Source of the DNA: Hyphomicrobium sp. LHD-15
GTDB taxonomy: Bacteria > Pseudomonadota > Alphaproteobacteria > Rhizobiales > Hyphomicrobiaceae
Direction: 5' to 3'
NCBI RefSeq assembly: GCF_031157355.1
Contig: NZ_JAVIFT010000005.1
Coordinates: 124,001-188,000 of the forward strand
DNA length: 64,000 nucleotides
The notes under the pieces were generated by a model. The model was not told the DNA's origin. It saw only the letters and a program-made list of their open reading frames with translations, and made no database searches. A program made the position numbers and the translations under genes. Shown here piece after piece: positions 1-64,000 of the stretch; within the stretch, counting starts at the first letter, position 1, and each line of letters starts with the position of its first letter.

Positions 1-596
1 AACGGCGCATGAAGGAAGCCGCTGCCGATCTCGAATTCGAAACCGCCGCGCGTCTGCGCGACGAGGTCAAGCGCCTGCGCGAGACCGAGCTTGCGATTGC
101 CGACGACCCGCTCGCGCGCCAGTCCAACGTCGAGGACAAGGCCGGCCGCTTCGAAGGCGACCGCAAGTTCGCGGGCAATGCCAACGTGCTCGCGGAAAAC
201 AAGAGCTCACGCAAAGGAAATGCGGAGGCAGAATCGCGCATCGCCACGGACTACGAGCCCGTGCAGCCGACTTATGCGCAGTCCACCTCTCGCATTAAGA
301 AGCCGTCGCTCGACGACATGGGTCCCGGAACCGATCGCCCGCTACCGCGACGCCCCGATGTCGATCCCAGAACCAAAGCCGGCGCATTCGGAGAAGGCGT
401 GCGCGGCCCGCACAAGCCGACGCTCGATGAAATGGGCCCGCACGCGTCGCTCGCCGTGAAGAAGGCGGCCGGACCTTTGCCAAAGAAACCTGATCTCTCG
501 GTGCCTAAGCCCACTATCACGCGCGACATCGAGAACGACGCCGAGAAGAAAGCCCGCCGCGGCCGCCCCAAGAAAACCGGGAGACCAGGGCAATAG
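1..596 (+). CDS. uvrB: UvrB excinuclease subunit, C-terminal part (5' truncated by window edge)
   Basis: This is the end of the nucleotide-excision-repair helicase subunit UvrB, open from base 3. The first ~30 residues are a UVR domain (MKEAAADLEFETAARLRDE), the UvrC-interacting helical hairpin that ends every UvrB. Instead of stopping there the protein runs on for about 165 residues. This extension is charged and low in complexity. It contains two related segments (SLDDMGPG and TLDEMGPH) and finishes in a basic RRGRPKKTGRPGQ tail that resembles an AT-hook. The helicase motifs lie upstream of the window. The DNA for the basic tail recurs twice downstream, after the next two genes. The identification rests on the UVR domain. 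A role for the extension is unknown. Confidence 0.88.
   Translation, partial: RRMKEAAADLEFETAARLRDEVKRLRETELAIADDPLARQSNVEDKAGRFEGDRKFAGNANVLAENKSSRKGNAEAESRIATDYEPVQPTYAQSTSRIKKPSLDDMGPGTDRPLPRRPDVDPRTKAGAFGEGVRGPHKPTLDEMGPHASLAVKKAAGPLPKKPDLSVPKPTITRDIENDAEKKARRGRPKKTGRPGQ
538..596 (+). repeat. uvrB 3'-end direct repeat, copy 1 (native)
   Basis: This is the native last ~59 bases of uvrB, coding for DAEKKARRGRPKKTGRPGQ and the stop. The core GCCGCGGCCGCCCCAAGAAA recurs at 1843-1903 and, with one C-to-T change, at 2676-2724. In each copy the same reading frame is open and ends in a stop. Confidence 0.85.
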
Positions 597-698
597 ACAG
601 CCAGCTACAAAATTTTATCGGTAGCGGTACAAAGCGTTTTCACGCTTACATACGATTCTCGACCTTTCACGTTCCGTCAGACCGTGAGGCTCAGACGC

Positions 699-1679
699 AT
701 GCCGTCCTTCTCGAAAACTTTGGAAAGCACTCTGCACCGTTCGCTTGAGTACGCAAATGAGCGCAATCAAGAGTACGCCACACTTGAGCACCTTCTCCTA
801 GCTTTGATCGATGATGCTGACGCAGCAAAAGCCATGCGCGCATGCAATGGCAATCTAGACGCACTTCGCATTCAAACTACAAATTATCTAGATCAAGAAC
901 TTGGACAACATCGAACAAACACGCCAACTGAGGCACAGCCAACGACAGGCTTTCAACGCGTAATTCATCGCGCCGTCGTCCAGGTACAATCGTCCGCAAA
1001 AGACATGGTAACAGGACTAGAAGTTCTAATCGCAATATTTTCAGAAAACGAAAGTTACGCATTTCATTTTTTACAGGAGGCCAACCTAGATCGGCTGGAC
1101 ATAGCACGACACAGCAACCCTCTCCGAGAGAGGGCTAAAGATTTTCCGAAATCCATCCAACACCACAAAACAGCGAAAAACAGCGCATCACAAACAAAAT
1201 CCGTGATGACAAAAAAAGTATTTATAAGTTATCGCAGAGAGGATAGCTCAGGACACACCGGACGCGTTCACGACAGACTGGAGAAAGAGTTCGGCAAAGA
1301 ACTAATATTTATGGATGTTGACGCCATCCCATTGGGAGTAAATTTCGTAAAATACATCAGCGACGAAGTAGGCAAATCCGATGTCATGCTCGCAATCATA
1401 GGTCGCGATTGGCTAAACGCCTGTGACGAGAACGGTCGGAGGCGCCTCGATAATCCAAATGACTTCGTTAGAATTGAGATATCAACCGCCTTACAGCGCG
1501 ATATCCCAGTAATTCCCATAACCGTTGGCGGAGCACCTATGCCTCGCGTGGAAACACTGCCGGAGCCACTAAAGGAACTGGCCTTTCGCAATGGACTGGA
1601 CATAAGGCACAGCTCATTCCATTCTGACATGGACAAACTGGTGAAATCGTTGAGGCGGAGGTTAGGGAGGCAATCATAG
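699..1679 (+). CDS. ClpA N-domain / TIR-domain fusion protein
   Basis: This 326-residue protein has two domains. Residues 1-145 match the N-terminal domain of ClpA (two Clp repeats: MPSFSKTLE, EYATLEHLLLAL, then GFQRVIHRAVVQVQSS and VTGLEVLIAIFSE). In ClpA this domain docks substrates and the ClpS adaptor. After a polar linker, residues 170-300 form a bacterial TIR domain: KKVFISYRRED at its first strand, FMDVDAIPLG, and a FVRIEIS segment whose Glu260 sits where NADase TIRs carry their catalytic glutamate. No AAA+ module, membrane segment or partner gene is present. The ATG at 699 is chosen because it aligns with the usual ClpA start; a GTG at 684 is in frame. Base composition is clearly more AT-rich than the flanks, and the gene sits between two copies of the uvrB tail, which suggests acquisition. 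The domain calls are firm. An anti-phage or NAD-depleting role is inferred. Confidence 0.85.
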   Translation: MPSFSKTLESTLHRSLEYANERNQEYATLEHLLLALIDDADAAKAMRACNGNLDALRIQTTNYLDQELGQHRTNTPTEAQPTTGFQRVIHRAVVQVQSSAKDMVTGLEVLIAIFSENESYAFHFLQEANLDRLDIARHSNPLRERAKDFPKSIQHHKTAKNSASQTKSVMTKKVFISYRREDSSGHTGRVHDRLEKEFGKELIFMDVDAIPLGVNFVKYISDEVGKSDVMLAIIGRDWLNACDENGRRRLDNPNDFVRIEISTALQRDIPVIPITVGGAPMPRVETLPEPLKELAFRNGLDIRHSSFHSDMDKLVKSLRRRLGRQS

Positions 1680-1945
1680 ATTGCTATCGTTCGCGCCTGC
1701 AGGAGCATTATCAATGCTTTTTGCGCGGAGCAGAGAAAGCTAGCGCTTAATTTAAGGCGAATTTCGACGCCGCACTTGACTGCCGCGCACGCCCCACAAA
1801 AAAAAATGTAAGCTGGACTTGCCGGCACGCAGGCCGACGCATGACGCCGAGAAAAAAAGCCCGCCGCGGCCGCCCCAAGAAAGCCGGCCGCCCGGGAAGT
1901 TGACACCGCCACACGACCGACACCGATCCGGGCGTGGAAAGCAGC
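1680..1945. other. Intergenic stretch with second uvrB tail
   Basis: No convincing gene is seen here. The first ~160 bases after the TIR gene are AT-rich like that gene. The composition returns to the chromosomal average at about 1840, where the second copy of the uvrB tail begins. That change coincides with the repeat edge, as expected if the repeat marks the end of an inserted block. Confidence 0.5.
1843..1903 (+). repeat. uvrB 3'-end direct repeat, copy 2
   Basis: This copy is near-identical to 538-590 over about 45 bases. It still reads DAEKKARRGRPKKAGRPGS plus a stop in one open frame, but has no gene body in front of it. It differs from copy 1 by scattered substitutions, mostly in the last 20 bases, so it is an old or diverged copy and not a recent duplication. 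Confidence 0.85.
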
Positions 1946-2641
1946 ATGATCACGCTCTATTCCTACCCTGAGCTGTTTGGCGTTGCCGACAACAACGGCT
2001 ACGGCCTCAAGGTGTTTGCCTTTCTCAAGCTTACTGGCGTGCCCTTCTTGCACGAACACCTCTTCGACGCGTCGCAAGCGCCGCGTGGCCAGCTTCCCTA
2101 CATCGTCGATGACGGAGAGACGATCGGCGACAGCGACGCCATCATCGCGCATCTCGTTCGCAAATACCGCCTGACCATCGATGACGGACTGAGCAGCGCC
2201 CAGCGCGACACCGACCTGATGGTCACGCGCCTACTCGACGACCTCTACTGGGTCATGTCGTATTCGCGCTGGAAGGATGAGCGCTACTTTCCAGCCTTCA
2301 GCGCAGCCCTGAGACGCGAACACCCCGCTCTCACCGAAGAGGGAATTCGCAAGGCACAGGAGTTCAATTTCCAGCGCTACTATTTCCAGGGTATCGGCCG
2401 CTATTCCCCTGACGCTGCCTACGCACGCGGGCTCGCCGACTTGCGCGTTCTGGCAAACCTGATCCCGCCGAGCGGCTACGTCCACGGAGCCGAGCCGGCC
2501 AGCATCGATGCCGCCATTTACGGCTTCACCGCAAACATATTCTTCTATGACATCGACACCCCGCTCAAAGCGTTCGTCTCGTCCAATCCCGGCCTTGTCC
2601 GGCACTGCACAGAGATCCACGCCGCGATCGGATCCTCGTGA
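1946..2641 (+). CDS. Glutathione S-transferase family protein (fungal-type/metaxin-like GST)
   Basis: This 231-residue soluble protein has a thioredoxin-like N-terminal half (MITLYSYPELFGVADNNGYG, GQLPYIVDDGETIGDSDAII) and an all-helical C-terminal half. It resembles the GST subgroup related to metaxin and the fungal or Fax-like GSTs. The GQLPYIVDD segment provides the cis-Pro loop and the GDSDAI segment the glutathione gamma-glutamyl contact known in this fold. The ATG at 1946 is preferred because it begins the first beta strand and has GGAAAG upstream; a GTG at 1934 is in frame. The gene lies between the second and third copies of the uvrB tail and has no operon partner. Substrate is unknown; detoxification is the usual role of the fold. 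Confidence 0.75.
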   Translation: MITLYSYPELFGVADNNGYGLKVFAFLKLTGVPFLHEHLFDASQAPRGQLPYIVDDGETIGDSDAIIAHLVRKYRLTIDDGLSSAQRDTDLMVTRLLDDLYWVMSYSRWKDERYFPAFSAALRREHPALTEEGIRKAQEFNFQRYYFQGIGRYSPDAAYARGLADLRVLANLIPPSGYVHGAEPASIDAAIYGFTANIFFYDIDTPLKAFVSSNPGLVRHCTEIHAAIGSS

Positions 2642-2675
2642 ACATCCGCCTCTCCGTCATCTCCAGAAGACAAGA

Positions 2676-2724
2676 GTTGACCCGCCGCGGCCGCTCCAAG
2701 AAAACCGGGCGGCCGAGGCGTTAG
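2676..2724 (+). repeat. uvrB 3'-end direct repeat, copy 3
   Basis: This is a third, shorter copy of the uvrB terminal segment, reading TRRGRSKKTGRPRR then stop. About 30 bases match copy 1 (CCCGCCGCGGCCGCTCCAAG and the following AAAACCGGG). It lies 35 bases after the GST-like gene. Together with copies 1 and 2 it brackets two cargo genes. Confidence 0.8.
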
Positions 2725-2774
2725 GCGTCTTTAGGCGTGCCCAAGGGGCCAATAGGTGCACCGCACCGGCACAA

Positions 2775-3197
2775 TCAATGATGATGCGCCGACACGCTCT
2801 TCACGTACTCGGCCACCACCTCGCGCTGAGCCGTGTGGCCTAGGTCGCCCAGGCTCAGAATGCCGACCATGCGCTTGCTCTTGTTGATCACCGGCAAGCG
2901 GCGAACCCGCAGCGATTCCATGTGCGCGACGGCCTTTGTCAGATCGTCGTCGTCCCGGCAGCAATGGATTCCGGATGTCATCACGTCACGCGCCGTCGAC
3001 CGTCCAGGATCGAAGCCATCCTTCGCCAGACCGCTGCAGACGATGTCGCGGTCCGTCACCATCCCGATCAGCTTGTCGTTATCGCCGATCGGCACCGCGC
3101 CGATGTCCCGGCCGCGCATCAACTTTGCAATCTCGGTGATCGGCGTATCCGGGCCAACCCACTCGACGCCTTTGTGCATTGCGTCTTTGACTTTCAT
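2775..3197 (-). CDS. CBS-domain pair protein
   Basis: This 140-residue protein is made almost entirely of two CBS domains (MKVKDAMHKGVEWVGPDTPI, VPIGDNDKLIGMVTDRDIV, then ARDVMTSG and LPVINKSKRMVGILSLGDLG). Such stand-alone CBS pairs bind adenine nucleotides and act as cytoplasmic energy or redox sensors for partner proteins. The protein ends in a His-His-His tail. The start at 3197 is chosen because the first CBS motif begins immediately and GAGAGG lies 6-11 bases upstream; longer upstream reading has no similarity. It is followed by the GYD gene in the opposite direction, so it is probably transcribed alone. The regulated partner cannot be told from the sequence. Confidence 0.85.
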   Translation of the reverse strand: MKVKDAMHKGVEWVGPDTPITEIAKLMRGRDIGAVPIGDNDKLIGMVTDRDIVCSGLAKDGFDPGRSTARDVMTSGIHCCRDDDDLTKAVAHMESLRVRRLPVINKSKRMVGILSLGDLGHTAQREVVAEYVKSVSAHHH

Positions 3198-3429
3198 GGC
3201 GGACCTCTCTGGATTGAATTTATGCGAAAAACATGAATTTCCGGCCGCAACGCATGGCCGTCTAAATTTATGTATGTCGGCCGGATCCAATTTCGAGTTC
3301 GAAAACAAGGAAGGCGCGAAGGCGGCGCTTGCAAACAACCCGATTTGAGAGCGCGACCGCTACCGCTCCCAGAATGAAACCGGTAAAATGCGACGAGGCG
3401 GGGCGGAGCACCTAACCGAGGAGGCTCCC

Positions 3430-3723
3430 ATGCCAACCTATGTCGTGCTCGCTTCCTTCACCGAAAAAGGCGCCCATGACGTCAAAGACACCGTCAGCCG
3501 GGCCGACAAGTTCAAGGAGATGGCCAAGAAGGCCGGCGTCACCGTGAAGGACATGTACTGGACGCTTGGGCCGACAGACGTCGTGACCATTTGCGAGGCG
3601 CCAGACGACGAAACAGCCACGTCTCTTTCCATGAGCGTCGCCGCACGTGGTTTCGTCCGCACGCAAACCCTGCGCGCCTTCACGCCGTCCGAAATTCAAA
3701 AAATTCTCGATCGCCTCGTGTAG
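3430..3723 (+). CDS. GYD-domain protein
   Basis: This is a 97-residue protein of the GYD family: small alpha/beta-barrel-like proteins common in alphaproteobacteria with no assigned reaction. Visible family features are the N-terminal strand MPTYVVLASFTEKGAHDVKD, the helix ending in GVTVKDMYWTLGPTDVVTI, and the C-terminal RTQTLRAFTP. The start is fixed by a strong CGAGGAGG ribosome-binding site ending 5 bases before the ATG. It stands alone between genes on the other strand. Many relatives occur near stress or polymer-storage genes, but no such partner adjoins it here. Confidence 0.8.
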   Translation: MPTYVVLASFTEKGAHDVKDTVSRADKFKEMAKKAGVTVKDMYWTLGPTDVVTICEAPDDETATSLSMSVAARGFVRTQTLRAFTPSEIQKILDRLV

Positions 3724-3747
3724 AGCGCAGACACGCAAGCGGCGGCC

Positions 3748-4134
3748 TCACTGTCCCTGCCGCCCCACGATCCAGACGACGAACAGCAGAACCAGAAGCC
3801 CGACGGCAAGCCACAACGAGACGAGAAAGAGGAGTAGCGGGGCCATCGGCTCGACGCTGCGAAGCACGAGCACGAACGTCGCTGCGAACAGGGACAGCGC
3901 CGCGACCTGTCCGATCGCAAGCAACCAACGCGACGCGCTCGAACGCGCGAGTTGCAATCCAATCCACGCCGACAGCACCGGCAGCAACGCCATCCCGCAG
4001 ATCGCGGTCAGTTCTTTGGCGGAAATCTCGGACAGCGTCGCGTGATTGTTCACGCGCGTCGTGTAATAGGCGGCCGCGCCCACCAACCCGACGTGCAGGG
4101 CCGCGGCGATCTTGGTGATCCGATTGGGATGCAT
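3748..4134 (-). CDS. Small four-helix membrane protein (paralogue of 7959-8357)
   Basis: This 128-residue hydrophobic protein has four predicted membrane helices, at about residues 8-25, 45-63, 72-92 and 97-120, and ends in VWIVGRQGQ. I do not recognise a characterised family. It is clearly paralogous to the gene at 7959-8357: both begin M-x-P-x-x-ITK, share VGL(V)AAxYY near the first helix, LLAIGQ before the third, and SLWLAVG with a final WxVGR. The start ATG precedes the shared N-terminal motif, so longer upstream reading is discarded. A short basic loop between helices 2 and 3 is conserved in both. No function can be assigned. Confidence 0.65.
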   Translation of the reverse strand: MHPNRITKIAAALHVGLVGAAAYYTTRVNNHATLSEISAKELTAICGMALLPVLSAWIGLQLARSSASRWLLAIGQVAALSLFAATFVLVLRSVEPMAPLLLFLVSLWLAVGLLVLLFVVWIVGRQGQ

Positions 4135-4199
4135 GCGGGCGCTCCCCCCGAGGCGCGATCGCGAGCCTAGCATCTTTTCGGAGGGTATCGGGATGCGGA

Positions 4200-4226
4200 T
4201 TGGAGCGGGCAAATCACCCGCTCCAA
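4200..4226 (-). terminator. Hairpin after the small secreted-protein gene
   Basis: A perfect 10-bp inverted repeat (TTGGAGCGGG and its complement) with a 7-base loop lies 10 bases beyond the stop of the gene at 4236-4484. On the minus strand it is followed by AT-rich sequence without a long T run, so it is probably a weak terminator. Confidence 0.5.
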
Positions 4227-4235
4227 ATGCCGGGA

Positions 4236-4484
4236 TCAGCCGCAGGCCGGGCGCGAGGCCTTGCAGTACGTCGTGAGAGTATCGTCGCGGCAGGTCAGAG
4301 CGATTTGTCCCGACGGCTTCAAGCCTTTGGCTTCGATGGCGTTCTTGAGCGCGGCATTGGCCATGAACTTGGCGAGGTCGCGCGTGACCATATCGGCCGA
4401 GCCGACTACGGTGCGGCAGCCTGCTTCGGCGCCCTGAGTGCACAGAACCGCTGCGGCAATCGAAAGAATCGCAAGACGAAACAT
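4236..4484 (-). CDS. Small secreted protein, unknown function
   Basis: This 82-residue protein has a typical signal peptide (MFRLAILSIAAAVLCTQGAEA, cleavage probably after the AEA). The mature part of about 60 residues has four cysteines (GCRT, TCRD, YCKA, ACG), which could form two disulfides in the periplasm. The start is supported by GGAGGG 7 bases upstream. No similarity to a named family was recognised. It is transcribed towards the membrane-protein gene at 3748-4134, with a hairpin between them. Confidence 0.65.
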   Translation of the reverse strand: MFRLAILSIAAAVLCTQGAEAGCRTVVGSADMVTRDLAKFMANAALKNAIEAKGLKPSGQIALTCRDDTLTTYCKASRPACG

Positions 4485-4710
4485 GGGCGGAGCCCTCCGT
4501 AATTTCACCGAGGGTTATTCTTTACGCCGAAATGCATTTTCGCACAGACGCCGATCCAAAGGATTCCATCACAAGCAGTGGAATCGAACGCAACCGTGGC
4601 TCCGCTGACACGTAGAACGCAACGAGGCCGCACCGTCCGCCGCCGCACAGTCCTTGACGCCACCCGACCCGTCGCACACGCTAAGCGACCAAAGAGCTTG
4701 GGGAATCACA

Positions 4711-5364
4711 ATGGGCAAAATCGGGCGCATCTTCATCGCGGGTCTTCTGGCCGCCCTGCCACTTCTGCTCACGATCTTCGTAACGGCATGGCTGCTGTCG
4801 CTGCTCAACCAGTACTTGGGACCGACCAGCGCCTTCGGCAGGTTTCTCTCCTCGCTCGGCTTCGGCATCGGGCCATCCGAGATCGTGCCTTACTTGATCG
4901 GCCTCGGGCTGATCATCGGCGCGATCTACGCCCTGGGACTTCTGGTCCACTCCCGCCTCGGCGCTTTGGTCGCCAGCATTTTCGACAGCATCATCCGCCG
5001 CGTGCCGCTGATTTCGAACGTCTATGATATGTCGAGCCGCTTCGTCTCGATCGTCGACACCAAGAACGGCGACAGCCTGAAGAGCATGAGCCCGGCGTGG
5101 TGTTATTTCGGCGGCAAGCCGGGAGCAGCCGTCCTCGCCCTCTTGCCATCCAAGACGCCGATCACCCTCGGCGGCGAGGAGTATCTCGGCGTGCTCGTCC
5201 CCTCCGCGCCGGTACCGTTCGGCGGCGCGCTGATCTACGTCCCCGCGAAATGGGTCGAGCCGGCAGAAGGCGGCATCGACGAACTCATGAGCGTTTACGT
5301 ATCGATGGGCATCACCCCACCGACGACAGCCGCCGCCAAGCCCACCGGTAGCATCTCAAGCTGA
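4711..5364 (+). CDS. DUF502 family membrane protein
   Basis: This 217-residue protein belongs to the DUF502 family. Two membrane helices cover about residues 7-30 and 58-85, joined by a short periplasmic or cytoplasmic loop. A soluble C-terminal domain then contains the family signature: the RVPLISNVYDMSSRF segment, the AWCYFGGKPGAAVLALLPSKTP stretch, and the VLVPSAPVPFGGALIYVP strand pair. GGGGAAT precedes the ATG. The function of the family is not established. The gene is not obviously in an operon, since the next gene starts 225 bases downstream. Confidence 0.8.
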   Translation: MGKIGRIFIAGLLAALPLLLTIFVTAWLLSLLNQYLGPTSAFGRFLSSLGFGIGPSEIVPYLIGLGLIIGAIYALGLLVHSRLGALVASIFDSIIRRVPLISNVYDMSSRFVSIVDTKNGDSLKSMSPAWCYFGGKPGAAVLALLPSKTPITLGGEEYLGVLVPSAPVPFGGALIYVPAKWVEPAEGGIDELMSVYVSMGITPPTTAAAKPTGSISS

Positions 5365-5589
5365 CAGCGATCCGCATCCTATCGCAAGTTCGCAGGACCT
5401 GACGTTGTTCAACATCGTCAGGGCCCCGAGATCACGCAGCGCCTGAAGCCGTTGTCACGCCTGCGCAGTCCGAACGCCGATCAGCAAACGTTCAGGTGCC
5501 TGTCAGCTTTTGGCAGCACGGTCACTCCTTCCGTCCGCGACATCGTGCGACGGCTAGACCGTCGCGGCCATAGCAAACAGGATTGCAGC

Positions 5590-6369
5590 ATGGATGCACT
5601 TGAATCCGGCGATGCGAGCACTGCGTCGAAGGTGGCAGCAATCACGCCGGCATTCTGGATCATGAAGATCCTCGCAACCACACTTGGCGAAACGGCGGGA
5701 GACTTCATTTCGATGACCCTCGGCCTGGGGTACTACGCCGGGCTCGCCATCACCTTCTCCGCATTGGCGATCATCGTATATTTTCAGATCAGCCGAGACT
5801 ATCGCCCGCTGATGTTCTGGACGGCCATCGTCGCCACGACGACTGCAGGAACCGAAATCTCGGATTTCATGGATCGCTCGCTGGGGCTTGGATATCTCTG
5901 GGGCTCGGTCGTGCTGACCTCGGGCCTCCTGCTCACTCTCGCGATCTGGTACTGGCGCGACCGGAACCTCAGCGTGACTCCAATACTGCGCCGAGACATA
6001 GAAATCCTGTTCTGGATTGCCGTCTTGTTCTCGAACAGTCTCGGAACCGCGTTTGGAGACTTCCTCGTTGACGAGGGCGGCCTGAGCTTCATTCAGGGCG
6101 CTTTGGTTACGGCGGGCGTGATCGGCGTCGTGGCGGCGCTGCACTATCTGACGCGCGTGAATGACGTCCTGCTGTTCTGGATCGCATTCGTGTTCACGCG
6201 CCCATTCGGTGCGACATTCGGCGATTTTCTCACGAAGCCGATCGATCTAGGCGGCCTCAACCTCCCGAGAGAAAACGCGTCTCTGATTACCTTGGCCTTG
6301 CTGCTGAGCGTTCTCTATGTCTCGACGCGCCGTTCGCAACAGACAGCGGCCAGCAAGCAGTCTGCGTGA
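5590..6369 (+). CDS. COG4705-type membrane protein with four internal repeats
   Basis: This 259-residue protein has about eight membrane helices. It is built from four copies of a ~60-residue unit, each containing a small-residue helix with the pattern T/S-x-G-x-x-x-(G/S)-D-F/FM: ATTLGETAGDF, TTTAGTEISDF, NSLGTAFGDF and RPFGATFGDF. Each is followed by a glycine-rich GLGY or GGL turn. This matches the uncharacterised COG4705 membrane-protein group. The four buried acidic residues in equivalent positions suggest an ion or metal pathway, but that is inference. The ATG at 5590 is chosen because the first repeat follows shortly; upstream reading is not membrane-like. Confidence 0.7.
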   Translation: MDALESGDASTASKVAAITPAFWIMKILATTLGETAGDFISMTLGLGYYAGLAITFSALAIIVYFQISRDYRPLMFWTAIVATTTAGTEISDFMDRSLGLGYLWGSVVLTSGLLLTLAIWYWRDRNLSVTPILRRDIEILFWIAVLFSNSLGTAFGDFLVDEGGLSFIQGALVTAGVIGVVAALHYLTRVNDVLLFWIAFVFTRPFGATFGDFLTKPIDLGGLNLPRENASLITLALLLSVLYVSTRRSQQTAASKQSA

Positions 6370-6390
6370 GCCATTGACGGCCGCCGCAGA

Positions 6391-7887
6391 TCAAGCGGAA
6401 TACGCCAACCGCAGCCCGCCCCAGTGGCGGCCCTGGATCATGATCGGGGCCGACACGTCGACCATTGGCACGAACGTGCCGCCCATGTCGCGCATGTAGG
6501 TTTGCACCAGGAACGGCTTCTGGTTCTTGCCGGCGCCGAGCCCGACGCGATCGTTGAAGATACGCCGGTTCCGGCAGTTGGCGGCGTTCCAGATCGGATC
6601 CACGCCTTGCGGCTTCGAGAACTTGCTGTTGTGCGTCGGCAGGTAGCCGTTGACGTCGACCGGCGCGCAGAACACCACCTTGCCGTCGAACTGCAACGCT
6701 TCGTCGATGATCGGCGTGACGATGCGATCGAACGCATCGATGTAGGCCGTTTTGAACTGCTGCGGATTTGAGTTTGCGATCGCCTGGTAATTCCGATCGA
6801 ACAACGCCTCGATCGAAAAGACCCCGCGATCGAGTGCGGCCTGCAAGGCTTCCGACACCACCTCCGCGCGGCGCACCACTTCGAACACGAACGGCGAGTC
6901 CTTGGTTTTCACACCCGATTCCACGCTCGTCGTGATCAGCGCTTCACCCGCGAGCTGCAATTCACCGACGCGGGTGCCGACACGGCCGATATTGGCGGTT
7001 GAAAGCTTGAAGCCCTCCATCACCTGCTCGACGCCCGTGAGCAGCGACCGGCTGCGCGCGTCGATCGCCGAGGCCGCCGCCTGGATATCGGACGATTGCG
7101 CGACGAGATTGCCGACCGTCCCTTCGATGGAGTCGAACGTGCCGGAGATCACCGACGCGCTCTCGTCGACGGCGCGCGCCAGCTCCGCGCTGTGCCGCCC
7201 CTTCTCGATCAGGAGATTGGCCTTCGAGGTGAGATCGCCAACCGTCGCCGCGATCTCGCTGGTCGCCTGCGCCGTCTGCCCGGCAAGCGCTTTCACCTCG
7301 GCCGCGACGACGCCGAACCCGCGTCCGGCAGCACCTGCCCGGGCCGCTTCGATCGTGGCATTGAGCGCGAGGAGGTTCGTCTGCCGCGTGATGGCATCGA
7401 TCCCAGCCGCAACCTTGGAGACCTTGCCGAGCGCCTCTTGCAACACCTGCAGAAGCTCGCGCTGCTCTGAGACGGTCGCGACCAGTCTCTGGATGCTGTC
7501 GAGCGACGAGCGGACAGCCGCGGCCGATTGCGAAACGTCGTCGTTGGCGCGCTGCGCCACTGCGAGGCTCGCATGCGCACCGTCCGCGATGCGCTGGTTT
7601 TCGGTACCAAGCGCCCGCATCTCCGACCCGATCTCCTGCATCTGAGCATTCTGGCCCTGGACGCGATCGCCGAGTTCTCTGATGTTGCAGGCGATGTCGA
7701 TGATCTGATGCCCGACGCCCGTCGCCTCCTCGGCGAACCGGCGTACGAAGCCTTGCACGGCAGCGTCGCCTGACGGCGCGTTCGCCGTCGCAGCTGCGGA
7801 AGAAGCCGTCTCGCTCGCGACAGCCGGTTCGGAAGAGGTGCTTCGAAGCTTTATCATACGACCGAGATAGCCGATTCGGCTTAGCAC
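6391..7887 (-). CDS. Soluble methyl-accepting chemotaxis protein
   Basis: This chemoreceptor of up to 498 residues has no membrane segment. The central part is a long coiled coil with the signalling hairpin tip [16 protein letters not shown] and [17 protein letters not shown], which contacts CheA and CheW. The C-terminal ~170 residues form a globular sensor part that ends in [17 protein letters not shown] and [10 protein letters not shown], typical of cytoplasmic receptors with a PAS- or Cache-like module behind the signalling domain. No HAMP domain is seen. The start is uncertain: GTG at 7887 or ATG at 7857, neither with a strong ribosome-binding site. No che genes are adjacent. The ligand is likely intracellular (redox or metabolite), by inference. 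Confidence 0.82.
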
Positions 7888-7958
7888 GGACTATCGGTCC
7901 AGGGCCCGACTTTCGGCCAATAGGCGCGCATCGAAATCGGATCGTACTTTGCGCGCGA

Positions 7959-8357
7959 TCAACCTGCGCCGGCGGATGCGGAGCGTCCCACGAGCCAGAC
8001 GAAAAGCAGCAGAACGGCGAACCCAACGGCCAGCCACAACGAGGCGACAACGAGCAGCAGTGGCGCCAGCGGCTCGTCGCTTGCGAGCACCATCGCGAAG
8101 GCAACCGCGAACACAAGAAGCCCAACGCATTGCCCGATCGCAAGCAGCCGGCTGGCCTTCTCGCCCCGCGCGAGCCACAAGCCGATCAAGGCCGCCAACG
8201 CGGGCGGGAAAGCCAGCGCAGAAAACACGGTCATATCGGTGTTAGGCAGTTCGGAGAGCGGCGTGAAGTTGTGCACGCGGACGGCGTAGTAGACGCCCGC
8301 CGCGACGAGAGCGACATGCACGCCAGCCGTGATCTTCGTGATTTGAATGGGGGACAT
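7959..8357 (-). CDS. Small four-helix membrane protein (paralogue of 3748-4134)
   Basis: This 132-residue protein has four membrane helices and the same plan as the gene at 3748-4134: MSPIQITKITAGVHVALVAAG at the start, RLLAIGQCVGLLVFAVAF in the third helix, and LWLAVGFAVLLLFVWLVGR at the end. The two proteins are about 40-45% identical by eye. The paralogues lie about 4 kb apart, both on the minus strand, so an old duplication followed by insertion of other genes is likely. The shared ITK start motif decides the ATG. No function is known. Confidence 0.65.
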   Translation of the reverse strand: MSPIQITKITAGVHVALVAAGVYYAVRVHNFTPLSELPNTDMTVFSALAFPPALAALIGLWLARGEKASRLLAIGQCVGLLVFAVAFAMVLASDEPLAPLLLVVASLWLAVGFAVLLLFVWLVGRSASAGAG

Positions 8358-8527
8358 AAGCGAAGCCCTGAAAAGAAGAAGCGAACGACCGCTGCCAGAT
8401 ATTGCCTTCCCCATCTGTCCCAAAAGAAACAGCATACCGATTTAGCCGTGTTTCAGCGCCGTCCTTGATCTCGGCCGCGCGCGGCCGCACCCTGAGCCCG
8501 TTCCAAATCATGGAAGCGAGGCCGGAC

Positions 8528-8863
8528 ATGCTTCTTCAAGCCAGTAGCTCTGGAATAACTCTTCCTGAAATCGATCTCCTGCTCGCGGCAGGCGTTACAT
8601 TGGCGACGGCGGCTACCGATGCGGTCTACGTGCTGTTCACCTCAGCCGTCATTGCCCGGCGCCGCATCTGGGCCGCCAACTGGAGCAGCCTCTGGTATGT
8701 ACTCTCGTCGTTTGCGGTCATCTCCTATACCAACAACTGGATTTACATCGTTTTCGCGGCCATCGGCTCCTGGGCCGGCGCCTTCCTGACCATGACCTTC
8801 CTGCATCGTCCGCCCGGCAGCCCACCCGGGCCCTTGGCGCCTGCAATGACGGACGGAAAATGA
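8528..8863 (+). CDS. Small membrane protein, unknown
   Basis: This 111-residue protein has about three membrane helices (residues 15-35, 50-70, 75-95) and a proline-rich C-terminal tail (RPPGSPPGPLAP). An aromatic-rich stretch WAANWSSLWYVLSSFAVI lies between helices one and two. The start at 8528 has GAAGCGAGG a suitable distance upstream; an in-frame ATG at 8510 lacks one. Its stop overlaps the upstream region of the DJ-1/PfpI gene, which follows closely on the same strand, so the two may be co-transcribed. No family was recognised. Confidence 0.6.
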   Translation: MLLQASSSGITLPEIDLLLAAGVTLATAATDAVYVLFTSAVIARRRIWAANWSSLWYVLSSFAVISYTNNWIYIVFAAIGSWAGAFLTMTFLHRPPGSPPGPLAPAMTDGK

Positions 8864-8937
8864 GCCGACGAAAATTCGGAACCCAGCCTCGATTGACCCG
8901 TTTTTGTCCTGTCCCCAAAGCAACGACAGGAGGCTTC

Positions 8938-9516
8938 ATGCCGAAAATATCGAAAGCGAAAATCCTGATCCTCGCCACCGACGGTTTCGAGCAATCGGAA
9001 CTCGAGGTGCCGTGCGCGAAGCTGAAGGAAGCCGGCGCCCTCGTCCACGTGGCCGCCCCCAAGGAGCGCAAGGACAAGAAGGAGATCCGCGGCTGGAAGA
9101 ACAAGGACTGGGGCGCGGGCGTTGCCGTCGATCGCGAACTGTCCGACGCGTCGGAAAGCTTCTACGACGCGCTCGTTCTGCCCGGCGGACAGATGAACCC
9201 GGATAGCCTGCGCGGAAATGCCGAAGCAATGAAACTGATCAAGGCCTTCGTGGCGTCCGGCAAGCCCGTCGCCGCGATCTGCCACGCGCCATGGCTATTG
9301 ATCGAAGCCAACGCCGTGCGCGGCCGCAAGACGACGTCCTACGCCTCGATCAAAACCGACCTCCTCAATGCCGGTGCCGATTGGCGCGACGAAGCGGTGG
9401 TCACCGATCAGGGCATCGTGACGAGCCGCAATCCCGGCGACCTCGATGCTTTCGTCGCCAAGATCATCGAGGAGGTCGAGGAAGGAAAGCACGACCGCGC
9501 ACAGCTAGCGGCGTAG
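8938..9516 (+). CDS. DJ-1/PfpI family protein (class I glutamine-amidotransferase-like)
   Basis: This is a 192-residue cytoplasmic protein of the PfpI/YhbO branch of the DJ-1 superfamily. Visible features are KILILATDGFEQSELEVP at the start (with the conserved glutamate of the active-site pocket), DALVLPGGQMNPD, and the nucleophile elbow AAICHAPWLL with its cysteine followed by histidine. Relatives are described as proteases, glyoxalases or deglycases acting on carbonyl-damaged molecules; the exact reaction here is unknown. ACAGGAGG lies 6 bases before the ATG. A strong hairpin follows at 9552. Confidence 0.88.
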   Translation: MPKISKAKILILATDGFEQSELEVPCAKLKEAGALVHVAAPKERKDKKEIRGWKNKDWGAGVAVDRELSDASESFYDALVLPGGQMNPDSLRGNAEAMKLIKAFVASGKPVAAICHAPWLLIEANAVRGRKTTSYASIKTDLLNAGADWRDEAVVTDQGIVTSRNPGDLDAFVAKIIEEVEEGKHDRAQLAA

Positions 9517-9551
9517 CGCCGTCGCGCCTGGAATTCCTGGAATGAACGAGA

Positions 9552-9585
9552 GCCCGCCGGTCCGCAACGTGGACCGGCGGGCTTT
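9552..9585 (+). terminator. Terminator hairpin after the DJ-1/PfpI gene
   Basis: A perfect 12-bp stem (GCCCGCCGGTCC with its complement) and a 7-base loop are followed by GCTTT. The stem is very stable, though the T run is short. Confidence 0.7.
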
Positions 9586-9738
9586 ACCTATCGCCGCAAG
9601 AGGCGACCAAGCGCTGTCCAAAAGTCCAATATCGGTCGGCGGACAATTCGAGTGAGATCCCCTCATACAAAAGTGCACCTCCGGACGCCGCGAAACCGCC
9701 CGAGAAGAGCGCACGAAAAAGCATGAGGGGAAACGCCG

Positions 9739-10398
9739 ATGGGACAACTAAGCCCTGAAGAAACAATGTTTTTATTGGGCTCTGCCGTATTGGGGCTGGC
9801 GCTTGTAGTTTTCCTTTTCCGCCGCCTTGCAAGTCGCAGGAAGCCCGAGGTCACAGCTGCCGCCCCGGCCGCCGCCGTCGTCCCGGCACCGATCCGGTCG
9901 AGCGCCGAGGTCCACACGCTTCGCCCCCAGCAACCCGCTCCGCTCCCGCCAACCGCGCCGCCCCGGCCGGCCCCGATCCAGGCCGCACCGCAACCGTCGT
10001 ACACCGCCATCGCCCTGGCCGAAGCCACGCGCTTTCCGCCGCAAGCAGCAGCTGTCGCACCCGCTAATCCGGCAAGCATCGACTACGCGAACGAGGCAGC
10101 CACTGTATCGCCAGGCGCATCCTATGCCGCGATCGCCGTCGCCAACGCCGCGCGCGCGACGCGCGGTCTCCCGCCGCTGGAGATTTCTCGACCCGCAGGC
10201 TACGACAACGGTAACGCCGCTCCGGCAAACGCGTCCTATACAGAGGTTGCGATCGCGGCAGCAGCCGGCCGGTCCGCACTGCGCGAGACAACTCCGCCGC
10301 CGCAGCAACGCATCGACTATTCGGACGTGCCGACCGAGATCCTCGCAAGCGCTTCCTACACCGCCATAGCGGTGGCAACCGCAGCAAGACACGCTTAA
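9739..10398 (+). CDS. Membrane-anchored protein with four SY-T/A-x-IA repeats
   Basis: This 219-residue protein has one N-terminal membrane helix (residues 10-27), then a basic stop and a proline/alanine-rich region. Four copies of a 12-residue block follow, starting at residues 87, 128, 166 and 206: SYTAIALAEATR, SYAAIAVANAAR, SYTEVAIAAAAG and SYTAIAVATAAR. They are spaced 38-41 residues apart by less conserved, proline-rich linkers. Two linkers carry a preceding IDY motif. I do not recognise the family. The regular spacing suggests four equivalent short helices acting as docking or packing units along a disordered tether. The gene is bounded by hairpins on both sides, so it is probably a single transcription unit. 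Confidence 0.65.
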   Translation: MGQLSPEETMFLLGSAVLGLALVVFLFRRLASRRKPEVTAAAPAAAVVPAPIRSSAEVHTLRPQQPAPLPPTAPPRPAPIQAAPQPSYTAIALAEATRFPPQAAAVAPANPASIDYANEAATVSPGASYAAIAVANAARATRGLPPLEISRPAGYDNGNAAPANASYTEVAIAAAAGRSALRETTPPPQQRIDYSDVPTEILASASYTAIAVATAARHA

Positions 10399-10405
10399 GC
10401 GGAAT

Positions 10406-10436
10406 GCGACCGAGGCTCACTTGAAGCCTCGGTCGC
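10406..10436. terminator. Bidirectional terminator between convergent genes
   Basis: A perfect 12-bp stem (GCGACCGAGGCT with its complement) with a 7-base loop lies exactly between the convergent stops at 10398 and 10447, so it can serve both genes. Confidence 0.75.
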
Positions 10437-10446
10437 AACCAAGCGA

Positions 10447-11325
10447 TCAAACGTTCTCGTTCGCTGCCTTCCGGCCGAGCGCGTCGAGTTCCGCGAAATC
10501 CTTGTCGCTGAGCGACACGCCTGCAGCCGCGACGTTCTCGTCGAGATGCTTGACCTTGCTGGTGCCGGGGATGGGCAGCATCACCGGGCTGCGCTTCAAC
10601 AGCCACGCCAGCGCGATCTGGCTCGGCGAGGCGCCGCTCTGCTTCGAGATGCGCTCGAGCGCCGACGACTTTGCGAGCGAACCCGACGCCAGCGGAAACC
10701 ACGGAATGAACCCAATCCCCTGCGCTTCGCAATAGTCGAGCACATCCTCGCTGCTGCGATCCACGAGGTTGTAGAGGTTCTGCACCGTCGCGACCTTGAA
10801 CACGGCCTGCGCGGCCTTGATCTCGGCGACGCTGACCTGGCTCAATCCCACGTGCCGGATCAGCCCCTCCTTCTGCATGTCGCGGACCACACCGAACTGC
10901 TCTGCTTGCGGCACCTTTGGATCGATGCGGTGAAGCTGCCAGAGATCGATGCGCTCGACGCCGAGCCGCCTGAGGCTCAGCTTCACCTGCTGGCGCAGAT
11001 ATTCCGGGCGCCCCACCGGAACCCACGTGCTCGGGCCGGGGCGGACCAGACCAGCCTTCGTGGCGATGACGATATTCTTGTAGGGATGAAGCGCCTCACG
11101 GATCAGCCGCTCGCTGACTTCCGGGCCGTAGCTGTCGGCCGTATCGATGAAATCGACATCGATCTCAGGCAAGCGTTTCAGCGTGCGGATGGCTTCCGCC
11201 GGATCGGGCGGCTCGCCCCATCTCCCCTCACCGGTGAGCTGCATGGCGCCATATCCGAGACGGCGCACAGACAGATCGCCGCCGATCGCAAAACGTCCCG
11301 AAAGGTCCGCTGAAATCTTGCTCAT
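10447..11325 (-). CDS. Aldo/keto reductase
   Basis: This 292-residue NAD(P)H-dependent aldo/keto reductase has a TIM-barrel fold. The catalytic tetrad can be placed: Asp and Tyr in [14 protein letters not shown], Lys in [10 protein letters not shown], and His in [10 protein letters not shown]. The C-terminal [15 protein letters not shown] segment is the usual NADP 2'-phosphate binding stretch. The LHRIDPKVP and [12 protein letters not shown] motifs place it in the branch of bacterial oxidoreductases related to YajO/IolS-type enzymes. The start at 11325 is chosen because the N-terminal strand begins there and longer reading lacks similarity. It faces the repeat protein gene across a shared terminator. 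The substrate is unknown, probably an aldehyde or ketone. Confidence 0.88.
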
Positions 11326-11477
11326 ATCGCGTTGGTATCCCCTGTGATCGTGTGCTCCGCCATGTAGGGAGCCGCCGCGCAACATGCAACGCGGCGCAAG
11401 GGGAGAGCCAAAAACGCAACTGCACCCAGTAAAGTCGCCGCCGTTTCCGCTCTTGCGACATCTGAGTGTCAGATCAC

Positions 11478-11506
11478 AAAAAAAGCGCCCGTCTCGCAAC
11501 GGGCGC
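11478..11506 (-). terminator. Rho-independent terminator (minus strand)
   Basis: An 8-bp stem (GCGCCCGT with its complement, loop CTCGCA) is followed on the minus strand by seven T. It ends the small secreted-protein gene at 11550-11825. Confidence 0.82.
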
Positions 11507-11549
11507 CGAGTCGACTCTGGGATCGAATGTTCACGCGGAAGGAAAAACG

Positions 11550-11825
11550 CTAGTTCGTGATTGTCTTTGAAGTGGGCACCGGGCCGCGGATATCGACCGC
11601 AACGCCACGCACCTTGCCGTCCTTGGTCGCGGTGCCTATCCACTTGCCGTCGGCATCCTTGCTCATCGGCGACACGTCTGTGTAGCCGAGATGAAGCAGA
11701 TGCTGGCGGGCCTGCACTTCGGTGAACAGGCTATGGAGTGCGGCCCCGGAATTGGTCTCGGCGGCAAACGCAGAAAAGCTCGTGCCGGCGGCAAGCGCCG
11801 CGGCAAGGGACAGAACACGGATCAT
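11550..11825 (-). CDS. Small secreted PepSY-like protein
   Basis: This 91-residue protein has a signal peptide ([21 protein letters not shown], cleavage before AET). The mature ~70 residues have the pattern of a single PepSY-like unit: [16 protein letters not shown], then a turn [16 protein letters not shown], then a strand RGVAVDIRG. Such small periplasmic domains are common in this order and have no established role. AAAGG lies about 9 bases ahead of the ATG. It is the last gene of a minus-strand series with pqqA and doxX upstream, but the spacings (100 and 180 bases) allow separate promoters. Confidence 0.7.
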
Positions 11826-11926
11826 GGAATGACCTTTTGTGAGATGTGAGAAGAATGCGGAGACCAAGCCGGCTGCAGGGAAACAGGCAGCTTGGCCCTC
11901 ACTCTGTGAACGCGTTCGTCGGCGCG

Positions 11927-12016
11927 TTAGATGATGTCGATGTCGGCCGGCAGATAGCTCGTGACCTCGAGGCCGACGTTCTGCTCGCGCACTTCGGGAG
12001 CGGTCCAGATTTTCAT
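11927..12016 (-). CDS. pqqA: PqqA, pyrroloquinoline quinone precursor peptide
   Basis: This 29-residue peptide has the PqqA signature: W-x-x-P near the start and GLEVTSYLPADID, in which the glutamate and the tyrosine three residues later are the atoms that PqqE cross-links to build PQQ. GGAG lies 8 bases before the ATG, which settles the short start. PQQ is the cofactor of periplasmic methanol dehydrogenases, which fits a methylotroph. No pqqB, C, D or E gene lies within the window, so this copy is an orphan. Orphan or multiple pqqA genes are known in methylotrophs. It is too short for most gene callers. Confidence 0.85.
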   Translation of the reverse strand: MKIWTAPEVREQNVGLEVTSYLPADIDII

Positions 12017-12194
12017 GGATTTTCTCCGTTTATCGGATGCTTTGGCACCGCAGATTATCCGCGAGCCTTCGATGACTAAGACATAGGGACAAACCGGAGC
12101 GACCGCCAATCACTCCCCTTCACATGGCGGTGCGAGGCAACACACGCTTCGTGATCGAGCGTGAACAAGCCCCCGCGGGGAACGGAAAACACCA

Positions 12195-12704
12195 TCACGC
12201 ACGAAGCGGCCTCACAACCGGCTCACGCGAATAAAGCCGCTGTAGCAGCGCATCGAGCGACACCGGACCCGGCCCCGCTACCGCGAGCCATCCGAACAGC
12301 GCCATGTAGGCCACCTCTTCGAATCCGAGCAGCGTTTCGAGGGAATTCACCTGGTCGAGCTTCGCCGAAACAATCGCGACGATCATCACGATCACGAGCG
12401 GCGTCGCAGCGAGCCGCGTAAAGAGCCCGATGAGCAGCAGCAAGCCGCCGAAGAACTCCACGCCCGATACGAACGGCGTCATGACCTCCGGCCACGGGAT
12501 CCCCCATTCCCGGAAATTCTGGATCATCTGGGGCAGGTTGTTGAGCTTCGCCCAGCCGGTCCATAGGAACACCCAGCCGACGACGATCCGCGCAAAGAGC
12601 GGCGGCAACCAATGGAATACGGCCGAGCGCCGTTCCGGCATATCGATCAACCACGCAACGAGCCCTTGCATCGTCCTCTCCCAGATCTCGCTTTTGTCCG
12701 GCAT
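12195..12704 (-). CDS. DoxX family membrane protein
   Basis: This 169-residue protein has four membrane helices. The family pattern is visible: LPPLFARIVVGWVFLWTGWAKL at the first helix, FREWGIPWPEVMTPFVSGVEFFGGLLLLIG in helices two and the connecting loop, then TRLAATPLVIVMIVAI and a final FGWLAVAGPGPVSLDALL. DoxX/MauD-like proteins are associated with quinol-linked redox or respiratory functions, but most, like this one, have no defined reaction. The start at 12704 is uncertain; an internal ATG at 12671 is possible. It precedes pqqA on the same strand. Confidence 0.82.
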   Translation of the reverse strand: MPDKSEIWERTMQGLVAWLIDMPERRSAVFHWLPPLFARIVVGWVFLWTGWAKLNNLPQMIQNFREWGIPWPEVMTPFVSGVEFFGGLLLLIGLFTRLAATPLVIVMIVAIVSAKLDQVNSLETLLGFEEVAYMALFGWLAVAGPGPVSLDALLQRLYSREPVVRPLRA

Positions 12705-12868
12705 GCGCCCAAAACACACGCCTTGAGGGACTACGAACCACCCGACCGGAAGTTTCATCACCCGAGCCGATTGTTGGGCCTGCCCTCTTTCCTCTAAAGT
12801 GATCTCGATCCGCCGCTGCTCTCGCGCCGCGGCAACAGCCTTGGCCAAAAACAGCCCTGTACAAAACC

Positions 12869-13174
12869 ATGTCCGCTATCGAACCCGGCTATTCGCTTCT
12901 GACGTTGCTCTTGGCGTTCGCGATCGGGATCGTGATCGGCCGCGTCACGGCGGGCGGGCGCAGGGAGCGGCACGCGCAAGAAGCAAGCAGCGACACCATC
13001 GCGCTTCCCTCGGCGGAACTACGCACCGAGATCGAAACGCTTCTCGCCGACGACCGGAAAATCGAAGCCATCCGGGTCGCCCGCGCCGCACTCGGTCTTG
13101 GCCTCAAGGAAGCGAAAGACCTCGTCGAGAGCCTCGAGCCCTCCAACGCATCCGGCGGCGCCCGCGTTTCCTGA
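12869..13174 (+). CDS. Membrane-anchored protein with ribosomal L7/L12 C-terminal-like domain
   Basis: This 101-residue protein starts with a membrane helix (YSLLTLLLAFAIGIVIGRV, residues 8-26) followed by a basic stretch (GGRRERH). The C-terminal ~40 residues match the C-terminal domain of ribosomal protein L7/L12: IEAIRVARAALGLGLKEAKDLVES is the helix-turn-helix used by L7/L12 to contact translation factors. No other ribosomal feature is present, so it is a stand-alone domain attached to the membrane, not a stalk protein. Similar short proteins occur in other bacteria and are uncharacterised. The ATG at 12869 begins the membrane segment directly. Confidence 0.78.
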   Translation: MSAIEPGYSLLTLLLAFAIGIVIGRVTAGGRRERHAQEASSDTIALPSAELRTEIETLLADDRKIEAIRVARAALGLGLKEAKDLVESLEPSNASGGARVS

Positions 13175-13350
13175 TCCGCCTCGCGATCGGAATGCGCTGC
13201 TCGCGATGGCACCGCGAGCGAGCCAAGAAACCCCTCCATACCTTGGGGTTTTCCTGAACGAACTGTTAGCTCCACGCCGCGCTTTCGCCATGCCCCCTGG
13301 CCTAAAAAACAATCACATGCCGGAGGCCAACGACTACCAGGGAGAACAAC

Positions 13351-13632
13351 ATGAAACTCAAAGCCTTCATCGTCGCCGCGGCCATCGCCACCGGAGCAGC
13401 GCTTGTTCCGCAGATGGCATCCGCCGCCGCATTGCCGGCAGCCGGCGCGCACCAGTCGGCCATGCCTGAAAGCTCGATGCTTCAGGAGGTCGGTCGACGC
13501 CACTGGGATCGCCATCACCGCCCGCACTTCAATCGCTGCCGGGTCGCACGTCATGTGTGCGCCGATCGTTTTGGCTGGGGTTCGTGGCGCTTCCATCGCT
13601 GCGTCGCCAATCGCGGCTGTGCACGCTGGTAA
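13351..13632 (+). CDS. Small secreted Arg/His/Cys-rich protein
   Basis: This 93-residue protein has a signal peptide (MKLKAFIVAAAIATGAALVPQMASA). The mature part ends in a basic, aromatic and cysteine-rich stretch: RRHWDRHHRPHFNRCR, then three more cysteines in HVCAD, HRCVA and GCARW. The four cysteines could make two disulfides. Small periplasmic proteins of this type are frequent in Hyphomicrobiales and have no known activity. AGGGAGAA precedes the ATG and a strong terminator follows at 13691. Confidence 0.68.
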   Translation: MKLKAFIVAAAIATGAALVPQMASAAALPAAGAHQSAMPESSMLQEVGRRHWDRHHRPHFNRCRVARHVCADRFGWGSWRFHRCVANRGCARW

Positions 13633-13690
13633 AGCCTCGGGCTGCCGCCAGGCGCGCCAGTCCGTACGTCGACAATCCCTCGAAACGAAA

Positions 13691-13723
13691 CAGGTGCGGC
13701 TTCCGCCGCACCTGTCTTTTTTT
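13691..13723 (+). terminator. Rho-independent terminator
   Basis: A perfect 10-bp stem (CAGGTGCGGC with its complement) with a TTCC loop is followed by TCTTTTTTTG. It serves the small secreted-protein gene and stands between convergent genes. Confidence 0.9.
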
Positions 13724-13763
13724 GTTTCGGATGAGCGAGACGCCGGATGGCAGCGGCTAAGAC

Positions 13764-14282
13764 TTACTGCACCATGACCTTGGTGCCGTCCGCACCCTTG
13801 GCTTCGCCGCCGGCGAGGTCTCCGCAGCTCGCGCCGAGATACTTGCCGGTCTGCGTGATCGTACGTTTGACGGCGACCGTCTGACCGTTGTGATCTCCCG
13901 ACGTCGTGCTCTCGATCTTGACCGCGAGCGAGCTTTGGAAATCGCCGGACATCTCGGTGTGGCCGGTTACGTGGCGGCTCGCGAACTGGCACGACATGTC
14001 GACCAAGGTCTTATCGCCGTCCTTCTTCACCTCGTACTTCGAGCACTGCTTCTCGTGCTCGTGATGGCTCGCCGTCACGGTGTTTTTTTCCATCTCCGCA
14101 TCGACGCAAAGCGTCAGCGTCTGGTCCTTGGGTCCGAGCCCTTCGTCCATGGTCGTGGTCAGCTCCCAGAGACCCGCCTTGCGCTCCGGCAGCCGCACGG
14201 CATCGTCCGCCGCGGCAGCCCCCACGAACACGCACAGTCCGCCAACCCCCGCTCCCAAAAGACCGAACCAAGCCGACCGCAT
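13764..14282 (-). CDS. DUF3617 family secreted protein
   Basis: This 172-residue protein has a signal peptide (AWFGLLGAGVGGLCVFVGAAAA). The mature part has the DUF3617 pattern: RKAGLWELTTTMDEG near the start, a cysteine in LCVDAEM, and later paired cysteines in MSCQFASRHVTG and GASCGDLAGGEAKG. The family is periplasmic, disulfide-bearing, and of unknown role. The start at 14282 is supported by GGGAGG 9 bases upstream. It converges on the terminator at 13691. Confidence 0.78.
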   Translation of the reverse strand: MRSAWFGLLGAGVGGLCVFVGAAAADDAVRLPERKAGLWELTTTMDEGLGPKDQTLTLCVDAEMEKNTVTASHHEHEKQCSKYEVKKDGDKTLVDMSCQFASRHVTGHTEMSGDFQSSLAVKIESTTSGDHNGQTVAVKRTITQTGKYLGASCGDLAGGEAKGADGTKVMVQ

Positions 14283-14480
14283 CCGAAAAACCTCCCATAA
14301 TAACGTTATATCGTTTCTAGCCGCGACCATAACCGTCTGCCGGCTTGTTGCAAGCCGAGACTGGAATTCCGCCCGCAAGCGAGCAGGAGAAGTGGCAGCC
14401 GCCCCCAATAAACCCGCCGGGGATGCCGATCCAGAGCAATCGGTTCCCCGTAGAGATCGAAAAGGCAAAGGGAGGCGGAG

Positions 14481-14861
14481 ATGAAGCCAATCGTCGTGGC
14501 ATGCGCGATCGGCCTTTGCGCGATTTCGAGCGCGACGGCCGCAACGGTGGGAAAACTGGAGCCTCGCGAGGCTGGCGCCCGCTACGGCCAAGCCCTCGGC
14601 GCCGCCCTCGTGTGTTACGGACTGAGCACGACCGCCGCCGTCCCCCGGCTTCCGGCGACTTACGTAGACAAGGACCGGCAGGCTTTTGATCAGGAAGCCG
14701 ATAAGGTGCTGTTGGCTTGGCGGGAGGCCAGCATTTGCCATGCCGCCGGCGGTCCGAACCCTTGCCGCCTCGCTTACCTCTGGAGTTGCCGCGACGCCGT
14801 CCGGGAGATCGGCCCCAATGGCACCAAGCTCCCTGGACTCATCCAGGAAAAGACTGATTAA
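14481..14861 (+). CDS. Secreted protein, unknown function
   Basis: This 126-residue protein has a short signal peptide (MKPIVVACAIGLCAISSATA). The mature part has four cysteines (LVCYGL, SICHAAG, NPCRLA, WSCRDA) and reads as a small helical periplasmic protein. GGGAGG lies 5 bases before the ATG. No family was recognised. It is followed by two further secreted-protein genes in the same direction, though intergenic spacers are over 40 bases. Confidence 0.62.
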   Translation: MKPIVVACAIGLCAISSATAATVGKLEPREAGARYGQALGAALVCYGLSTTAAVPRLPATYVDKDRQAFDQEADKVLLAWREASICHAAGGPNPCRLAYLWSCRDAVREIGPNGTKLPGLIQEKTD

Positions 14862-15038
14862 TCATATGGTTAGTATTTTCGTGAGCAGCGCCTTCGGCCG
14901 CGACCGAGCATCGTACCCAAAAAACCCGATGCTCAGTGTTGCCCAGGGAACATCGCAATATTTAACGGCAGTGCTAAGAGTGTTTTGAGAGACAAAGCAG
15001 ATACTGCCGGCCGTGCGGAAGGCCCAGGGGAGACCGAC

Positions 15039-15524
15039 GTGACTGCAACTCGTTTTGCTGCACTTTGTGCAGCGACCATCGCGCTTGTCGCGACGACGAT
15101 ACCGTCCAACGCCAACGATGCCACCTTCGCGGCTCTGGCCGGCGCCTGGGGCGGCACCGGGAGCGTGAAGCTCGAGAACGGCAAAACCGAGCGCCTGAAG
15201 TGCAAAGGCTATTACAATCCCAAGGCGGGCGGATCCGGCCTCGGGATGGCCATCAACTGCGGCAATGCTTCGTTCAAGATCAACATGCGCGCCAATCTCA
15301 AGAGCGCCGGAAACAACATCACCGGCACCTGGGAAGAGCGCGAGTTCAACCAGGTCGGCAACATATCGGGCGTCAAGACCGAGTCTGGCTTCAGCCTCAA
15401 GTTCAGCGGCGCGATTTCGGGCTCGATGTCGGTCTCGACCAATGGCGGCAGCCAGACGGTTTCGATTTCGACGGGCGGCCCCGGGTTCAGGGGCGTCAAT
15501 CTACAGTTCGCCAAGAACGGCTGA
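15039..15524 (+). CDS. Secreted beta-rich protein, unknown function
   Basis: This 161-residue protein begins with GTG and has a signal peptide (ALCAATIALVATTIPSNA). The mature domain is rich in beta strands: a LAGAWGGTGSVKLENGKTE start, GLGMAINCGNASFKINMRAN, NITGTWEEREFNQVG, and a serine/glycine-rich end (SGAISGSMSVSTNG). The layout resembles small periplasmic lipocalin-like or beta-barrel domains, but that is only inferred. The GTG is favoured by GGGGAGA 5 bases upstream and by the signal peptide that follows directly. Confidence 0.65.
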   Translation: MTATRFAALCAATIALVATTIPSNANDATFAALAGAWGGTGSVKLENGKTERLKCKGYYNPKAGGSGLGMAINCGNASFKINMRANLKSAGNNITGTWEEREFNQVGNISGVKTESGFSLKFSGAISGSMSVSTNGGSQTVSISTGGPGFRGVNLQFAKNG

Positions 15525-15568
15525 CTCTGCTAAACGCCAAACGACCTAGAATTGAAGGAGAGCCGAGA

Positions 15569-15931
15569 ATGACGAGCAGACAGGCCCTTGCCGCTTTCAC
15601 GCTGGTTTTGCTCGGCGCTGCCCCCGTGTTCCTGCTCGCAGCCCTTCCGGCTGAGGCCGGTTTCCTGCGCCGCAAGCCCGAGCGCGACGTCGCAGTCGCC
15701 GTCAGCCGCTTCGGAAACGGAACCGTGACCGGCCCGGTGCGCCCGACCAGCACGGGATATGAGGTCCGCCTTCCGAGCGGCAGCTGGGTCGCCTGCCGCC
15801 GCAGCTGCTCCGAAACATTGCGCGTTGAAACGGTCGACCTCACCGAGAACGACGGCAGCCTCACCGGCTACGGCACCGCCGCCAACGAATGCGGTATTTT
15901 CGGCTGCCTCGACATCCGCTATCCGCGCTAG
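15569..15931 (+). CDS. Secreted protein, unknown function
   Basis: This 120-residue protein has a signal peptide (TLVLLGAAPVFLLAALPAEA). The mature part carries VSRFGNGTVTGPVRPTSTG and YEVRLPSGSWVACRRSCSET, and ends ANECGIFGCLDIRYPR. The paired cysteines (ACRRSC and ECGIFGC) suggest disulfides. GAAGGAG precedes the ATG. It lies 44 bases after the preceding secreted-protein gene on the same strand and may be co-transcribed with it. No family was recognised. Confidence 0.6.
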   Translation: MTSRQALAAFTLVLLGAAPVFLLAALPAEAGFLRRKPERDVAVAVSRFGNGTVTGPVRPTSTGYEVRLPSGSWVACRRSCSETLRVETVDLTENDGSLTGYGTAANECGIFGCLDIRYPR

Positions 15932-15947
15932 ATCACGGCCCAAGCCG

Positions 15948-16058
15948 GTCTCACTAACGACCATCCTGATCGCTTCGAACCCACGCGCTCCGATCGTCGC
16001 GGCTCCTATCGGCCGCGGCGTGAATCGGCAGCGCAGGAAAAGTCCGAAGCGTGAATCC
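15948..16058. repeat. Single copy of the palindromic repeat seen at 18851-19217
   Basis: This ~110-base element fills the gap between convergent genes. It shares GATCGCTTCG, CCCACGCGCTCCGATCGTCG, a GC-rich hairpin with a CCTATC loop, GTGAATCGGCAGCGCAGGAA and GAAGCGTGAATC with the tandem array 3 kb downstream. Both locations are spacers between convergent genes. Confidence 0.8.
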
Positions 16059-16060
16059 GC

Positions 16061-16717
16061 CTAGCTGATGAACGGATTGGTGCGCCGCTCTTCGCCGATG
16101 CTGCTGGTCGGACCGTGCCCGCAGATGAACGCGAAATCATCTCCGATCGGCAACAGCTTGGTCTTGATGGCGTTGATCAGCGCATCGTGATCGCCATACG
16201 GAAAATCCGTGCGCCCGATTGAGCCCCGGAACAGCACGTCGCCCATCATCATGAACTTGTGCGCCCGGTTGACGAGCACCACCGAGCCCGGCGAATGCCC
16301 CGGGCAATGCAGAACCTCGAACACATGGCCGGCGACCGTGACGGTGTCACCTTCCTCGAGCCAGCGGTCCGGCGTCACCGGCTGCGCGGGAATGCCGTAA
16401 GCAGCACCTTGCTTGGCGAGATTGTCGAGCAGGAACCGGTCGGCCACGTGCGGGCCTTCGATCTCGACCCCCAGCGCTTGCTTGAGCTCCGCAGCCCCGC
16501 CCGCATGATCGATGTGCCCGTGCGTCAGCAGGATCTTCTCGATCTTGAGCCCGAGTTCCGCGATGGCACCCTTGATCTCGTCCAGGTCCCCGCCCGGATC
16601 GACGACTGCGCCAACCTTGCTCGCCTCGTCCCACAACAGCGTACAGTTCTGCTGGAACGGCGTGACCGGCACGATGGCCGCCTTGAGGCTTTTGGTCTCG
16701 GCTGACGATTGGCTCAT
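16061..16717 (-). CDS. Metallo-beta-lactamase fold hydrolase (glyoxalase II/YcbL-like)
   Basis: This 218-residue cytoplasmic hydrolase binds two metals. The motif THGHIDHAGG supplies the HxHxDH ligands. Further ligands are the histidine in LHCPGHSPGSV, the aspartate in MMGDVLFRGSIGRTDFP, and the final ICGHGPTSSIGEE. The length and the short C-terminal part fit the YcbL-type glyoxalase II branch, which hydrolyses S-D-lactoylglutathione or related thioesters, and not full-length GloB. Glutathione-linked formaldehyde handling in methylotrophs would be a plausible setting but is not shown by the context. Confidence 0.85.
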   Translation of the reverse strand: MSQSSAETKSLKAAIVPVTPFQQNCTLLWDEASKVGAVVDPGGDLDEIKGAIAELGLKIEKILLTHGHIDHAGGAAELKQALGVEIEGPHVADRFLLDNLAKQGAAYGIPAQPVTPDRWLEEGDTVTVAGHVFEVLHCPGHSPGSVVLVNRAHKFMMMGDVLFRGSIGRTDFPYGDHDALINAIKTKLLPIGDDFAFICGHGPTSSIGEERRTNPFIS

Positions 16718-16922
16718 GTGGAAATAGGCCGCCTTGAGTTGAAAACGAACATTCGGGAAGGTTTAGAGTGCTTCCGCGAATGTGGAAACCGGGTTTTGCG
16801 ATAACAAGATCTCCGATCAAGGAGCTAGCACTACGAACGCACCCGGTTTCTGTCTCCGCAGATCTGCTGACGCGCCCTGCGGCAGCGTGTAGGTTCCGCC
16901 GCGTGGCGCTCTGGGGATCCCC

Positions 16923-17297
16923 ATGCAATTGAGAGAAATGCGTTTCGCCAAGATCGACGGCACCGAGGTGCTGGTCGAGGTGAAGTCGGCAACGGAAGCC
17001 AAGGCAGCGATCAAGGAGCTGCGGCACAAGAAGAAGGAGCTGACGCTTCTGAAGCGCCGGATTGCCAAGCAGGAGGGCAGCGCTCGCCGCACCATCGAGC
17101 GGGCCGAAGCCGCCGATCTGCGCGAATCACGTCGTCGCGGACTGTTCGCGACGCTCCGCAGGGTGTCCCGCGCCTTTAGTAAACGCACCCCCCTTCCCGA
17201 TCTCGACGCCATCGAGCGCGATCTGGAGAAAACCGATGAAATTATTCACAATATCGAAAGCTGCATCGTCCAACTCGAGGGCCGGCTTTTGGGCTGA
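16923..17297 (+). CDS. Small basic coiled-coil protein, unknown
   Basis: This 124-residue protein is nearly all helical. After a short strand (MRFAKIDGTEVLVEVKSATE) it forms a lysine/arginine-rich coiled coil (AAIKELRHKKKELTLLKRRI), a basic hinge (RESRRRGLFATLRRVSRAFS), and a final acidic helix (DAIERDLEKTDEIIHNIES). No membrane segment or known domain is seen. An internal ATG at 16938 is an alternative start. It sits about 110 bases upstream of an ECF sigma-factor gene on the same strand; a link is possible but not shown. Confidence 0.6.
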   Translation: MQLREMRFAKIDGTEVLVEVKSATEAKAAIKELRHKKKELTLLKRRIAKQEGSARRTIERAEAADLRESRRRGLFATLRRVSRAFSKRTPLPDLDAIERDLEKTDEIIHNIESCIVQLEGRLLG

Positions 17298-17350
17298 GCG
17301 GCCTCAATTGCGCTTCGTTAGCCACACTCGCCCCAAAAACACCGCTCTCA

Positions 17351-17375
17351 GGAATAAGCTAGGGGAGGTAGCGTT
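17351..17375 (+). promoter_or_regulatory. Possible ECF-type promoter upstream of the sigma-factor gene
   Basis: GGAAT is followed after 16 bases by CGTT. This is close to the GGAAC-N16/17-CGTT pattern read by general-stress ECF sigma factors in alphaproteobacteria. It lies about 30 bases before the sigma-factor start, which would suit self-regulation. One mismatch and the short spacing to the gene leave this uncertain. Confidence 0.3.
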
Positions 17376-17405
17376 GTACCCAACAGTCGCGGAAGGGGGG
17401 CCGTG

Positions 17406-17939
17406 ATGGACGAGATCCAATCGCGGATGATCGAACTTCTGCCGCGTCTGCGCAGATTTGCACTGGCGCTGACCGGCGAAAAAGACAAAGCGGATGATCT
17501 CGTACAAGACACGTGCGAGCGCGCCCTTGCGCACCTGGATCAATGGAAGCCCGGAACGAGCCTCGATAGTTGGATGTATCGTATTGCGCAAAACATTTGG
17601 GTCGACCACCATCGCAGTCGCAAGACGCGCGGCGAGCAGTTTCAGCTCGACGAGGCCGAGAACATCGCCGGTGAAGATGGTCGTAACGTCACCGAGAGCC
17701 GCCTCACCCTCGCGGCCGTTAACGAAGGCATTGCCCGCCTCCCGCCAGATCAGCAGGTCCTCATCGCCATGGTTTGCGTGGAAGGGATTTCCTACAAGGA
17801 AGCGGCGAGCATTCTCGACATCCCCATAGGCACCGTCATGAGCCGCCTCTCGCGCGCCCGACAATCCCTCTACGCCGCCCTCATCGAGGCGCCTCACGAG
17901 CCTCTGCCAATTGCCGCCTCAACTGTTCGGGAGCGTTGA
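17406..17939 (+). CDS. ECF RNA polymerase sigma factor
   Basis: This 177-residue group 4 sigma factor has region 2 (LLPRLRRFALALTGEKDKAD, DLVQDTCERALAHLDQWKPG, SWMYRIAQNIWVDHHR) and region 4 with its helix-turn-helix (RLPPDQQVLIAMVCVEGISY, KEAASILDIPIGTVMSRLSRAR). It directs RNA polymerase to promoters of its own stimulon. GGGGGG precedes adjacent GTG and ATG codons at 17403/17406; the ATG has the better spacing. The next gene, starting two bases after the stop, is its likely anti-sigma factor. The stimulus is unknown. Confidence 0.9.
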   Translation: MDEIQSRMIELLPRLRRFALALTGEKDKADDLVQDTCERALAHLDQWKPGTSLDSWMYRIAQNIWVDHHRSRKTRGEQFQLDEAENIAGEDGRNVTESRLTLAAVNEGIARLPPDQQVLIAMVCVEGISYKEAASILDIPIGTVMSRLSRARQSLYAALIEAPHEPLPIAASTVRER

Positions 17940-17940
17940 T

Positions 17941-18816
17941 ATGGTCGCCGTACCCGACGAAATGCTGATGGCCTATGCCGACGGCGAACTGACGCCCGAG
18001 GAAAGCCACGCTCTCGAAAACCTGCTCGGCCAGGATTCCGCGTTACGTGCGCGCCTGGAACCCTTCGTCGAAACGCGCACCCGCCTCGCGTCCGTCTTCG
18101 AGGCGAGCCTGCACGAACCCGTCCCCGACCGCCTCATCGCGGCGATTGCCCGCGCTCAACCTGCAAGCAAGCCACGCCCCGTAACGAAGGCGCGCACGAA
18201 TCCGGCGTCTGCCGCCGTCGGGTTCCGCCAGTTCCTCGACGCCGCAGCAGCAGCGCTGTTCCCGCAAGGGCTATCGCATGCCGCGCTCGCAAGCGTCGCG
18301 CTCCTGCTCTGCGCCGGTACCGTGGCGGGCTATGTCGCAGGCCGCTCGTCGGCGCCGTCCACAGCGCTTCTGGAGACCGCCGACGCCAATCTCGGCCTCG
18401 TCGCGACCGGCGCTTTGGCCCAGGTCCTCGAAAAAAGCCCGAGCGGAACTGCCCTCAACGAGCAGGCGCATGGCGCCTCGATCGTGCCCGTGCTGTCGTT
18501 CCGGTCGCACGGCAACGGCGTGTGCCGGGAATATCGCGTGACGCAAAAGGCTGCGGGCCTCGCGGCTTCGGATCCAGACTTCGCAGGCGTCGCGTGCCGT
18601 TCCGATGACGGCCAGTGGCGCGTCGCGCTCCACACCGAAACGCCGAAGCAGCAGGCAGCCGGCGAGCCAGGCTACCAGACCGCGACGGCGCAAAACGTTC
18701 CGGCCATCGACGCACTCGTCGACTCGCTGATCTCGGGCGACGCGCTCGGAATCGCCGACGAAGCAGCGCTTATGAAGGGCGGCTGGCAGGCGCATTCGCC
18801 CACGCCCCGTCATTAA
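17941..18816 (+). CDS. Membrane anti-sigma factor
   Basis: This 291-residue protein begins with the short helical anti-sigma pattern PDEMLMAYADGELTPEESHA typical of zinc-free or FecR/RskA-like cytoplasmic anti-sigma domains. One membrane helix follows at about residues 118-140 (AALASVALLLCAGTVAGYVAG), then a periplasmic domain of about 150 residues with two cysteines (GVCREY, GVACRS). The gene starts two bases after the sigma-factor stop, so translation is coupled. The periplasmic sensor shows no recognised domain. The paired cysteines could form a redox-sensitive disulfide, by inference. Confidence 0.82.
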   Translation: MVAVPDEMLMAYADGELTPEESHALENLLGQDSALRARLEPFVETRTRLASVFEASLHEPVPDRLIAAIARAQPASKPRPVTKARTNPASAAVGFRQFLDAAAAALFPQGLSHAALASVALLLCAGTVAGYVAGRSSAPSTALLETADANLGLVATGALAQVLEKSPSGTALNEQAHGASIVPVLSFRSHGNGVCREYRVTQKAAGLAASDPDFAGVACRSDDGQWRVALHTETPKQQAAGEPGYQTATAQNVPAIDALVDSLISGDALGIADEAALMKGGWQAHSPTPRH

Positions 18817-18850
18817 AAAGCGGCCACGCCAGTAAGAAACGGCCCGGCTA

Positions 18851-19217
18851 GACCATGATCGCTTCAGGCCCTATCAGCCTGAAGCGTGAATCGTCGGTCT
18901 CACTAAGATGACCACGATCGCTTCGGACCCACGCGCTCCGATCGTCGCGCCCCCTATCGGGCGCGGCGTGAATCGGCAGCGCAGAAAATGCCTGAAGCGT
19001 GAATCGTCGGCCTCACTAAGGTGGCCATGATCGCTTCGGACCCACGCGCTCCGATCGTCGCGCCCCCTATCGGGCGCGGCGTGAATCGGCAGTGCAGAAA
19101 ATGCCTGAAGCGTGAATCGTCGGTCTCACTAAGGTGACCATGATCGCTCCGGGCCCACGCGCTCCGATCGTCGCGTCCCCCATCGGACGCGGCGTGAATT
19201 GGCAACGCGGGAAAATG
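18851..19217. repeat. Array of 113-bp palindromic repeats
   Basis: One short unit (18851-18911, 59 bases), two full units of exactly 113 bases (18912-19024 and 19025-19137) and a partial third lie head to tail. Each full unit contains GATCGCTTCGGACCCACGCG, a hairpin GCGCCC-CCTATC-GGGCGC, GTGAATCGGCAG and CCTGAAGCGTGAATCGTCGG. The short unit lacks the middle and instead folds as CGCTTCAGGC with its complement around CCTATCA. A single further copy is at 15948. The spacer lies between convergent genes. The rest of the gap to 19354 holds nothing else recognised. Confidence 0.88.
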
Positions 19218-19354
19218 GAGGCTGTCCGGCTTCGCGGGACGAGATGAAATCGGCGGGACGGCAGCTCACCCGTCAGTGAAGAATGCCGTCGGGCACCCGG
19301 CCGCGGCAGACAAAAACGTGACTGGGGCAATCGAGTGCGCGTTTCGGAACGGCG

Positions 19355-21844
19355 TTACGGCGCGAACGCGGCTCCGGCTGTGCCCGCTTTGATCAGCGTC
19401 GTCTGCGACGACCACGAGTCGATCTCCGGCGCGGCTTCGACGGCGGCAGCGGCTGCCGGCACTGGCGAAGTGTTCGGCACCGGAGCAGCTTTCGCGATCG
19501 CCCCAGCTCCGCCCTGACAGCGCGCCGGCGCAAGCGCAAGGCCCGCCCCGTAAATGGGATCGCGCCCCGGCGGTCCGAGATCGCGGGTCGAAACCTGCTG
19601 CAGAAGCTGCGCCTTAGCCCTCGCGCCGCCAAGTTCCGCCCCGCGCGTGGCAAGGATCGCCGTGACGAAAGGCGCCGCGAATGAGGTGCCGGTCCGATAG
19701 CCCTGCTTGGCATCCGGCAAAGCGGTCAGAATGTCCACGCCCGGCGCTGCGACGTCGATGTAGGTGCCGCGATTGGCGTTGCGATAGTTTTCGCCGTTGC
19801 GATTGACGGCGGTGACAGCGATCACATTCGGATACGCGGCCGGATAGCTCGGCCCCGCGATCGGCCCGCCGTTGCCGGCGGCCGCGATGAACACGATGCC
19901 CTTCTCGCTCATGCGGGCAATGGCGCGCGAGACGGCCTCGTCGCGCGGCCCCGAGAAGCTCATGTTGACGATGTCGACATCGAGCCCTTCGAGCCAGGCC
20001 AGGGCCGCAATGAGACGCACGGTATCGGTCGAAGCGTTGCCGGCTGCGTCGCTCCGGAAGGCCGTCGCCAGCAGGAAGGTCGCATCCGGCACCAAGCCAG
20101 GCGTCCCGCTTCTCGGATCGCCGGCCAAGAGAGAGAGCACCGCCGTTCCGTGCCAGTCGTAAGGCGACGCCGGCTTTCCATCCAGGAACTCGCCCTGCTC
20201 GACCGTGATGTGCTCCAACGCCGGATGGCCGACGTCGAACGACGTGTCGATGATGCCGATTCGCACGCCCTTTGCGCACGAGCCGAGCGAGCTCTTCCAC
20301 TTGATGAGCTCGCCGCCGAAACAGGTATTGTGCGGGCACGGCTGCGATGAAGCAGGGCTCACGCCGCGCCGGTCGGCACCGGGCTGCCCAGGCGGCGTGA
20401 CTCCGGCAGAGCGATCCTTTTCACCGAGCGAACCGACGAAGATGCTGTGGGCCTGGTTCGGCGTGACCGACAGGAACGGCAGGATCTTGTGCAGCTCGCG
20501 CTCAGCCTCGTCACGATTGGCTCCCGCTGGCGCGCGAATGCGCTGGACCGCTTTTCCCAAACCCTTGAGTTCGACCGGCGGACTGACGATGAACCCGTGC
20601 GCCTCGGCCTTGGCCTGATCCACGGCCGAGATCCCCGTCGCGATCAGCTCGGTCGCCCGTTCGGCCTCGAACATCTCGACCGGCAGCTCCGCCCCGAGAT
20701 CCTTGCCCGGGAACTTGCCGCGCAATCCCGGCACCCGATCCGAGCCTGCCGTCTTCGTATCTCCCGCCTTGGCCGGCTTGCCAGGGGTGACATCCTTGTC
20801 GGCGGCTGACGGAAGCGGCGCCCCGTCCTTGGCGTCGTCATCTTTGCCGCCGTTGTCCTTGCCGTCTCTCTTCGCCTGGTCGATGGCGGCCTTGACCGCA
20901 TCGCGCCCCATGCCGAGACCGGAGGCCTTGCGCTCGTAGGCTTCGAGCCATTTCGACCCGCGCTCTGCAAACGGCTTCTCGTTCGGAGTGCCCTTGCCGT
21001 CGGGCGGGCCCCGATTGTCCTTCTCGACAGCGACCGGCAATGTCTGCGGTGGAACCTTTACCGGTCCAGGTAGGACCTTGACCGTTCCCGGCTGGGCCAC
21101 CGGAGAAGGCTCAGGTTTGCGATCGGGAATATGAACCGGGTGCTTGAAGGACCGTTCCCGGATACGCGCCGCCCGCGCCGCCTCTCTCTCCTGCAGCATC
21201 TGCTGCTCCCGCGCAGCCTGCTCCAGCGCGCGCTGACGTTCCCGGCCGATCGCCCTCAGCTGACGCTCGCCGTCGCTCAGGAAAACATCGTCGCCGTCGT
21301 CATCGTCGAGATCGACCGGGTCGTTGCGACCCCGATCGGTCGTTTTATTGCGGTCAGTGTTCGTGGTCTTGTTGTCGTTCGTCGCGGACTTGTCGTCCTT
21401 TTGCACCGACGTCGGCGTTTTGGAGACCGTTGGCTGTTGATACGTTGGTTGCTGGGATGTCGGCTTTTGATAGGTCGGCTGCTGATAGCTGGGCTGCTTG
21501 ATGGACTGCATCTGCTGCTGGCGCGCGGCCTGCCGAGCTTGCACCCTTTGCGCCTCGCGCATCGCTGCCTTTTGCGCCTCTTGCATCGCCTTAATGGCAG
21601 CCTGCAGCGCCTTTTCCTGTTCCTTGCGCTGGCGCTCCCATTCGGCCATCGCCTTCTGGGAATAGGAATTGTTGTAGTCGCTGCGGTAATCGCGGTCCTT
21701 GGCGTCCGCCGCGCGCACGAAGAGCAGCACGGCCGGCACGAACAAAAGCGCGAGCGGAAGCGCTCGGCTCAACGCCCGCCAGACGAACTTATGGCCCCGC
21801 GCGGCCATCATCGACGCCCGCCAAGCAAACGCAGAACTTCGCAT
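19355..21844 (-). CDS. Subtilisin-like serine protease (S8) with long low-complexity N-terminal region
   Basis: This protein of about 829 residues has a membrane or signal helix near residue 25-45 (ALPLALLFVPAVLLFV). A Glu/Arg/Ala-rich coiled coil follows, then a Gln/Pro/Tyr repeat tract (QPTYQKPTSQQPTYQQPT), acidic and basic disordered segments, and a pro-like domain. The C-terminal S8 peptidase domain has its triad visible: Asp in GIIDTSFDVGHP, His in DWHGTAVLSLLAG and Ser in GTSFAAPFVTA, with the oxyanion region AAAGNGGPIAGPSYPA. It should act outside the cytoplasm. The first ~500 residues are unusually long for this family. The start is uncertain (21844, or ATG at 21811). Confidence 0.82.
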   Translation of the reverse strand: MRSSAFAWRASMMAARGHKFVWRALSRALPLALLFVPAVLLFVRAADAKDRDYRSDYNNSYSQKAMAEWERQRKEQEKALQAAIKAMQEAQKAAMREAQRVQARQAARQQQMQSIKQPSYQQPTYQKPTSQQPTYQQPTVSKTPTSVQKDDKSATNDNKTTNTDRNKTTDRGRNDPVDLDDDDGDDVFLSDGERQLRAIGRERQRALEQAAREQQMLQEREAARAARIRERSFKHPVHIPDRKPEPSPVAQPGTVKVLPGPVKVPPQTLPVAVEKDNRGPPDGKGTPNEKPFAERGSKWLEAYERKASGLGMGRDAVKAAIDQAKRDGKDNGGKDDDAKDGAPLPSAADKDVTPGKPAKAGDTKTAGSDRVPGLRGKFPGKDLGAELPVEMFEAERATELIATGISAVDQAKAEAHGFIVSPPVELKGLGKAVQRIRAPAGANRDEAERELHKILPFLSVTPNQAHSIFVGSLGEKDRSAGVTPPGQPGADRRGVSPASSQPCPHNTCFGGELIKWKSSLGSCAKGVRIGIIDTSFDVGHPALEHITVEQGEFLDGKPASPYDWHGTAVLSLLAGDPRSGTPGLVPDATFLLATAFRSDAAGNASTDTVRLIAALAWLEGLDVDIVNMSFSGPRDEAVSRAIARMSEKGIVFIAAAGNGGPIAGPSYPAAYPNVIAVTAVNRNGENYRNANRGTYIDVAAPGVDILTALPDAKQGYRTGTSFAAPFVTAILATRGAELGGARAKAQLLQQVSTRDLGPPGRDPIYGAGLALAPARCQGGAGAIAKAAPVPNTSPVPAAAAAVEAAPEIDSWSSQTTLIKAGTAGAAFAP

Positions 21845-22230
21845 CTTGAGCAGATCCCGACGCACACACCCCCAGCGTCCGAAGGGATCACCGATCTCAG
21901 AAGATGCAAAGAGGTTTTCATGCGTTGTCCACAACCGTTCAGTACAGACGATCGCCCTTAAAAAAGACGCCGATGCGGCCACACGCGGAAAAACATGAAA
22001 ATTTATGTGTAATGAATCGGGGGCAGAGCGAAAGGCAAAAACGCTTTGCGTCTCTCCCGGCATGGGCAGCGCGCAACCGCCAGTCGCAGGACAACGGAAA
22101 GAAAGAACTCTGAACGCCCGCATCCGGAGCGCCTCTCGCGAGCGTCCGCGAAAGCTTGCCTCTGGGCTTTACGGCAGCGAACCGGAACGCTTCCAGGCAC
22201 CGCGCTAAAAATACAGAACCTAAAAACGAA

Positions 22231-22265
22231 GAAAGGCGAACCCGACGGGTTCGCCTTTCTTTTCA
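22231..22265 (-). terminator. Terminator after ctrA
   Basis: A 14-bp stem (GAAAGGCGAACCCG with its complement) around a very short loop lies just past the ctrA stop. It can work in both directions: on the plus strand it runs into CTTTTC, on the minus strand into TTCGTTTTTA. Confidence 0.75.
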
Positions 22266-22287
22266 AAACTCGATGATGGCGCCGGAA

Positions 22288-22986
22288 TTAAGCGGCAGCG
22301 ATGCTGTCGTCGCCCGGATTGCGCAGCACATAACCACGGCCCCAGACCGTTTCGATATAATGCTGTCCGCCGGTGGCAACCTGCAGCTTTTTGCGAAGCT
22401 TGCAGATAAACACGTCGATGATCTTGAGTTCCGGCTCGTCCATGCCGCCGTAGAGATGATTGAGGAACATCTCCTTCGTGAGCGTCGTGCCCTTGCGCAG
22501 CGAGAGCAGCTCGAGCATCTGGTATTCCTTGCCGGTGAGGTGCACCCGCTGCCCGTTGACCTCGACCGTCTTGGTATCGAGATTGACCCGGAGATCTCCG
22601 GTCTCGATAACCGACTGTGCGTGCCCTTTCGAGCGACGCACGATGGCGTGAATGCGTGCGACGAGCTCGTCCTTATGGAACGGCTTGGTCATGTAATCGT
22701 CGGCGCCGAAGCCCAAGCCCCGCACCTTGTCTTCGATCTGCGCGAGACCGGACAAAATGAGGATGGGGGTCTGTACCTTCGCGACGCGAAGCATTTTCAG
22801 GACCTCGTACCCGCTCATATCCGGCAGATTGAGATCGAGAAGAATGATGTCGTAGTCGTAGAGCTTGCCGAGATCGGCGCCCTCTTCTCCGAGGTCCGTC
22901 GTATAGACGTTGAAACCTTCGGACTGAAGCATCAGCTCGATGCTTTGCGCTGTTGCGCTATCGTCCTCAATCAGAAGGACCCGCAT
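22288..22986 (-). CDS. ctrA: CtrA, cell-cycle response regulator
   Basis: This 232-residue OmpR-type response regulator is CtrA, the master regulator of cell cycle, division and motility genes in alphaproteobacteria. The receiver domain (residues 1-118) has the acidic pocket IEDD and the phosphorylated Asp51 in [10 protein letters not shown], with Lys in [13 protein letters not shown]. The winged-helix domain has the CtrA-specific [20 protein letters not shown] and [20 protein letters not shown]. The protein ends in two or more alanines, as needed for ClpXP recognition. Phosphorelay control through CckA/ChpT is expected from the family. A FliJ-like gene diverges upstream and sciP lies 2 kb away. 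Confidence 0.96.
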
Positions 22987-23623
22987 GCTAATTCCCTCTT
23001 CCTTGCCCCATCACAAGGCGCGCCGCCCAAATCTTAAAAGAACGCTACCGCCGCCCAAACAAATCAGCCCGAACTATCATTACAAAAGTAACAATCACAG
23101 GTTAACAAATCCTAATTTCCGTTTCGAAACACGACCCGCAAAGCAATGGTTCATTTTTAAGCGCGCGAGACAATAAGTGTCCCTCGCCCCGAACCAGCCG
23201 GTGCGTCCCGAAACCTAGAGTTGCAGAACTAGTCTTCGCCCCCTGGTACCGCCCGGAACTTTCGTTGCGCAGCGCCCGCCTCCTGGGAGGGGAGCGAATC
23301 TGCGCGTTCGAAGACACCCGACCGGCACGAATCAAGAGGTAACAGAATTCGCCCGCTAGCCCTAGGGCCCGAAAACAACTACAACGGCAAGGCAACGTAA
23401 AAAATTAGCAAACAAGAGTACAGCGTTGCTTTACCGCAACTTAATTGGAATGTGGAAGAGTAAACGTTTCGGGGATGCGGGCCCCCGGTTGTTATTTTTC
23501 ATGCCCACCGTAAGGCGGGACGAGTTGTAAGGGACAGGATGGACGATTTCTGGGGGAGCGGGCGGAGTGGCACGCTTCTTGAGAATGCGAGCATCAGGTG
23601 TTCTTGAGTAGGGGTAATTGATA
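22987..23623. other. Long divergent regulatory region between ctrA and the fliJ-like gene
   Basis: These ~640 bases hold no credible gene. The half next to ctrA is AT-rich, with runs such as GTTAACAAATCCTAA. A TTTA-N7-TTAA sequence at 23430-23444 differs by one base from the CtrA box (TTAA-N7-TTAA). The length suits several stacked promoters for ctrA, as in other members of the class. Confidence 0.5.
23430..23444 (+). promoter_or_regulatory. Possible CtrA-binding box
   Basis: TTTACCGCAACTTAA reads TTTA-N7-TTAA, one mismatch from the consensus. It is placed about 180 bases before the fliJ-like start and 440 bases before ctrA. Autoregulation and flagellar control by CtrA make such a site plausible, but single boxes arise by chance. 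Confidence 0.35.
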
Positions 23624-24004
23624 ATGAAAGCACGCGAGACTGCGCTCAAGCTGAAGCGCTTCGAGATGGATGAAAGGGCCCGTAAGGTGGCCGATCTCGA
23701 GCAGATGATCCGTGAATTCGAGACCATTGCATCCGATCTGGATCGTCAGATCCAGGCCGAGGAAGACCGCACCGGCGTCAAGGACGCCAAGCATTTCGCC
23801 TATTCGACCTTTGCCAAGTCGGCGAGCCAGCGGCGGGACAACCTGCGCGCCTCGATCGCAGGCCTGCGCCTCAAGCTCGATGCGGCCCAGCAGGATTTCG
23901 ACGAGGCACAGCAGCAGCTGTCTCGGGCCGCAACCGAGCAGCCGCGTGAAATCAGCCGCACGCGCCGCCGCCACGAGCGCCCGGCCGGCCTGGCGCTTCG
24001 TTGA
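23624..24004 (+). CDS. fliJ: FliJ-like flagellar export chaperone
   Basis: This 126-residue protein is almost wholly coiled coil (MKARETALKLKRFEMDERAR, DLEQMIREFETIASDLDRQI, GLRLKLDAAQQDFDEAQQQL) with the short HFAYSTFAKSASQRRDNLRA segment in between. This matches the FliJ-like proteins encoded next to ctrA in many Hyphomicrobiales. In the flagellar type III apparatus FliJ binds the FliH/FliI ATPase and shuttles export chaperones. The ATG at 23624 is preferred over an upstream TTG because homologues begin MK-x-R-E-T. GGGG lies 10 bases ahead. A strong terminator follows. Confidence 0.78.
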   Translation: MKARETALKLKRFEMDERARKVADLEQMIREFETIASDLDRQIQAEEDRTGVKDAKHFAYSTFAKSASQRRDNLRASIAGLRLKLDAAQQDFDEAQQQLSRAATEQPREISRTRRRHERPAGLALR

Positions 24005-24308
24005 GCAACAGCTGACCCCATCTGCCCTTAGCACCGAACCAATACGTTCAGGCGCTCAGGTCCCGCTCGGACCGAGCGCCTGAAATCGTTTTCGGCGGGT
24101 CGAGAGCATTGTCGGCGCGCACCATCCACACCTGCGAAGCGCGCCGCTTCGTCCGCCGACTTGCGTTCGCCCTTTTCCCGTGCCAATCGCTGCGTCAACC
24201 GGAGGCAGCAGGTTCCACCTCCCCCACCGCCGACAGGGAACCTTGGCGCACCCAGCCGATCGGCCATTCGAGGTGTGCGCCGGACAAGAGAATGCCGGAC
24301 AGGAAACG
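24005..24308. other. Intergenic region
   Basis: These 304 bases contain the fliJ terminator at 24047-24084 and then GC-rich sequence with no gene or recognised site up to the GGAAAC ribosome-binding site of the lipoprotein gene. Confidence 0.5.
24047..24090 (+). terminator. Terminator after the fliJ-like gene
   Basis: TTCAGGCGCTC pairs with GAGCGCCTGAA, extended by GGTCC/GGACC around a CGCTC loop (one bulged A). ATCGTTTTC follows. Confidence 0.85.
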
Positions 24309-24896
24309 ATGCGCCGGAAGCAATCATCTCTCGCGCTTGTCGCACTCGCCGTTGCCGGCTGCTCCGCGGACGGACCGTCGCCCATTCTGAGCCTTCCGAC
24401 AGCCGCCGAGCTGAATACCCAAAATGCTCAAAGTGAAAACAATACGACCTCGGCCCTCAGCGCCATTTTGATGCCGAAAGAGCTGGTTGTGGGCACACCC
24501 ACCGAAGTCTATACGCGCATCGCACGCGGCGTGCTCACCTGCTGGTTCGGTGCCGCCGGGCCTCTAAAAGCTGAATACATCTACCATGCCGATGCAGAGC
24601 CGGCGTCCAAGGGGGGCAACTCGGAGATCAAGATCCTGACCCGCGATGCCGAAGCCGCAGACCCGCGCTCGGTCCGGGCCTACCGGATCGCGATCGCCCC
24701 GTCGGAGGGCAAAACCAAGGTCGAGATCGAAAACGTGCGTCTGCCCGAGCCTCTGGCTACGCGCCTCAAGCAGGACGTTGAGCGCTGGTCCGGAGACGAG
24801 GAAGGATGCGGCAAGACCCCCGTCACGGCGGGTTGGGCCGCCGAACAGGTCGTCGACACCAAAGCGACGAAGAAAAACAAAGAAAAAACGAAATAG
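24309..24896 (+). CDS. Putative lipoprotein
   Basis: This 195-residue protein has a lipoprotein signal: MRRKQSS, a hydrophobic run LALVALAVAG and the lipobox cysteine in AGCSADG, so it should be anchored in a membrane facing the periplasm. The mature domain has two cysteines (LTCWFGAAGPLKAEYIYHAD and EEGCGKTP) and one globular domain, then a lysine-rich tail. No named family was recognised. AGGAAAC precedes the ATG. It lies between the fliJ-like gene and the convergent sciP gene. Confidence 0.72.
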   Translation: MRRKQSSLALVALAVAGCSADGPSPILSLPTAAELNTQNAQSENNTTSALSAILMPKELVVGTPTEVYTRIARGVLTCWFGAAGPLKAEYIYHADAEPASKGGNSEIKILTRDAEAADPRSVRAYRIAIAPSEGKTKVEIENVRLPEPLATRLKQDVERWSGDEEGCGKTPVTAGWAAEQVVDTKATKKNKEKTK

Positions 24897-25015
24897 CCGA
24901 AGGGCACGGCCTCGCGGGCCGCCCTGCAGCATTTCGCATGTTCGTCTACGCCAGCGACGCCCCGACAAATCGGGGTTAGCCGGCGAAAACCACATGCTTT
25001 GTCAGGACGACCAGA

Positions 25016-25294
25016 TTAGCTCCGGTAATCCTGGATTCGCGTGGCACGAAGGCCCGGAAGCCCATGCTTGTCGATCGACCGTTGCCAGGACAGAAACTCG
25101 TCCACGGTCAACTTGTACCGCTCGCAAGCCTCTTCAATGCTGAGGAGGCCACCGCGCACGGCCGCCACGACCTCCGCCTTGCGGCGAATGACCCAGCGTT
25201 TCGTATCCCGGGGTGGGAGATCTGCGACCGTCAACGGGCTACCGTCAGGGCCGATAACATAGCGCACGCGCGCTCTCATCTGATGTTCGGTCAT
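25016..25294 (-). CDS. sciP: SciP, CtrA-modulating transcription factor (DUF1153)
   Basis: This 92-residue helix-turn-helix protein matches SciP of Caulobacter and its homologues. Diagnostic stretches are RYVIGPDGSPLTVADLP, TKRWVIRRKAEVVAAVRGGL, LSIEEACERYKLTVDEFLSW and GLPGLRATRIQDYR. SciP is made in G1/swarmer cells, binds CtrA at promoters and blocks polymerase recruitment without displacing CtrA. Finding it 2 kb from ctrA supports the cell-cycle assignment of this region. It is monocistronic and converges on the lipoprotein gene. Confidence 0.93.
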   Translation of the reverse strand: MTEHQMRARVRYVIGPDGSPLTVADLPPRDTKRWVIRRKAEVVAAVRGGLLSIEEACERYKLTVDEFLSWQRSIDKHGLPGLRATRIQDYRS

Positions 25295-25620
25295 GATACT
25301 CGATACTGCTACTGACCAGCCGTCAAGCTAACCTAATTCTCTTAAACATGGCCTAAGCCATTGAGTAAACATACCATAAAACACTGTATGAAATCACGCA
25401 AACCCGGCCATTATGGTTGACGCTTCGCCACAATTTGGCACGCTTGGTAAGAGATGGCTGTATCCCGGCTTGCACCGGGGACGATGTGCCCCTTATCATG
25501 CGCCCCACAAACTTGGGGCCGCGGCTTGCCGAGCCGCGCGGAAATGACGGGCGGCCAAGGGATGGGGCAGCCATATAATTGTGCCCATTGAACAATCGCC
25601 CCTTTGAACGAGATACCAAC
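25295..25620. other. Divergent promoter region between sciP and mnmA
   Basis: These ~325 bases have no gene. The part next to sciP is AT-rich (GCTAACCTAATTCTCTTAAA), as expected for a cell-cycle promoter, but no clean TTAA-N7-TTAA site is seen. The part near mnmA is GC-rich. Confidence 0.4.
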
Positions 25621-26796
25621 GTGTCATCGCCTTCCCTTGAGACCCCAATCGGAGACGGCAAGCGGAAGCGCGTGGTCGTGGCGATGTCCGGCGGCGTCGA
25701 CTCCTCCGTCGTAGCCGGCCTTCTCGCTCAGTCCGGACACGAGGTTATCGGGATTACGCTGCAGTTGTACGACCACGGCGAGGCCGTTGGCCGCAAGGGC
25801 TCCTGCTGCGCCGGCCAGGACGTCGAGGACGCACGCCGCGTCGCCCAGAAGCTCGACATCCCGCACTATGTTCTCGACTACGAGAAGCGCTTCTCGGACG
25901 CGGTCATGAAGTCGTTCGCCGAGAGCTACGTGGCCGGCGAAACGCCCATCCCCTGCGTCACCTGCAATCAGAAGATCAAGTTCCATGATCTGCTCGGCAC
26001 CGCCCGCGAGCTCGGCGCCGATCTGCTTGCAACCGGTCATTATGTTCAGCGCGGCCAGGGCCGTGACGGCCCGGCCATGTTCCGCGCCAGCGACGCCGAT
26101 CGCGACCAGAGCTACTTTCTGTTCGCCACCACGCGGGAGCAGCTGGCCCATCTTTGGTTCCCGTTGGGCGGCATGCAGAAGGACGATGTACGCGCCATCG
26201 CCCACGATCTCGGCCTGTTGGTTGCTGACAAGTCGGACAGCCAGGACATCTGCTTCGTCCAGAAAGGCCGCTACAGCGACGTCATCGAACGCCTGAAGCC
26301 CGGCGCCCTGCACCCCGGCGACATCGTCCATATCGATGGCCGCCGCCTTGGCCGGCACGAAGGCATCGTGAACTACACCATCGGCCAGCGCCGCGGCTTG
26401 AAGATCGCATCCGCCGACCCGCTCTACGTGCTGAGCCTCAATGCAAAGCGCAACGAGGTGGTGGTGGGACCACGTGCCTTCTTGCACACCCGCACTCTCA
26501 TTCTTAGGAACGTGAACTGGCTCGGCGATGGCACCCTGGAAGACGCCATTTCCGGCCCGGGAGCAGATGCCTACGCGCGTATCCGGTCTTCGCAACCGCC
26601 TCAGCCGGCGACCGTTTCTACCGGCTCCGACGGAGCTGTGACGGTGACGCTGCGCGACGGCGAGCATGGAGCGGCGGCCGGTCAGGCCTGTGTTCTCTAT
26701 GCCGACGGCTCGACGGAAGCCCGGGTTTTGGGCGGTGGATGGATTGCGGAGGCCGTGAAGGCCGATAAAATGGAACGTCTTGAATCGTCCGCTTGA
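25621..26796 (+). CDS. mnmA: MnmA, tRNA-specific 2-thiouridylase
   Basis: This 391-residue enzyme thiolates U34 of tRNAs for Lys, Glu and Gln, using ATP and a persulfide relay. The PP-loop [15 protein letters not shown] binds ATP. The catalytic cysteines are in [12 protein letters not shown] and in [14 protein letters not shown], and the C-terminal beta-barrel ends with [11 protein letters not shown]. The GTG at 25621 is used; an earlier in-frame GTG at 25579 would add residues without similarity. It is followed by pmtA 89 bases downstream on the same strand. Confidence 0.95.
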
Positions 26797-26885
26797 GGGC
26801 GGCCGAGGCAAAGATCCGAAGTCGATCGAGGCCCGTGCGGTATCATGGGCAAGCAGGCTTCGTCGGGAGAGAGAGCGTGCAAAAT

Positions 26886-27617
26886 ATGAACCCCAACACG
26901 AAGCCTCGTTTGCGTGTTGAAGACCTTGAACGCTCCAACGGCCGCATCGTCGGTATCGGGCGCATCGAAGAGGATGTCGTCAAGGTTGCCTACCGCCGGT
27001 GGGCACCTATCTACGATCATACGTTCGGCCGCGTTTCGACCGAAGGGCGCAAGAGTGCCGCCCAGGTGATCAACAAGAGCCTCGATCAGGGCCGCGTGCT
27101 CGAGGTTGGCGTCGGCACGGGCTTGGCGCTCGGCGACTACGGCCGTCACCTCGAGGTCGTCGGCATCGACCTTTCGCCCGACATGCTCGACAAGGCGCGC
27201 GAGCGCGTCGCCAACGAGGGCCTCGATCACGTGACCGGCCTGCACGAGATGGACGCCGGAGACCTCCAGTTCCCGGACAATTCATTCGACATCGTGACCG
27301 CCATGTTCGTCATGACGGTCGTCCCCGAACCCGAGAAGGTCATGCGCGAGCTTGCGCGCGTCACTAAGCCCGGTGGCGAGGTCGTGCTCGTCAACCACTT
27401 CAGCCAGACCGAAGGCGTCCGCGGCTGGGTCGAGCGCCGCATGGCGCCGTTCGCCGAGATCATCGGCTGGCGTTCGGTGTTCGATCAGTCGCGCGTCATG
27501 GTCTGCGACAACCTCACCCTGAGCGAGCGCAAGGCGCTGCGTCCGTGGGGCATCTTTACGATGATGCGCTTCAAGAAGAAGGCCGAGCACAGCCTGCATC
27601 CGATCGCGGCAGAGTAA
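26886..27617 (+). CDS. pmtA: PmtA-type phosphatidylethanolamine N-methyltransferase
   Basis: This 243-residue class I SAM methyltransferase has the pattern of the soluble PmtA enzymes that convert phosphatidylethanolamine to phosphatidylcholine in three steps. Motifs seen are AYRRWAPIYDHTFGRVSTEG near the start, VLEVGVGTGLAL (SAM loop), VGIDLSPDMLDKARERV and a final MMRFKK. The enzyme associates with the inner leaflet through its N-terminal amphipathic part. The start at ATG 26886 is not certain; GTG at 26877 is in frame and closer to the GGGAGAGAGA ribosome-binding site. Phosphatidylcholine-rich membranes are typical of Hyphomicrobium. Confidence 0.82.
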   Translation: MNPNTKPRLRVEDLERSNGRIVGIGRIEEDVVKVAYRRWAPIYDHTFGRVSTEGRKSAAQVINKSLDQGRVLEVGVGTGLALGDYGRHLEVVGIDLSPDMLDKARERVANEGLDHVTGLHEMDAGDLQFPDNSFDIVTAMFVMTVVPEPEKVMRELARVTKPGGEVVLVNHFSQTEGVRGWVERRMAPFAEIIGWRSVFDQSRVMVCDNLTLSERKALRPWGIFTMMRFKKKAEHSLHPIAAE

Positions 27618-27786
27618 AAAACGGCCGATCACCCCCAGGGAATTGGGCAGCCAAGATTGAAATCACGATACCATGCGGGCGGCGCTTGACGCCGGGCTCG
27701 CTGATTCATATAGACCATGCTCGCTTCGGCCCGACCGGTGTCCGCGGCGAGGTTGATCGGCCTCCCCACAGGGACGCACGATTTTT

Positions 27787-27863
27787 GGCGGGATAGCTCA
27801 GGTGGTTAGAGCGAAGGTCTCATAATCCTTAGGTCGGCGGTTCGAGTCCGCCTCCCGCTACCA
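27787..27863 (+). tRNA. tRNA with anticodon CAT (probably elongator tRNA-Met)
   Basis: This 77-base tRNA carries an encoded CCA. The acceptor stem pairs GGCGGGA with TCCCGCT. The D arm has AGCTCAGGTGGTTAGAGC, the anticodon loop is CTCATAA with anticodon at 27821-27823, and the T arm is GGCGGTTCGAGTCCGCC. The anticodon stem closes with a T-T mismatch. The sequence alone does not exclude a lysidine-modified tRNA-Ile. The tRNA is followed by accessory DNA. Confidence 0.92.
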
Positions 27864-28148
27864 ATTTTTCTTCGTATATTTTGCGAATCGACTGCGCTGC
27901 CGGCACGTTGGCCCCCAAAAAGACTCGCGAACAAACTGAACACTGCAAACGGGCCGACACATAAAAAAGTCGGCACGCACTGTTTTCGGGAAAAGCGATC
28001 GCAATCCGCGACCGCCAGAAACGCCAAACCCACCTCAGCCACTTATTGGACCATGTTTTCCCCAAGTTGAACAACGTCTGCCAAAAGATCATTTGCCGTC
28101 TGATTTTATCGGGTTAAATTTGAATGTCACCAAAACCCGGGGGCTGGC

Positions 28149-28982
28149 ATGGCGATCGAATTACGTTCGTTGCACACTCGGAGAATTCCCGAATTTTCCC
28201 ATCCAAATGAATACTTTCCGTATCGTCAGGAAAAACCCTGGCATAAGCCAGAAAAGAATAATTGCACTTTCTATCACGCGATGACACTGCCGGACGGGTC
28301 CGAAATTTCAGGTCCCTGGGACATTCGCGGCCGTTTCGACAAATACATCGGCGACTATCCGCTCCGCGGAAAGACCGTTCTTGATGTAGGGACTGCTTCG
28401 GGGTTCCTCGCCTTCGAGGCCGAAAAGAGAGGTGCCACGGTCACCGCGACCGATGCGCACTCGGCCCTGGATATGAAAAGCCTCCCGTTTCAACACTCAG
28501 CGCATTACGCGAACAAAGCCGCATGGCTCGCGGCCATGGACCCGTGGCTAATTACCCTCAAAAACTCGTTCTGGTTTAGCTGGCACGAATACCAAAGCGA
28601 GGTTGACGTCCTTTATGCGCCAATCGACAGACTGACCTTATGGGATAAGAAATTCGATGTTGTTATTGCAGGTGCCATCCTTGAGCATTTATCCGATCCC
28701 ATAACAGCCATCGGCGTTTTTGCCTCACTAGCAAAGGAAGCCGTCATCATCGGATTTACGCCCGTTTCCTCCAGTGAAGGCCTTATCCTTGAAACAGTCA
28801 CCCCATGGTCAAGTCCGGAACCGGAAATGAGCTATACGTGGTGGGCGGTTTCTCGCGGCCTCTACAAACGAATTTTCGCGAATATGGGATTTGATGTTGA
28901 GTTTGTGGAATGTGAAGCCGTTTGCAACGGCGTGCCGGCAAGTCGCCCGACGATAGTTGCAAGGCGCGTTCGTCCGATATAG
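28149..28982 (+). CDS. Class I SAM-dependent methyltransferase, substrate unknown
   Basis: This 277-residue methyltransferase has motif I in GKTVLDVGTASGFLAFEAEK and an acidic residue ending the second strand in VTATDAHS. The later strand AGAILEHLSDPITAIG is followed by a C-terminal half rich in Trp and Tyr. The N-terminal ~60 residues (YFPYRQEKPW, AMTLPDGSEISGPWDIRGRF) resemble methyltransferases found in polysaccharide or rhamnan synthesis clusters. Base composition is noticeably more AT-rich than the surroundings, and it follows a tRNA, so acquisition is likely. No pathway partner adjoins it apart from an acyltransferase 1 kb further on. Confidence 0.78.
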   Translation: MAIELRSLHTRRIPEFSHPNEYFPYRQEKPWHKPEKNNCTFYHAMTLPDGSEISGPWDIRGRFDKYIGDYPLRGKTVLDVGTASGFLAFEAEKRGATVTATDAHSALDMKSLPFQHSAHYANKAAWLAAMDPWLITLKNSFWFSWHEYQSEVDVLYAPIDRLTLWDKKFDVVIAGAILEHLSDPITAIGVFASLAKEAVIIGFTPVSSSEGLILETVTPWSSPEPEMSYTWWAVSRGLYKRIFANMGFDVEFVECEAVCNGVPASRPTIVARRVRPI

Positions 28983-29055
28983 CGCGCGCCGCCGCGCGCA
29001 CATCTGCATGACAGCCTGATGACGTTTCGCTTAAACGCCAATTCACGCCTCGCTG

Positions 29056-29841
29056 CTAAACGTGCCCCAACGGAACGGCGGAGTGATCGATGTTTGGCGC
29101 GTTTGCACCCTTGCTCCTGGACAGCAAGGGGCCGGAAATCTTCTTGGATCGTGTGCGGGCAACGCTCGATATCGCCCTACAGCGCATCACCGACATACGT
29201 TCCGGCTCCGCCCACGGCTTCGAGGCGCTGGCCCGCAACACGCCGGCCTTCGATCCCGCCGCGAGCAAATCCTTGGTGGTCGCCGCGACGGGCCGCCGTA
29301 TGCCGACGATCTCGGCGTTGAACGACACATAGGCGATGCTGGTCATGTCGCGCTGGTTGGCACCGACACACTTGTAGCGGCGCAGCCCAGATTGCATCTC
29401 GTCAAGCAGCATGACGTGGCCTTGCCACGACGCCCCGCGCGGAACTACGACGATATCGTCCGGCTGCGGGTTGGCACGCGCGTCAATCCCGAAGTTTGTG
29501 TAGGTGCGCGCAAGTAGACGCGTATCGAGCGGAGGCAACGGCGCGTGGGCGATCGCCTCGGCAAGCGCTTCCTCGGCCGTCGCTGCCGTCACGGGATCGG
29601 TGCTGTCGAGATCGGCGAGCGCGTACCCAGCGCGGCCGAATGTTTCGAGCACGAGCGAGGCGCCGACGGCGCCGGCACAGTTCGCAACCTCGTCGCTCGT
29701 GACCTCGGGATGGCGGACGAGCGAAAACCAGCTCGTCGGCGTGCCCGCGATGACCGGGTTCGCATGATCGCCCGGAACCTCCTTCTCGCCGATCCAGCCT
29801 CGAAAAATTTCGAGGCGGAGCAGCACCGCCGTGGTCGTCAT
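29056..29841 (-). CDS. TIGR02594/CHAP-like lysin-type protein
   Basis: This protein of about 261 residues has the organisation of TIGR02594-type peptidoglycan hydrolases. EIFRGWIGEKEVPGDHANPV is the usual start, TSDEVANCAGAVGASLVLE would hold the nucleophile cysteine, and DDIVVVPRGASWQGHVMLLD would hold the catalytic histidine. The C-terminal ~60 residues are low in complexity and probably a chance read-through or a decayed end. Such enzymes are phage endolysins or domesticated lysins. It lies in an accessory stretch with other doubtful genes. No holin or phage structural gene is present. Confidence 0.6.
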   Translation of the reverse strand: MTTTAVLLRLEIFRGWIGEKEVPGDHANPVIAGTPTSWFSLVRHPEVTSDEVANCAGAVGASLVLETFGRAGYALADLDSTDPVTAATAEEALAEAIAHAPLPPLDTRLLARTYTNFGIDARANPQPDDIVVVPRGASWQGHVMLLDEMQSGLRRYKCVGANQRDMTSIAYVSFNAEIVGIRRPVAATTKDLLAAGSKAGVLRASASKPWAEPERMSVMRCRAISSVARTRSKKISGPLLSRSKGANAPNIDHSAVPLGHV

Positions 29842-29950
29842 CGTTACGCCCGATAAAAAGGCCGGCGAATGCCAGCCTTGCTAGTAGTCTTTTGAAACGC
29901 TTGATCGGTTCGCTCGGCCGTTGATAGGGTTACCCCTAACGGGGGGACAC

Positions 29951-31081
29951 ATGCCGAAATCACGAATGGTCGGTATCGACATCATCCGCATAATCGCGGC
30001 ATTTCTCGCAGCGTTCTTTCATCTCGCCTACTGGTCATGGGCGCCAGCAAACAGCACCCCCAAGAGCGTTCTGCTCGGCGCGGCCGCGTATCCGGAACTG
30101 GTGCCCTATTCCCACTGGGGCGGGATCGGCGTCGATATTTTCTTTGTCATATCCGGCTTCGTCATCGCCTACTCTGCGACGACCGGATCCGCCGTTGATT
30201 TCCTGCGCCGTAGGTTTTTGCGTCTGTTCCCTGGCGCAATGATCTGCGCCAGCGCGACCATGCTCGTTGCGTGGCTGATCGGATGGCAGCCTTTGTCTGC
30301 GCTGATTAACCGGTTTTGGCGCTCCGTAACTTTCTGGCCGTACGGCCCGTACATTGACGGGCAATACTGGACGCTCGCGATCGAAGTTTCGTTTTACGCT
30401 CTGGTTTTGCTCGCTCTTGCCGCCAATCAGCGTTCGAGGCTCGAGATGATCATTGGCGCGATGGGCTGTGCTATCGCGATCATGTGGATTGCCCAATGGG
30501 CCTACTCGGGCACAATCAAATCCCCCGTCGCCGGCATCATTGACGCGCGAACCGCGGATATCTTGCTACTTCGGCACGGCGCACACTTCGCGCTCGGCGC
30601 CGTCATCTACCATGCCGCAATCGACCGATGGACGTGGACGCGGGGCATGATCGCGGCCGTGTGCGCCACTGGCGCGACCCTCGCAATCTTTATGTCCTGG
30701 GGCGCAGCAGCGCACGTTTCCGCTTGGGTCTGGCTTCTGTGCGTTGTCGCACTCTACTTGAGCGCGAAACATGACGGCATAGTTCAGCGCATTTTCCGCC
30801 CTATCGCCCCATCAATCGCCGTGGCGGGTCTCGCCACTTATCCGTTTTATTTGCTGCACGACATCATCGGCGCGGCGGCGATCCGGTACATGGTGTTGTC
30901 AGGAGTGGAGCGCTTTTCCGCCTTGGCCCTGGCGTTCGTGGCGATTGCCGCTCTGTCAGTTGGCGTGACGGCGGCCGAGGGGGCTATCAGACGCGGGCTA
31001 TCGCGGATCCTCCTCTTTACCCGCCCATCCTCGAAAGAACTCGAGACTGAACGGCATCGTCGCTTGATTCCCCAACGATAA
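29951..31081 (+). CDS. Acyltransferase 3 family membrane protein
   Basis: This 376-residue integral membrane acyltransferase of the OafA/NodX type has about ten helices. Typical motifs are GIDIIRIIAAFLAAFFHLAY (with the conserved His), WGGIGVDIFFVISGFVIAYS, a DGQYWTLAIEVSFYALVLL segment, and YPFYLLHDIIGA. These proteins transfer acetyl or other acyl groups to surface sugars. The ATG at 29951 has GGGGGGA directly upstream. The position between a lysin-like gene and decayed genes suggests part of an accessory surface-modification set. Confidence 0.85.
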   Translation: MPKSRMVGIDIIRIIAAFLAAFFHLAYWSWAPANSTPKSVLLGAAAYPELVPYSHWGGIGVDIFFVISGFVIAYSATTGSAVDFLRRRFLRLFPGAMICASATMLVAWLIGWQPLSALINRFWRSVTFWPYGPYIDGQYWTLAIEVSFYALVLLALAANQRSRLEMIIGAMGCAIAIMWIAQWAYSGTIKSPVAGIIDARTADILLLRHGAHFALGAVIYHAAIDRWTWTRGMIAAVCATGATLAIFMSWGAAAHVSAWVWLLCVVALYLSAKHDGIVQRIFRPIAPSIAVAGLATYPFYLLHDIIGAAAIRYMVLSGVERFSALALAFVAIAALSVGVTAAEGAIRRGLSRILLFTRPSSKELETERHRRLIPQR

Positions 31082-31129
31082 CGGCCAACGGCCCCATAGC
31101 ATCGATTGCTGAGCGATCAGGCCCAACGG

Positions 31130-31384
31130 CTATCGTCGGCGTAGTCGGGCGGGATCGGCACCATGCTTCTGCAGCGCAAAACTGGCAAGCCAGATCGACA
31201 GTCGATAGGCCGTCGCCGCAACAAGGACCTGCTGGAACTCCAGGCCCGTCAGCGTTACCGGCCCCATATCCGTCTCGATCGCGATCTCGCTCGCTCCGCC
31301 GCCCAGATTAATCGCAGCTTGCGCGCCCTTCGAAACCTCATCCCAGCCCTTCATATCGGCATCCGTCGTGCCAAGCCGGTGCAC
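31130..31384 (-). CDS. Small hypothetical protein, possibly phage-derived
   Basis: An open frame of 84 residues starts with GTG: WDEVSKGAQAAINLGGGASE, then strands IAIETDMGPVTLTGLEFQQV and a helix AATAYRLSIWLASFALQ. The alternating pattern looks like real protein and not a shadow frame, and it resembles small hypothetical proteins near phage tail or gene-transfer-agent genes, but I cannot name a family. A second minus-strand reading just upstream (YVSAWPADRLTRFLNEAELN) may be part of the same decayed gene in another frame. Confidence 0.35.
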   Translation of the reverse strand: MHRLGTTDADMKGWDEVSKGAQAAINLGGGASEIAIETDMGPVTLTGLEFQQVLVAATAYRLSIWLASFALQKHGADPARLRRR

Positions 31385-31564
31385 CGCCGCGGGCGTCGGC
31401 GAAGTTATAGTCTAATCCGCGTGCAAGTCGTCAACCGTGATCAGCGGCCCGCGAAGCCCGTAGGGACGCAGCACGTCGTTGAGCTCGGCTTCGTTCAGGA
31501 AGCGCGTCAAACGGTCGGCGGGCCATGCCGAAACGTAGGCGCCGGCCGCGCCTGCGCCGATCGC

Positions 31565-32086
31565 AGCGTCGATCACGCATTCTGCTACCTCGACTTCAAC
31601 TTTTTCAAACCCTTCAACGACGTCTACGGATTCCACGTCGGAGACCGGGCCATCATCATGTTCGCTGAATTGCTGCGGGCCGAATTCGGCCACGACGGCG
31701 ACGTGTTCCTCGGCCACATCGGGGGCGACGACTTCTTCACCAGCAGCTCCAATACCGTGAAGAACCTCCAGAGCCGTTTGATCGAGGTGAGAGCAAAATT
31801 CGCCTCCGCCGCCGAGAGCCTCTATGCCCCCGAGCAGCGCCTGAGCGGCTATCTCGAATGCGCTGGCCGCGACAACGTCGTGACGCGATTCCCGCTGCTG
31901 TCCTGCTCAATCGCTATGTTGCATCTCCCGGCAGGCGGACCGGCTGCAACCCCATCGGATGTCGCCCGCGAGCTGGCCGGCCTCAAAACCGCTGCGAAAA
32001 AATCGCCGTCCGGGTTGGCGGTTGCCCGACTCGCACTCGGCGCCATCAACACGATCACCGCGGATCCCATCCACGCCGCAGGCTAG
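31565..32086 (+). pseudogene. Truncated GGDEF-domain gene
   Basis: The frame encodes the body of a GGDEF domain: FCYLDFNFFKPFNDVYGFHV, then GHIGGDDFF (the GGDEF signature site as GGDDF) and a ~100-residue C-terminal tail. The first strand, the usual DxLTGLPNR start and any upstream sensor are missing. At about 31565 the sequence switches to unrelated DNA that instead reads as protein on the minus strand. No start codon or ribosome-binding site serves the remnant, so it is most likely inactive. Confidence 0.65.
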
Positions 32087-32102
32087 CGCCGAGGTATTTG
32101 GT

Positions 32103-32927
32103 TTACCGCCCCGCGCGACGCGGAAGATCGATCGGCAGAAACTCGACACCGGACTGCTGGATCGGCTGCGGATAGAGCTTCATCAGCTCCATCACGTCGA
32201 TCGGCATCCCGACCTTGACCGGCAGTCCGAGCGACTTCGCCTCTTCGGCCGTCAGCGCGTAGTCGTGCGTCCAATGCCCGCCTGCAAGCTTGTCCGCAAT
32301 CGCTTCCGCCGCCGCCTGATCGAGACGCGGCGTCAAAAGCTCGACCGCCCCGCGCTTCACCTGCGCCAACGCCTTTTCGCTGACGTCCGCGAGAACCAGC
32401 GTCAAGTCCATGACATCCGACACCGGCTTTGAATCGCGCGCTTTCACGATACTCGCGGCCGGCAACCCGAGGATCTGCGGATCGATCGGACCCAGCACGG
32501 AAAATTCTCCGAGCACGATCTCGTCCGCCGCAAGCGCGATCAGCGTGCCGCCGGACATCGCATAGACCGGCACGTAGACGGTCACTTTCGCCGGATGCGC
32601 CTCGACCGCACGCGCAATTTGCATGGCGGCCAGCACGAGACCACCCGGCGTATGCAGAATGAGATCGATGGGAACCGTATCGGGCGTTTCCTTGATCGCC
32701 GCGATGATCGTCTGCGCGTCCTCGAGATCGATGTGCCGCGCGACTGAGAAGCCGAACAGGCGCCGCTGCTCCTGCCGATGGATCATCGTGATGACACGCG
32801 TGCCGCCATGTGCCTTCTCGATGGCCCGGATAGCCTGCACCCGGCGCACCGCGAACCAGCGCCCCATCAGCAGCGGCTGAAGCGCCAGGACGATAAAAAC
32901 GATGAAGATCAGCGATGAGAAGTCCAT
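32103..32927 (-). CDS. Membrane-bound serine protease of the ClpP/SppA-like SDH family
   Basis: This 274-residue protein starts with a membrane helix (MDFSSLIFIVFIVLALQPLL) and has a ClpP-like crotonase-fold domain. DLILHTPGGLVLAAMQIARA gives the oxyanion glycine pair, VPVYAMSGGTLIALAADEIV has the Ser nucleophile in MSGG, and the following helix probably supplies the catalytic lysine or histidine. This is the SDH-type (serine dehydrogenase proteinase) family of membrane-bound ClpP-class peptidases. The start at 32927 is supported by GAGG 6 bases upstream. It is transcribed alone or with the membrane-protein gene upstream, which lies 100 bases away. Confidence 0.83.
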   Translation of the reverse strand: MDFSSLIFIVFIVLALQPLLMGRWFAVRRVQAIRAIEKAHGGTRVITMIHRQEQRRLFGFSVARHIDLEDAQTIIAAIKETPDTVPIDLILHTPGGLVLAAMQIARAVEAHPAKVTVYVPVYAMSGGTLIALAADEIVLGEFSVLGPIDPQILGLPAASIVKARDSKPVSDVMDLTLVLADVSEKALAQVKRGAVELLTPRLDQAAAEAIADKLAGGHWTHDYALTAEEAKSLGLPVKVGMPIDVMELMKLYPQPIQQSGVEFLPIDLPRRAGR

Positions 32928-33029
32928 GCGCACCTCGCCCGGCTATGCAGTGCAGGACGCATCGGGCACACGCACCCAGTGCGTCCCTCGCACTCTAGGC
33001 CGGACAGCCAGTTGAGGAAAGCGCGCGGA

Positions 33030-33812
33030 TCAGAGGGGAACGTGCTTAACACCCGCCGCATCGAGCGCTCTGAGACGCCGGCGCAGCACGATGACATAGT
33101 AGAGCATGTAGAGGTACTGGAACGTCTCGACCACTTCGCTCGGCCGCGTGAAAAGCCGAGTGTCGAGAACATCCTTCCCGAGATCGTCGACGACCTTGAA
33201 CGCGAGTGCGATTACCGCCGCCGGGGCGATTACCAACACCGGTGTCAAAAGCGCCAGCAGCGGGCGGCGGAACGTGCCGGTCCAGAGCTGGACGAGCGGC
33301 ACGAAAATGCCGCCGATGAACATGGCGTTGTCGAACAGGAGCTTCGGGCGCTGGTTGAACCACACCGACGTATTGTGGAGATTGGTTTCCTGCTGGCGAT
33401 TGATCTCCGACCAATAGGCCGGCGTGTTCCAATTGAAGAAGTGCTGCCCCCAGCTGTGCTCTTCGCCCGCGATGTAGAACGCCGCCAGCGCAAAGAACAG
33501 CACCGCGATCCAAAGCAGCGTGCTGCCTTTCACGACCTCGAAGCGCAAGGCCGTGAGGCACAGCACCGACGCGGCGGCCGCGAGAAAGAACTGCGTGAGT
33601 TCGAGGAACCCGAAACCCTCCGGCAGCACATACGCCTCATAGAAGGCAGGTGCCGTCGCATGAATCACGAGCACGCCCGCAAGGACGGCGAGCGGGAGAT
33701 AAAGCCACCACCACGCATCCGACCGATCCGGAGACCAGGCGCGAGCGGGAATGACGTTCAACGGCGGCGGGAGACCCGGCTCAGAAGAAGTGGCGGCCAT
33801 AGCGCGATCCAT
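33030..33812 (-). CDS. Multi-helix membrane protein, unknown
   Basis: This 260-residue protein has about six membrane helices. A conserved-looking region between helices 3 and 4 holds AGEEHSWGQHFFNWNTPAYW and NRQQETNLHNTSVWFNQRP. Its acidic and histidine residues in GEEHSWGQH resemble a metal-binding or hydrolytic motif as seen in some ceramidase/PAQR-like membrane hydrolases, but the family was not identified. Starts at 33812 or 33800 are possible; longer reading upstream is basic and unlike a membrane protein. Confidence 0.7.
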   Translation of the reverse strand: MDRAMAATSSEPGLPPPLNVIPARAWSPDRSDAWWWLYLPLAVLAGVLVIHATAPAFYEAYVLPEGFGFLELTQFFLAAAASVLCLTALRFEVVKGSTLLWIAVLFFALAAFYIAGEEHSWGQHFFNWNTPAYWSEINRQQETNLHNTSVWFNQRPKLLFDNAMFIGGIFVPLVQLWTGTFRRPLLALLTPVLVIAPAAVIALAFKVVDDLGKDVLDTRLFTRPSEVVETFQYLYMLYYVIVLRRRLRALDAAGVKHVPL

Positions 33813-34252
33813 TTGAAAAGCACGACAGGGACGCATACCGAACGTGTTGTAAGACATGACAAATAGATGACGCCGCAACAAGGCCGCATCGTCCTTGGCC
33901 GGCGTATTCCACACAAGATGGGAACCCGAACGCAACAGACCTTCGCTGTCAGTCCTGCAAGCGTCCGGACGTAGCCTTCACCTTACCAATATGAACTTTT
34001 GTTAAGCCGAGCATTATCAGACCTTTGCCCACTTGAATCGATCCGCCAGCCAGCTAACTTCGCGTTCGCCGGACACGAGTAGCCGCCCGCAAGGCCCTGG
34101 CAGCCTTAGGGAATGGCCCGCCCGTGACAGCGACGGACGCCAAACGAAGAACTTGTGCTAACGCAAGCCGCACAAACGACGGCTGCGGCGGAGCGATCGG
34201 AACGACGCGATCCCTTCAGTCCGATCGCGAGGCACCCAGGGGAGGTTGAAGC
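33813..34252. other. Intergenic region upstream of the ABC operon
   Basis: These ~440 bases contain no credible gene. The AT-rich patch around 33990-34025 (AACTTTTGTTAAGCCGAGCA) could be a promoter for the ABC operon. GGGGAGG at 34239 is that operon's ribosome-binding site. Confidence 0.4.
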
Positions 34253-35203
34253 ATGGCCGCGCTTATCGAAGCGAAGGGGCTGCAAAAGACATTCGGTGCG
34301 ATCACCGCCGTGAGCAGCATCTCGCTCGCCGTCGAGAAGGGCGAGGTTCTGGGTTTTCTCGGCCCCAACGGGGCCGGCAAATCCACCACGATGAAGATGA
34401 TCACCGGCTTTCTCGAGCCCGATGCCGGTCAAGCCGCCATCTGCGGGTTCGATGTGCAGGAGAACCCGAAGGCCGCGAAAGCGCAGCTCGGTTACCTGCC
34501 GGAAGGCGCACCCGCTTACGGCGACATGACGCCCGGCAACTTCCTGCGCTTTATCGCTGAGATTCGCGGCTTCGAAGGCAGCGAGATCAAGGGCCGCGTC
34601 GCGGCAGCCCTCGCCCGCGCCGGTCTCGGCGCCGTCGTCGACCAGCGCATCGAAACGCTTTCGAAAGGCTTCAAGCGCCGCGTCGGCATCGCTCAGGCGA
34701 TCCTCCACGATCCACCCGTCCTGATCATGGACGAGCCGACCGACGGCCTCGACCCGAACCAGAAGCATCATGTTCGCGAGCTGATCCGCGAGATGGCGCC
34801 GCACAAGGCGATCATCGTCTCGACCCACATCCTCGAAGAGGTCGAGGCGGTCTGCACGCGCGCCGTGGTCATCGACAAAGGACGCATCGTCGCTGACGGC
34901 ACCGCCGAGGATCTCCTGCGCCGCGGACGCGGATACGGCGCCATCGCCATCAAGGTGCGCTTGGCAGATGCCGAACGCGTATCGAAGGCGCTTTCGGGCG
35001 TTGCCGAAGTGGCGGGCGTCGAGACCTTCGACAAGACCGGCGACACCATTCGCCTGCGCGCCTTCGCCAAGACCAACACTCAACCCGCCAAAGCCATCGC
35101 CGACCGCTTGAGCCGCGAACAATTGCCGTTCGAGGAGATCTATGTCGAGCACGGCCGTCTCGACGACGTGTTCCGCGACATCACAACCTCCACTCAGGCT
35201 TGA
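34253..35203 (+). CDS. Gld-type ABC transporter, ATP-binding protein
   Basis: This 316-residue ABC ATPase has Walker A GPNGAGKSTTM, a Q-loop in LGYLPEGAPAYGDMTPG, signature LSKGFKRRVGIAQ, Walker B VLIMDEPTDGLDP and the switch His in IVSTHILEE. The C-terminal ~90 residues are the extra domain common in GldA/NatA-like subunits. It energises the permease encoded by the next gene. The operon order (ATPase, ABC-2 permease, GldG-like periplasmic protein, DUF4340 protein) is that of the Gld/auxiliary ABC systems found in many bacteria, whose substrate is not established here. Confidence 0.9.
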   Translation: MAALIEAKGLQKTFGAITAVSSISLAVEKGEVLGFLGPNGAGKSTTMKMITGFLEPDAGQAAICGFDVQENPKAAKAQLGYLPEGAPAYGDMTPGNFLRFIAEIRGFEGSEIKGRVAAALARAGLGAVVDQRIETLSKGFKRRVGIAQAILHDPPVLIMDEPTDGLDPNQKHHVRELIREMAPHKAIIVSTHILEEVEAVCTRAVVIDKGRIVADGTAEDLLRRGRGYGAIAIKVRLADAERVSKALSGVAEVAGVETFDKTGDTIRLRAFAKTNTQPAKAIADRLSREQLPFEEIYVEHGRLDDVFRDITTSTQA

Positions 35204-35222
35204 GCCCGAAGGCACCCGACCT

Positions 35223-35969
35223 ATGCGAGATACCCTGAAAACAGCCTACATCATCGCCAAGCGCGAGTTCGCCGCCTACTTCGCAACACCGCTGGCGGCC
35301 GTGTTCCTCACCATTTTCGTGGCCGCGACCGGCGCCTTTGCCTTCTACATCGGCGGCTTCTTCGATCGCGGACAGGCGAACCTCGATTCCTTCTTCGCCT
35401 ACCACCCCTGGCTCTATCTGCTGCTGGTCCCCGCCGTCGCGATGCGTCTCTGGGCCGAAGAGAGAAAGAGCGGCACCATCGAGTTGCTGATGACGCTGCC
35501 GATTTCGCCCTTGGAAGCCATCCTCGGCAAATTTGCTGCCGCCTGGGCGTTTATCGGGCTCGCCTTGCTGCTGACTTTCCCGATGTGGATCACCGTCAAC
35601 GTGCTCGGCGACCCGGATAACGGCGTCATTCTCACGAGCTACATCGGCAGCTTCCTGGTGGCGGGTGCATTCCTCGCTATCGGCTCCTTCATCTCGGCCC
35701 TGACCAAGAACCAGGTGATCGCCTTCATCCTGTCGGCGACCGTCTGCTTCCTGTTCGTGACGAGCGGCATGGAGCTGGTGCAGACGGCACTCCGCGCCTG
35801 GACGCCGCGCCTCGTGGCGGACGCTGTCGCGTCCATGAGTTTCCTCACCCACTACGAGGAAATCACCCGCGGCGTCATCGGGGCGGGCTCCATTGTCTTC
35901 TTCGTCTCGTTGATTGCCTTCGCGCTGCTCGCCAACGCGATCGCCGTCAGCCAGAAGAAATCCGCCTGA
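35223..35969 (+). CDS. Gld-type ABC-2 transporter permease
   Basis: This 248-residue permease has six membrane helices, the GldF-like half of an ABC-2 exporter. The N-terminal KREFAAYFATPLAAVFLTIF and the cytoplasmic coupling stretch MRLWAEERKSGTIELLMTLP are characteristic: W-x-E-E-R-x-x-G-T-x-E-L is the family hallmark that contacts the ATPase. It starts 20 bases after the ATPase stop and is followed 17 bases later by the GldG-like gene, so all are one operon. Confidence 0.9.
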   Translation: MRDTLKTAYIIAKREFAAYFATPLAAVFLTIFVAATGAFAFYIGGFFDRGQANLDSFFAYHPWLYLLLVPAVAMRLWAEERKSGTIELLMTLPISPLEAILGKFAAAWAFIGLALLLTFPMWITVNVLGDPDNGVILTSYIGSFLVAGAFLAIGSFISALTKNQVIAFILSATVCFLFVTSGMELVQTALRAWTPRLVADAVASMSFLTHYEEITRGVIGAGSIVFFVSLIAFALLANAIAVSQKKSA

Positions 35970-35985
35970 GGTCTGGGGACATATC

Positions 35986-38028
35986 ATGACAAACGTTCTC
36001 GCTTCCGTGCGCTCGAACCTCGGCTCCGCCTTCGCGGGTTTGGTTGCCTACGCCTCGCGCCTCACGCCTGCTCGCCTCGCCTGGGGTGGACTTGCGCTCG
36101 CCGCCGTCACGCTGCTTTCGATCAACCTCATCGCCTCCGAAACCTTGGGCGGCTGGAAGGCCGACCTCACCGAAGATCGCCTCTATTCGATCTCGCCCGG
36201 TTCCGTAACCGTGCTCTCCGCGATCGACGAGCCGATCAAGGCGCGCCTCTACTTCTCGAAGAAGCTTGGCGAGCTGGCCCCGTCCTACGCCCGTTACTTC
36301 GATCGCATCCGCACGCTGCTCGAAGAATTCCAGCGCATTTCCGGCGGCAAGTTCCAGCTCGAAATCCTGGACCCTGAGCCGTTCTCCGACGCGGAGGATC
36401 GCGCCGTCGCCGCCGGCCTCACCGGCCGCCGCCTCAACGCCGAAGGCGAGACCGGCTATTTTGGCCTCGCCGCCTCGAACGCCACCGACGACCACCAGGT
36501 GATCGGGTTCTTCTCGCCGGATCGCGAAAGCTTCGTCGAATACGACATCACCAAGCTGATCCACACGCTCGCGAACCCTAAGAAGCGCCGCGTCGGCATC
36601 ATGACCTCGCTCCCGCTCGACGGCGGCAAGGCGCCGATGGGCGATCAGCCCACGCCGCCGTGGATGATCATGAGCCAGATCCGCGAATTCTTCGACGTTG
36701 AAACCGTCGATCAGGCCGTCACCGAGATCCCCTCCCGCATCGACGTTCTGCTCGTCGCGCAACCAACGACGCTGACGCCGGAAGCCGCCTACGCCATCGA
36801 CCAGTACACGCTGAAGGGCGGCAAGCTTCTCGTGCTGATCGATCCCGCATCTGAAGCCGCTCAGTTCGAGTTGATGCAGAAGCAGGGCCCGGGCCGCGCC
36901 GAATTGGCGAAGCTCCTCAAGACCTGGGGTGTCGACTTCGACGCGAGCAAGGTCGCCGCCGATATTCGCCATGCGCGCCGCGTTCAGTTCGGTCGCGGCG
37001 ATCAAGGCATGGTGACGGAGTTCGTCGCCTGGCTTGGCCTCGATCAATCGAACATCGACCAGCGCGATGTGCTCTCGAACGGGATCAAGGATTTGAACCT
37101 CGCGTCTGCCGGCATCCTGAAGCCGATCGATGGCGCAACCGCCACGATCACGCCGATCCTCACCACCTCTTCGGAGGCGATGGAGATCCCGAGCAGCAAG
37201 GTCGGCATGGGCGCCGACCCGCTTGGCCTGATCCGCGCCTATCAGCCCGGCGGCAAGCCGTTGATCCTGGCCGCGCGCATCTCGGGCGAGGCGAAATCGT
37301 CTTTCCCGACCGGCGTGCCGAAGCCCGACGCGAAAAAGGATGACAAGAAGCCCGGCGAGACGGCCGACAAGCCGGACAAAAAACCGGTTACGGACGCCCA
37401 GGCGGCAGAAGCAAAGCCCGCCGATGCGAAACCCGCCGACACCAAGCCCGGGCCGGACCATGTGGCATCCGGCCGGGTCAACGCCATCGTCATCGCCGAC
37501 ACGGATCTTTTGGCCGACCGCTTCTGGGTCGACAGCCGCGAGATGATGGGACAGGAGTTCGTAGTCCCGTCCGCCGGCAACGCCGCCTTCATCGTCGGCG
37601 CTCTGGAGAACCTGACCGGCAGCGACGCGCTGATCGCGCTGCGCGGACGTGGCATCAAGGATCGCACCTTCACCCTCGTCGAGGACCTGCGCCGCGACGC
37701 GGAGCGGAAGTTCCGCGAAAAGGAGCAGGTGCTGACCGAGCGGCTCAAGGGCGTCGAGCAGGAGCTTGCCAAGCTTCAGACGTCCGCCGCCGATGGCGCC
37801 ATCGTGATGTCCGAAAAGGAACAGGCAACGATCGAAGGCTTCAAGACGCAGATGATCGAGACCCGCCGCGAGCTGCGGCAGGTGAAGCTCGCGCTCCGCC
37901 AGAGCATCGATCGCCTCGACGGCTGGTTGCAGTTCGCTAACATCGCGCTGGTGCCGCTGCTAATTGCGGTCGGCGGCGTCGGCTGGTCGCTGTGGCGGAA
38001 CCGCCGCCGCAACCGCCCGGCATCCTGA
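35986..38028 (+). CDS. GldG-like ABC transporter auxiliary protein
   Basis: This 680-residue protein is anchored by a helix at each end (residues ~28-50 and ~650-670) with a large periplasmic domain between. The start LTEDRLYSISPGSVTVLSAI and the EPIKARLYFSKKLG strand are typical of GldG/ABC_transp_aux proteins. A lysine/proline/alanine-rich insertion (about residues 445-500, DAKPADTKPG repeats) and a coiled coil before the last helix (FREKEQVLTERLKGVEQELA) are additional. It probably forms the extracytoplasmic part of the exporter. The ATG at 35986 has TGAGG and TGGGGA upstream. Confidence 0.87.
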   Translation: MTNVLASVRSNLGSAFAGLVAYASRLTPARLAWGGLALAAVTLLSINLIASETLGGWKADLTEDRLYSISPGSVTVLSAIDEPIKARLYFSKKLGELAPSYARYFDRIRTLLEEFQRISGGKFQLEILDPEPFSDAEDRAVAAGLTGRRLNAEGETGYFGLAASNATDDHQVIGFFSPDRESFVEYDITKLIHTLANPKKRRVGIMTSLPLDGGKAPMGDQPTPPWMIMSQIREFFDVETVDQAVTEIPSRIDVLLVAQPTTLTPEAAYAIDQYTLKGGKLLVLIDPASEAAQFELMQKQGPGRAELAKLLKTWGVDFDASKVAADIRHARRVQFGRGDQGMVTEFVAWLGLDQSNIDQRDVLSNGIKDLNLASAGILKPIDGATATITPILTTSSEAMEIPSSKVGMGADPLGLIRAYQPGGKPLILAARISGEAKSSFPTGVPKPDAKKDDKKPGETADKPDKKPVTDAQAAEAKPADAKPADTKPGPDHVASGRVNAIVIADTDLLADRFWVDSREMMGQEFVVPSAGNAAFIVGALENLTGSDALIALRGRGIKDRTFTLVEDLRRDAERKFREKEQVLTERLKGVEQELAKLQTSAADGAIVMSEKEQATIEGFKTQMIETRRELRQVKLALRQSIDRLDGWLQFANIALVPLLIAVGGVGWSLWRNRRRNRPAS

Positions 38029-38054
38029 AAAAACAGAACCTGGAGAAACCAGCG

Positions 38055-39071
38055 ATGACACCGAGACAATTCGCAGTCCTCGCGGCCACGGCAGCCGTAT
38101 CGCTCGCGGCGGCAATTATCATCTACGGCTCGCGCACCAATTGGACCGTCCCCACCGAGAACGCCGGAAAGCTGTTCCCGAGCCTGCAGAGCGACGCCGC
38201 CAAGATCGCACGCGTGTCGATCACCCAGGGCGATAAAACCCTCGTCATCGAAAAGTCCGGCGACCAGTGGCTCATGAAAAGCCGCGACGGCTATCCGGCC
38301 GCGACCGACAAGGTGCGCGCGCTTTTGGTGTCGCTCGCCGAGGCAAGCCTGCTCGAACCCAAAACCCAGCGTCCGGACCGCTTCGCTGTGCTCGAAGTCG
38401 ATGACCCGACCGCAAAAACATCCAACGCACGCTTGATCAAGCTCGAAGACGCGAGCGGCACCGCGCTCGCCGAAATCATTGCCGGAAAGCGCCGCCTGGG
38501 TCAGGAGGGCGCAGCCGGAGAAGGCACCTATGTGCGCCGCCCCACGGAAAACCAGAGCTGGCTCGCGAGCACGACCATCGCAGGCGGCGCCTCGCTGCGG
38601 GACTGGGCAACGCCCCGCGTGTTCGAGGTCGATGGCCCCAAGGTCGCCCGCCTCACTGTCGAGGTTCAGGGCGAGCAACCCTACGACATCAAGCGCACCG
38701 ACGACGGAGCCCATGAGCTGGAAACCATCCCGGCCGGCAAGAAGATCAAGTACGTGAACATGATCGACAACATCGTCGAAGCGTCCGCATTCCTCGATCT
38801 CGAAAGCGTCCGCAAGGCTTCGCAAGCCTCTGGCGGCGAAGCCGGCTCCGTCTCCTTCCAGACCACCGACGGCCTCAAGATCAAGTTCAAGGTTAGCCGC
38901 GAAAAAGATGCAGCCTGGGCGACCATCGAGGCGTCGGGCGAAGGCGACGCCAAGAAGCTGGCGGACGAGATCCAAACCCGCGCCAAGGGCTGGGAGTTCG
39001 AGATTGCGCCCTCCAAGGTCGAGACCATGCTGAAGAAGCGCGACGACCTTCTCGAAGATGCGCCGTCTTGA
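38055..39071 (+). CDS. DUF4340-domain periplasmic protein of the Gld-type operon
   Basis: This 338-residue protein has one N-terminal membrane helix (VLAATAAVSLAAAIIIYG) and a DUF4340 domain made of repeated beta units, for example DAAKIARVSITQGDKTLVIE, GDQWLMKSRDGYPAATDKVR and RPDRFAVLEVDDPTAK. DUF4340 proteins usually close GldFG-like operons and are thought to work with them at the membrane; the biochemical role is unknown. CTGGAG lies 9 bases before the ATG. Confidence 0.85.
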   Translation: MTPRQFAVLAATAAVSLAAAIIIYGSRTNWTVPTENAGKLFPSLQSDAAKIARVSITQGDKTLVIEKSGDQWLMKSRDGYPAATDKVRALLVSLAEASLLEPKTQRPDRFAVLEVDDPTAKTSNARLIKLEDASGTALAEIIAGKRRLGQEGAAGEGTYVRRPTENQSWLASTTIAGGASLRDWATPRVFEVDGPKVARLTVEVQGEQPYDIKRTDDGAHELETIPAGKKIKYVNMIDNIVEASAFLDLESVRKASQASGGEAGSVSFQTTDGLKIKFKVSREKDAAWATIEASGEGDAKKLADEIQTRAKGWEFEIAPSKVETMLKKRDDLLEDAPS

Positions 39072-39112
39072 TGGCGCATCTTTCCGGATCTCCGGTCAAA
39101 AAAGAGATCCCG

Positions 39113-40036
39113 CTAAACCCGCTCCACGGCAGCGGCGGTTTTCTCCCACGCGGGCGTGCCAAAACGCTCGACCAGAAAGTCGATGAAAAGGCGCGTCTTG
39201 GCGGCCAGAAACCGGTTCGGCGCATAGAGCGCGTGGATCGTGATGTCCTGCGGCGGATAGTCGGCCAGCACGATCACAAGGCGTCCTTCATCGAGATCGC
39301 CACTAACAAGAAAGCTCGGCAGCCGCGCGATGCCGATCCCCTTTACCGCCGCGTCCCGCAGAGTATCGCCGTTGTTCGAGCTGAGGCACGCTGCGATCGG
39401 AACCGTGATCGGCTGCCCGTCCTCGGTCAGGCTCCAGCGCGGCACCGTCGTCGAGTGTCCGTAGTGCAGGCAGCGATGACTGATGAGATCCTGCGGCGTC
39501 TTCGGCTCGCCATGCTGGGCGATGTAGTCCGGACTGGCAACCAGCACGACGCGCGCCGACGAGATCCGCCGCGCGATCAGGCTTGAATCGACCATCGCGC
39601 CGATCCGCACCGTGACGTCGACCCCTTCCTCGAGCGGATCCACCATGCGGTCCGTCAGCGTCAGCTCAACCTTGAGATCGCCGTGGCGCTCCATGAAATC
39701 GGCGATCGCCCGCCCAAGGTAGAGCGTTCCGAACGACATCGGCGCATTGACCTTGAGCACGCCTTTGGGCTCGTCATGAAGCCGCGAGATCTGCGCTTCC
39801 GTTTCCGAAATCTGCGCGAGAATGGCCAGGCAGCGCTCGTAGTAGGCCAGCCCCGCTTCCGTCGGCGCAACGCGACGCGTGGTTCGGTCGAGCAGCCGCG
39901 CGCCGAGCTCCTGCTCGAGCTGCGTAATCGCTTTGCTGATCGCCGACCGCGTCACGCCGAGGCGGCGCGCGGCCTCCGAGAAGCTTCCGCTTGCCACCAC
40001 TTTGACAAGCACGTTCATGGCATCCAGCTTGTCCAT
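39113..40036 (-). CDS. LysR-family transcriptional regulator
   Basis: This 307-residue LysR regulator has an N-terminal winged helix-turn-helix (MNVLVKVVASGSFSEAARRL, GVTRSAISKAITQLEQELGA) and a periplasmic-binding-protein-like effector domain. The TEAGLAYYERCLAILAQISE linker helix and the SFGTLYLGRAIADFM strand are typical of the CrgA/DsdC-like branch that regulates efflux, quinone or aromatic responses. No divergent target gene is adjacent. The glutamine amidotransferase gene lies upstream on the same strand 55 bases away, so the two may form a unit. Confidence 0.88.
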   Translation of the reverse strand: MDKLDAMNVLVKVVASGSFSEAARRLGVTRSAISKAITQLEQELGARLLDRTTRRVAPTEAGLAYYERCLAILAQISETEAQISRLHDEPKGVLKVNAPMSFGTLYLGRAIADFMERHGDLKVELTLTDRMVDPLEEGVDVTVRIGAMVDSSLIARRISSARVVLVASPDYIAQHGEPKTPQDLISHRCLHYGHSTTVPRWSLTEDGQPITVPIAACLSSNNGDTLRDAAVKGIGIARLPSFLVSGDLDEGRLVIVLADYPPQDITIHALYAPNRFLAAKTRLFIDFLVERFGTPAWEKTAAAVERV

Positions 40037-40090
40037 GGCGTTTCGTGACCATCCTCCGTCGTACGGAGCTTCAGTTGACGGCTGCGGGAC

Positions 40091-40804
40091 TTACGCGAGC
40101 AGCGTTTTGAAATTGGTGTAGAGCTGACGCGCGACCGAAGTGTAGAGCGGAAGCCGGCTCGCCACATCCGCTGCGAGGCGATCGACGATCCCCACGCCGA
40201 GGCTCGTTTCGAGCGCACGCGCATATTCGGGGATGGCCGCCCAGTCTGCCACCGTCTCACTCGTAACTTCTACATGGCATTGCAGCCCGTAGGCGTGCTT
40301 GCCATAGCGGAAAGCCTGGTTCTCGCAAACATCAGAGTGCGCGAGCTGAACGGCGCCATCCGGCAACCGCTGAACCTCCGCACCGTGCCACTGCAAAACC
40401 TCGATCGGATCGGGCACACCGGCGAACAGTGGGTCTTTGCGACCGGCATCGGTTTGCGAGATCGTAAGCGTCCCGACCTCCGGCTTGGCACCCAGCCCCA
40501 CGCGTCCACCCAGCGCATCCGCGAGCAATTGATGGCCGAGGCAGATGCCGAGATACGGCCGACCGAGCTCGGCCACGAACCGGCGGATGGCAGCCTTCTC
40601 CGGAACCAGCCACGGAAACAGGTCTTCCTGCCAGACGTCCTGCGGGCCGCCCATGACCATCATCACGTCGAATGCTTCGAGGTCGGGGATCGGCTCGCCC
40701 TGGTCAAGTTCCACGGTGTGCCACGTAAAACCGTCCTCCCGCAGGAAATCCCGGAACACGCCCGGATGTTCGACTGCGAGATGCTGCAGAACCAGAATTT
40801 TCAC
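40091..40804 (-). CDS. Class I glutamine amidotransferase-like protein
   Basis: This 237-residue stand-alone GATase1-fold protein starts with GTG (KILVLQHLAVEHPGVFRDF). The oxyanion strand MMVMGGPQDVW, nucleophile elbow LGICLGHQLLADALGG (Cys) and GLQCHVEVTSE (His then Glu) complete the catalytic triad. It resembles GuaA-type amidotransferases or gamma-glutamyl-hydrolase-like proteins (YfeJ and others) that cleave or transfer gamma-glutamyl groups. GGGGGCGG precedes the GTG; the in-frame ATG at 40858 lacks this. A link to gamma-glutamyl-methylamide chemistry would be attractive next to the amine block but is speculation. Confidence 0.8.
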   Translation of the reverse strand: MKILVLQHLAVEHPGVFRDFLREDGFTWHTVELDQGEPIPDLEAFDVMMVMGGPQDVWQEDLFPWLVPEKAAIRRFVAELGRPYLGICLGHQLLADALGGRVGLGAKPEVGTLTISQTDAGRKDPLFAGVPDPIEVLQWHGAEVQRLPDGAVQLAHSDVCENQAFRYGKHAYGLQCHVEVTSETVADWAAIPEYARALETSLGVGIVDRLAADVASRLPLYTSVARQLYTNFKTLLA

Positions 40805-41172
40805 GAGCCGCCCCCAGTGCCGATCAAGCGTCCGATGACGATTGACGCCGACACTCACTAAACGCTTGTTTCATCTACGGCACAAGAGTTTCCCTAGAGG
40901 AAATGAGAATTCACCCGTTTTTCTCTCTGCAAAACACGCGCGCGCACCACAGCAAGCAAACCTGCAACCGCCAAATATCGCTGCAGCGCAGCGAGAACGA
41001 ACGGCGTTTTGATACAGGATCGAACCCCGAAGGAGCAGCCAACCTGATATGGTCAGACCAGAAACTTTTTGATTCGGTTGCGCGCCAATAGGAAAAATAC
41101 CCGACTTTAGGGGGACGCGATCTGAAACCCGCACCAGACAGGCGGACGGGGGAGAGCACGGACGCACCGGAA
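40805..41172. other. Regulatory region ahead of the FliG-like gene
   Basis: These ~370 bases hold the first copy of the 37-bp promoter-like sequence at 40867 and then about 220 bases of mixed composition with no gene. If the promoter is used, the transcript would have an unusually long leader. Confidence 0.5.
40867..40903 (+). promoter_or_regulatory. Sigma-54-like promoter, copy A (degenerate -12)
   Basis: This 37-base sequence shares TGTTTCAT, GGCACAAGAGTT and a GGAAA end with copies at 42386 and 44508. The -24 GG is kept. The -12 GC is TC here, so promoter strength is doubtful. It points towards the FliG-like gene. Confidence 0.5.
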
Positions 41173-42156
41173 TTGTCCGGCACCGCGAAAGTGGCAGCGC
41201 TTCTCCTTGCGATGAACAAGCAGCTCGCCGCTCGGGTGCTCAAACATTTCGATGAAGAGCAGGTCAAGGTTGTCGCCCAAGCGGCCAACGACCTCGGCAA
41301 GGTGCCGAAAGAAACCGTCGACACCATCATCGAGGAATTCGCCTACGACATCAAAAACGGCGCGGACCTGACCGCGACCAACGAAAAAATCCAAGGACTT
41401 CTCGAAGGTGTTCTGAGCCCCGATCAAATCGCGGCCCTGATGGCGCAGACCGGCACCAAATCGGCGCATGCCGTCTGGCAACACCTCCGCAAAATCCCGG
41501 AAATGGCCATGACGCAATACCTGATGAAAGAGCACCCGCAGATTATCGCGCTCGTGCTCTCTCGCGCCGAAGCGACAACATCCGCCAGCCTGCTCAAGAT
41601 GCTGCCGCGCGCCTTGTCCAAGGACGTGGTCGGCCGCATGCTGAGCCTCAGGCCCGTGCGCGAGCGGCCGCTCGTTCTTCTCGAGATTTCATTTCTGCAG
41701 GATCTGCTGCTCAACCGGCGGCGCGACTCCGACGTCCCGACCCACACCCGCTTGGCCGAGGTCATAAACAAAATGGACCGCAAGCTGATGGAGGAATGCT
41801 TGCAAGCCGTGGCGACCTACAATGAAAAGGACGCCGAGCTGATCCGCCAGCAGCTGTTCACGTTCGAGGACCTCATCAAGCTACCCAAGCCTTCTCTCGT
41901 CACGGTCTTCGACAGCATTGTCCCCGACCTTGTCATCAAGGCGCTCTACGGTGTGCCGAAGCCGTTCCAGGAGCACCTGCTCGAAGCCGTGCCGAGCCGC
42001 GCCCGCCGTGCGATCGTGGTGGAGCTCACCGAAGGCCCTCCCGTAAGAACCCGCGAAACTCTGAAGGCTCAGCGCACGATTGCCGACATCGCTCTCGAAT
42101 TGATCGAGCGAGGCGTCATCGAAACCGCGAGCGAGGAAGAAGCAGAAGAGATTTAG
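41173..42156 (+). CDS. FliG-like flagellar motor switch protein
   Basis: This protein of 327 residues has the FliG plan. The N-terminal domain (AKVAALLLAMNKQLAARVLK) is followed by the middle-domain EHPQ motif at residues 120-123 (KEHPQIIALVLSRAEA). A C-terminal domain has LFTFEDLIKLPKPSLVTVFD and VPSRARRAIVVELTEGPPVR. FliG joins the switch complex to MotA. Aligned with Escherichia coli FliG, the torque-helix Arg281 and Arg297 are kept, but Asp288/Asp289 align with Val/Glu. The start is unclear: TTG at 41173, or CTG at 41122 behind AGGGGGA. No other flagellar gene is nearby. It may be the true fliG or a paralogue. Confidence 0.75.
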   Translation: MSGTAKVAALLLAMNKQLAARVLKHFDEEQVKVVAQAANDLGKVPKETVDTIIEEFAYDIKNGADLTATNEKIQGLLEGVLSPDQIAALMAQTGTKSAHAVWQHLRKIPEMAMTQYLMKEHPQIIALVLSRAEATTSASLLKMLPRALSKDVVGRMLSLRPVRERPLVLLEISFLQDLLLNRRRDSDVPTHTRLAEVINKMDRKLMEECLQAVATYNEKDAELIRQQLFTFEDLIKLPKPSLVTVFDSIVPDLVIKALYGVPKPFQEHLLEAVPSRARRAIVVELTEGPPVRTRETLKAQRTIADIALELIERGVIETASEEEAEEI

Positions 42157-42499
42157 CCCGTCTCTATCGCATCGCTCTTCCGCGGAAATCCGCGCGGAAC
42201 CCAGGAGCGAAAGCAGCACGACCAATGCAAACCGGTGCCACTCGAATAAGCGCTCAGCCTTACGTTTAATCACCTAAGAGAAAGCGCTAGGTGGTATTAC
42301 ATAAGCGCATTTCCGCACATCCCCGCTCAAAATTTTCCGTGCCCCCGCAGAGACTTACGCGCGTGGCGAAGTCGTCATTCGCGCCTGTTTCATGTCTGGC
42401 ACAAGAGTTGCCCCTTAGGAAACTGCCGACCGGTGATCTTCTATCGCCGCGATGGCCCGCCAAGGCAACGAGCAACGCTCGCAAACGGGGATGTTTCCT
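42157..42499. other. Regulatory region ahead of the permease gene
   Basis: These ~340 bases hold the second 37-bp promoter copy at 42386. Upstream of it no gene or clear activator site was recognised. The permease start could alternatively be the ATG at 42452. Confidence 0.45.
42386..42422 (+). promoter_or_regulatory. Sigma-54 promoter, copy B
   Basis: TGGCACAAGAGTTGC at 42397-42411 fits the sigma-54 consensus TGGCAC-N5-TTGC, with GG and GC ten bases apart. It is embedded in the 37-base shared sequence. Transcription would begin near 42423, about 77 bases before the permease ATG. Confidence 0.78.
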
Positions 42500-44281
42500 A
42501 TGACGACGACTTTCAGTCCGCCAGTCGCAGATAGCGGCTCCCAAACACTCCATCGCGCCATCGACTGGCGCGGCGCGTTCTGGGTCGCGAGCGGCGTTCC
42601 CGCGCTCGTCCTGTTTTCCATCGGCGGCATTGCCGGCACCGCCGGCAAGGTGGCGTTCCTGATCTGGATTGTGTCCATGATCATGGGCTTCATCCAATCA
42701 TTCACCTACGCCGAGATCGCGGGCCTGTTCCCGAACAAGTCGGGCGGCGCCTCTGTCTACGGTGCGGCCGCCTGGGTCCGCTATTCGAAGCTCATCGCGC
42801 CACTCTCGGTCTGGTGCAACTGGGTCGCCTGGACGCCGGTGCTGTCGCTCGGCTGCTCGATCGCAGCGGCTTACATTCTGAACGCGCTCGCCCCGATCCC
42901 CGCCGCCGACGCCCCGCAAGTGCTCGCCTGGATCAAGGCCAACGCCAGCTCCATTGCCGCGGATTCGCCGCGCATCGCCGAATGGCTGGCTGCCAACGCC
43001 GGCAAGACCGCGCAAGACGCGATCGACGCGCTGCTGAGCCAGGATGCCATCGCGGCCCTGACGCCCGCTGCCCGCACCTGGACGCTCTTCACGCATTCGC
43101 TCGGGCCCGTGTCGTTCTCTCTCAACGTCGCCTTCTTCATCGGCGCGGTTCTGATGCTGCTCGTGTTCGCGATCCAGCATCGCGGCATTCTCGGAACCGC
43201 CAGCGTGCAGAAGTACATCGGCCTCCTGGTCATCGTTCCGATGCTGATCGTCGGCATCGTCCCGATCCTCACCGGCCAGATCAACTGGTCCAACTATTCG
43301 CCCATCGTCCCCCTCGCCGCCGCCTACGCACCCGAACCCGGTAGCTGGAACATCGGCGGCTGGACCCTGATCCTCGGCGGCATGTTCATCGCCGCCTGGT
43401 CGACCTACGGTTTCGAGACCGCGATCTGCTACACGAGCGAATTCCGCAACCCGAAGACTGACACCTTCAAGGCGATCTTCTACTCGGGCCTCCTGTGCGT
43501 GCTGCTCTACACGCTGGTGCCGTTCACGTTCCAGGGTGTGCTCGGCCTTGAAGGCATGCTTGCGACCCCGATCGTCGACGGCTCGGGCGTTGCCGAAGCC
43601 ATGGCCACGATGGTCGGCGGCTCCGGCTTCGTCACCAACATCCTCGTGATGCTGATGATCCTGGCCTTGATGCTGTCGATCATGACGGCGATGGCCGGCT
43701 CCTCGCGCACGCTTTATCAGGGCTCGATTGACGGCTGGCTTCCGCGCTACCTGAGCCACGTCAACTCACACGGTGCTCCGACGTCCGCGATGTGGACCGA
43801 CCTCTGCGTCAACCTCGTGGTGCTGGCGATCGCCTGCGCCGATGCGACGAGCTTCTTCTTCATCCTCGCCGTGTCGAACGTCGGCTACATCATCTTCAAC
43901 TTCCTGAACCTCAATGCCGGCTGGATTCACCGCATCGACAACGCGCATGTCGAACGTCCGTGGCGCGCTCCGACCTGGATCCTCGGCCTCGGCACGCTGT
44001 TCGCGTTCGTCAACGCAGCCTTCATGGGCGCAGGCGCGAAAGTCTGGAACCCGCTCGCGCTGTGGGCCGGCTTCACCGCTGCAGCCCTAATCATTCCGGT
44101 GTTCCTGTTCCGTCACTACGTGCAGGACAAGGGCGTGTTTCCGGCTCACATGCTGGAGGACTTGAACCTCAAGCCCGGCGATCTCGCGGTGAAGAAGGCT
44201 GGCATCCTGCCGTACCTGACACTCGCCGCCGGCCTTGCCGTGGTGCTGATCTCGAACTGGTTCTTCCAGCTTCCGGGATAG
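42500..44281 (+). CDS. APC-superfamily permease, putative methylated-amine or amino-acid transporter
   Basis: This ~593-residue secondary transporter has about 12 membrane helices. FWVASGVPALVLFSIGGIAG at the first helix carries the broken-helix glycines of the APC superfamily. TYAEIAGLFPNKSGGASVYG is the usual helix 2-3 signature, and AWSTYGFETAICYTSEFRNP corresponds to the substrate-site helix 6. A hydrophilic insertion of about 70 residues (near residues 120-190) is unusual. GGGG lies 9 bases before the ATG at 42500; an ATG at 42452 is in frame. Its own sigma-54 promoter and the downstream amine-oxidation genes suggest uptake of a nitrogen compound such as trimethylamine. The substrate is inferred. 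Confidence 0.78.
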   Translation: MTTTFSPPVADSGSQTLHRAIDWRGAFWVASGVPALVLFSIGGIAGTAGKVAFLIWIVSMIMGFIQSFTYAEIAGLFPNKSGGASVYGAAAWVRYSKLIAPLSVWCNWVAWTPVLSLGCSIAAAYILNALAPIPAADAPQVLAWIKANASSIAADSPRIAEWLAANAGKTAQDAIDALLSQDAIAALTPAARTWTLFTHSLGPVSFSLNVAFFIGAVLMLLVFAIQHRGILGTASVQKYIGLLVIVPMLIVGIVPILTGQINWSNYSPIVPLAAAYAPEPGSWNIGGWTLILGGMFIAAWSTYGFETAICYTSEFRNPKTDTFKAIFYSGLLCVLLYTLVPFTFQGVLGLEGMLATPIVDGSGVAEAMATMVGGSGFVTNILVMLMILALMLSIMTAMAGSSRTLYQGSIDGWLPRYLSHVNSHGAPTSAMWTDLCVNLVVLAIACADATSFFFILAVSNVGYIIFNFLNLNAGWIHRIDNAHVERPWRAPTWILGLGTLFAFVNAAFMGAGAKVWNPLALWAGFTAAALIIPVFLFRHYVQDKGVFPAHMLEDLNLKPGDLAVKKAGILPYLTLAAGLAVVLISNWFFQLPG

Positions 44282-44633
44282 ACGAGACGACCCAGGTGGA
44301 GCGAGGCCATCCTTCCTCTGCGGCCTCCTCCACCGCCCCATCCGATTTTCCTGCAATGCCCGCTAGCTAAGCCACGGGCCCAATGTTTGGGCAACGAAAG
44401 GAGCCGAATGACGAAGTCGCGCAGCCCTCCCGAAAACCGCGCGTAAGCGCGCGAAACCCCTGACTCCATGGCCGTTTGAGAGCCAAACCGGCAGAGCCTC
44501 CGAGCCCTGTTTCATGGCTGGCACAAGAGTTGCCTCTAGGGAAAGTTGCTAAGCGAGTGAGCACCGCGCGATCGGACGCGGCGCTGGCTTGTTGAGCTGG
44601 GGCTGCACTGCGAGTTAGCAGGGGAGATTTTGC
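44282..44633. other. Regulatory region ahead of the Amt-like gene
   Basis: This ~350-base spacer has no gene and carries the third 37-bp promoter copy at 44508. Nothing like a paired NtrC box was recognised in the 230 bases before it. Confidence 0.45.
44508..44544 (+). promoter_or_regulatory. Sigma-54 promoter, copy C
   Basis: TGGCACAAGAGTTGC at 44519-44533 is a full sigma-54 match, identical over 15 bases to copy B and inside the same 37-base frame (TGTTTCAT ahead, GGGAAA behind). It is 90 bases ahead of the Amt-like gene and would drive the transporter and probably the demethylase genes. Confidence 0.8.
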
Positions 44634-46046
44634 ATGACGGATCAAGCAACAGCGATGACGACGCTGTTCACGGAGTTCTACTTCTTCTTGTGTATCGTGC
44701 TGATGTTCTTCATCCACATGGGCTTCTGTATGTACGAAGTCGGCGTGGCACGCACGAAGAACGTTCAGCACACGCTGCTTAAGAACGCGATGGCCATCCC
44801 AACCATCGGCATCGCGTTCTATCTCTTCGGAATGTGGATCTATATCGCGCTGCAGGGCTGGCCGGTGGCCACCACTGAAGTCAGCTTCGCGACGGGCTTC
44901 GAGCCCTGGTCCAAGACTCTCGCACCAAACCTGGCGGACCGCATTTCCGGCGTCTTCCTCGGCGCCTTCATGCTGTTCGGCATGACCGCAGGCTCCATCG
45001 TTTCCGGCGCCATCATCGAGCGCTCCAAGACGATCGGCTTCCTCATCCTTGCCGTCTACGTCGGCGCCGTAGCCTGGGTTGTTCCCGCGGCTTGGGCTTG
45101 GGCCGGCAACGGCTGGATGGTGCAATACCTCGGCTACCACGATCAGTATTGCTCTGCGATCCTGCACAGCGTGGCGGGCTTTGCTGCTCTCGCCATTCTG
45201 ATCAACCTCGGGCCGCGCATCGGCAAGTTCGCACCCAATGGCGAGCCGCGCGAAATTCCGGCTCACAATCCGTGGATGGTCACCCTCGGCCTGTTCATGA
45301 TCTATGTCGGCTTCTTCGGCTTCTACGCCGCGTGCCACATCCCGATCGTGAACATCGCTGCGGAAGGCCAGCCGGCTTACTGGACGGCCACCAACATCTA
45401 CGGCTTCCCGATCACGCTGTCGGGCGTCACGATGAACTTCCTGCTGGCACTGCTCGCCGGCATGATGACGGCCTACATGGTCTCGGGCGGAAACGCATTC
45501 TGGACCTTCTCCGGCGGTCTCACCGGCCTGATCAGCGCCAGCTCCGGCAACGATCTCTACCATCCGGTGGTCGCCGCGATGCTCGCTGTCGCCGGCACGA
45601 TCTTCGGCTACATGATGCACAACTGGGTCGAGAAGCGGTTCAAGCTCGACGACGCGGTCGGCGCGGTTGCCGTTCACGGCTACTGCGGCGTGTTCGGCGG
45701 TATCGCCGCCGGCTTCCTGCTGTGGGGTTATCCCGCCATCAATCCGAGCGCCGGCACTCTCGTTGCGCTCTCGGAAGGTGCTGGCTGGTTTGGCACCAAC
45801 GCCGAAGGCCTGCCGATCATCACCCCGATGGGCAACATCATCGGCACGCTCGTCTTCGCAATCGGCTTCGGCTTCATCCCGACCTACATCATCGCAAGGG
45901 TGCTGAAGGCATTCGGCATGCTGCGCGTCGATCCGAAGGTCGAGCTGACCGGTCTCGACGGCGATGCACAGGGAGCCACCTACCCGAACCTTTCGGGCGC
46001 AGAGGCTGCCTTCGAGAAGCTGCAGCGTAAGGAAGCCAAGACTTGA
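44634..46046 (+). CDS. Divergent Amt/Mep/Rh-family transporter
   Basis: This 470-residue protein has about 11 membrane helices and the Amt family core. Asp170 lies in HDQYCSAILHS, and the two pore histidines are His178 in the same segment and His348 in AVAVHGYCGVFGGIAAG. Other positions depart from ammonium channels: the start reads FIHMGFCMYEVGVARTKN, and the helix normally GWFGFNAGS reads GFFGFYAACHIPIV. Several pore-lining aromatics are therefore changed. The gene is directly followed by a small membrane-protein gene and the demethylase genes and has a sigma-54 promoter. Transport of methylated amines in place of ammonium is inferred. Confidence 0.85.
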   Translation: MTDQATAMTTLFTEFYFFLCIVLMFFIHMGFCMYEVGVARTKNVQHTLLKNAMAIPTIGIAFYLFGMWIYIALQGWPVATTEVSFATGFEPWSKTLAPNLADRISGVFLGAFMLFGMTAGSIVSGAIIERSKTIGFLILAVYVGAVAWVVPAAWAWAGNGWMVQYLGYHDQYCSAILHSVAGFAALAILINLGPRIGKFAPNGEPREIPAHNPWMVTLGLFMIYVGFFGFYAACHIPIVNIAAEGQPAYWTATNIYGFPITLSGVTMNFLLALLAGMMTAYMVSGGNAFWTFSGGLTGLISASSGNDLYHPVVAAMLAVAGTIFGYMMHNWVEKRFKLDDAVGAVAVHGYCGVFGGIAAGFLLWGYPAINPSAGTLVALSEGAGWFGTNAEGLPIITPMGNIIGTLVFAIGFGFIPTYIIARVLKAFGMLRVDPKVELTGLDGDAQGATYPNLSGAEAAFEKLQRKEAKT

Positions 46047-46165
46047 AAAGCTCTGGAATGGCGCCCGCCGTTCCAGCGATGGTTTCACACCGAACTCTAG
46101 GGCGTGGAAGGCACGTAGTTCAGAAGCGCCCTAGCTAACACGTAGAAGCTGAAAGGAGAGCACCT

Positions 46166-46357
46166 ATGCAGACTGGCATCACATCTCTCAGCAAACTCAC
46201 CGAAGTCACGACCGTCTATCCGTTCGCGGGACTGGAAGTTCCTTTCGCGATCGCGACGCTCGCTTTCTTCGGCGTGTTCCTCGCATGGCAGTTCGTCATG
46301 GAGACCAAGCACCACAAGGCGATCATCGGCAACTTCACGGCAAGCCCCGCCGAATAA
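46166..46357 (+). CDS. Small single-helix membrane protein in the methylated-amine operon
   Basis: This 63-residue protein has one membrane helix (PFAIATLAFFGVFLAWQFVM, residues 25-44), a short polar N-terminus and a basic-then-polar tail (ETKHHKAIIGNF). GAAAGGAGAG lies 6 bases before the ATG, so it is well translated. It lies between the Amt-like gene and dmmA on the same strand. It may be a small subunit of the transporter or a membrane tether. No family was recognised. Confidence 0.72.
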   Translation: MQTGITSLSKLTEVTTVYPFAGLEVPFAIATLAFFGVFLAWQFVMETKHHKAIIGNFTASPAE

Positions 46358-46485
46358 GCGATCGCTGAACCGTATCCGCCGGCTGGCTGAGCACCCCGGC
46401 CGGCGGTGCGTACCTCGAGGCCCCAGGACCCTTGGCTTGAGGCCTCGAGATTTACTTCCGCAACGACACGCATTCGAGGACGCTC

Positions 46486-47088
46486 ATGGCAGCGGCGATG
46501 CTGAGCCGACCCGTCTATCCCGGCCTCGTGCCGGACATGCACGCAAAGCACAATCTGATCGTGACCGAGGGTGAAGGCGCCGAAGCCGTCCTCGACCTCG
46601 CGACAAAAACCTCCGCTGAATTCTTCGCCAGAACGACGATCCTCTACTGTACCGCGGGTTCCGCCGCAAAGGATCACGAGACCGCCCTCGCGAAGCTCAA
46701 TCCGAAACATCTCTGGGTTCTGCCGAGCCTGCCGACGGTGATGTTCCGCCTGAAAGGCGTGCTCGCAACCGCCGACATGGGCACCCGCCTCTATGCGGCC
46801 GGAACCGAGCCGTTCATCGGCAGCGTCATCCAGGAAGCCCTCGCCGCCGGCATCGATTTCAAATCCGTCGTGACCGAGCACCGCGGCTCCGCCAAGCGCC
46901 GTGTCCAGTGCGTTCACTGCAAGGGCATGACCGAGAACGTTACGACAAATCCCGTGGCCTGCAGCCATTGCGGCATCAATCTGTTCGTTCGCGATCACTA
47001 TTCGCGGCGCCTCGGCGCGTTCCAGGGCGTCATCATCGACGCCGAGGAACCTGGCTCCGCTCCTCCCCCCGAAGAGATCTACCGATGA
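46486..47088 (+). CDS. dmmA: DmmA-like subunit of dimethylamine monooxygenase
   Basis: This 200-residue protein matches the DmmA family of the dimethylamine monooxygenase system. The N-terminal part (SRPVYPGLVPDMHAKHNLIV, EGAEAVLDLATKTSAEFFAR) is alpha/beta, and the C-terminal ~50 residues are a zinc ribbon (VQCVHCKGMTENV and CSHCGINLFVRDHYSRRLGA). The complex oxidatively removes a methyl group from dimethylamine, giving methylamine and formaldehyde. The stop overlaps the next start (ATGA), so translation is coupled to the reductase gene. The subunit letter follows common database naming; gene order differs between species. Confidence 0.78.
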   Translation: MAAAMLSRPVYPGLVPDMHAKHNLIVTEGEGAEAVLDLATKTSAEFFARTTILYCTAGSAAKDHETALAKLNPKHLWVLPSLPTVMFRLKGVLATADMGTRLYAAGTEPFIGSVIQEALAAGIDFKSVVTEHRGSAKRRVQCVHCKGMTENVTTNPVACSHCGINLFVRDHYSRRLGAFQGVIIDAEEPGSAPPPEEIYR

Positions 47089-48044
47089 CGACAAACCAAA
47101 TCCGCGTTCGCGTGGCCGAAGTTGAAACGGTTGCAGCTCAGATCCGCCGCCTGAAGCTCGTGCCCATCGGCATGAGCGGCCTTCCGGATTTCTCCGGTGG
47201 CGCCCATACCATTCTCTCAATTCCGGACGGCGAGCGGACGTTGCGCAACCCGTACTCGCTGATGAGCTCGCCCTACGATACGTCTTCGTACGAGGTGAGC
47301 GTTCTGAAGGCGGCGGAGTCCCGCGGCGGATCGGCCTTCATCCATGACAAGATCCGCGAAGGCTTGCCGATCACCATCAGCGCACCGGTGAACCTGTTCC
47401 CGGTCGATCGCCGGGCGCGCCGTCACATCCTGATCGCCGGCGGCATCGGCATTACGCCGTTCATGTCGATCATGCGCCAGCTCGAACACGATGACGTGCC
47501 GTTCGAGCTGCACTACGGCATGCGCAGCCAGGAGCGCGGCGCCTACTGGCGCCAGCTCAGAGAGACCTACGGCCACCGCGTGCACATCTACTTCGAAGAC
47601 CAGGGACAGACGATCCCGCTAAAGACGCTGCTCGATGGCCAGCCACTCGGAACCCACGTTTACGTCTGTGGCCCGTCCACGATGATCGACTGGGTGCTGA
47701 ACGGGGCCCGCGACGCAGGATGGCCTGCCGAGAACGTCCACTACGAGCGCTTCAGCGCACCGCCCCCTGGGACATCCTTCACGGTCGAACTCGCCCGTTC
47801 CGGAAAGACCGTTCCCGTAGGGCCCCACCAGAGCATGCTCGAAGCGCTGGAAGCCGCCGGCATCGATGCGCCCTATCTGTGCCGAGGCGGCGCTTGCGGC
47901 CAATGCGAGACCCGCATCGTCTCGTGCGCGGGCGCGATCCAGCACAACGACCACTACCTGTCCGACGCCGAGAAGGCTGCCGGCGACAAGATCATGATCT
48001 GCGTCTCGCGCGTCGACGGATCCACCGTCACGCTCGATCTCTGA
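47085..48044 (+). CDS. Reductase subunit of the heme-dependent N-demethylase (FMN/NAD, [2Fe-2S])
   Basis: This 319-residue protein is a phthalate-dioxygenase-reductase type electron donor. RNPYSLMSSPYD is the RxYS flavin motif and HILIAGGIGITPFMSIMRQL the nicotinamide-binding start. The C-terminal plant-type ferredoxin domain has its cluster cysteines in LCRGGACGQCETRI and, about 30 residues later, in IMICVSRVDG. It would pass electrons from NAD(P)H to the heme subunit encoded next. It starts inside the dmmA stop codon and is followed by the heme subunit 41 bases downstream. Confidence 0.88.
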   Translation: MTTNQIRVRVAEVETVAAQIRRLKLVPIGMSGLPDFSGGAHTILSIPDGERTLRNPYSLMSSPYDTSSYEVSVLKAAESRGGSAFIHDKIREGLPITISAPVNLFPVDRRARRHILIAGGIGITPFMSIMRQLEHDDVPFELHYGMRSQERGAYWRQLRETYGHRVHIYFEDQGQTIPLKTLLDGQPLGTHVYVCGPSTMIDWVLNGARDAGWPAENVHYERFSAPPPGTSFTVELARSGKTVPVGPHQSMLEALEAAGIDAPYLCRGGACGQCETRIVSCAGAIQHNDHYLSDAEKAAGDKIMICVSRVDGSTVTLDL

Positions 48045-48085
48045 CGCATGCCTTACGCTGACCCCGGCAACGGAGCACCCACACC

Positions 48086-49126
48086 ATGGGCTTGATGTTC
48101 AAGGACGAGACCTATCGCGGCGATTTCACGTTCGCGAACAGCCCGGCTGCGATCCGCCATTTTCCGTTCCCGTTCCATGAAGACAAGTACATGTATGCGG
48201 TCAACATCGAGCCGCATGTTCCCGGCCGCAAAGGCACCGCCTACGAGTTCCCCATCGATATCGACGAGCACTATCTCGCCGACATGCGCGATCGCGCCAT
48301 TACGCTGGCCGAGGATCCGCTGCGCTGCCAGTCGCTCCCCCACATGCTGGCCGCCGAATGGGATCTCGTCGAGCTTCTAATGACCTCGATGGCCCGCGAC
48401 TACCCGGAACACTTCTCGCTCACTCGCGATGGCGACCAGTGGCACTGGATCAATCGCCCCATGAAGATCGAGGACAAGTTCACCTTCGGCAACGTCGCAA
48501 CGCTCCCGTTGCGGCCGATGGAGTACATCACGCGTCAATGCCAGGGCGATTTCTGTCTCCTCGATCAGCGAGACGGCGACCTTTGGATGGACGCCGGCAT
48601 CGTGACATCGCAGGCCGACTGGTCCTTGGATTTCGACATCGGCATGAGCTTCAAGGAATGGCACGCGCCGGTGCCAATGGCACACGAGATCGGCATCTTC
48701 GACCGCGCGTTGAAGTTCCTGCTCGCGATGCAGATCGGGCATCCGGTCCGCCGCCTCAACTGGACCATGACCATCAACCCGCGGCTCGATACGGCGCCCG
48801 AAACCTACCCCAAGTGGGGCATCGACCGCACGACGGTCACGCCGGAGAATGTGGGCGATAAAGTTCATTTGCGCGTCGAGTTGCAGGCACTCTGGCGTCT
48901 GCCGCGCTCGAACGCGATCGTGTTTTCGATCCGCGGCTATCTTCTCAAGATGCGCGAGTTGGTGACCATTCCGAAATGGAGCCGGCGCATGCACCGCGTG
49001 CTGAAAACGCTTCCGCCCGAGATCGCGGCCTACAAGGGTCTGTCGCGCTACCAGCAGACGACAATCGACTGGCTGTCGAAATACGACGACGGGCAGCCAA
49101 CGTCGCTTGGCTTCTTCCCCGATTGA
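48086..49126 (+). CDS. Heme-dependent oxidative N-demethylase, heme (PAS-fold) subunit
   Basis: This 346-residue protein belongs to the DUF3445/HDOD family. Its founding member is the heme-binding subunit of dimethylamine N-demethylase, a PAS-fold protein that activates oxygen. Family stretches seen are YEFPIDIDEHYLADMRDRA, SLPHMLAAEWDLVELLMTSM, RQCQGDFCLLDQRDGDLWMD and VRRLNWTMTINPRLDTAPET. The chain has no signal peptide. It is the third gene of the coupled set dmmA-reductase-heme subunit and is followed by the trimethylamine monooxygenase gene 57 bases later. The heme ligand cannot be assigned by eye. Confidence 0.85.
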   Translation: MGLMFKDETYRGDFTFANSPAAIRHFPFPFHEDKYMYAVNIEPHVPGRKGTAYEFPIDIDEHYLADMRDRAITLAEDPLRCQSLPHMLAAEWDLVELLMTSMARDYPEHFSLTRDGDQWHWINRPMKIEDKFTFGNVATLPLRPMEYITRQCQGDFCLLDQRDGDLWMDAGIVTSQADWSLDFDIGMSFKEWHAPVPMAHEIGIFDRALKFLLAMQIGHPVRRLNWTMTINPRLDTAPETYPKWGIDRTTVTPENVGDKVHLRVELQALWRLPRSNAIVFSIRGYLLKMRELVTIPKWSRRMHRVLKTLPPEIAAYKGLSRYQQTTIDWLSKYDDGQPTSLGFFPD

Positions 49127-49183
49127 AAGCGCGCCAACCCGCCGCCTTCACCTGCAACAAGCATCTGAACAGGAAGCGTTTCC

Positions 49184-50551
49184 ATGGCAGAAAGAATTGC
49201 GATCATCGGCGCCGGACCGAGCGGGCTCGCAGCACTCCGGGCTTTTCAAAGCGCCCGCAGCAAGGGCGCCGCAATCCCCGAGCTTGTCTGCTTCGAGAAG
49301 CAAAGCGACTGGGGCGGCCTCTGGAACTACACCTGGCGCACCGGAACCGACGAGTTCGGCGAGCCCGTCCACGGCAGCATGTACCGCTATCTCTGGTCCA
49401 ACGGCCCCAAGGAATGCCTCGAGTTCGCCGACTATTCCTTCGAGGAGCATTTCGGCCGGCCGATCCCGTCCTATCCACCCCGCGCCGTCCTGCACGATTA
49501 CATCAAGGGCCGCGTCGAAAAGAGCGGCGTGCGCGACTACATCAAGTTCAACCACGCAGTTCGCGGGGTGACTTACTGCGACAAGAGCAAGAAGTTCACC
49601 GTCACCGTGAAAGACCTCGTTGCCGACGAGGTGAAAACGTCGGAGTTCGATTACGTCATTGTCGCGTCAGGCCACTTCTCGACACCGAACATCCCTGACT
49701 TCCCGGGCCTGCGACAATTCGAAGGCCGCGTGATGCACGCCCACGATTTCCGCTCGGCCGACGAGTTCGCCGGCAAGGATGTGCTCTTGATCGGCGCGTC
49801 CTACTCCGCAGAAGACATCGGCATCCAGTGCTACAAGTACGGCGCCAAGTCGATCACCTTCTCCTGGCGCACGCGACCGATGGGCTTCGACTGGCCGGAG
49901 CGTATCACCGAGGTGCCGCTTCTGCAGAAGGTCGAAGGCAAGACCGCCTATTTCAAAGACGGCACCAAGAAGGATGTCGATGCCATCGTGCTCTGCACGG
50001 GTTACCTGCATCACTTCCCGTTTCTCGACGATCTCCTGCGTCTGAAGACGCGCAACCGCCTCTACCCGCCGCAGCTCTACAAGGGCATTTTCTGGTGGGG
50101 CAATCCGAAGCTGATCTACATCGGCATGCAGGATCAGTACTACACCTTCAACATGTTCGACGCGCAGGCTTGGTACGCCCGTGACGTGATCCTCGGCCGC
50201 ATCAAGCTGCCGCACTACACGGAGATGGCGGCCGACATCAACAAATGGATCAGCCTCGAAGAGAAGCTCAAGGACCCCTTCGAAGCCATCGACTTCCAGA
50301 CCGAGTACACTCGCGATCTTCTGTCCGCGACCGACTATCCCAAGCTCGACGTCGACACCGTCGCCAAGCTGTTCAAGGAATGGGAGCACCACAAGATGGA
50401 AGGCATCCTGACCTATCGGGACAAGTCCTATCCGTCGACGCTGACCGGGAATATGGCACCGACCCATCATACGCCGTGGATGCAGGCCCTCGACGATTCC
50501 CTGGAAGCCTTCCTGGCACAGCCGGATCCGGCGGCCAGCAAGGTGGCCTAG
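49184..50551 (+). CDS. tmm: Tmm, flavin-containing trimethylamine monooxygenase
   Basis: This 455-residue FMO oxidises trimethylamine to trimethylamine N-oxide with NADPH and O2. The FAD motif GAGPSG is at residues 9-14, the FMO signature [11 protein letters not shown] at 179-189, and the NADPH motif [11 protein letters not shown] starts at 203. [10 protein letters not shown] corresponds to the conserved F/LATGY region. Length and motif spacing match bacterial Tmm. GGAAGCG precedes the ATG. Position directly after the N-demethylase genes supports the substrate. The next pathway enzyme, TMAO demethylase (Tdm), is not in the window. Confidence 0.92.
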
Positions 50552-50648
50552 TTCGCGAAAATCTGACAAACAGGGGCTTCTCGAAACGAAGCAAAGGCTG
50601 AGGGCGGCACAAGTCGCCCCGGCCTGAAGGCATGGCAGCTCCCACCCC

Positions 50649-51851
50649 ATGACAGCCTCCCTCGCTGCCGTCCCGCTCGAACTCTGGATGTTCGCCGCAA
50701 TCCTCGCTGCCATCGCGATATTCCATCGCCATACGCTGCTGGTCTCGCTGATCGGCGTCGCAGCGATTGCGCTCTACAAAGTGGCGTTTACCGGCTTCAA
50801 GGCTGGCCCTGGGCTCTCCGGTCTCACAGCGCATTTCGGGCACGAAGCGGTTCTGCTCATGAACCTTCTCCTTCTGCTGACGGGCTTTGCACTGCTGGCG
50901 CGCCATTTCGAAGAGTCGCAGATCCCCGCCATCATGCCCAACCTGCTGCCGGACAACTGGACCGGCGGCGTCGCGCTTCTGGCGCTGATTTTCGTGATGT
51001 CGGCCTTTCTCGACAACATCGCCGCCGCGATTATCGGCGGCACCGTGGCACGCAGCGTATTCCGGGGGCGAGTCCACATCGGCTATCTGGCCGCCATCGT
51101 CGCAGCGTCAAACGCTGGTGGTTCGGGCAGCGTCGTCGGCGACACCACGACCACGATGATCTGGATTTCCGGCGTGAGCCCTTTGGCCGTCCTGGAAGCC
51201 TACATCGCCGCCGCCGTGGCCTTCGTCGTATTCGCGATCCCCGCCGCCCGCAGCCAGCATCGCTACCAGCCGATCTTGAAAGGCACCGCATCCGGCATCG
51301 CCATCGTGCCTGGCCGCATCGTCATCGTGCTCTTCATTCTCGCAAGCGCCATCGCCGCCAACGTGCTCGCCACCCTTTACGCGCCCGAGATCCTGGATCA
51401 CATCCCTCTCGTCGGCCTCGCGGTCTGGGCCGCGATCCTGATCGCCGCCCTCTTTCATCGTCCGGAGTGGAGCCTTCTGCCCGAGGCAACGAAGGGCAGC
51501 ATCTTCCTGCTCGCGCTCGTCGGCGCCGCCTCGATGATGCCGATCGATGCGCTGCCGCCTGCCTCCGCCGCCACCGCGTTGACGCTCGGCTTCGTGTCGG
51601 CTGTGTTCGACAACATCCCGCTGACCGCGCTCGCCATCAAACAGGGAGGTTATGACTGGGGCTACCTCGCCTACGCGGTCGGCTTCGGCGGTTCGATGAT
51701 CTGGTTCGGCTCGTCGGCCGGCGTCGCCCTGACCAACCTCTTCCCCGAAGCCCGCTCGGTCGCTGCCTGGCTGAAGGCCGGCTGGTTCATCCCACTCGCC
51801 TACGTCGCAGGCTTCGGCGCGATGTTCCTGGTTCTCGGTTGGTCGCCATAG
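50649..51851 (+). CDS. Ion transporter superfamily membrane protein (NhaD/CitM-like)
   Basis: This 400-residue protein has about 11-12 membrane helices and two inverted repeats, each with a short re-entrant motif: SAFLDNIAAAIIGG in the first half and SAVFDNIPLTALAI in the second. The D-N-I/L pair is the hallmark of the NhaD/ArsB/CitM ion transporter group. GGSGSVVGDTTTTM follows the first motif. A sodium/proton or organic-acid exchange role is likely. It starts about 100 bases after tmm and may be read from the same transcript, though a link to amines is not evident. Confidence 0.82.
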   Translation: MTASLAAVPLELWMFAAILAAIAIFHRHTLLVSLIGVAAIALYKVAFTGFKAGPGLSGLTAHFGHEAVLLMNLLLLLTGFALLARHFEESQIPAIMPNLLPDNWTGGVALLALIFVMSAFLDNIAAAIIGGTVARSVFRGRVHIGYLAAIVAASNAGGSGSVVGDTTTTMIWISGVSPLAVLEAYIAAAVAFVVFAIPAARSQHRYQPILKGTASGIAIVPGRIVIVLFILASAIAANVLATLYAPEILDHIPLVGLAVWAAILIAALFHRPEWSLLPEATKGSIFLLALVGAASMMPIDALPPASAATALTLGFVSAVFDNIPLTALAIKQGGYDWGYLAYAVGFGGSMIWFGSSAGVALTNLFPEARSVAAWLKAGWFIPLAYVAGFGAMFLVLGWSP

Positions 51852-51863
51852 CCAATAGAGCGC

Positions 51864-52172
51864 TCATCCGCCCGAGATCGCCGTCAGCACATAGATCTTC
51901 GCACCCGCGCTCAGTTCCGTATCGAGCGCCACCCGCCTTCCATCGACGAACACGTTGATGTGCCGCCGGATCCGCGGAGTGGAATCGACCAGGCGGTCAC
52001 GCATGCCTGGCCAGCGCTGATCGAGCGCCGCGATCACCTCCGCAAGCGTGCCCGCCGGCACCACCACCTCGCGCTCAGAACCGGGAAACAGATCGAGCAG
52101 CGCGCGGGGCAGCACGACGGAAACCGTGGCTCCCGCCGTAGCCCCACCACCTACGCGATCTTGCGCCGTCAT
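51864..52172 (-). CDS. MoaD/ThiS-family small carrier protein
   Basis: This 102-residue beta-grasp protein carries the C-terminal Gly-Gly (LTAISGG) that MoaD- and ThiS-type proteins need for adenylation and thiocarboxylation by an E1-like enzyme. Other family parts are VVLPRALLDLFPG, TLAEVIAALDQRWPGM and HINVFVDGRRV. No moaE, moeB or thiF gene is near. It starts 6 bases after the stop of the sialidase-fold gene, so the two are one operon. That pairing suggests a dedicated sulfur-carrier function. Confidence 0.82.
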   Translation of the reverse strand: MTAQDRVGGGATAGATVSVVLPRALLDLFPGSEREVVVPAGTLAEVIAALDQRWPGMRDRLVDSTPRIRRHINVFVDGRRVALDTELSAGAKIYVLTAISGG

Positions 52173-52178
52173 TCTTCC

Positions 52179-53258
52179 CTAGCTCTCGACCACAAGCGTC
52201 TCGACCGACGAGATCGCCGGCAGATGCTGCGCGAGGCACGACCAGCTTTCGCCTTCGTCCGCACTCGCGAACAGTGCGCCGCCGCCGGTACCAAAATAGA
52301 CACCCGCCGGCTCCAGCCGGTCAGTCGCCATGGCTTGGCGTAACACTCCAAAATAGGCGTCCTGTTGCGGCAAGCCGTTGCGGAGCGCCGTCCATGTGGA
52401 CCCACCATCCCGCGTCCGCCACACGGCGGCCTTCGCATCCGGCATATAGCGCCCTTTTATGTCACCGTTGAGCGGCAGCAGGAACAAGGTGTCGGGATCG
52501 CGCGGATGAGCCGCGGCCGGAAACCCGAACGTCGACGGCAAGCCGGCTTCGATGCTCGTCCACGCCCGTCCGCCGTCGTCGCTGCGATACATGCCGCAAT
52601 GGTTCTGCTGGTAGAGCCGCTCGCCGCCCCCAGGCGCCAGCGCCAGGCTGTGCACGCACTGGCCGAACTCGGGATAGCGCTGATCCTCGGGATTGAAGTC
52701 CGCGCGCGTACCGCTGTTGCGCGGCTCCCAGGTCTCGCCGCCGTCGGCCGAATGGAACACGCCGGCCGAGGAGATCCCGACCCAAAGCTTCTTCGGATCA
52801 TCGGGATGCTGCACGATCACGTGCAGAATGAGCCCGCCGCCGCCCGGCTGCCAATGCTCGCGTGAGGGATGATCGCGCAAGCCCGAAACATGCTTCCAGG
52901 TTTCGCCTTCGTCGGTGCTCTTGAACAGACCCGCGGGCTCGACGCCCGCATAGAGAGCGTCGCGCCCCTGCGCGAGGCTCCACGCCGCCGCGATCGGCGT
53001 TTCGCCTTCGGGATAGGAAAGCCCAGCGCTCGAATGCGTCCAGGTCTCACCGAGATCGGTCGATTTCCAGATCGCAGGCCCGAACCACGCATTGCCGCCG
53101 GCGGCGTAGATCGTGCCCGTAGCGGGATCGGCCGCCACGTGCTGGATCGGCCACGTATTGCAGAACGGTCCCTTGAGCGCCCACGAGCGGCGCTGCTTGT
53201 CGCCTTCGAGAATGAAGGCGCCCTTCTTGGTCCCGAGCAGGATGAGCACTTTCTCCAT
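52179..53258 (-). CDS. Sialidase-fold (BNR/YCF48 beta-propeller) protein
   Basis: This 359-residue protein is made of repeated propeller blades with the Asp-box pattern S/A-x-D-x-G-x-T/S-W: STDLGETWTHSSAG, STDEGETWKHVSG, SADGGETWEPRNSG, SDDGGRAWTSIEAG, TRDGGSTWTALRNG and SADEGESWSCL. There is no signal peptide and no clear catalytic sialidase residues, so it is probably a cytoplasmic binding or scaffold propeller. It is translationally close to the MoaD-type gene. Similar pairs appear in other Proteobacteria, to my knowledge without a function. Confidence 0.83.
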   Translation of the reverse strand: MEKVLILLGTKKGAFILEGDKQRRSWALKGPFCNTWPIQHVAADPATGTIYAAGGNAWFGPAIWKSTDLGETWTHSSAGLSYPEGETPIAAAWSLAQGRDALYAGVEPAGLFKSTDEGETWKHVSGLRDHPSREHWQPGGGGLILHVIVQHPDDPKKLWVGISSAGVFHSADGGETWEPRNSGTRADFNPEDQRYPEFGQCVHSLALAPGGGERLYQQNHCGMYRSDDGGRAWTSIEAGLPSTFGFPAAAHPRDPDTLFLLPLNGDIKGRYMPDAKAAVWRTRDGGSTWTALRNGLPQQDAYFGVLRQAMATDRLEPAGVYFGTGGGALFASADEGESWSCLAQHLPAISSVETLVVES

Positions 53259-53280
53259 GGTATCCTCCCGTAGATCAGTT

Positions 53281-53841
53281 TTACGATTGCGGGGACAAAA
53301 CGGCGGGGCCTTCCGCCATGGCCTTGAGACTGGCGAGCCCAGCCGAGAAGTCGTCTCCGCACATCTTCTCCATGTCGATAAAGAGATGGAGCACCTTCGC
53401 GAACAGCGGCACCTGTCCCTGCATCGACCAGGTCACGTTAGTTGTGGCGCCTTCGGGGACGAGCGTGAACGAGACCAGGTTCCGGGCCGACATCGGCTTG
53501 ATCATGTTGAGCTCCATATCGACCTTCGAGGAAGGTACGGAGCCGATGATGCCGAACCATCCCTTACCGATCTCACGATTCCCGTCCCAGTCCAGCCGCT
53601 GCCCGACGCCGCGATCGGGGCCGCTGTAGACCCGCGCCATGTTCGGATCTTTCTTGTCGAACGGAGACCAGGTCGAAAACTTGCGGAGATCGTTGATCAA
53701 CGGAAAGATCGTCTCTGCCGGCGCGTTGATCGAAACCGAGCGCGAAACTTGAAAAGTATCCGGCCGCCGCGAGGCAAAAACCACAATAACGGCAATAATT
53801 GCCGCAAGCGTCAGAAGTGAATAGAGCGCGATCTCGAGCAT
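53281..53841 (-). CDS. SRPBCC (START-like) family protein with membrane anchor
   Basis: This 186-residue protein has an N-terminal membrane helix (LYSLLTLAAIIAVIVVFA) and an SRPBCC lipid-binding fold: VSRSVSINAPAETIFPLIND, then FSTWSPFDKKDPNM and VTWSMQGQVPLFAKVLHLFI. This is the polyketide cyclase/dehydratase-type subfamily. GGAGG lies 6 bases before the ATG at 53841. Its stop is 22 bases before the propeller gene start on the same strand, so all three may be transcribed together. The ligand is unknown. Confidence 0.82.
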   Translation of the reverse strand: MLEIALYSLLTLAAIIAVIVVFASRRPDTFQVSRSVSINAPAETIFPLINDLRKFSTWSPFDKKDPNMARVYSGPDRGVGQRLDWDGNREIGKGWFGIIGSVPSSKVDMELNMIKPMSARNLVSFTLVPEGATTNVTWSMQGQVPLFAKVLHLFIDMEKMCGDDFSAGLASLKAMAEGPAVLSPQS

Positions 53842-53931
53842 GATGTCCTCCATGAGCTGGACTTAGGACGAAGACGCATCGTGTAAGCCGACAATCGTGC
53901 GCAAAAAATAAGTACCGAAGGGAGACCGGGG

Positions 53932-55218
53932 CTACGTCACCTTACTCTTTGACCCGATAGTCTTGGCGCCGGCGCGGCCCTCGTCTCCGAGCTTGTCGAG
54001 ATGCAGGCGGATATGGGCCGCTTCCTGCGCGGTCCGCGCGAGTGCAATTGCCCGGCCGAACGCCTCTCGCGCTTCCGGCGCACGGCCAAGCTGCGACAGC
54101 AGCGCTCCTTTGAGCCCGAAGAAATGGAAATAGCCGGAAAGTTTGGGCGCCAGCGGCTCGATCATCGCCAACGCCGCTTCCGCACCCCGCACCTTGCTGA
54201 CCGCAACCGCCCGGTTGAGCGTCACGACCGGAGACGGCTGTAGTTGCTCGAGCGTCGAATAGAGAAGGTCGATCTGCCCCCAGTCGGTTGCGTCCCATAC
54301 CTCGGCGGTGGCGTGCAGCGCCGCGATTGCAGCCTGCACCTGATAAGGCCCGGGACGGCGGTGGCGCATCGCCTTGTCGATCAGCGCGGTGCCCTCGGCA
54401 ATCATCCCCTTGTTCCAGAGGTTGCGATCCTGATCTTCGAGCAGCACGATGGCACCGTCCGCATCGAGGCGCGCGGCCGAACGCGCATGCTGAAGCAGAA
54501 GAAGCGCGGTGAGACCCAGGATTTCAGGCTCTGATTGGAAGAGCTTCAGCAACAAGCGCGCGAGCCGGATGGCTTCCTCGCACAGCGGCAGGCGCACGTG
54601 CGCGTCGCCTCCGCTCGCCGAATAGCCTTCGTTGAAAATCAGGTAGACCATGGCGGCAACCGCGCCGAGCCGTTGGCTCCGCTCGACCGCGCCCGGCGTC
54701 TCGAACGGCACCTCGGCCTCGCCGACGCGCCGCTTGGCCCGCGTGATGCGCTGCTCCATCGCTGCTTCGCTGACGAGAAACGCGCGCGCAATCTCGGGCA
54801 CCGTAAGCCCAGAGACGACGCGCAGGGCAAGCGCGATCTGCTGCGTCGCGGGCAGGTCCGGGTGGCAGCAAATGAACAGCAGCCGCAGGATGTCGTCACG
54901 ATAGTGCGCGTCGTCGAGCCGGTCTGCGAGCGCGCTTTCCGCATCGTCGAGATCGGAGATCGCATGCTCGTCCGGCAGCGCTTCCGATTTCCGCTCGCGC
55001 CGAAGGGCATCGATCGCCACGTTGCGGCCCACCATGATCAACCAGGCAGCCGGATCCCGCGGCGGGCCGTTCTGCGGCCACGACTTCAGCGCCTTGAGAG
55101 AAGCCTCCTGAAAGGCCTCCTCCGCGCGGTCGAGATCGCGGAAATAGCGCAGCAACGCGGCCATCACCTGAGGCCGCGCCCCGGTCACCGCCGCATCGAG
55201 CCAGCCCAGATCCGTCAC
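53932..55218 (-). CDS. ECF-like sigma factor with C-terminal helical extension (DUF6596 type)
   Basis: This 428-residue protein has sigma region 2 (RPQVMAALLRYFRDLDRAEE, DPAAWLIMVGRNVAIDALRR) and region 4 (SGLTVPEIARAFLVSEAAME, QRITRAKRRVGEAEVP). About 230 residues of helical TPR-like sequence follow, typical of the large COG4941 sigma factors. These usually sit next to a YCII-domain gene, as here. The start is the GTG at 55218, overlapping the YCII stop (GTGA) behind GGAG; TTG at 55233 is an alternative. The extension is thought to take the place of an anti-sigma factor in this group. Confidence 0.88.
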   Translation of the reverse strand: MTDLGWLDAAVTGARPQVMAALLRYFRDLDRAEEAFQEASLKALKSWPQNGPPRDPAAWLIMVGRNVAIDALRRERKSEALPDEHAISDLDDAESALADRLDDAHYRDDILRLLFICCHPDLPATQQIALALRVVSGLTVPEIARAFLVSEAAMEQRITRAKRRVGEAEVPFETPGAVERSQRLGAVAAMVYLIFNEGYSASGGDAHVRLPLCEEAIRLARLLLKLFQSEPEILGLTALLLLQHARSAARLDADGAIVLLEDQDRNLWNKGMIAEGTALIDKAMRHRRPGPYQVQAAIAALHATAEVWDATDWGQIDLLYSTLEQLQPSPVVTLNRAVAVSKVRGAEAALAMIEPLAPKLSGYFHFFGLKGALLSQLGRAPEAREAFGRAIALARTAQEAAHIRLHLDKLGDEGRAGAKTIGSKSKVT

Positions 55219-55586
55219 GTGCCCGCGCTCCAATCAAAGAAGTATCCGATCGGCCGGACTTCATAAGCGCCACCGGGATTGACGTCGGCCAGCTCCTTGG
55301 CGAAGGCCAGCGCCTCCTCGAGCCCTGAGCAATCGACAACAAAGAAGCCGAGCAGTTGCTCCTTGGTCTCGGCAAACGGCCCATCCAGCACCACCGGAGG
55401 TTCGTTATCCTTGCGCAGCGTCGTCGCCGCCGTCGTCGGCATCAGGCGAGCAACGGGCCCGAGCTTCTTGGCCTTCGACCACCGCTCCTCGACCACGGCG
55501 ATCTTCGCCATGATCTCCGCATCATGCTCGGCACTCCAGGCACAGACGACATTTTCCGAGTGATAACAAAGCACTGCATATTTCAT
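55215..55586 (-). CDS. YCII-related (DGPF) protein
   Basis: This 123-residue ferredoxin-like fold protein of the YCII/DGPF family has MKYAVLCYHSENVV at the start, VVLDGPFAETKEQLLGFFVV as the DGPF signature, and GAYEVRPIGYFFDW at the end. Its last bases overlap the start of the sigma-factor gene, so translation is coupled. The pair YCII/large ECF sigma factor is widespread; the YCII protein may sense or modify a small ligand, which is unproven. Confidence 0.9.
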   Translation of the reverse strand: MKYAVLCYHSENVVCAWSAEHDAEIMAKIAVVEERWSKAKKLGPVARLMPTTAATTLRKDNEPPVVLDGPFAETKEQLLGFFVVDCSGLEEALAFAKELADVNPGGAYEVRPIGYFFDWSAGT

Positions 55587-55835
55587 TGTGGCTCCGTCCC
55601 GATATCCGTACTGCCCAAGGAACGAACGAGACTAGTCGATCCCGACCACCCCCGCCAAAAACCCTCAAAGGACGACAAGGCAGGGGAGACCGGCTAACCG
55701 CCAAAAGCCGGCTCGAAATAAAAAATCGTTTGTCATCCGCACGTTCCGCCGGGAACAGCGGCGGCGGCGGTTTTGGGTGAAATTGCTCTCATCAACCCCG
55801 GCGTCACAGACGCTTCAAGCACGATGGAGAGAGCC

Positions 55836-56105
55836 ATGACCCCGATCACGACCATCCTCGCAAGTGCAGTTGCCCTCGGCGCGCTCGTTGTTTCGAGCCA
55901 GGCCGGTGCCGTCAGCCTCGGCGTAAAGCTTGCCTGCGCAAAGGATTATTACGCCTACTGCAGCCAGCACACCCCCGACAGCCCCGGCGTTCGCAAGTGC
56001 ATGCGCGCTCACGGCCCGCAGCTTTCCAAGGGTTGCATCGGCGCCCTCGTCTCGGCCGGCGAAGTCTCCAAGTCGGTTGTCGAGAAGAAGCTCGCCGCCA
56101 ACTAA
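55836..56105 (+). CDS. Small secreted cysteine-bearing protein
   Basis: This 89-residue protein has a signal peptide (ITTILASAVALGALVVSSQA). The mature domain has KLACAKDYYAYCSQHTPDSP, GVRKCMRAHGPQLSKGCIGA and a final EVSKSVVEKKLAAN. The four cysteines with the x-CM(R)-H pattern resemble the short Cys-rich domain of GLG1-like repeats, in a single copy. GGAGAGA lies 6 bases before the ATG at 55836; an ATG at 55824 is in frame. Transcription ends at the hairpin at 56151. Confidence 0.68.
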   Translation: MTPITTILASAVALGALVVSSQAGAVSLGVKLACAKDYYAYCSQHTPDSPGVRKCMRAHGPQLSKGCIGALVSAGEVSKSVVEKKLAAN

Positions 56106-56150
56106 TCCGGATCGATAGATCCAGGCCCGGCACGTGCGCCGGGAGCATCC

Positions 56151-56197
56151 AAGCCGGGGCGCCTCTCCACGCTCCGGCTTTTTCTTTTGCGCAAGCC
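56151..56197 (+). terminator. Terminator after the small secreted-protein gene
   Basis: AAGCCGG pairs with CCGGCTT around a GC-rich interior, and TTTCTTTT follows. Confidence 0.75.
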
Positions 56198-56243
56198 TGG
56201 GACGGTTAAGGCGAGATTCGAAACAGGGGCGATACGGGGGAAA

Positions 56244-56318
<75 letters not shown>

Positions 56319-56513
56319 CAATGAAAATATCCGCTTAAGATCAACGGGTTGACGGGATGTTGAGCCCGCCGAAGCGCCGTATCCTCCCATTGATGGGTGC
56401 GGAATGGGCGCGGCCACACTGATCGGCACAGCCGCGCCGTGATCATCTACCCGAGCCGCGAAGCGAGAGCAACCGTTGCGGCGGTAAAAAATGCGCTTCT
56501 TCCGCAAGCCTTG

Positions 56514-56777
56514 TCAGTCTGCCGCAGTCACGATCTCGCTTCCCCGGAACAGCACCGACTGGAAGCACGCCGTGAACTGAGTGGACGGCGCCGCCTGCAT
56601 GGTGACCTGAAGCGCCTTGGGCATCCCTTCGAGCGGCATCACCCCGCCCGACAACAGGTTCATGACGACGAAGAATGAAATTGTCGCCACCCCGAATTGA
56701 GGCATCGATTTCGCGAGCGTGATGCCGAGCGCCAAGCGGTCCTTTGACAGCGCACCGCGCGCCGCATTGGCCGACAT
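56514..56777 (-). pseudogene. Remnant of an ABC-2 permease gene
   Basis: About 70 residues match the C-terminal end of YhhJ-type ABC-2 permeases: FFVVMNLLSGGVMPLEGMPK then MQAAPSTQFTACFQSVLFRG. The full protein would need some 300 more residues upstream; these are absent, and the sequence before it is unrelated and runs into the spacer of the usp gene. It lies next to a tRNA, a common site of such leftovers. Confidence 0.6.
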
Positions 56778-56988
56778 TGAGACTTCGAAATCGAGCCGCT
56801 ACCATGCCCCGACCTGCATCGGGCTCACTCGATTTTACGCAAGCCCGACAAGCCCTTCTCGATGCGCCATGCGGGAACCGGCGGGCGGGCCCGTTGATTG
56901 AAGTCAACCATCGGCCTCCGCCGGAGCGGCTATCATGCCGCCATGCCGCCAACGGCGAAAGCCCCGGAAATGAGGAGGCCTTGCAAAT

Positions 56989-57426
56989 ATGTTTAAACAC
57001 ATCTTGATCGGAACCGACGGCTCGGAACTCGCGCAGAAGGCCGTCACCGAAGGACTCGAGCTGGCGAAGTGCAGCGGCGCAAAAGTTACGGTGATCAACG
57101 TCACCGAGCCGTGGGTGGCAGTCGCACCCGGCGAGATCGCGATGGCTTTCCCGATCAAGGAATACGACGAGAGTGTTGCCGCCAACGCAGCCCAGATCCT
57201 GTCCGCGGTCGAGACCCAGGCCAAGGCCCTTGATGTCGCCTGCACGACGCTCCACGTCAAAGACCAGTTCCCGGCCGAAGGCATCGTCGAGACGGCGACC
57301 CAGCGGGGTTGCGACTTGATCGTGATGTCCTCTCACGGACGGCGCGGACTGATGCGCTTCCTGCTCGGCAGCCAGGCCATCAAGGTTCTGACCCACAGCG
57401 CGATTCCCGTGCTGGTTTGCCGGTGA
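56989..57426 (+). CDS. Universal stress protein (UspA family)
   Basis: This 145-residue protein of the USP fold has MFKHILIGTDGSELAQKAVT at the first strand and the ATP-binding GSQAIKVLTHSAIPVLV end. The glycine motif G-2x-G-9x-G(S) is seen as GRRGLMRFLLGS. Such proteins bind ATP and are made under nutrient or energy stress. GAGGAGG lies about 11 bases before the ATG. The PHA synthase gene follows on the same strand after 127 bases. Confidence 0.92.
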   Translation: MFKHILIGTDGSELAQKAVTEGLELAKCSGAKVTVINVTEPWVAVAPGEIAMAFPIKEYDESVAANAAQILSAVETQAKALDVACTTLHVKDQFPAEGIVETATQRGCDLIVMSSHGRRGLMRFLLGSQAIKVLTHSAIPVLVCR

Positions 57427-57553
57427 ACCGGCCTGCTGCTGGTGGAAGCATCCCCGCGGGATGCGAGCAATCCAACCGATGCCGCACAGTCAATATTCAT
57501 GATTTCGAGCATGAATGGCGGCGAGGAATGAGATCGGCAACGAGGCGAGACCC

Positions 57554-59497
57554 ATGACGAATTCCGGCTCGGCGCTCCGCAAGACGGCTCCCGCATCGGC
57601 TTCCGCGGGTGAAGCACAAGCTTCCTGGGCTGCACCGTCCGGACGCGAGAGCCGGCCTGACATGTCGGCCGAAGTGAAAGCAGCATCCTCGCCCTTCCAA
57701 TCGCTTTTCTCTCAGTCGCCTCTTTGGCCCGCACACCCGATGCTTGGCGAGCCTGCTCTGTTCTCGCCCCAATGCGGCCGATCCCTCGACCGCAGCCTGA
57801 ACTTCCTTGTCTCGCGGCTGACGTTCGGCCTCGCCCCCTCCGCGCTTGCGGAAGTCTACTTCGACTGGCTGATCCATCTTGCCGCCTCGCCCGGAAAGCA
57901 GGCCGAGCTGGCCCAGGAAGCGCTCCTCAAGTCCGCACACCTGATGCGCCAGACTTTCCTCTCCGCGCTCCCGCACGAAGCTTCCGCCGAAAACAAGCCG
58001 AAAGCCGCCGACAAGCGCTTCGGCGCGCCCGAATGGAACACGTGGCCATTCAGCTTCTTCCGCGACGCCTTCCTGCTTCAGGAGAGCTGGTGGGACAGCG
58101 CGACCAAGAACATTCACGGCATGACACGCCAGCACACGCGCGTTGCGAATTTCGTCGCCCGCCAGCTTCTCGACATGACCGCACCCAGCAACTTCATCGC
58201 GACCAATCCCGTCGTCTTGGGCGAAACGGTCACGAAAATGGGCACCAACCTCGTCGAAGGATTGTCCAACCTCGCCGAAGACCTCGACCGCAGCTGGACC
58301 GGCCAGCCGCCGGTTGGCACCGAACGCTTCAAGGTTGGCGAGAACGTCGCCGCCACACCCGGCAAGGTCGTCTATCGCAACGACCTGATCGAGCTGATCC
58401 AGTACGAGCCAACCACCGAGAAGGTCCATGCCGAGCCGGTGCTGATCGTGCCGGCCTGGATCATGAAATATTACATTCTCGATCTGTCGCAGGAAAATTC
58501 CCTCGTCAAATACCTGCGCGACGAGGGCTTCACGGTCTTCATGGTCTCGTGGAAGAATCCAACCGCCGAAGAGCGCGATCTCGGCATGGATGCGTACCGC
58601 AAGCTAGGAATTCTCTCGGCACTCGATGTCGTCGAGCACATCGTGCCCGGCACCCAGGTGCACGCGGTCGGCTACTGCCTCGGCGGCACGCTATTGTCCA
58701 TCACCGCCGCCGCTCTCGCCGGCGAAATCGCGGACGGCCGCAAGGAGCGCTTCAAGAGCCTGAGCCTGTTTGCCGCTCAGATGGATTTCATCGATGCCGG
58801 CGAGCTCACGCTCTTCATCAACGAAAGCCAGGTCTCGTTCCTGGAAGACGTGATGTACGAGCAGGGCGTTCTCTCGGCTTTCCAGATGGCCGGCACCTTC
58901 CAGCTGTTGCGCTCGAACGATCTCATCTGGTCGCGCGTCGTGCGCGACTATATGATGGGCAAGCGCATGCCCTCCTCCGACCTCATGGCGTGGAACGCCG
59001 ACGCGACCCGCATGCCCGCCCGCATGCACGGCGAATACCTGCGCCGCCTCTATCTCGACAACGAACTGACCGGCGGGCACTACCATGTCGACGGCAAGCC
59101 CATCGCGCTGACAGACATCCGCGCGCCGCTGTTCGTGGTCGGCACCGAGACCGACCACGTCGCGCCATGGCGCAGCGTGTACAAGATCAACCTCTTCACC
59201 GACACCGAGATCACTTTCGCGCTGACCACCGGCGGCCACAATGCGGGCGTCGTTTCCCCGCCGGCCAATTCGAAACGCCAGTTCCGGATTGCAACCCGCG
59301 CCGCAACCGACACCTATATCGACCCCGATCGCTGGCTCGCCGAAACGCCGCGCCAGTCCGGATCGTGGTGGCCGGCCTGGACCGACTGGCTGCGCAAGAA
59401 ATCCTCGGGACGCATGACGGCCCCGCCGCATCTGGGCGGCGCCGGCGCCAGGGAGGATCTGCCCCCGGCTCCCGGCACCTATGTTTTCCAACGCTGA
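57554..59497 (+). CDS. phaC: Poly(3-hydroxyalkanoate) synthase, class I type
   Basis: This ~647-residue PhaC polymerises hydroxyacyl-CoA into storage polyester. The lipase-like box GYCLGGT holds the nucleophile Cys375. The aspartate in VGTETDHVAPW and the histidine in TTGGHNAGVVSPP complete the triad. The N-terminal region includes DWLIHLAASPGKQ and the SFFRDAFLLQESWW segment of the polymerase family. It is somewhat longer than the usual ~590 residues because of an alanine/serine-rich N-terminus; ATG 57554 is used and an earlier ATG at 57515 is possible. No phaA, phaB or phasin gene adjoins it. Confidence 0.92.
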   Translation: MTNSGSALRKTAPASASAGEAQASWAAPSGRESRPDMSAEVKAASSPFQSLFSQSPLWPAHPMLGEPALFSPQCGRSLDRSLNFLVSRLTFGLAPSALAEVYFDWLIHLAASPGKQAELAQEALLKSAHLMRQTFLSALPHEASAENKPKAADKRFGAPEWNTWPFSFFRDAFLLQESWWDSATKNIHGMTRQHTRVANFVARQLLDMTAPSNFIATNPVVLGETVTKMGTNLVEGLSNLAEDLDRSWTGQPPVGTERFKVGENVAATPGKVVYRNDLIELIQYEPTTEKVHAEPVLIVPAWIMKYYILDLSQENSLVKYLRDEGFTVFMVSWKNPTAEERDLGMDAYRKLGILSALDVVEHIVPGTQVHAVGYCLGGTLLSITAAALAGEIADGRKERFKSLSLFAAQMDFIDAGELTLFINESQVSFLEDVMYEQGVLSAFQMAGTFQLLRSNDLIWSRVVRDYMMGKRMPSSDLMAWNADATRMPARMHGEYLRRLYLDNELTGGHYHVDGKPIALTDIRAPLFVVGTETDHVAPWRSVYKINLFTDTEITFALTTGGHNAGVVSPPANSKRQFRIATRAATDTYIDPDRWLAETPRQSGSWWPAWTDWLRKKSSGRMTAPPHLGGAGAREDLPPAPGTYVFQR

Positions 59498-59541
59498 AAG
59501 CCTGGGATAGCCTCAATCGCCCCGCGCCGGCTGCATGCCGA

Positions 59542-61857
59542 TCACGCCACCAGCGATCCGAACGGCCGTTTCGCCGCGAGAAAGCTTGGAACGTCCTTTT
59601 CAGTCAGTGGCTTCGCGAAATAGTGCCCTTGAAGGCTGCCACAGCCCATGCTTGAGAGCAGCAGCGCCTGCTCCTTGTTCTCGACACCTTCGGCCGTGAT
59701 GTGCAGATCGAGGCTCCGGCCGAGCTGCGCGATAGCCTGCACGATCGACAGGCTGTCCTTGTTCGTCTGCATGTCTTTGACGAACGACCTATCGATCTTC
59801 AAGCGATCGATCGGATAGGCCTTGATATGCGAGAGCGACGCATAGCCCGTGCCGAAATCGTCGAGGGCGATCTCGACATCGAGCTTGTGAAGCTGCTCCA
59901 GCGCTTCGCTGACATGCACCGCACCGCTGCCCAGGAACACGCGTTCCGTGACCTCGATGCAGAGCCGGTTAGGCTGCACATTGAACATTTCGAGCTTTGC
60001 CTTGAGCCGGCGAGCGAAGCATCCGAATGCAAAATCCGCTGACGTCACATTGAAGGCGACCCGTCCGAATTCGAGTCCCTGTCTCTCCCAGCTCGCGATC
60101 TGCCGGAGCACGAGATCCGCGACGCGGTTTCCGATCGCAAGCGCGACCTTCGGGTCCTCGAAGATTTCCTCGAAGCTGTTTGGCGTCAGCAGCCCTTGCG
60201 TTGGATGGCGCCAGCGCAGCAGCGCCTCGAACGACGGCGGCGCGGCCAGATCCTTGGGTACGATCGGCTGATAGTAGGTCACGAACTCGTTGCGCGTCAG
60301 CGCATCGAGAACATCCTTCTGAAGCTCCACGCGCCGGTCGAGTTCGGCCCTGAGGTGGGCCGAGAAGCGCTCCGTACGGCCACGCCCGAGGCTCTTCGCG
60401 CGATAGAGCGCAAGATCGGCGTTCTTGAGCAAGTCGCCCGGCTCCGTCGCGTCGCGGGGGAATATCGTCACCCCGATGCTGGCCGAGCAGGATCTGAGCG
60501 TCCCCGACAAATGGATCGGATCTTCGAATTCTCTTTCGATCGCGGCAAGCGCCGCATAGATCTCCGCCTCGTGCTGGCGCCCGAGAACAAGCACCGCAAA
60601 CTCGTCGCCGCCGAGCCGAGCGATCACGTCGCTGCCGCCGAGCGCACCCTTCAGTCGGGTGGCAATGATCTTCAGGAGCTCATCGCCGGCATCGTGCCCG
60701 AGCGTATCGTTGATCTCCTTGAAGTGGTCGAGATCGATCAGCGCAACGCCCATCGCATTCTCGTTCATGCTTTTCGAAGCGATGGCCTCGCGCAGCGTTT
60801 CGTTGAACAATCGCCGGTTCGGAAGCTCTGTCAGAGAGTCGAGCTTCGCCAGCCGCCAGAGCTTGTCCTGCAGTTTCTTACGCTCGGAAATTTCCTCGGT
60901 CAGCATCATCATGCCGCCGACCACGCCGTCCGGCGTGGACCAGTGGCGCACCTCCCACCGGATGATGTTCTCTGAGCCGTCCGCCCGGACGAAACGTTCC
61001 TCTTCGCTCCGCTCCGCGGGCGCGCCCGCGAGAATGCGGGCATGTTTGGCGCGCCACCGCGCGGGCACTTCCGGAAACACGTCATAGTGATTGAGGCCGA
61101 CGAGCGACGACTGCTCGAGCCCGTAGTCCTGCAGCCAGCGCTCGGTATGGGCCACGTAGCGCATTTCGGTATCGAACATCGCAACGGAAGCCGGCGCGTG
61201 TTTGACGAAGGCTTCGAGGCGGGCGTGCGCGCGCTTGAGCTCGAGCTCGGCGCTTCGTTGCTCGGTCACGTCGACGCCGATCGTCGTGATGCTTTCCAGC
61301 TCCCCGCTTTTCCCCTTCCACGGAATGACGATGGCCTTGATCCAGACCAGCGATCCATTTTTCGCCCGATCACAGAATTCACCGGACCACGTCTTCCCGG
61401 AGTTTACGGTGCCCCACATCTCGGCGAGATAGTCCGGGCTGTACACGCCGGAGCAAAGCGCGCCCATCGGCTGCTCGCGAAGCTCGTCGAGCGTATATCC
61501 CATACGGCGAAGCAGATTGTCGTTTGCCTCGTAGAAGCGGCCCTGCGTGTCGGACTTCGACACCAGGAAGTGCGTACAGAGCATCTCCGAGTAGGAGCGA
61601 ACCGCGTCCTCGGATCGGTCTGCCGAAATCTTCTCGCCTTCCGCGATGACGATCGCGATCACGGCGATTGCGATTGAAGCGACGGCGTTCGCGGCAATCA
61701 CCGCCGTCACCCAGGTGAGGCCTTCGGTCAGCGCGAGCGCGAGCGTTACGGCAAGGAGGGCAGCCAGACCGATGACCAAAATGGGAATGCCAAAACGCAA
61801 CTGATCCGCAAACGCGGTCAGGCTCTGACGAACGTGAGAGGCACTGGCAATCCACAT
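59542..61857 (-). CDS. PAS-GGDEF-EAL cyclic-di-GMP turnover protein
   Basis: This ~771-residue membrane protein starts with two helices (ILVIGLAALLAVTLALAL and AVIAANAVASIAIAVIAIVI). Two PAS domains follow (RRMGYTLDELREQPMG, TIGVDVTEQRSAELEL, then NHYDVFPEVPARW), then a GGDEF domain with an intact active site (IARLGGDEFAVLVLG) and an EAL domain. The EAL domain keeps its metal ligands: FEALLRWRHP, EVTERVF, DDFGTGYASL, KIDRSFV and TAEGVENKEQ. Both synthesis and degradation of cyclic-di-GMP are possible. ATG 61857 is chosen over a TTG at 61881. Confidence 0.9.
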   Translation of the reverse strand: MWIASASHVRQSLTAFADQLRFGIPILVIGLAALLAVTLALALTEGLTWVTAVIAANAVASIAIAVIAIVIAEGEKISADRSEDAVRSYSEMLCTHFLVSKSDTQGRFYEANDNLLRRMGYTLDELREQPMGALCSGVYSPDYLAEMWGTVNSGKTWSGEFCDRAKNGSLVWIKAIVIPWKGKSGELESITTIGVDVTEQRSAELELKRAHARLEAFVKHAPASVAMFDTEMRYVAHTERWLQDYGLEQSSLVGLNHYDVFPEVPARWRAKHARILAGAPAERSEEERFVRADGSENIIRWEVRHWSTPDGVVGGMMMLTEEISERKKLQDKLWRLAKLDSLTELPNRRLFNETLREAIASKSMNENAMGVALIDLDHFKEINDTLGHDAGDELLKIIATRLKGALGGSDVIARLGGDEFAVLVLGRQHEAEIYAALAAIEREFEDPIHLSGTLRSCSASIGVTIFPRDATEPGDLLKNADLALYRAKSLGRGRTERFSAHLRAELDRRVELQKDVLDALTRNEFVTYYQPIVPKDLAAPPSFEALLRWRHPTQGLLTPNSFEEIFEDPKVALAIGNRVADLVLRQIASWERQGLEFGRVAFNVTSADFAFGCFARRLKAKLEMFNVQPNRLCIEVTERVFLGSGAVHVSEALEQLHKLDVEIALDDFGTGYASLSHIKAYPIDRLKIDRSFVKDMQTNKDSLSIVQAIAQLGRSLDLHITAEGVENKEQALLLSSMGCGSLQGHYFAKPLTEKDVPSFLAAKRPFGSLVA

Positions 61858-62008
61858 TTCAAAGAACCGGCGAGAAAACAAATCCGAGAACAGAACATCA
61901 GCAGCCTCTCAAAATACCGTTTGCGGCAGATTAAAATTGCCGACAGCGCAATTGCGAAGCCCTTATGCTGCATTGCGATTTTCGAGGTTTCGCGTTGAAA
62001 GTATGCGA

Positions 62009-62027
62009 TTTTATACGCTGTATAAAA
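62009..62027. promoter_or_regulatory. Perfect palindrome, possible operator
   Basis: TTTTATAC-GCT-GTATAAAA is an 8-3-8 perfect inverted repeat in the spacer 150 bases ahead of the cyclic-di-GMP gene and after the phosphate-transporter stop. The AT-rich arms suit a dimeric repressor site; the protein is unknown. Confidence 0.35.
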
Positions 62028-62076
62028 AATGCGCACTGCACCGCAAAAAGTGCCCCAGCCAGGCTAAAATGCGTCT

Positions 62077-63603
62077 TCAAACGATGAAATTGATCACTGT
62101 ATACATCAACGCGGCGAGGGAGGCCGCAGCCGGCACCGTGATGATCCAGGCGGCCACGATGGTCGCGAAATGCGACCTGCGCACGAGCTTGCGCCTGCGC
62201 AACACGTCCTGATCGATGGCCGTGAGATAGCGCGGCACCTGGTGGACCCTGTACCCGCGCTCGAAGTGGCGCCGCCTGCGATAGCGAACCGTCCAGTACT
62301 CGCGGAAAAAGCCGACGCCGAAAATAGCCCCGACGGCGATATGCGTCGAACTCACCGGCAAGCCGAGCGCGGACGCGACGATAACCGTCAGCGCCGCCGA
62401 AAGCGCCACGCAATAGGCCCGCATCGGGTTCATTTTCGTAATCTGGTCGCCGACGAGGCGGACGAGGCGCGGCCCGAACAGCAGAAGGCCGAGACTGATC
62501 CCAAAAGCGCCGATCATCATCACCCACGACGGAAGCGAAACGCTGCCGCCGACCGGAACCCCATCGAGGCTGTGCAGGATCGCCGCGACCGGCCCGACGG
62601 CATTGGCGACGTCGTTGGCCCCGTGCGCAAACGACAGCAGGGCGGCCGAGAAAATCAGCGGCAGGCGGAACAGCGGCTTGAGCGATTGCCTCCGGTTCTC
62701 GAGACCTTCCGATTGCCGCCGGATCATCGGATCGACGCCAGCGTAGACGAGAATGCCTGCCGCAACCGATATGCCAAGAACCCATTGCGGGCCGGGCGCC
62801 CAGATATGTCCGAGCCCTTTGACCAGCAGATAGCCGGCGAATGCCGCCGCCATCACCGCAATCAGCACCGGCACCCAGCGTCGCGCCGCCGCGATCTTGT
62901 CGTCGCGGTAGATGATCATCACCTTGATGAAGGCCAGAAACAGCGCCGCAACGACGCCGCCGAGCAGTGGCGAGATCACCCAGCTCGCCGCGATGGTGCC
63001 GAGCACCCCCCAATCGATCGGCTGCGGGCCGATGGCGGCGAGCGCCGCTCCGAGCACGGCGCCGACGATGGCATGCGTCGTCGAGATCGGCGCGCCGAGA
63101 AACGTTGCCAGATGGACGCAGAGCGCCGACGACAGCAACGCCGACAGCATCAGCCAGACGAAGGTTTGCGGATCGGAAACCTCGGCCGGATTGACCAGCC
63201 CCTTCGAGATCGTCTCGACCACGTCGCCACCCGCGAGCAGCGCACCCGCGCTTTCGCAGATGGCAGCGATGATGAGCGCGCCCGTCATCGTCAGCGCGCG
63301 CGCACCGACCGCAGGGCTCACATTGTTTGCGACGTCGTTGGCGCCGATCGTCAGCGCCATGTACCCGCCGATCACCGCCGCGGCGACGATCAGCGTTGCC
63401 TTGCCCCCGAAGCCGATGTGATAGGCGGCGAGGCATCCTGCCAAGGTTAGAAAAAGCAGGGCGATCCCGGGCGCAACAAGGCCGCGCGTGGCGGAGCGCG
63501 TCGCCTCCTCCATGCGGTCGATTTTTCCGAGATCTTTGTCGAGGGTCGATTTACGCAGCCGCTCGGGCTTGTCGGCGGCCCTCGGCACGTTCTGCAACGT
63601 CAT
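62077..63603 (-). CDS. Inorganic phosphate transporter, PiT family
   Basis: This 508-residue transporter has about ten membrane helices. The two PiT signatures are TIGANDVANNVSPAVG in the first half and FAHGANDVANAVGPVAAI in the second; each holds the G-A-N-D-V-A-N phosphate/cation site. A cytoplasmic basic region lies between halves (RRQSEGLENRRQSL), and the N-terminus is longer than usual (about 40 residues before the first helix). PiT proteins carry metal-phosphate with protons at high phosphate. No phoU-like partner (PhoU/DUF47) is adjacent. Confidence 0.92.
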   Translation of the reverse strand: MTLQNVPRAADKPERLRKSTLDKDLGKIDRMEEATRSATRGLVAPGIALLFLTLAGCLAAYHIGFGGKATLIVAAAVIGGYMALTIGANDVANNVSPAVGARALTMTGALIIAAICESAGALLAGGDVVETISKGLVNPAEVSDPQTFVWLMLSALLSSALCVHLATFLGAPISTTHAIVGAVLGAALAAIGPQPIDWGVLGTIAASWVISPLLGGVVAALFLAFIKVMIIYRDDKIAAARRWVPVLIAVMAAAFAGYLLVKGLGHIWAPGPQWVLGISVAAGILVYAGVDPMIRRQSEGLENRRQSLKPLFRLPLIFSAALLSFAHGANDVANAVGPVAAILHSLDGVPVGGSVSLPSWVMMIGAFGISLGLLLFGPRLVRLVGDQITKMNPMRAYCVALSAALTVIVASALGLPVSSTHIAVGAIFGVGFFREYWTVRYRRRRHFERGYRVHQVPRYLTAIDQDVLRRRKLVRRSHFATIVAAWIITVPAAASLAALMYTVINFIV

Positions 63604-63669
63604 CGCCTATCCCCCTCTCGGGGTCTTAAGCGAGACAACGCAAAAAAACAAACCCAACGCACGACTTAT

Positions 63670-63690
63670 GCCTCCATTCTGCATGGAGGC
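63670..63690. repeat. Small perfect hairpin after the Nudix gene
   Basis: GCCTCCAT pairs with ATGGAGGC around TCTGC, 24 bases past the Nudix stop and ahead of the phosphate-transporter gene. It lacks a T run, so a terminator role is doubtful. Confidence 0.4.
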
Positions 63691-63713
63691 CGGCAGATCC
63701 GCGCGTGACCGGC

Positions 63714-64000
63714 CTACCCCCCGCCGGGCGGACCGACGAGTTGCCCGAGCCGCAGTAGGATTTGCGCCAGGCCCCGCTCCCGCACGAGATCGGCCGCCTG
63801 CTCGGGCCCAACCCAGGTCTGCCGCCGGCTACGCTGCTCCGGCCAATGCACGAACTGGTGAGTGACTTTCATCGGATAGACCACAACCCGGCATCGCGCC
63901 CATGCCAGGAAATGCAGGCGTTTCGTATAGTCGAACGAGCCGATCGGCTCCGCCCCGACGTCGCCGCCGACACCCGCCTCCTCGAAGGCCTCGAGCGCGG
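63714..64000 (-). CDS. Nudix hydrolase, C-terminal part (cut by window edge)
   Basis: The visible 95 residues begin inside the Nudix box (ALEAFEEAGVGG, which fits the REUXEEXGU end of the motif with Ala/Phe in place of Arg). They continue with GAEPIGSFDYTKRLHFLAWA, a basic middle and PEQAADLVRERGLAQILLRL. This layout matches Nudix family proteins related to diphosphoinositol-polyphosphate phosphohydrolases and similar short hydrolases. The catalytic arginine position cannot be checked because the start lies outside the window. Confidence 0.78.
   Translation of the reverse strand, partial: ALEAFEEAGVGGDVGAEPIGSFDYTKRLHFLAWARCRVVVYPMKVTHQFVHWPEQRSRRQTWVGPEQAADLVRERGLAQILLRLGQLVGPPGGG

What the first reader, a model, noticed from the sequence alone, without database searches (positions are those of the whole stretch)
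699..1679. ClpA N-domain fused to a TIR domain: candidate new defence or NAD-depletion protein
The protein joins a ClpA-type N-domain (residues 1-145), closest in wording to alphaproteobacterial ClpA, to a TIR domain with a candidate catalytic Glu260. The TIR half alone would suggest an NADase. The ClpA half would let it bind what ClpA binds, including ClpS. A possible reading is a sensor of the Clp adaptor or substrates that triggers the TIR when phage proteins or stalled degradation occupy the machinery. The gene is AT-rich and sits in a bracketed site. The domains are seen in the sequence. The function is inferred, and I know of no described system with this architecture.
Basis: partly seen in the sequence, partly recalled or inferred. 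Interest (0 to 1): 0.8.

Follow-up and report, generated by a model that had tools for sequence, protein, structure and literature searches.

The report
ClpA-bait TIR protein in uvrB cassette
A small bacterial gene joins the adaptor-binding front end of the ClpA protein-degradation machine to a TIR domain of the NAD-cutting kind, and sits in a swappable slot behind uvrB; it looks like a mobile alarm protein whose bait is a piece of the cell's own protease, though its function is untested.

Summary
The fusion is real: window 699-1679 encodes 326 aa, residues 1-138 a ClpA N-domain, 171-323 a SARM1-like TIR; Glu260 aligns with SARM1's catalytic Glu. A model folds both domains well, joined by a floppy linker. 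The fusion is very rare: one other copy was found, in another family of the same order (40% identical, same layout). The window's N-domain comes from a ClpA of its own family; trees favour two separate fusions but do not reject one. Both genes are AT-shifted and keep the four residues by which ClpA docks ClpS (not more than chance). The 'bracketed site' is a finding in itself: the uvrB 3' end is repeated after each inserted gene, here and in 5 relatives (6 of 60 genomes; controls 0 of 569 and 0 of 1200); cargo includes a ParE-like toxin and weakly AbiJ-like genes, but also PhyH and GST. Best reading: a one-protein TIR NADase in the style of SpbK whose sensor is a captured ClpA bait ('integrated decoy'). 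Phages of other alphaproteobacteria encode ClpS, so phage ClpS is a concrete, untested candidate trigger. New variant of a known kind.

The parts
9..596 (+). 3' part of uvrB (window starts inside the gene)
   Evidence: UVR motif 2.6e-7; whole 996-aa ORF in L037
546..589 (+). uvrB 3' tail, copy 1 (authentic gene end)
   Evidence: the repeat finder D1
686..689 (+). GAGG, likely ribosome-binding site 9 nt before ATG 699
   Evidence: read in the sequence
699..1679 (+). ClpA N-domain::TIR fusion gene, 326 aa
699..1112 (+). ClpA-type N-domain, residues 1-138; positions of the ClpS-docking residues E25, E30, T82, R87
   Evidence: contact residues from PMC12493166 (passages)
1134..1208 (+). linker, about residues 146-170, low confidence in the model (154-167 under 50)
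1209..1667 (+). TIR domain, residues 171-323, SARM1-like
1476..1478 (+). codon of candidate catalytic Glu260
1853..1896 (+). displaced uvrB 3' tail, copy 2, 86% identical, after the fusion gene
1946..2641 (+). glutathione S-transferase-like gene, second cargo of the slot
   Evidence: GST_N_4 2.6e-20
2674..2717 (+). displaced uvrB 3' tail, copy 3, 77% identical

Best explanation
A stand-alone, mobile abortive-infection protein. Shown: a ClpA N-domain, with the residues that dock ClpS but no AAA+ rings, is tethered by a flexible linker to a TIR domain with the catalytic Glu in place, and the gene lies behind uvrB between copies of the uvrB tail. Inferred: the TIR is a NADase held inactive as a monomer; the N-domain is bait copied from a host protein that phages engage; when a phage product that targets ClpA (first candidate: a phage-encoded ClpS-type adaptor; otherwise another ClpA-binding or multimeric phage protein) binds the bait and clusters several copies, the TIRs assemble, destroy NAD and stop the infected cell. 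This is the logic of the plant 'integrated decoy', carried out in one protein as in SpbK.
For: Domains and fold (ClpA-N of the ClpS complex 1mg9 TM by target 0.90, rmsd 1.5; isolated SARM1 TIR chains TM 0.77-0.87). Catalytic Glu aligned and invariant in 11 of 11 TIRs. Second fusion of the same layout in another family. E25, E30, T82, R87 kept in both fusions; contacts named in PMC12493166 (passages). Host has ClpA and, beside it, ClpS. ClpS relatives in 21 of 50,697 phage records, among them Sinorhizobium phage Phosso and Agrobacterium phage Atu_ph07, and in 37 IMG/VR contigs; ClpA-docking residues mostly kept in the 16 viral ClpS aligned. Mobile slot with a ParE-like toxin and weakly AbiJ-like cargo elsewhere. 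Full fusion not found in the 7 other genomes of the genus. AT-shifted genes. Precedents: SpbK TIR NADase clustered by a phage portal (PMC12847820, abstract); ClpC2, a Clp N-domain-like domain outside the unfoldase that sequesters a ClpC1-targeting antibiotic (PMC12913811, passages).
Against: No activity, binding or phage data. Only two fusions are known. Retention of all four ClpS contacts in both is not better than chance among the 75 most conserved positions (hypergeometric p 0.17). Host ClpS should always be present, so a bait that binds any ClpS would be occupied; what would make only a phage event cluster the TIRs is unknown. Cargo at the uvrB slot is not only defence (PhyH, GST). The AbiJ hits are below the cut-off and PADLOC gave nothing for those two proteins at E 0.1. 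No neighbour of the second fusion reads as a defence gene (by eye).
Confidence: 0.5

Rival explanations
1. A proteostasis or stress alarm, not a phage sensor: the N-domain reads host ClpS loaded with N-degron substrates, or unfolded proteins as ClpC2 does, and the TIR lowers NAD to cause dormancy under proteotoxic stress.
For: Host ClpS and ClpA are present; ClpC2 engages unfolded proteins (PMC12913811, passages); docking residues kept.
Against: Rare, AT-shifted gene in a swappable slot, full fusion not found in the 7 other genomes of its genus, unlike a housekeeping stress regulator.
Confidence: 0.2
2. The N-domain is bait for some other phage protein or ClpA inhibitor, unrelated to ClpS, or the trigger is a phage-encoded ClpA.
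For: 117 stretches of IMG/VR contigs encode relatives of the ClpA N-domain; of the 80 kept and read, 78 are 736-801 aa proteins with a Walker A motif. Both fusions keep 49 of 75 ClpA-conserved positions, not only the ClpS face.
Against: The N-domain is not the hexamer-forming part of ClpA (recalled), so phage ClpA would not be expected to co-assemble with it; I looked for and know of no such inhibitor (listing only).
Confidence: 0.15
3. A fortuitous or decaying fusion without selected function.
For: Very rare: 1 of 103 family genomes, 2 of 397 in the order sample.
Against: Two intact ORFs only 40% identical with matching layout, invariant TIR residues, and confident folding of the first (the model of the second failed). 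In the window's fusion positions 1-100 are more conserved than 101-138 (38 of 43 against 17 of 32, Fisher p 0.001); in the second the difference is not significant.
Confidence: 0.1
4. A catalytically idle TIR acts as a scaffold, and the protein is an anti-adaptor that sequesters ClpS and so retunes ClpAP.
For: A free ClpA N-domain can bind ClpS (solved complexes 1mg9, 1r6o among the fold matches).
Against: The catalytic Glu is kept in both fusions, which a scaffold would not need.
Confidence: 0.05

Closest known systems
SpbK (Bacillus subtilis, single-protein TIR NADase)
   Same: One small protein with a TIR, activated by clustering on a phage protein (PMC12847820 abstract); such activation is only proposed here. 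Domain order of SpbK is recalled
   Different: Sensor here is a ClpA N-domain; ligand unknown
SARM1 and bacterial SARM1-like TIR NADases
   Same: TIR fold and catalytic Glu position
   Different: No ARM/SAM domains (recalled for SARM1); activity untested
Thoeris ThsB / ThcB4
   Same: Weak TIR-only profile hits (1.3e-8 and 1.8e-6)
   Different: No ThsA or other partner gene next to it; the best matches cover only about residues 171-233
ClpA (unfoldase) N-domain
   Same: 58-65% identity to the ClpAs of the host family read, 62% to the host's own
   Different: No D1 or D2 AAA+ ring
Mycobacterial ClpC2
   Same: Clp N-domain-like domain detached from the unfoldase and acting as bait (PMC12913811 passages)
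   Different: ClpC-type domain at the C-terminus, represses its own promoter, no TIR
vWA-MoxR/FtsH ternary conflict systems with ClpN repeats (Burroughs et al. 2020)
   Same: ClpN domains recruited into predicted conflict systems (PMC7159879 passages)
   Different: ClpN repeats fused to vWA in a multi-gene system, not to TIR in one gene
Plant NLRs with integrated decoys
   Same: Copied host target fused to an immune receptor as bait (PMC4246468 abstract)
   Different: No NB-LRR; single bacterial protein; the analogy is inference

Membership tests
TIR domain (SARM1-like NADase) | TIR fold | tested here: met
   TIR_2 4.5e-11; isolated SARM1 TIR chains TM 0.77-0.87
TIR domain (SARM1-like NADase) | Catalytic Glu in the conserved position | tested here: met
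   E260 aligned with the SARM1 Glu, invariant in 11 of 11
TIR domain (SARM1-like NADase) | NAD cleavage | not testable with these tools
   needs enzyme assay
ClpA unfoldase | N-domain | tested here: met
ClpA unfoldase | Two AAA+ rings | tested here: not met
   326 aa with no AAA+ match; not a ClpA
Thoeris | ThsB-type TIR gene beside a ThsA or other effector gene | tested here: not met
   ThsB score weak and partial; uvrB and GST genes on either side
SpbK-like single-protein TIR defence | TIR plus non-TIR sensor domain in one small protein | tested here: met
SpbK-like single-protein TIR defence | Direct activation by a phage protein | not testable with these tools
   needs infection or binding assay
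ClpS-binding ClpA N-domain | E. coli ClpA contacts E23, E28, T81, R86 present | tested here: met
   E25, E30, T82, R87 in both fusions, and 100% in the ClpA rows (63 rows); chance p 0.17
ClpS-binding ClpA N-domain | Binds ClpS | not testable with these tools
   needs binding assay

The most novel reading that the evidence does not exclude
A bacterial 'integrated decoy': the ClpS-docking domain of ClpA was captured (perhaps twice independently) and wired to a suicide TIR so that phage-encoded ClpS adaptors, which must dock on ClpA to redirect host proteolysis, betray the infection; and such one-gene alarms travel as tail-copying cassettes at the 3' end of uvrB.
Probability: 0.15. Interest if true: 0.88.

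Novelty: new variant of a known kind. Interest (0 to 1): 0.62.

Why it matters
If right, it would be a bacterial TIR immune protein whose sensor is a recognisable copy of a defined part of a host machine, a direct parallel to plant integrated decoys, and it would make the role of phage-encoded ClpS testable. The uvrB slot would add a new place to look for single-gene cargo, defence genes included.

Tried and rejected
More fusions: class sample (385 genomes, E <= 1e-52) and phylum sample (398, E <= 1e-48) gave none beyond the own genome; strict thresholds could hide diverged fusions. Family f11: 1 of 5 genomes, at E <= 1e-45. A DNA pattern over the 84,980-species collection found only the second fusion (the own genome may be left out there); it demands TTT for the Phe codon before QRV, a fixed motif spelling and a spacer of 201-261 nt, so it is narrow. 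Phages: no match. Plasmids: 33 records, each matching one domain, 0 with 80% coverage. Viral contigs: no fusion with two narrow pattern sets.

Independent origin: the fusions stand together in 0 of 200 bootstrap trees for the N-domain and for the TIR, but AU tests do not reject one clade (p 0.43; 0.28), nor both fusions inside the window's family (p 0.48). Branches are long, the second fusion's letter make-up is odd, and the TIR tree is poorly resolved. By single best identity the second fusion's N-domain is a tie between the window's family (56.9%) and its own (56.8%). 'Twice independently' is therefore favoured, not shown.

Stand-alone viral Clp N-domain proteins: not seen; 78 of the 80 read are full ClpA-type proteins and the other two run to the end of their contig. 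The structure of the second fusion from a single sequence failed (pLDDT 36). A promoter and terminator scan found nothing above shuffles. Fold search in viral models gave only weak TIR-like hits.

Print searches for a Clp N-domain/TIR fusion: no paper; 20 papers; in two I looked for Clp: PMC7159879, ClpN with vWA, and PMC7075850, no occurrence of Clp; 2 papers, PMC7159879 again; 20 papers, 10 listed; by title only PMC7159879 bears on it. For the uvrB slot: (2 papers, listing seen only, neither by title about this). The library lacks most subscription papers and bioRxiv.

Full report
The observation. The ORF at 699-1679 is real and open. A GAGG at 686-689 sits 9 nt before the ATG at 699, and the protein then begins MPSFSKTLE, much as the ClpAs of the family begin. 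Pfam gives Clp_N (2.7e-12) and TIR_2 (4.5e-11), both above cut-off. NCBIfam gives ClpA at about 1e-29 over residues 5-168. In the PDB the best sequence matches are the E. coli ClpA N-domain (2e-24) and SARM1 TIR (about 1e-5). Residue E260 lies opposite the Glu in SARM1 'hkEivtal' (that it is E642 is recalled) and is invariant among 11 aligned TIRs, two of them the fusions, as is W238.

Structure. An AlphaFold2 model from 28 rows has mean pLDDT 88; residues 1-140 and most of 171-326 are confident, 154-167 are under 50, and pTM is 0.53, so the two domains are folded but not placed against each other. Foldseek finds ClpA N-domain chains solved with ClpS (1mg9_B: TM by target 0.90, rmsd 1.5) and isolated SARM1 TIR chains (TM by target 0.77-0.87), several of them by title with ADPR-type ligands. 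The single-sequence model of the second fusion failed.

How common. Of 103 genomes of the family only the window's own shows the whole fusion (the match list is cut, but sorted by E-value). Of 397 genomes sampled from the order two have it: the own one and G112, family f11. Its protein is 325 aa, 40% identical end to end, with the same order and a linker of like length. None turned up in class and phylum samples at strict thresholds, in phages, in plasmids or in viral contigs. A narrow DNA pattern over 84,980 species found only that second copy. The samples overlap, so the genome counts must not be added.

Origin. The N-domain of the window's fusion lies inside the ClpAs of its own family (support 100/99), with mean identity 63.0% to 29 of them, 56.9% to the 4 ClpAs of f11 and 57.1% to 30 others. 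The second fusion is on average nearer to f11 (56.7%; f1 52.8%, others 52.9%), but its single best matches tie (56.9% in f1, 56.8% in f11). The two fusions' N-domains are only 43% identical. The window's TIR is 63% identical to that of a TIR protein with TPR-like repeats in a family member (TPR hit 1.5e-4) and 42% to the other fusion's TIR. The pair is together in 0 of 200 bootstraps in either tree, but AU tests do not reject one clade (p 0.43 and 0.28), nor both fusions inside f1 (p 0.48). Two fusions are therefore the better guess, not a result. Both genes are AT-shifted: GC3 0.47 against 0.77 for the own ClpA N-domain, and 0.32 against 0.57 for gatB next to the second.

The TIR subfamily is common in the family and attached to many things: TPR and SEL1-like repeats, FGE-like domains and membrane helices by reading 20 fetched loci (apart from TPR these names are recalled, not from a profile search). 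The ClpA N-domain is one rare partner among many.

What the N-domain kept. Of 75 positions at least 95% conserved in 63 ClpAs, the window's fusion keeps 55, the second 61, both 49. The E. coli ClpA residues that bind ClpS (E23, E28, T81, R86; PMC12493166, passages) correspond to E25, E30, T82, R87 (by the alignment) and are kept in both. This alone is not significant (p 0.17). In the window's fusion residues 1-100 keep 38 of 43 and residues 101-138 keep 17 of 32 (p 0.001); in the second fusion the difference is not significant (37 of 43, 24 of 32, p 0.25). The host has its own ClpA, with ClpS encoded beside it.

Phages and Clp. ClpS relatives occur in 21 of 50,697 phage records (15 listed; some are duplicate records of one phage), including Sinorhizobium phage Phosso and Agrobacterium phage Atu_ph07, where clpS stands after Hsp20-type and thymidine kinase genes, and in 37 IMG/VR contigs by a narrow scan. 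PMC7824862 (passages) reports that several jumbo phages encode ClpS and suggests it steers targets to host ClpAP. In an alignment of the host ClpS and 16 viral ones (3 phages and 13 of the 37 contigs), the ClpA-docking positions (E. coli E79, E82, K84 in PMC12493166; host numbering 111, 114, 116 by the offset) are E in 14, E or D in 15 and K in 16 of the 16 viral rows (my count). Viral contigs also encode whole ClpA-type proteins (117 stretches confirmed, 80 kept; 78 of 80 are 736-801 aa with Walker A). So the Clp system is a place where phages act, and a ClpA bait has plausible viral ligands. That any of them triggers this protein is inference.

The bracketed site. The repeats around the gene are the 3' end of uvrB, coding RRGRPKKTGRPG: the real end at 546-589, a copy after the fusion (1853-1896) and a copy after the GST gene (2674-2717). 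UvrB matched in 82 of 102 family genomes at E <= 1e-60; I fetched the downstream DNA of 60 of the 81 others (some stretches are cut short by contig ends). With the own genome that is 61; one (G063) was dropped because its uvrB end was not found, leaving 60. Six have tail copies downstream on the same strand, 0.7-2.1 kb away; the reverse strand gave 0 of 60, other uvrB 48-mers 0 of 569, codon-shuffled tails 0 of 1200. Cargo: fusion and GST (own); a homologous pair (by eye) with sub-threshold AbiJ_NTD4 hits (E 0.04 and 0.009) in G069 and G065; PhyH in G048 (3.3e-14) and its homologue in G061 (by eye); a ParE_like toxin gene (7.4e-7) with a small ORF before it, perhaps its antitoxin (no Pfam hit), in G091. 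Empty sites are clear in two cases: DNA after the displaced copy in G048 aligns from base 1 with base 1 after the uvrB stop of G055 (90.8% over 2.5 kb), and that of G061 from base 12 with base 5 of G043 (92%). For the own locus no equally clean empty site was found. None of the main ORFs in these inserts reads as an integrase. The second fusion is not in such a site: it begins 5 bp after the gatB stop; only two short direct repeats were found around it, none of them a copied gatB end, and a 45-nt imperfect inverted repeat lies just downstream.

Mechanism. The layout (host-protein domain, flexible linker, TIR with catalytic Glu, one gene, mobile slot) is best read as an abortive-infection NADase with a bait. 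SpbK is the nearest working model: an NADase TIR activated when a phage portal clusters it (PMC12847820, abstract). ClpC2 shows that a Clp N-domain-like domain outside the unfoldase can serve as a bait (PMC12913811, passages). ClpN repeats have already been noted in predicted conflict systems (PMC7159879, passages). The plant integrated-decoy model (PMC4246468, abstract) gives the logic. Weak points: constant host ClpS, the source of clustering, and no functional data.

Verdict. Observation confirmed; the defence reading is plausible but untested; a new variant of single-protein TIR defence if functional. The uvrB cassettes are a solid extra finding that explains the 'bracketed site'.

Noticed in passing
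window 546-2717; also L101, L130, L132, L135, L139, L157: The uvrB 3' end is a slot for small inserts (mostly one gene) that each carry a copy of the uvrB tail (6 of 60 family genomes, controls zero), without a visible integrase; the moving mechanism is unknown.
   Followed up: yes
L314, L315, L316; L277-L313: Phage-encoded ClpS in large phages of Sinorhizobium, Agrobacterium and Pseudomonas; most keep the ClpA-docking residues, while Atu_ph07's differs at two positions conserved in most others (N66, H98 in the host's numbering; a role in the N-degron pocket is recalled).
   Followed up: partly
L194-L273: Viral contigs encode full ClpA-type unfoldases of about 750 aa with an N-domain; several are near-copies of one another.
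   Followed up: partly
L190, L191 (IMG/VR contigs): The same SYRR-type TIR subfamily occurs on viral contigs, fused by eye to what looks like a WD40 repeat region (L190) and to a membrane/coiled-coil protein (L191).
   Followed up: no
G000:C2:939633-939932 (L059): A second TIR_2 protein (296 aa open frame) in the same genome, not matched by the fusion's TIR at 1e-6.
   Followed up: no
L130 and L132, uvrB slots: A homologous pair (by eye) of 289-301 aa proteins with sub-threshold AbiJ N-terminal hits at the uvrB slot of two species; a possible undescribed Abi family.
   Followed up: partly
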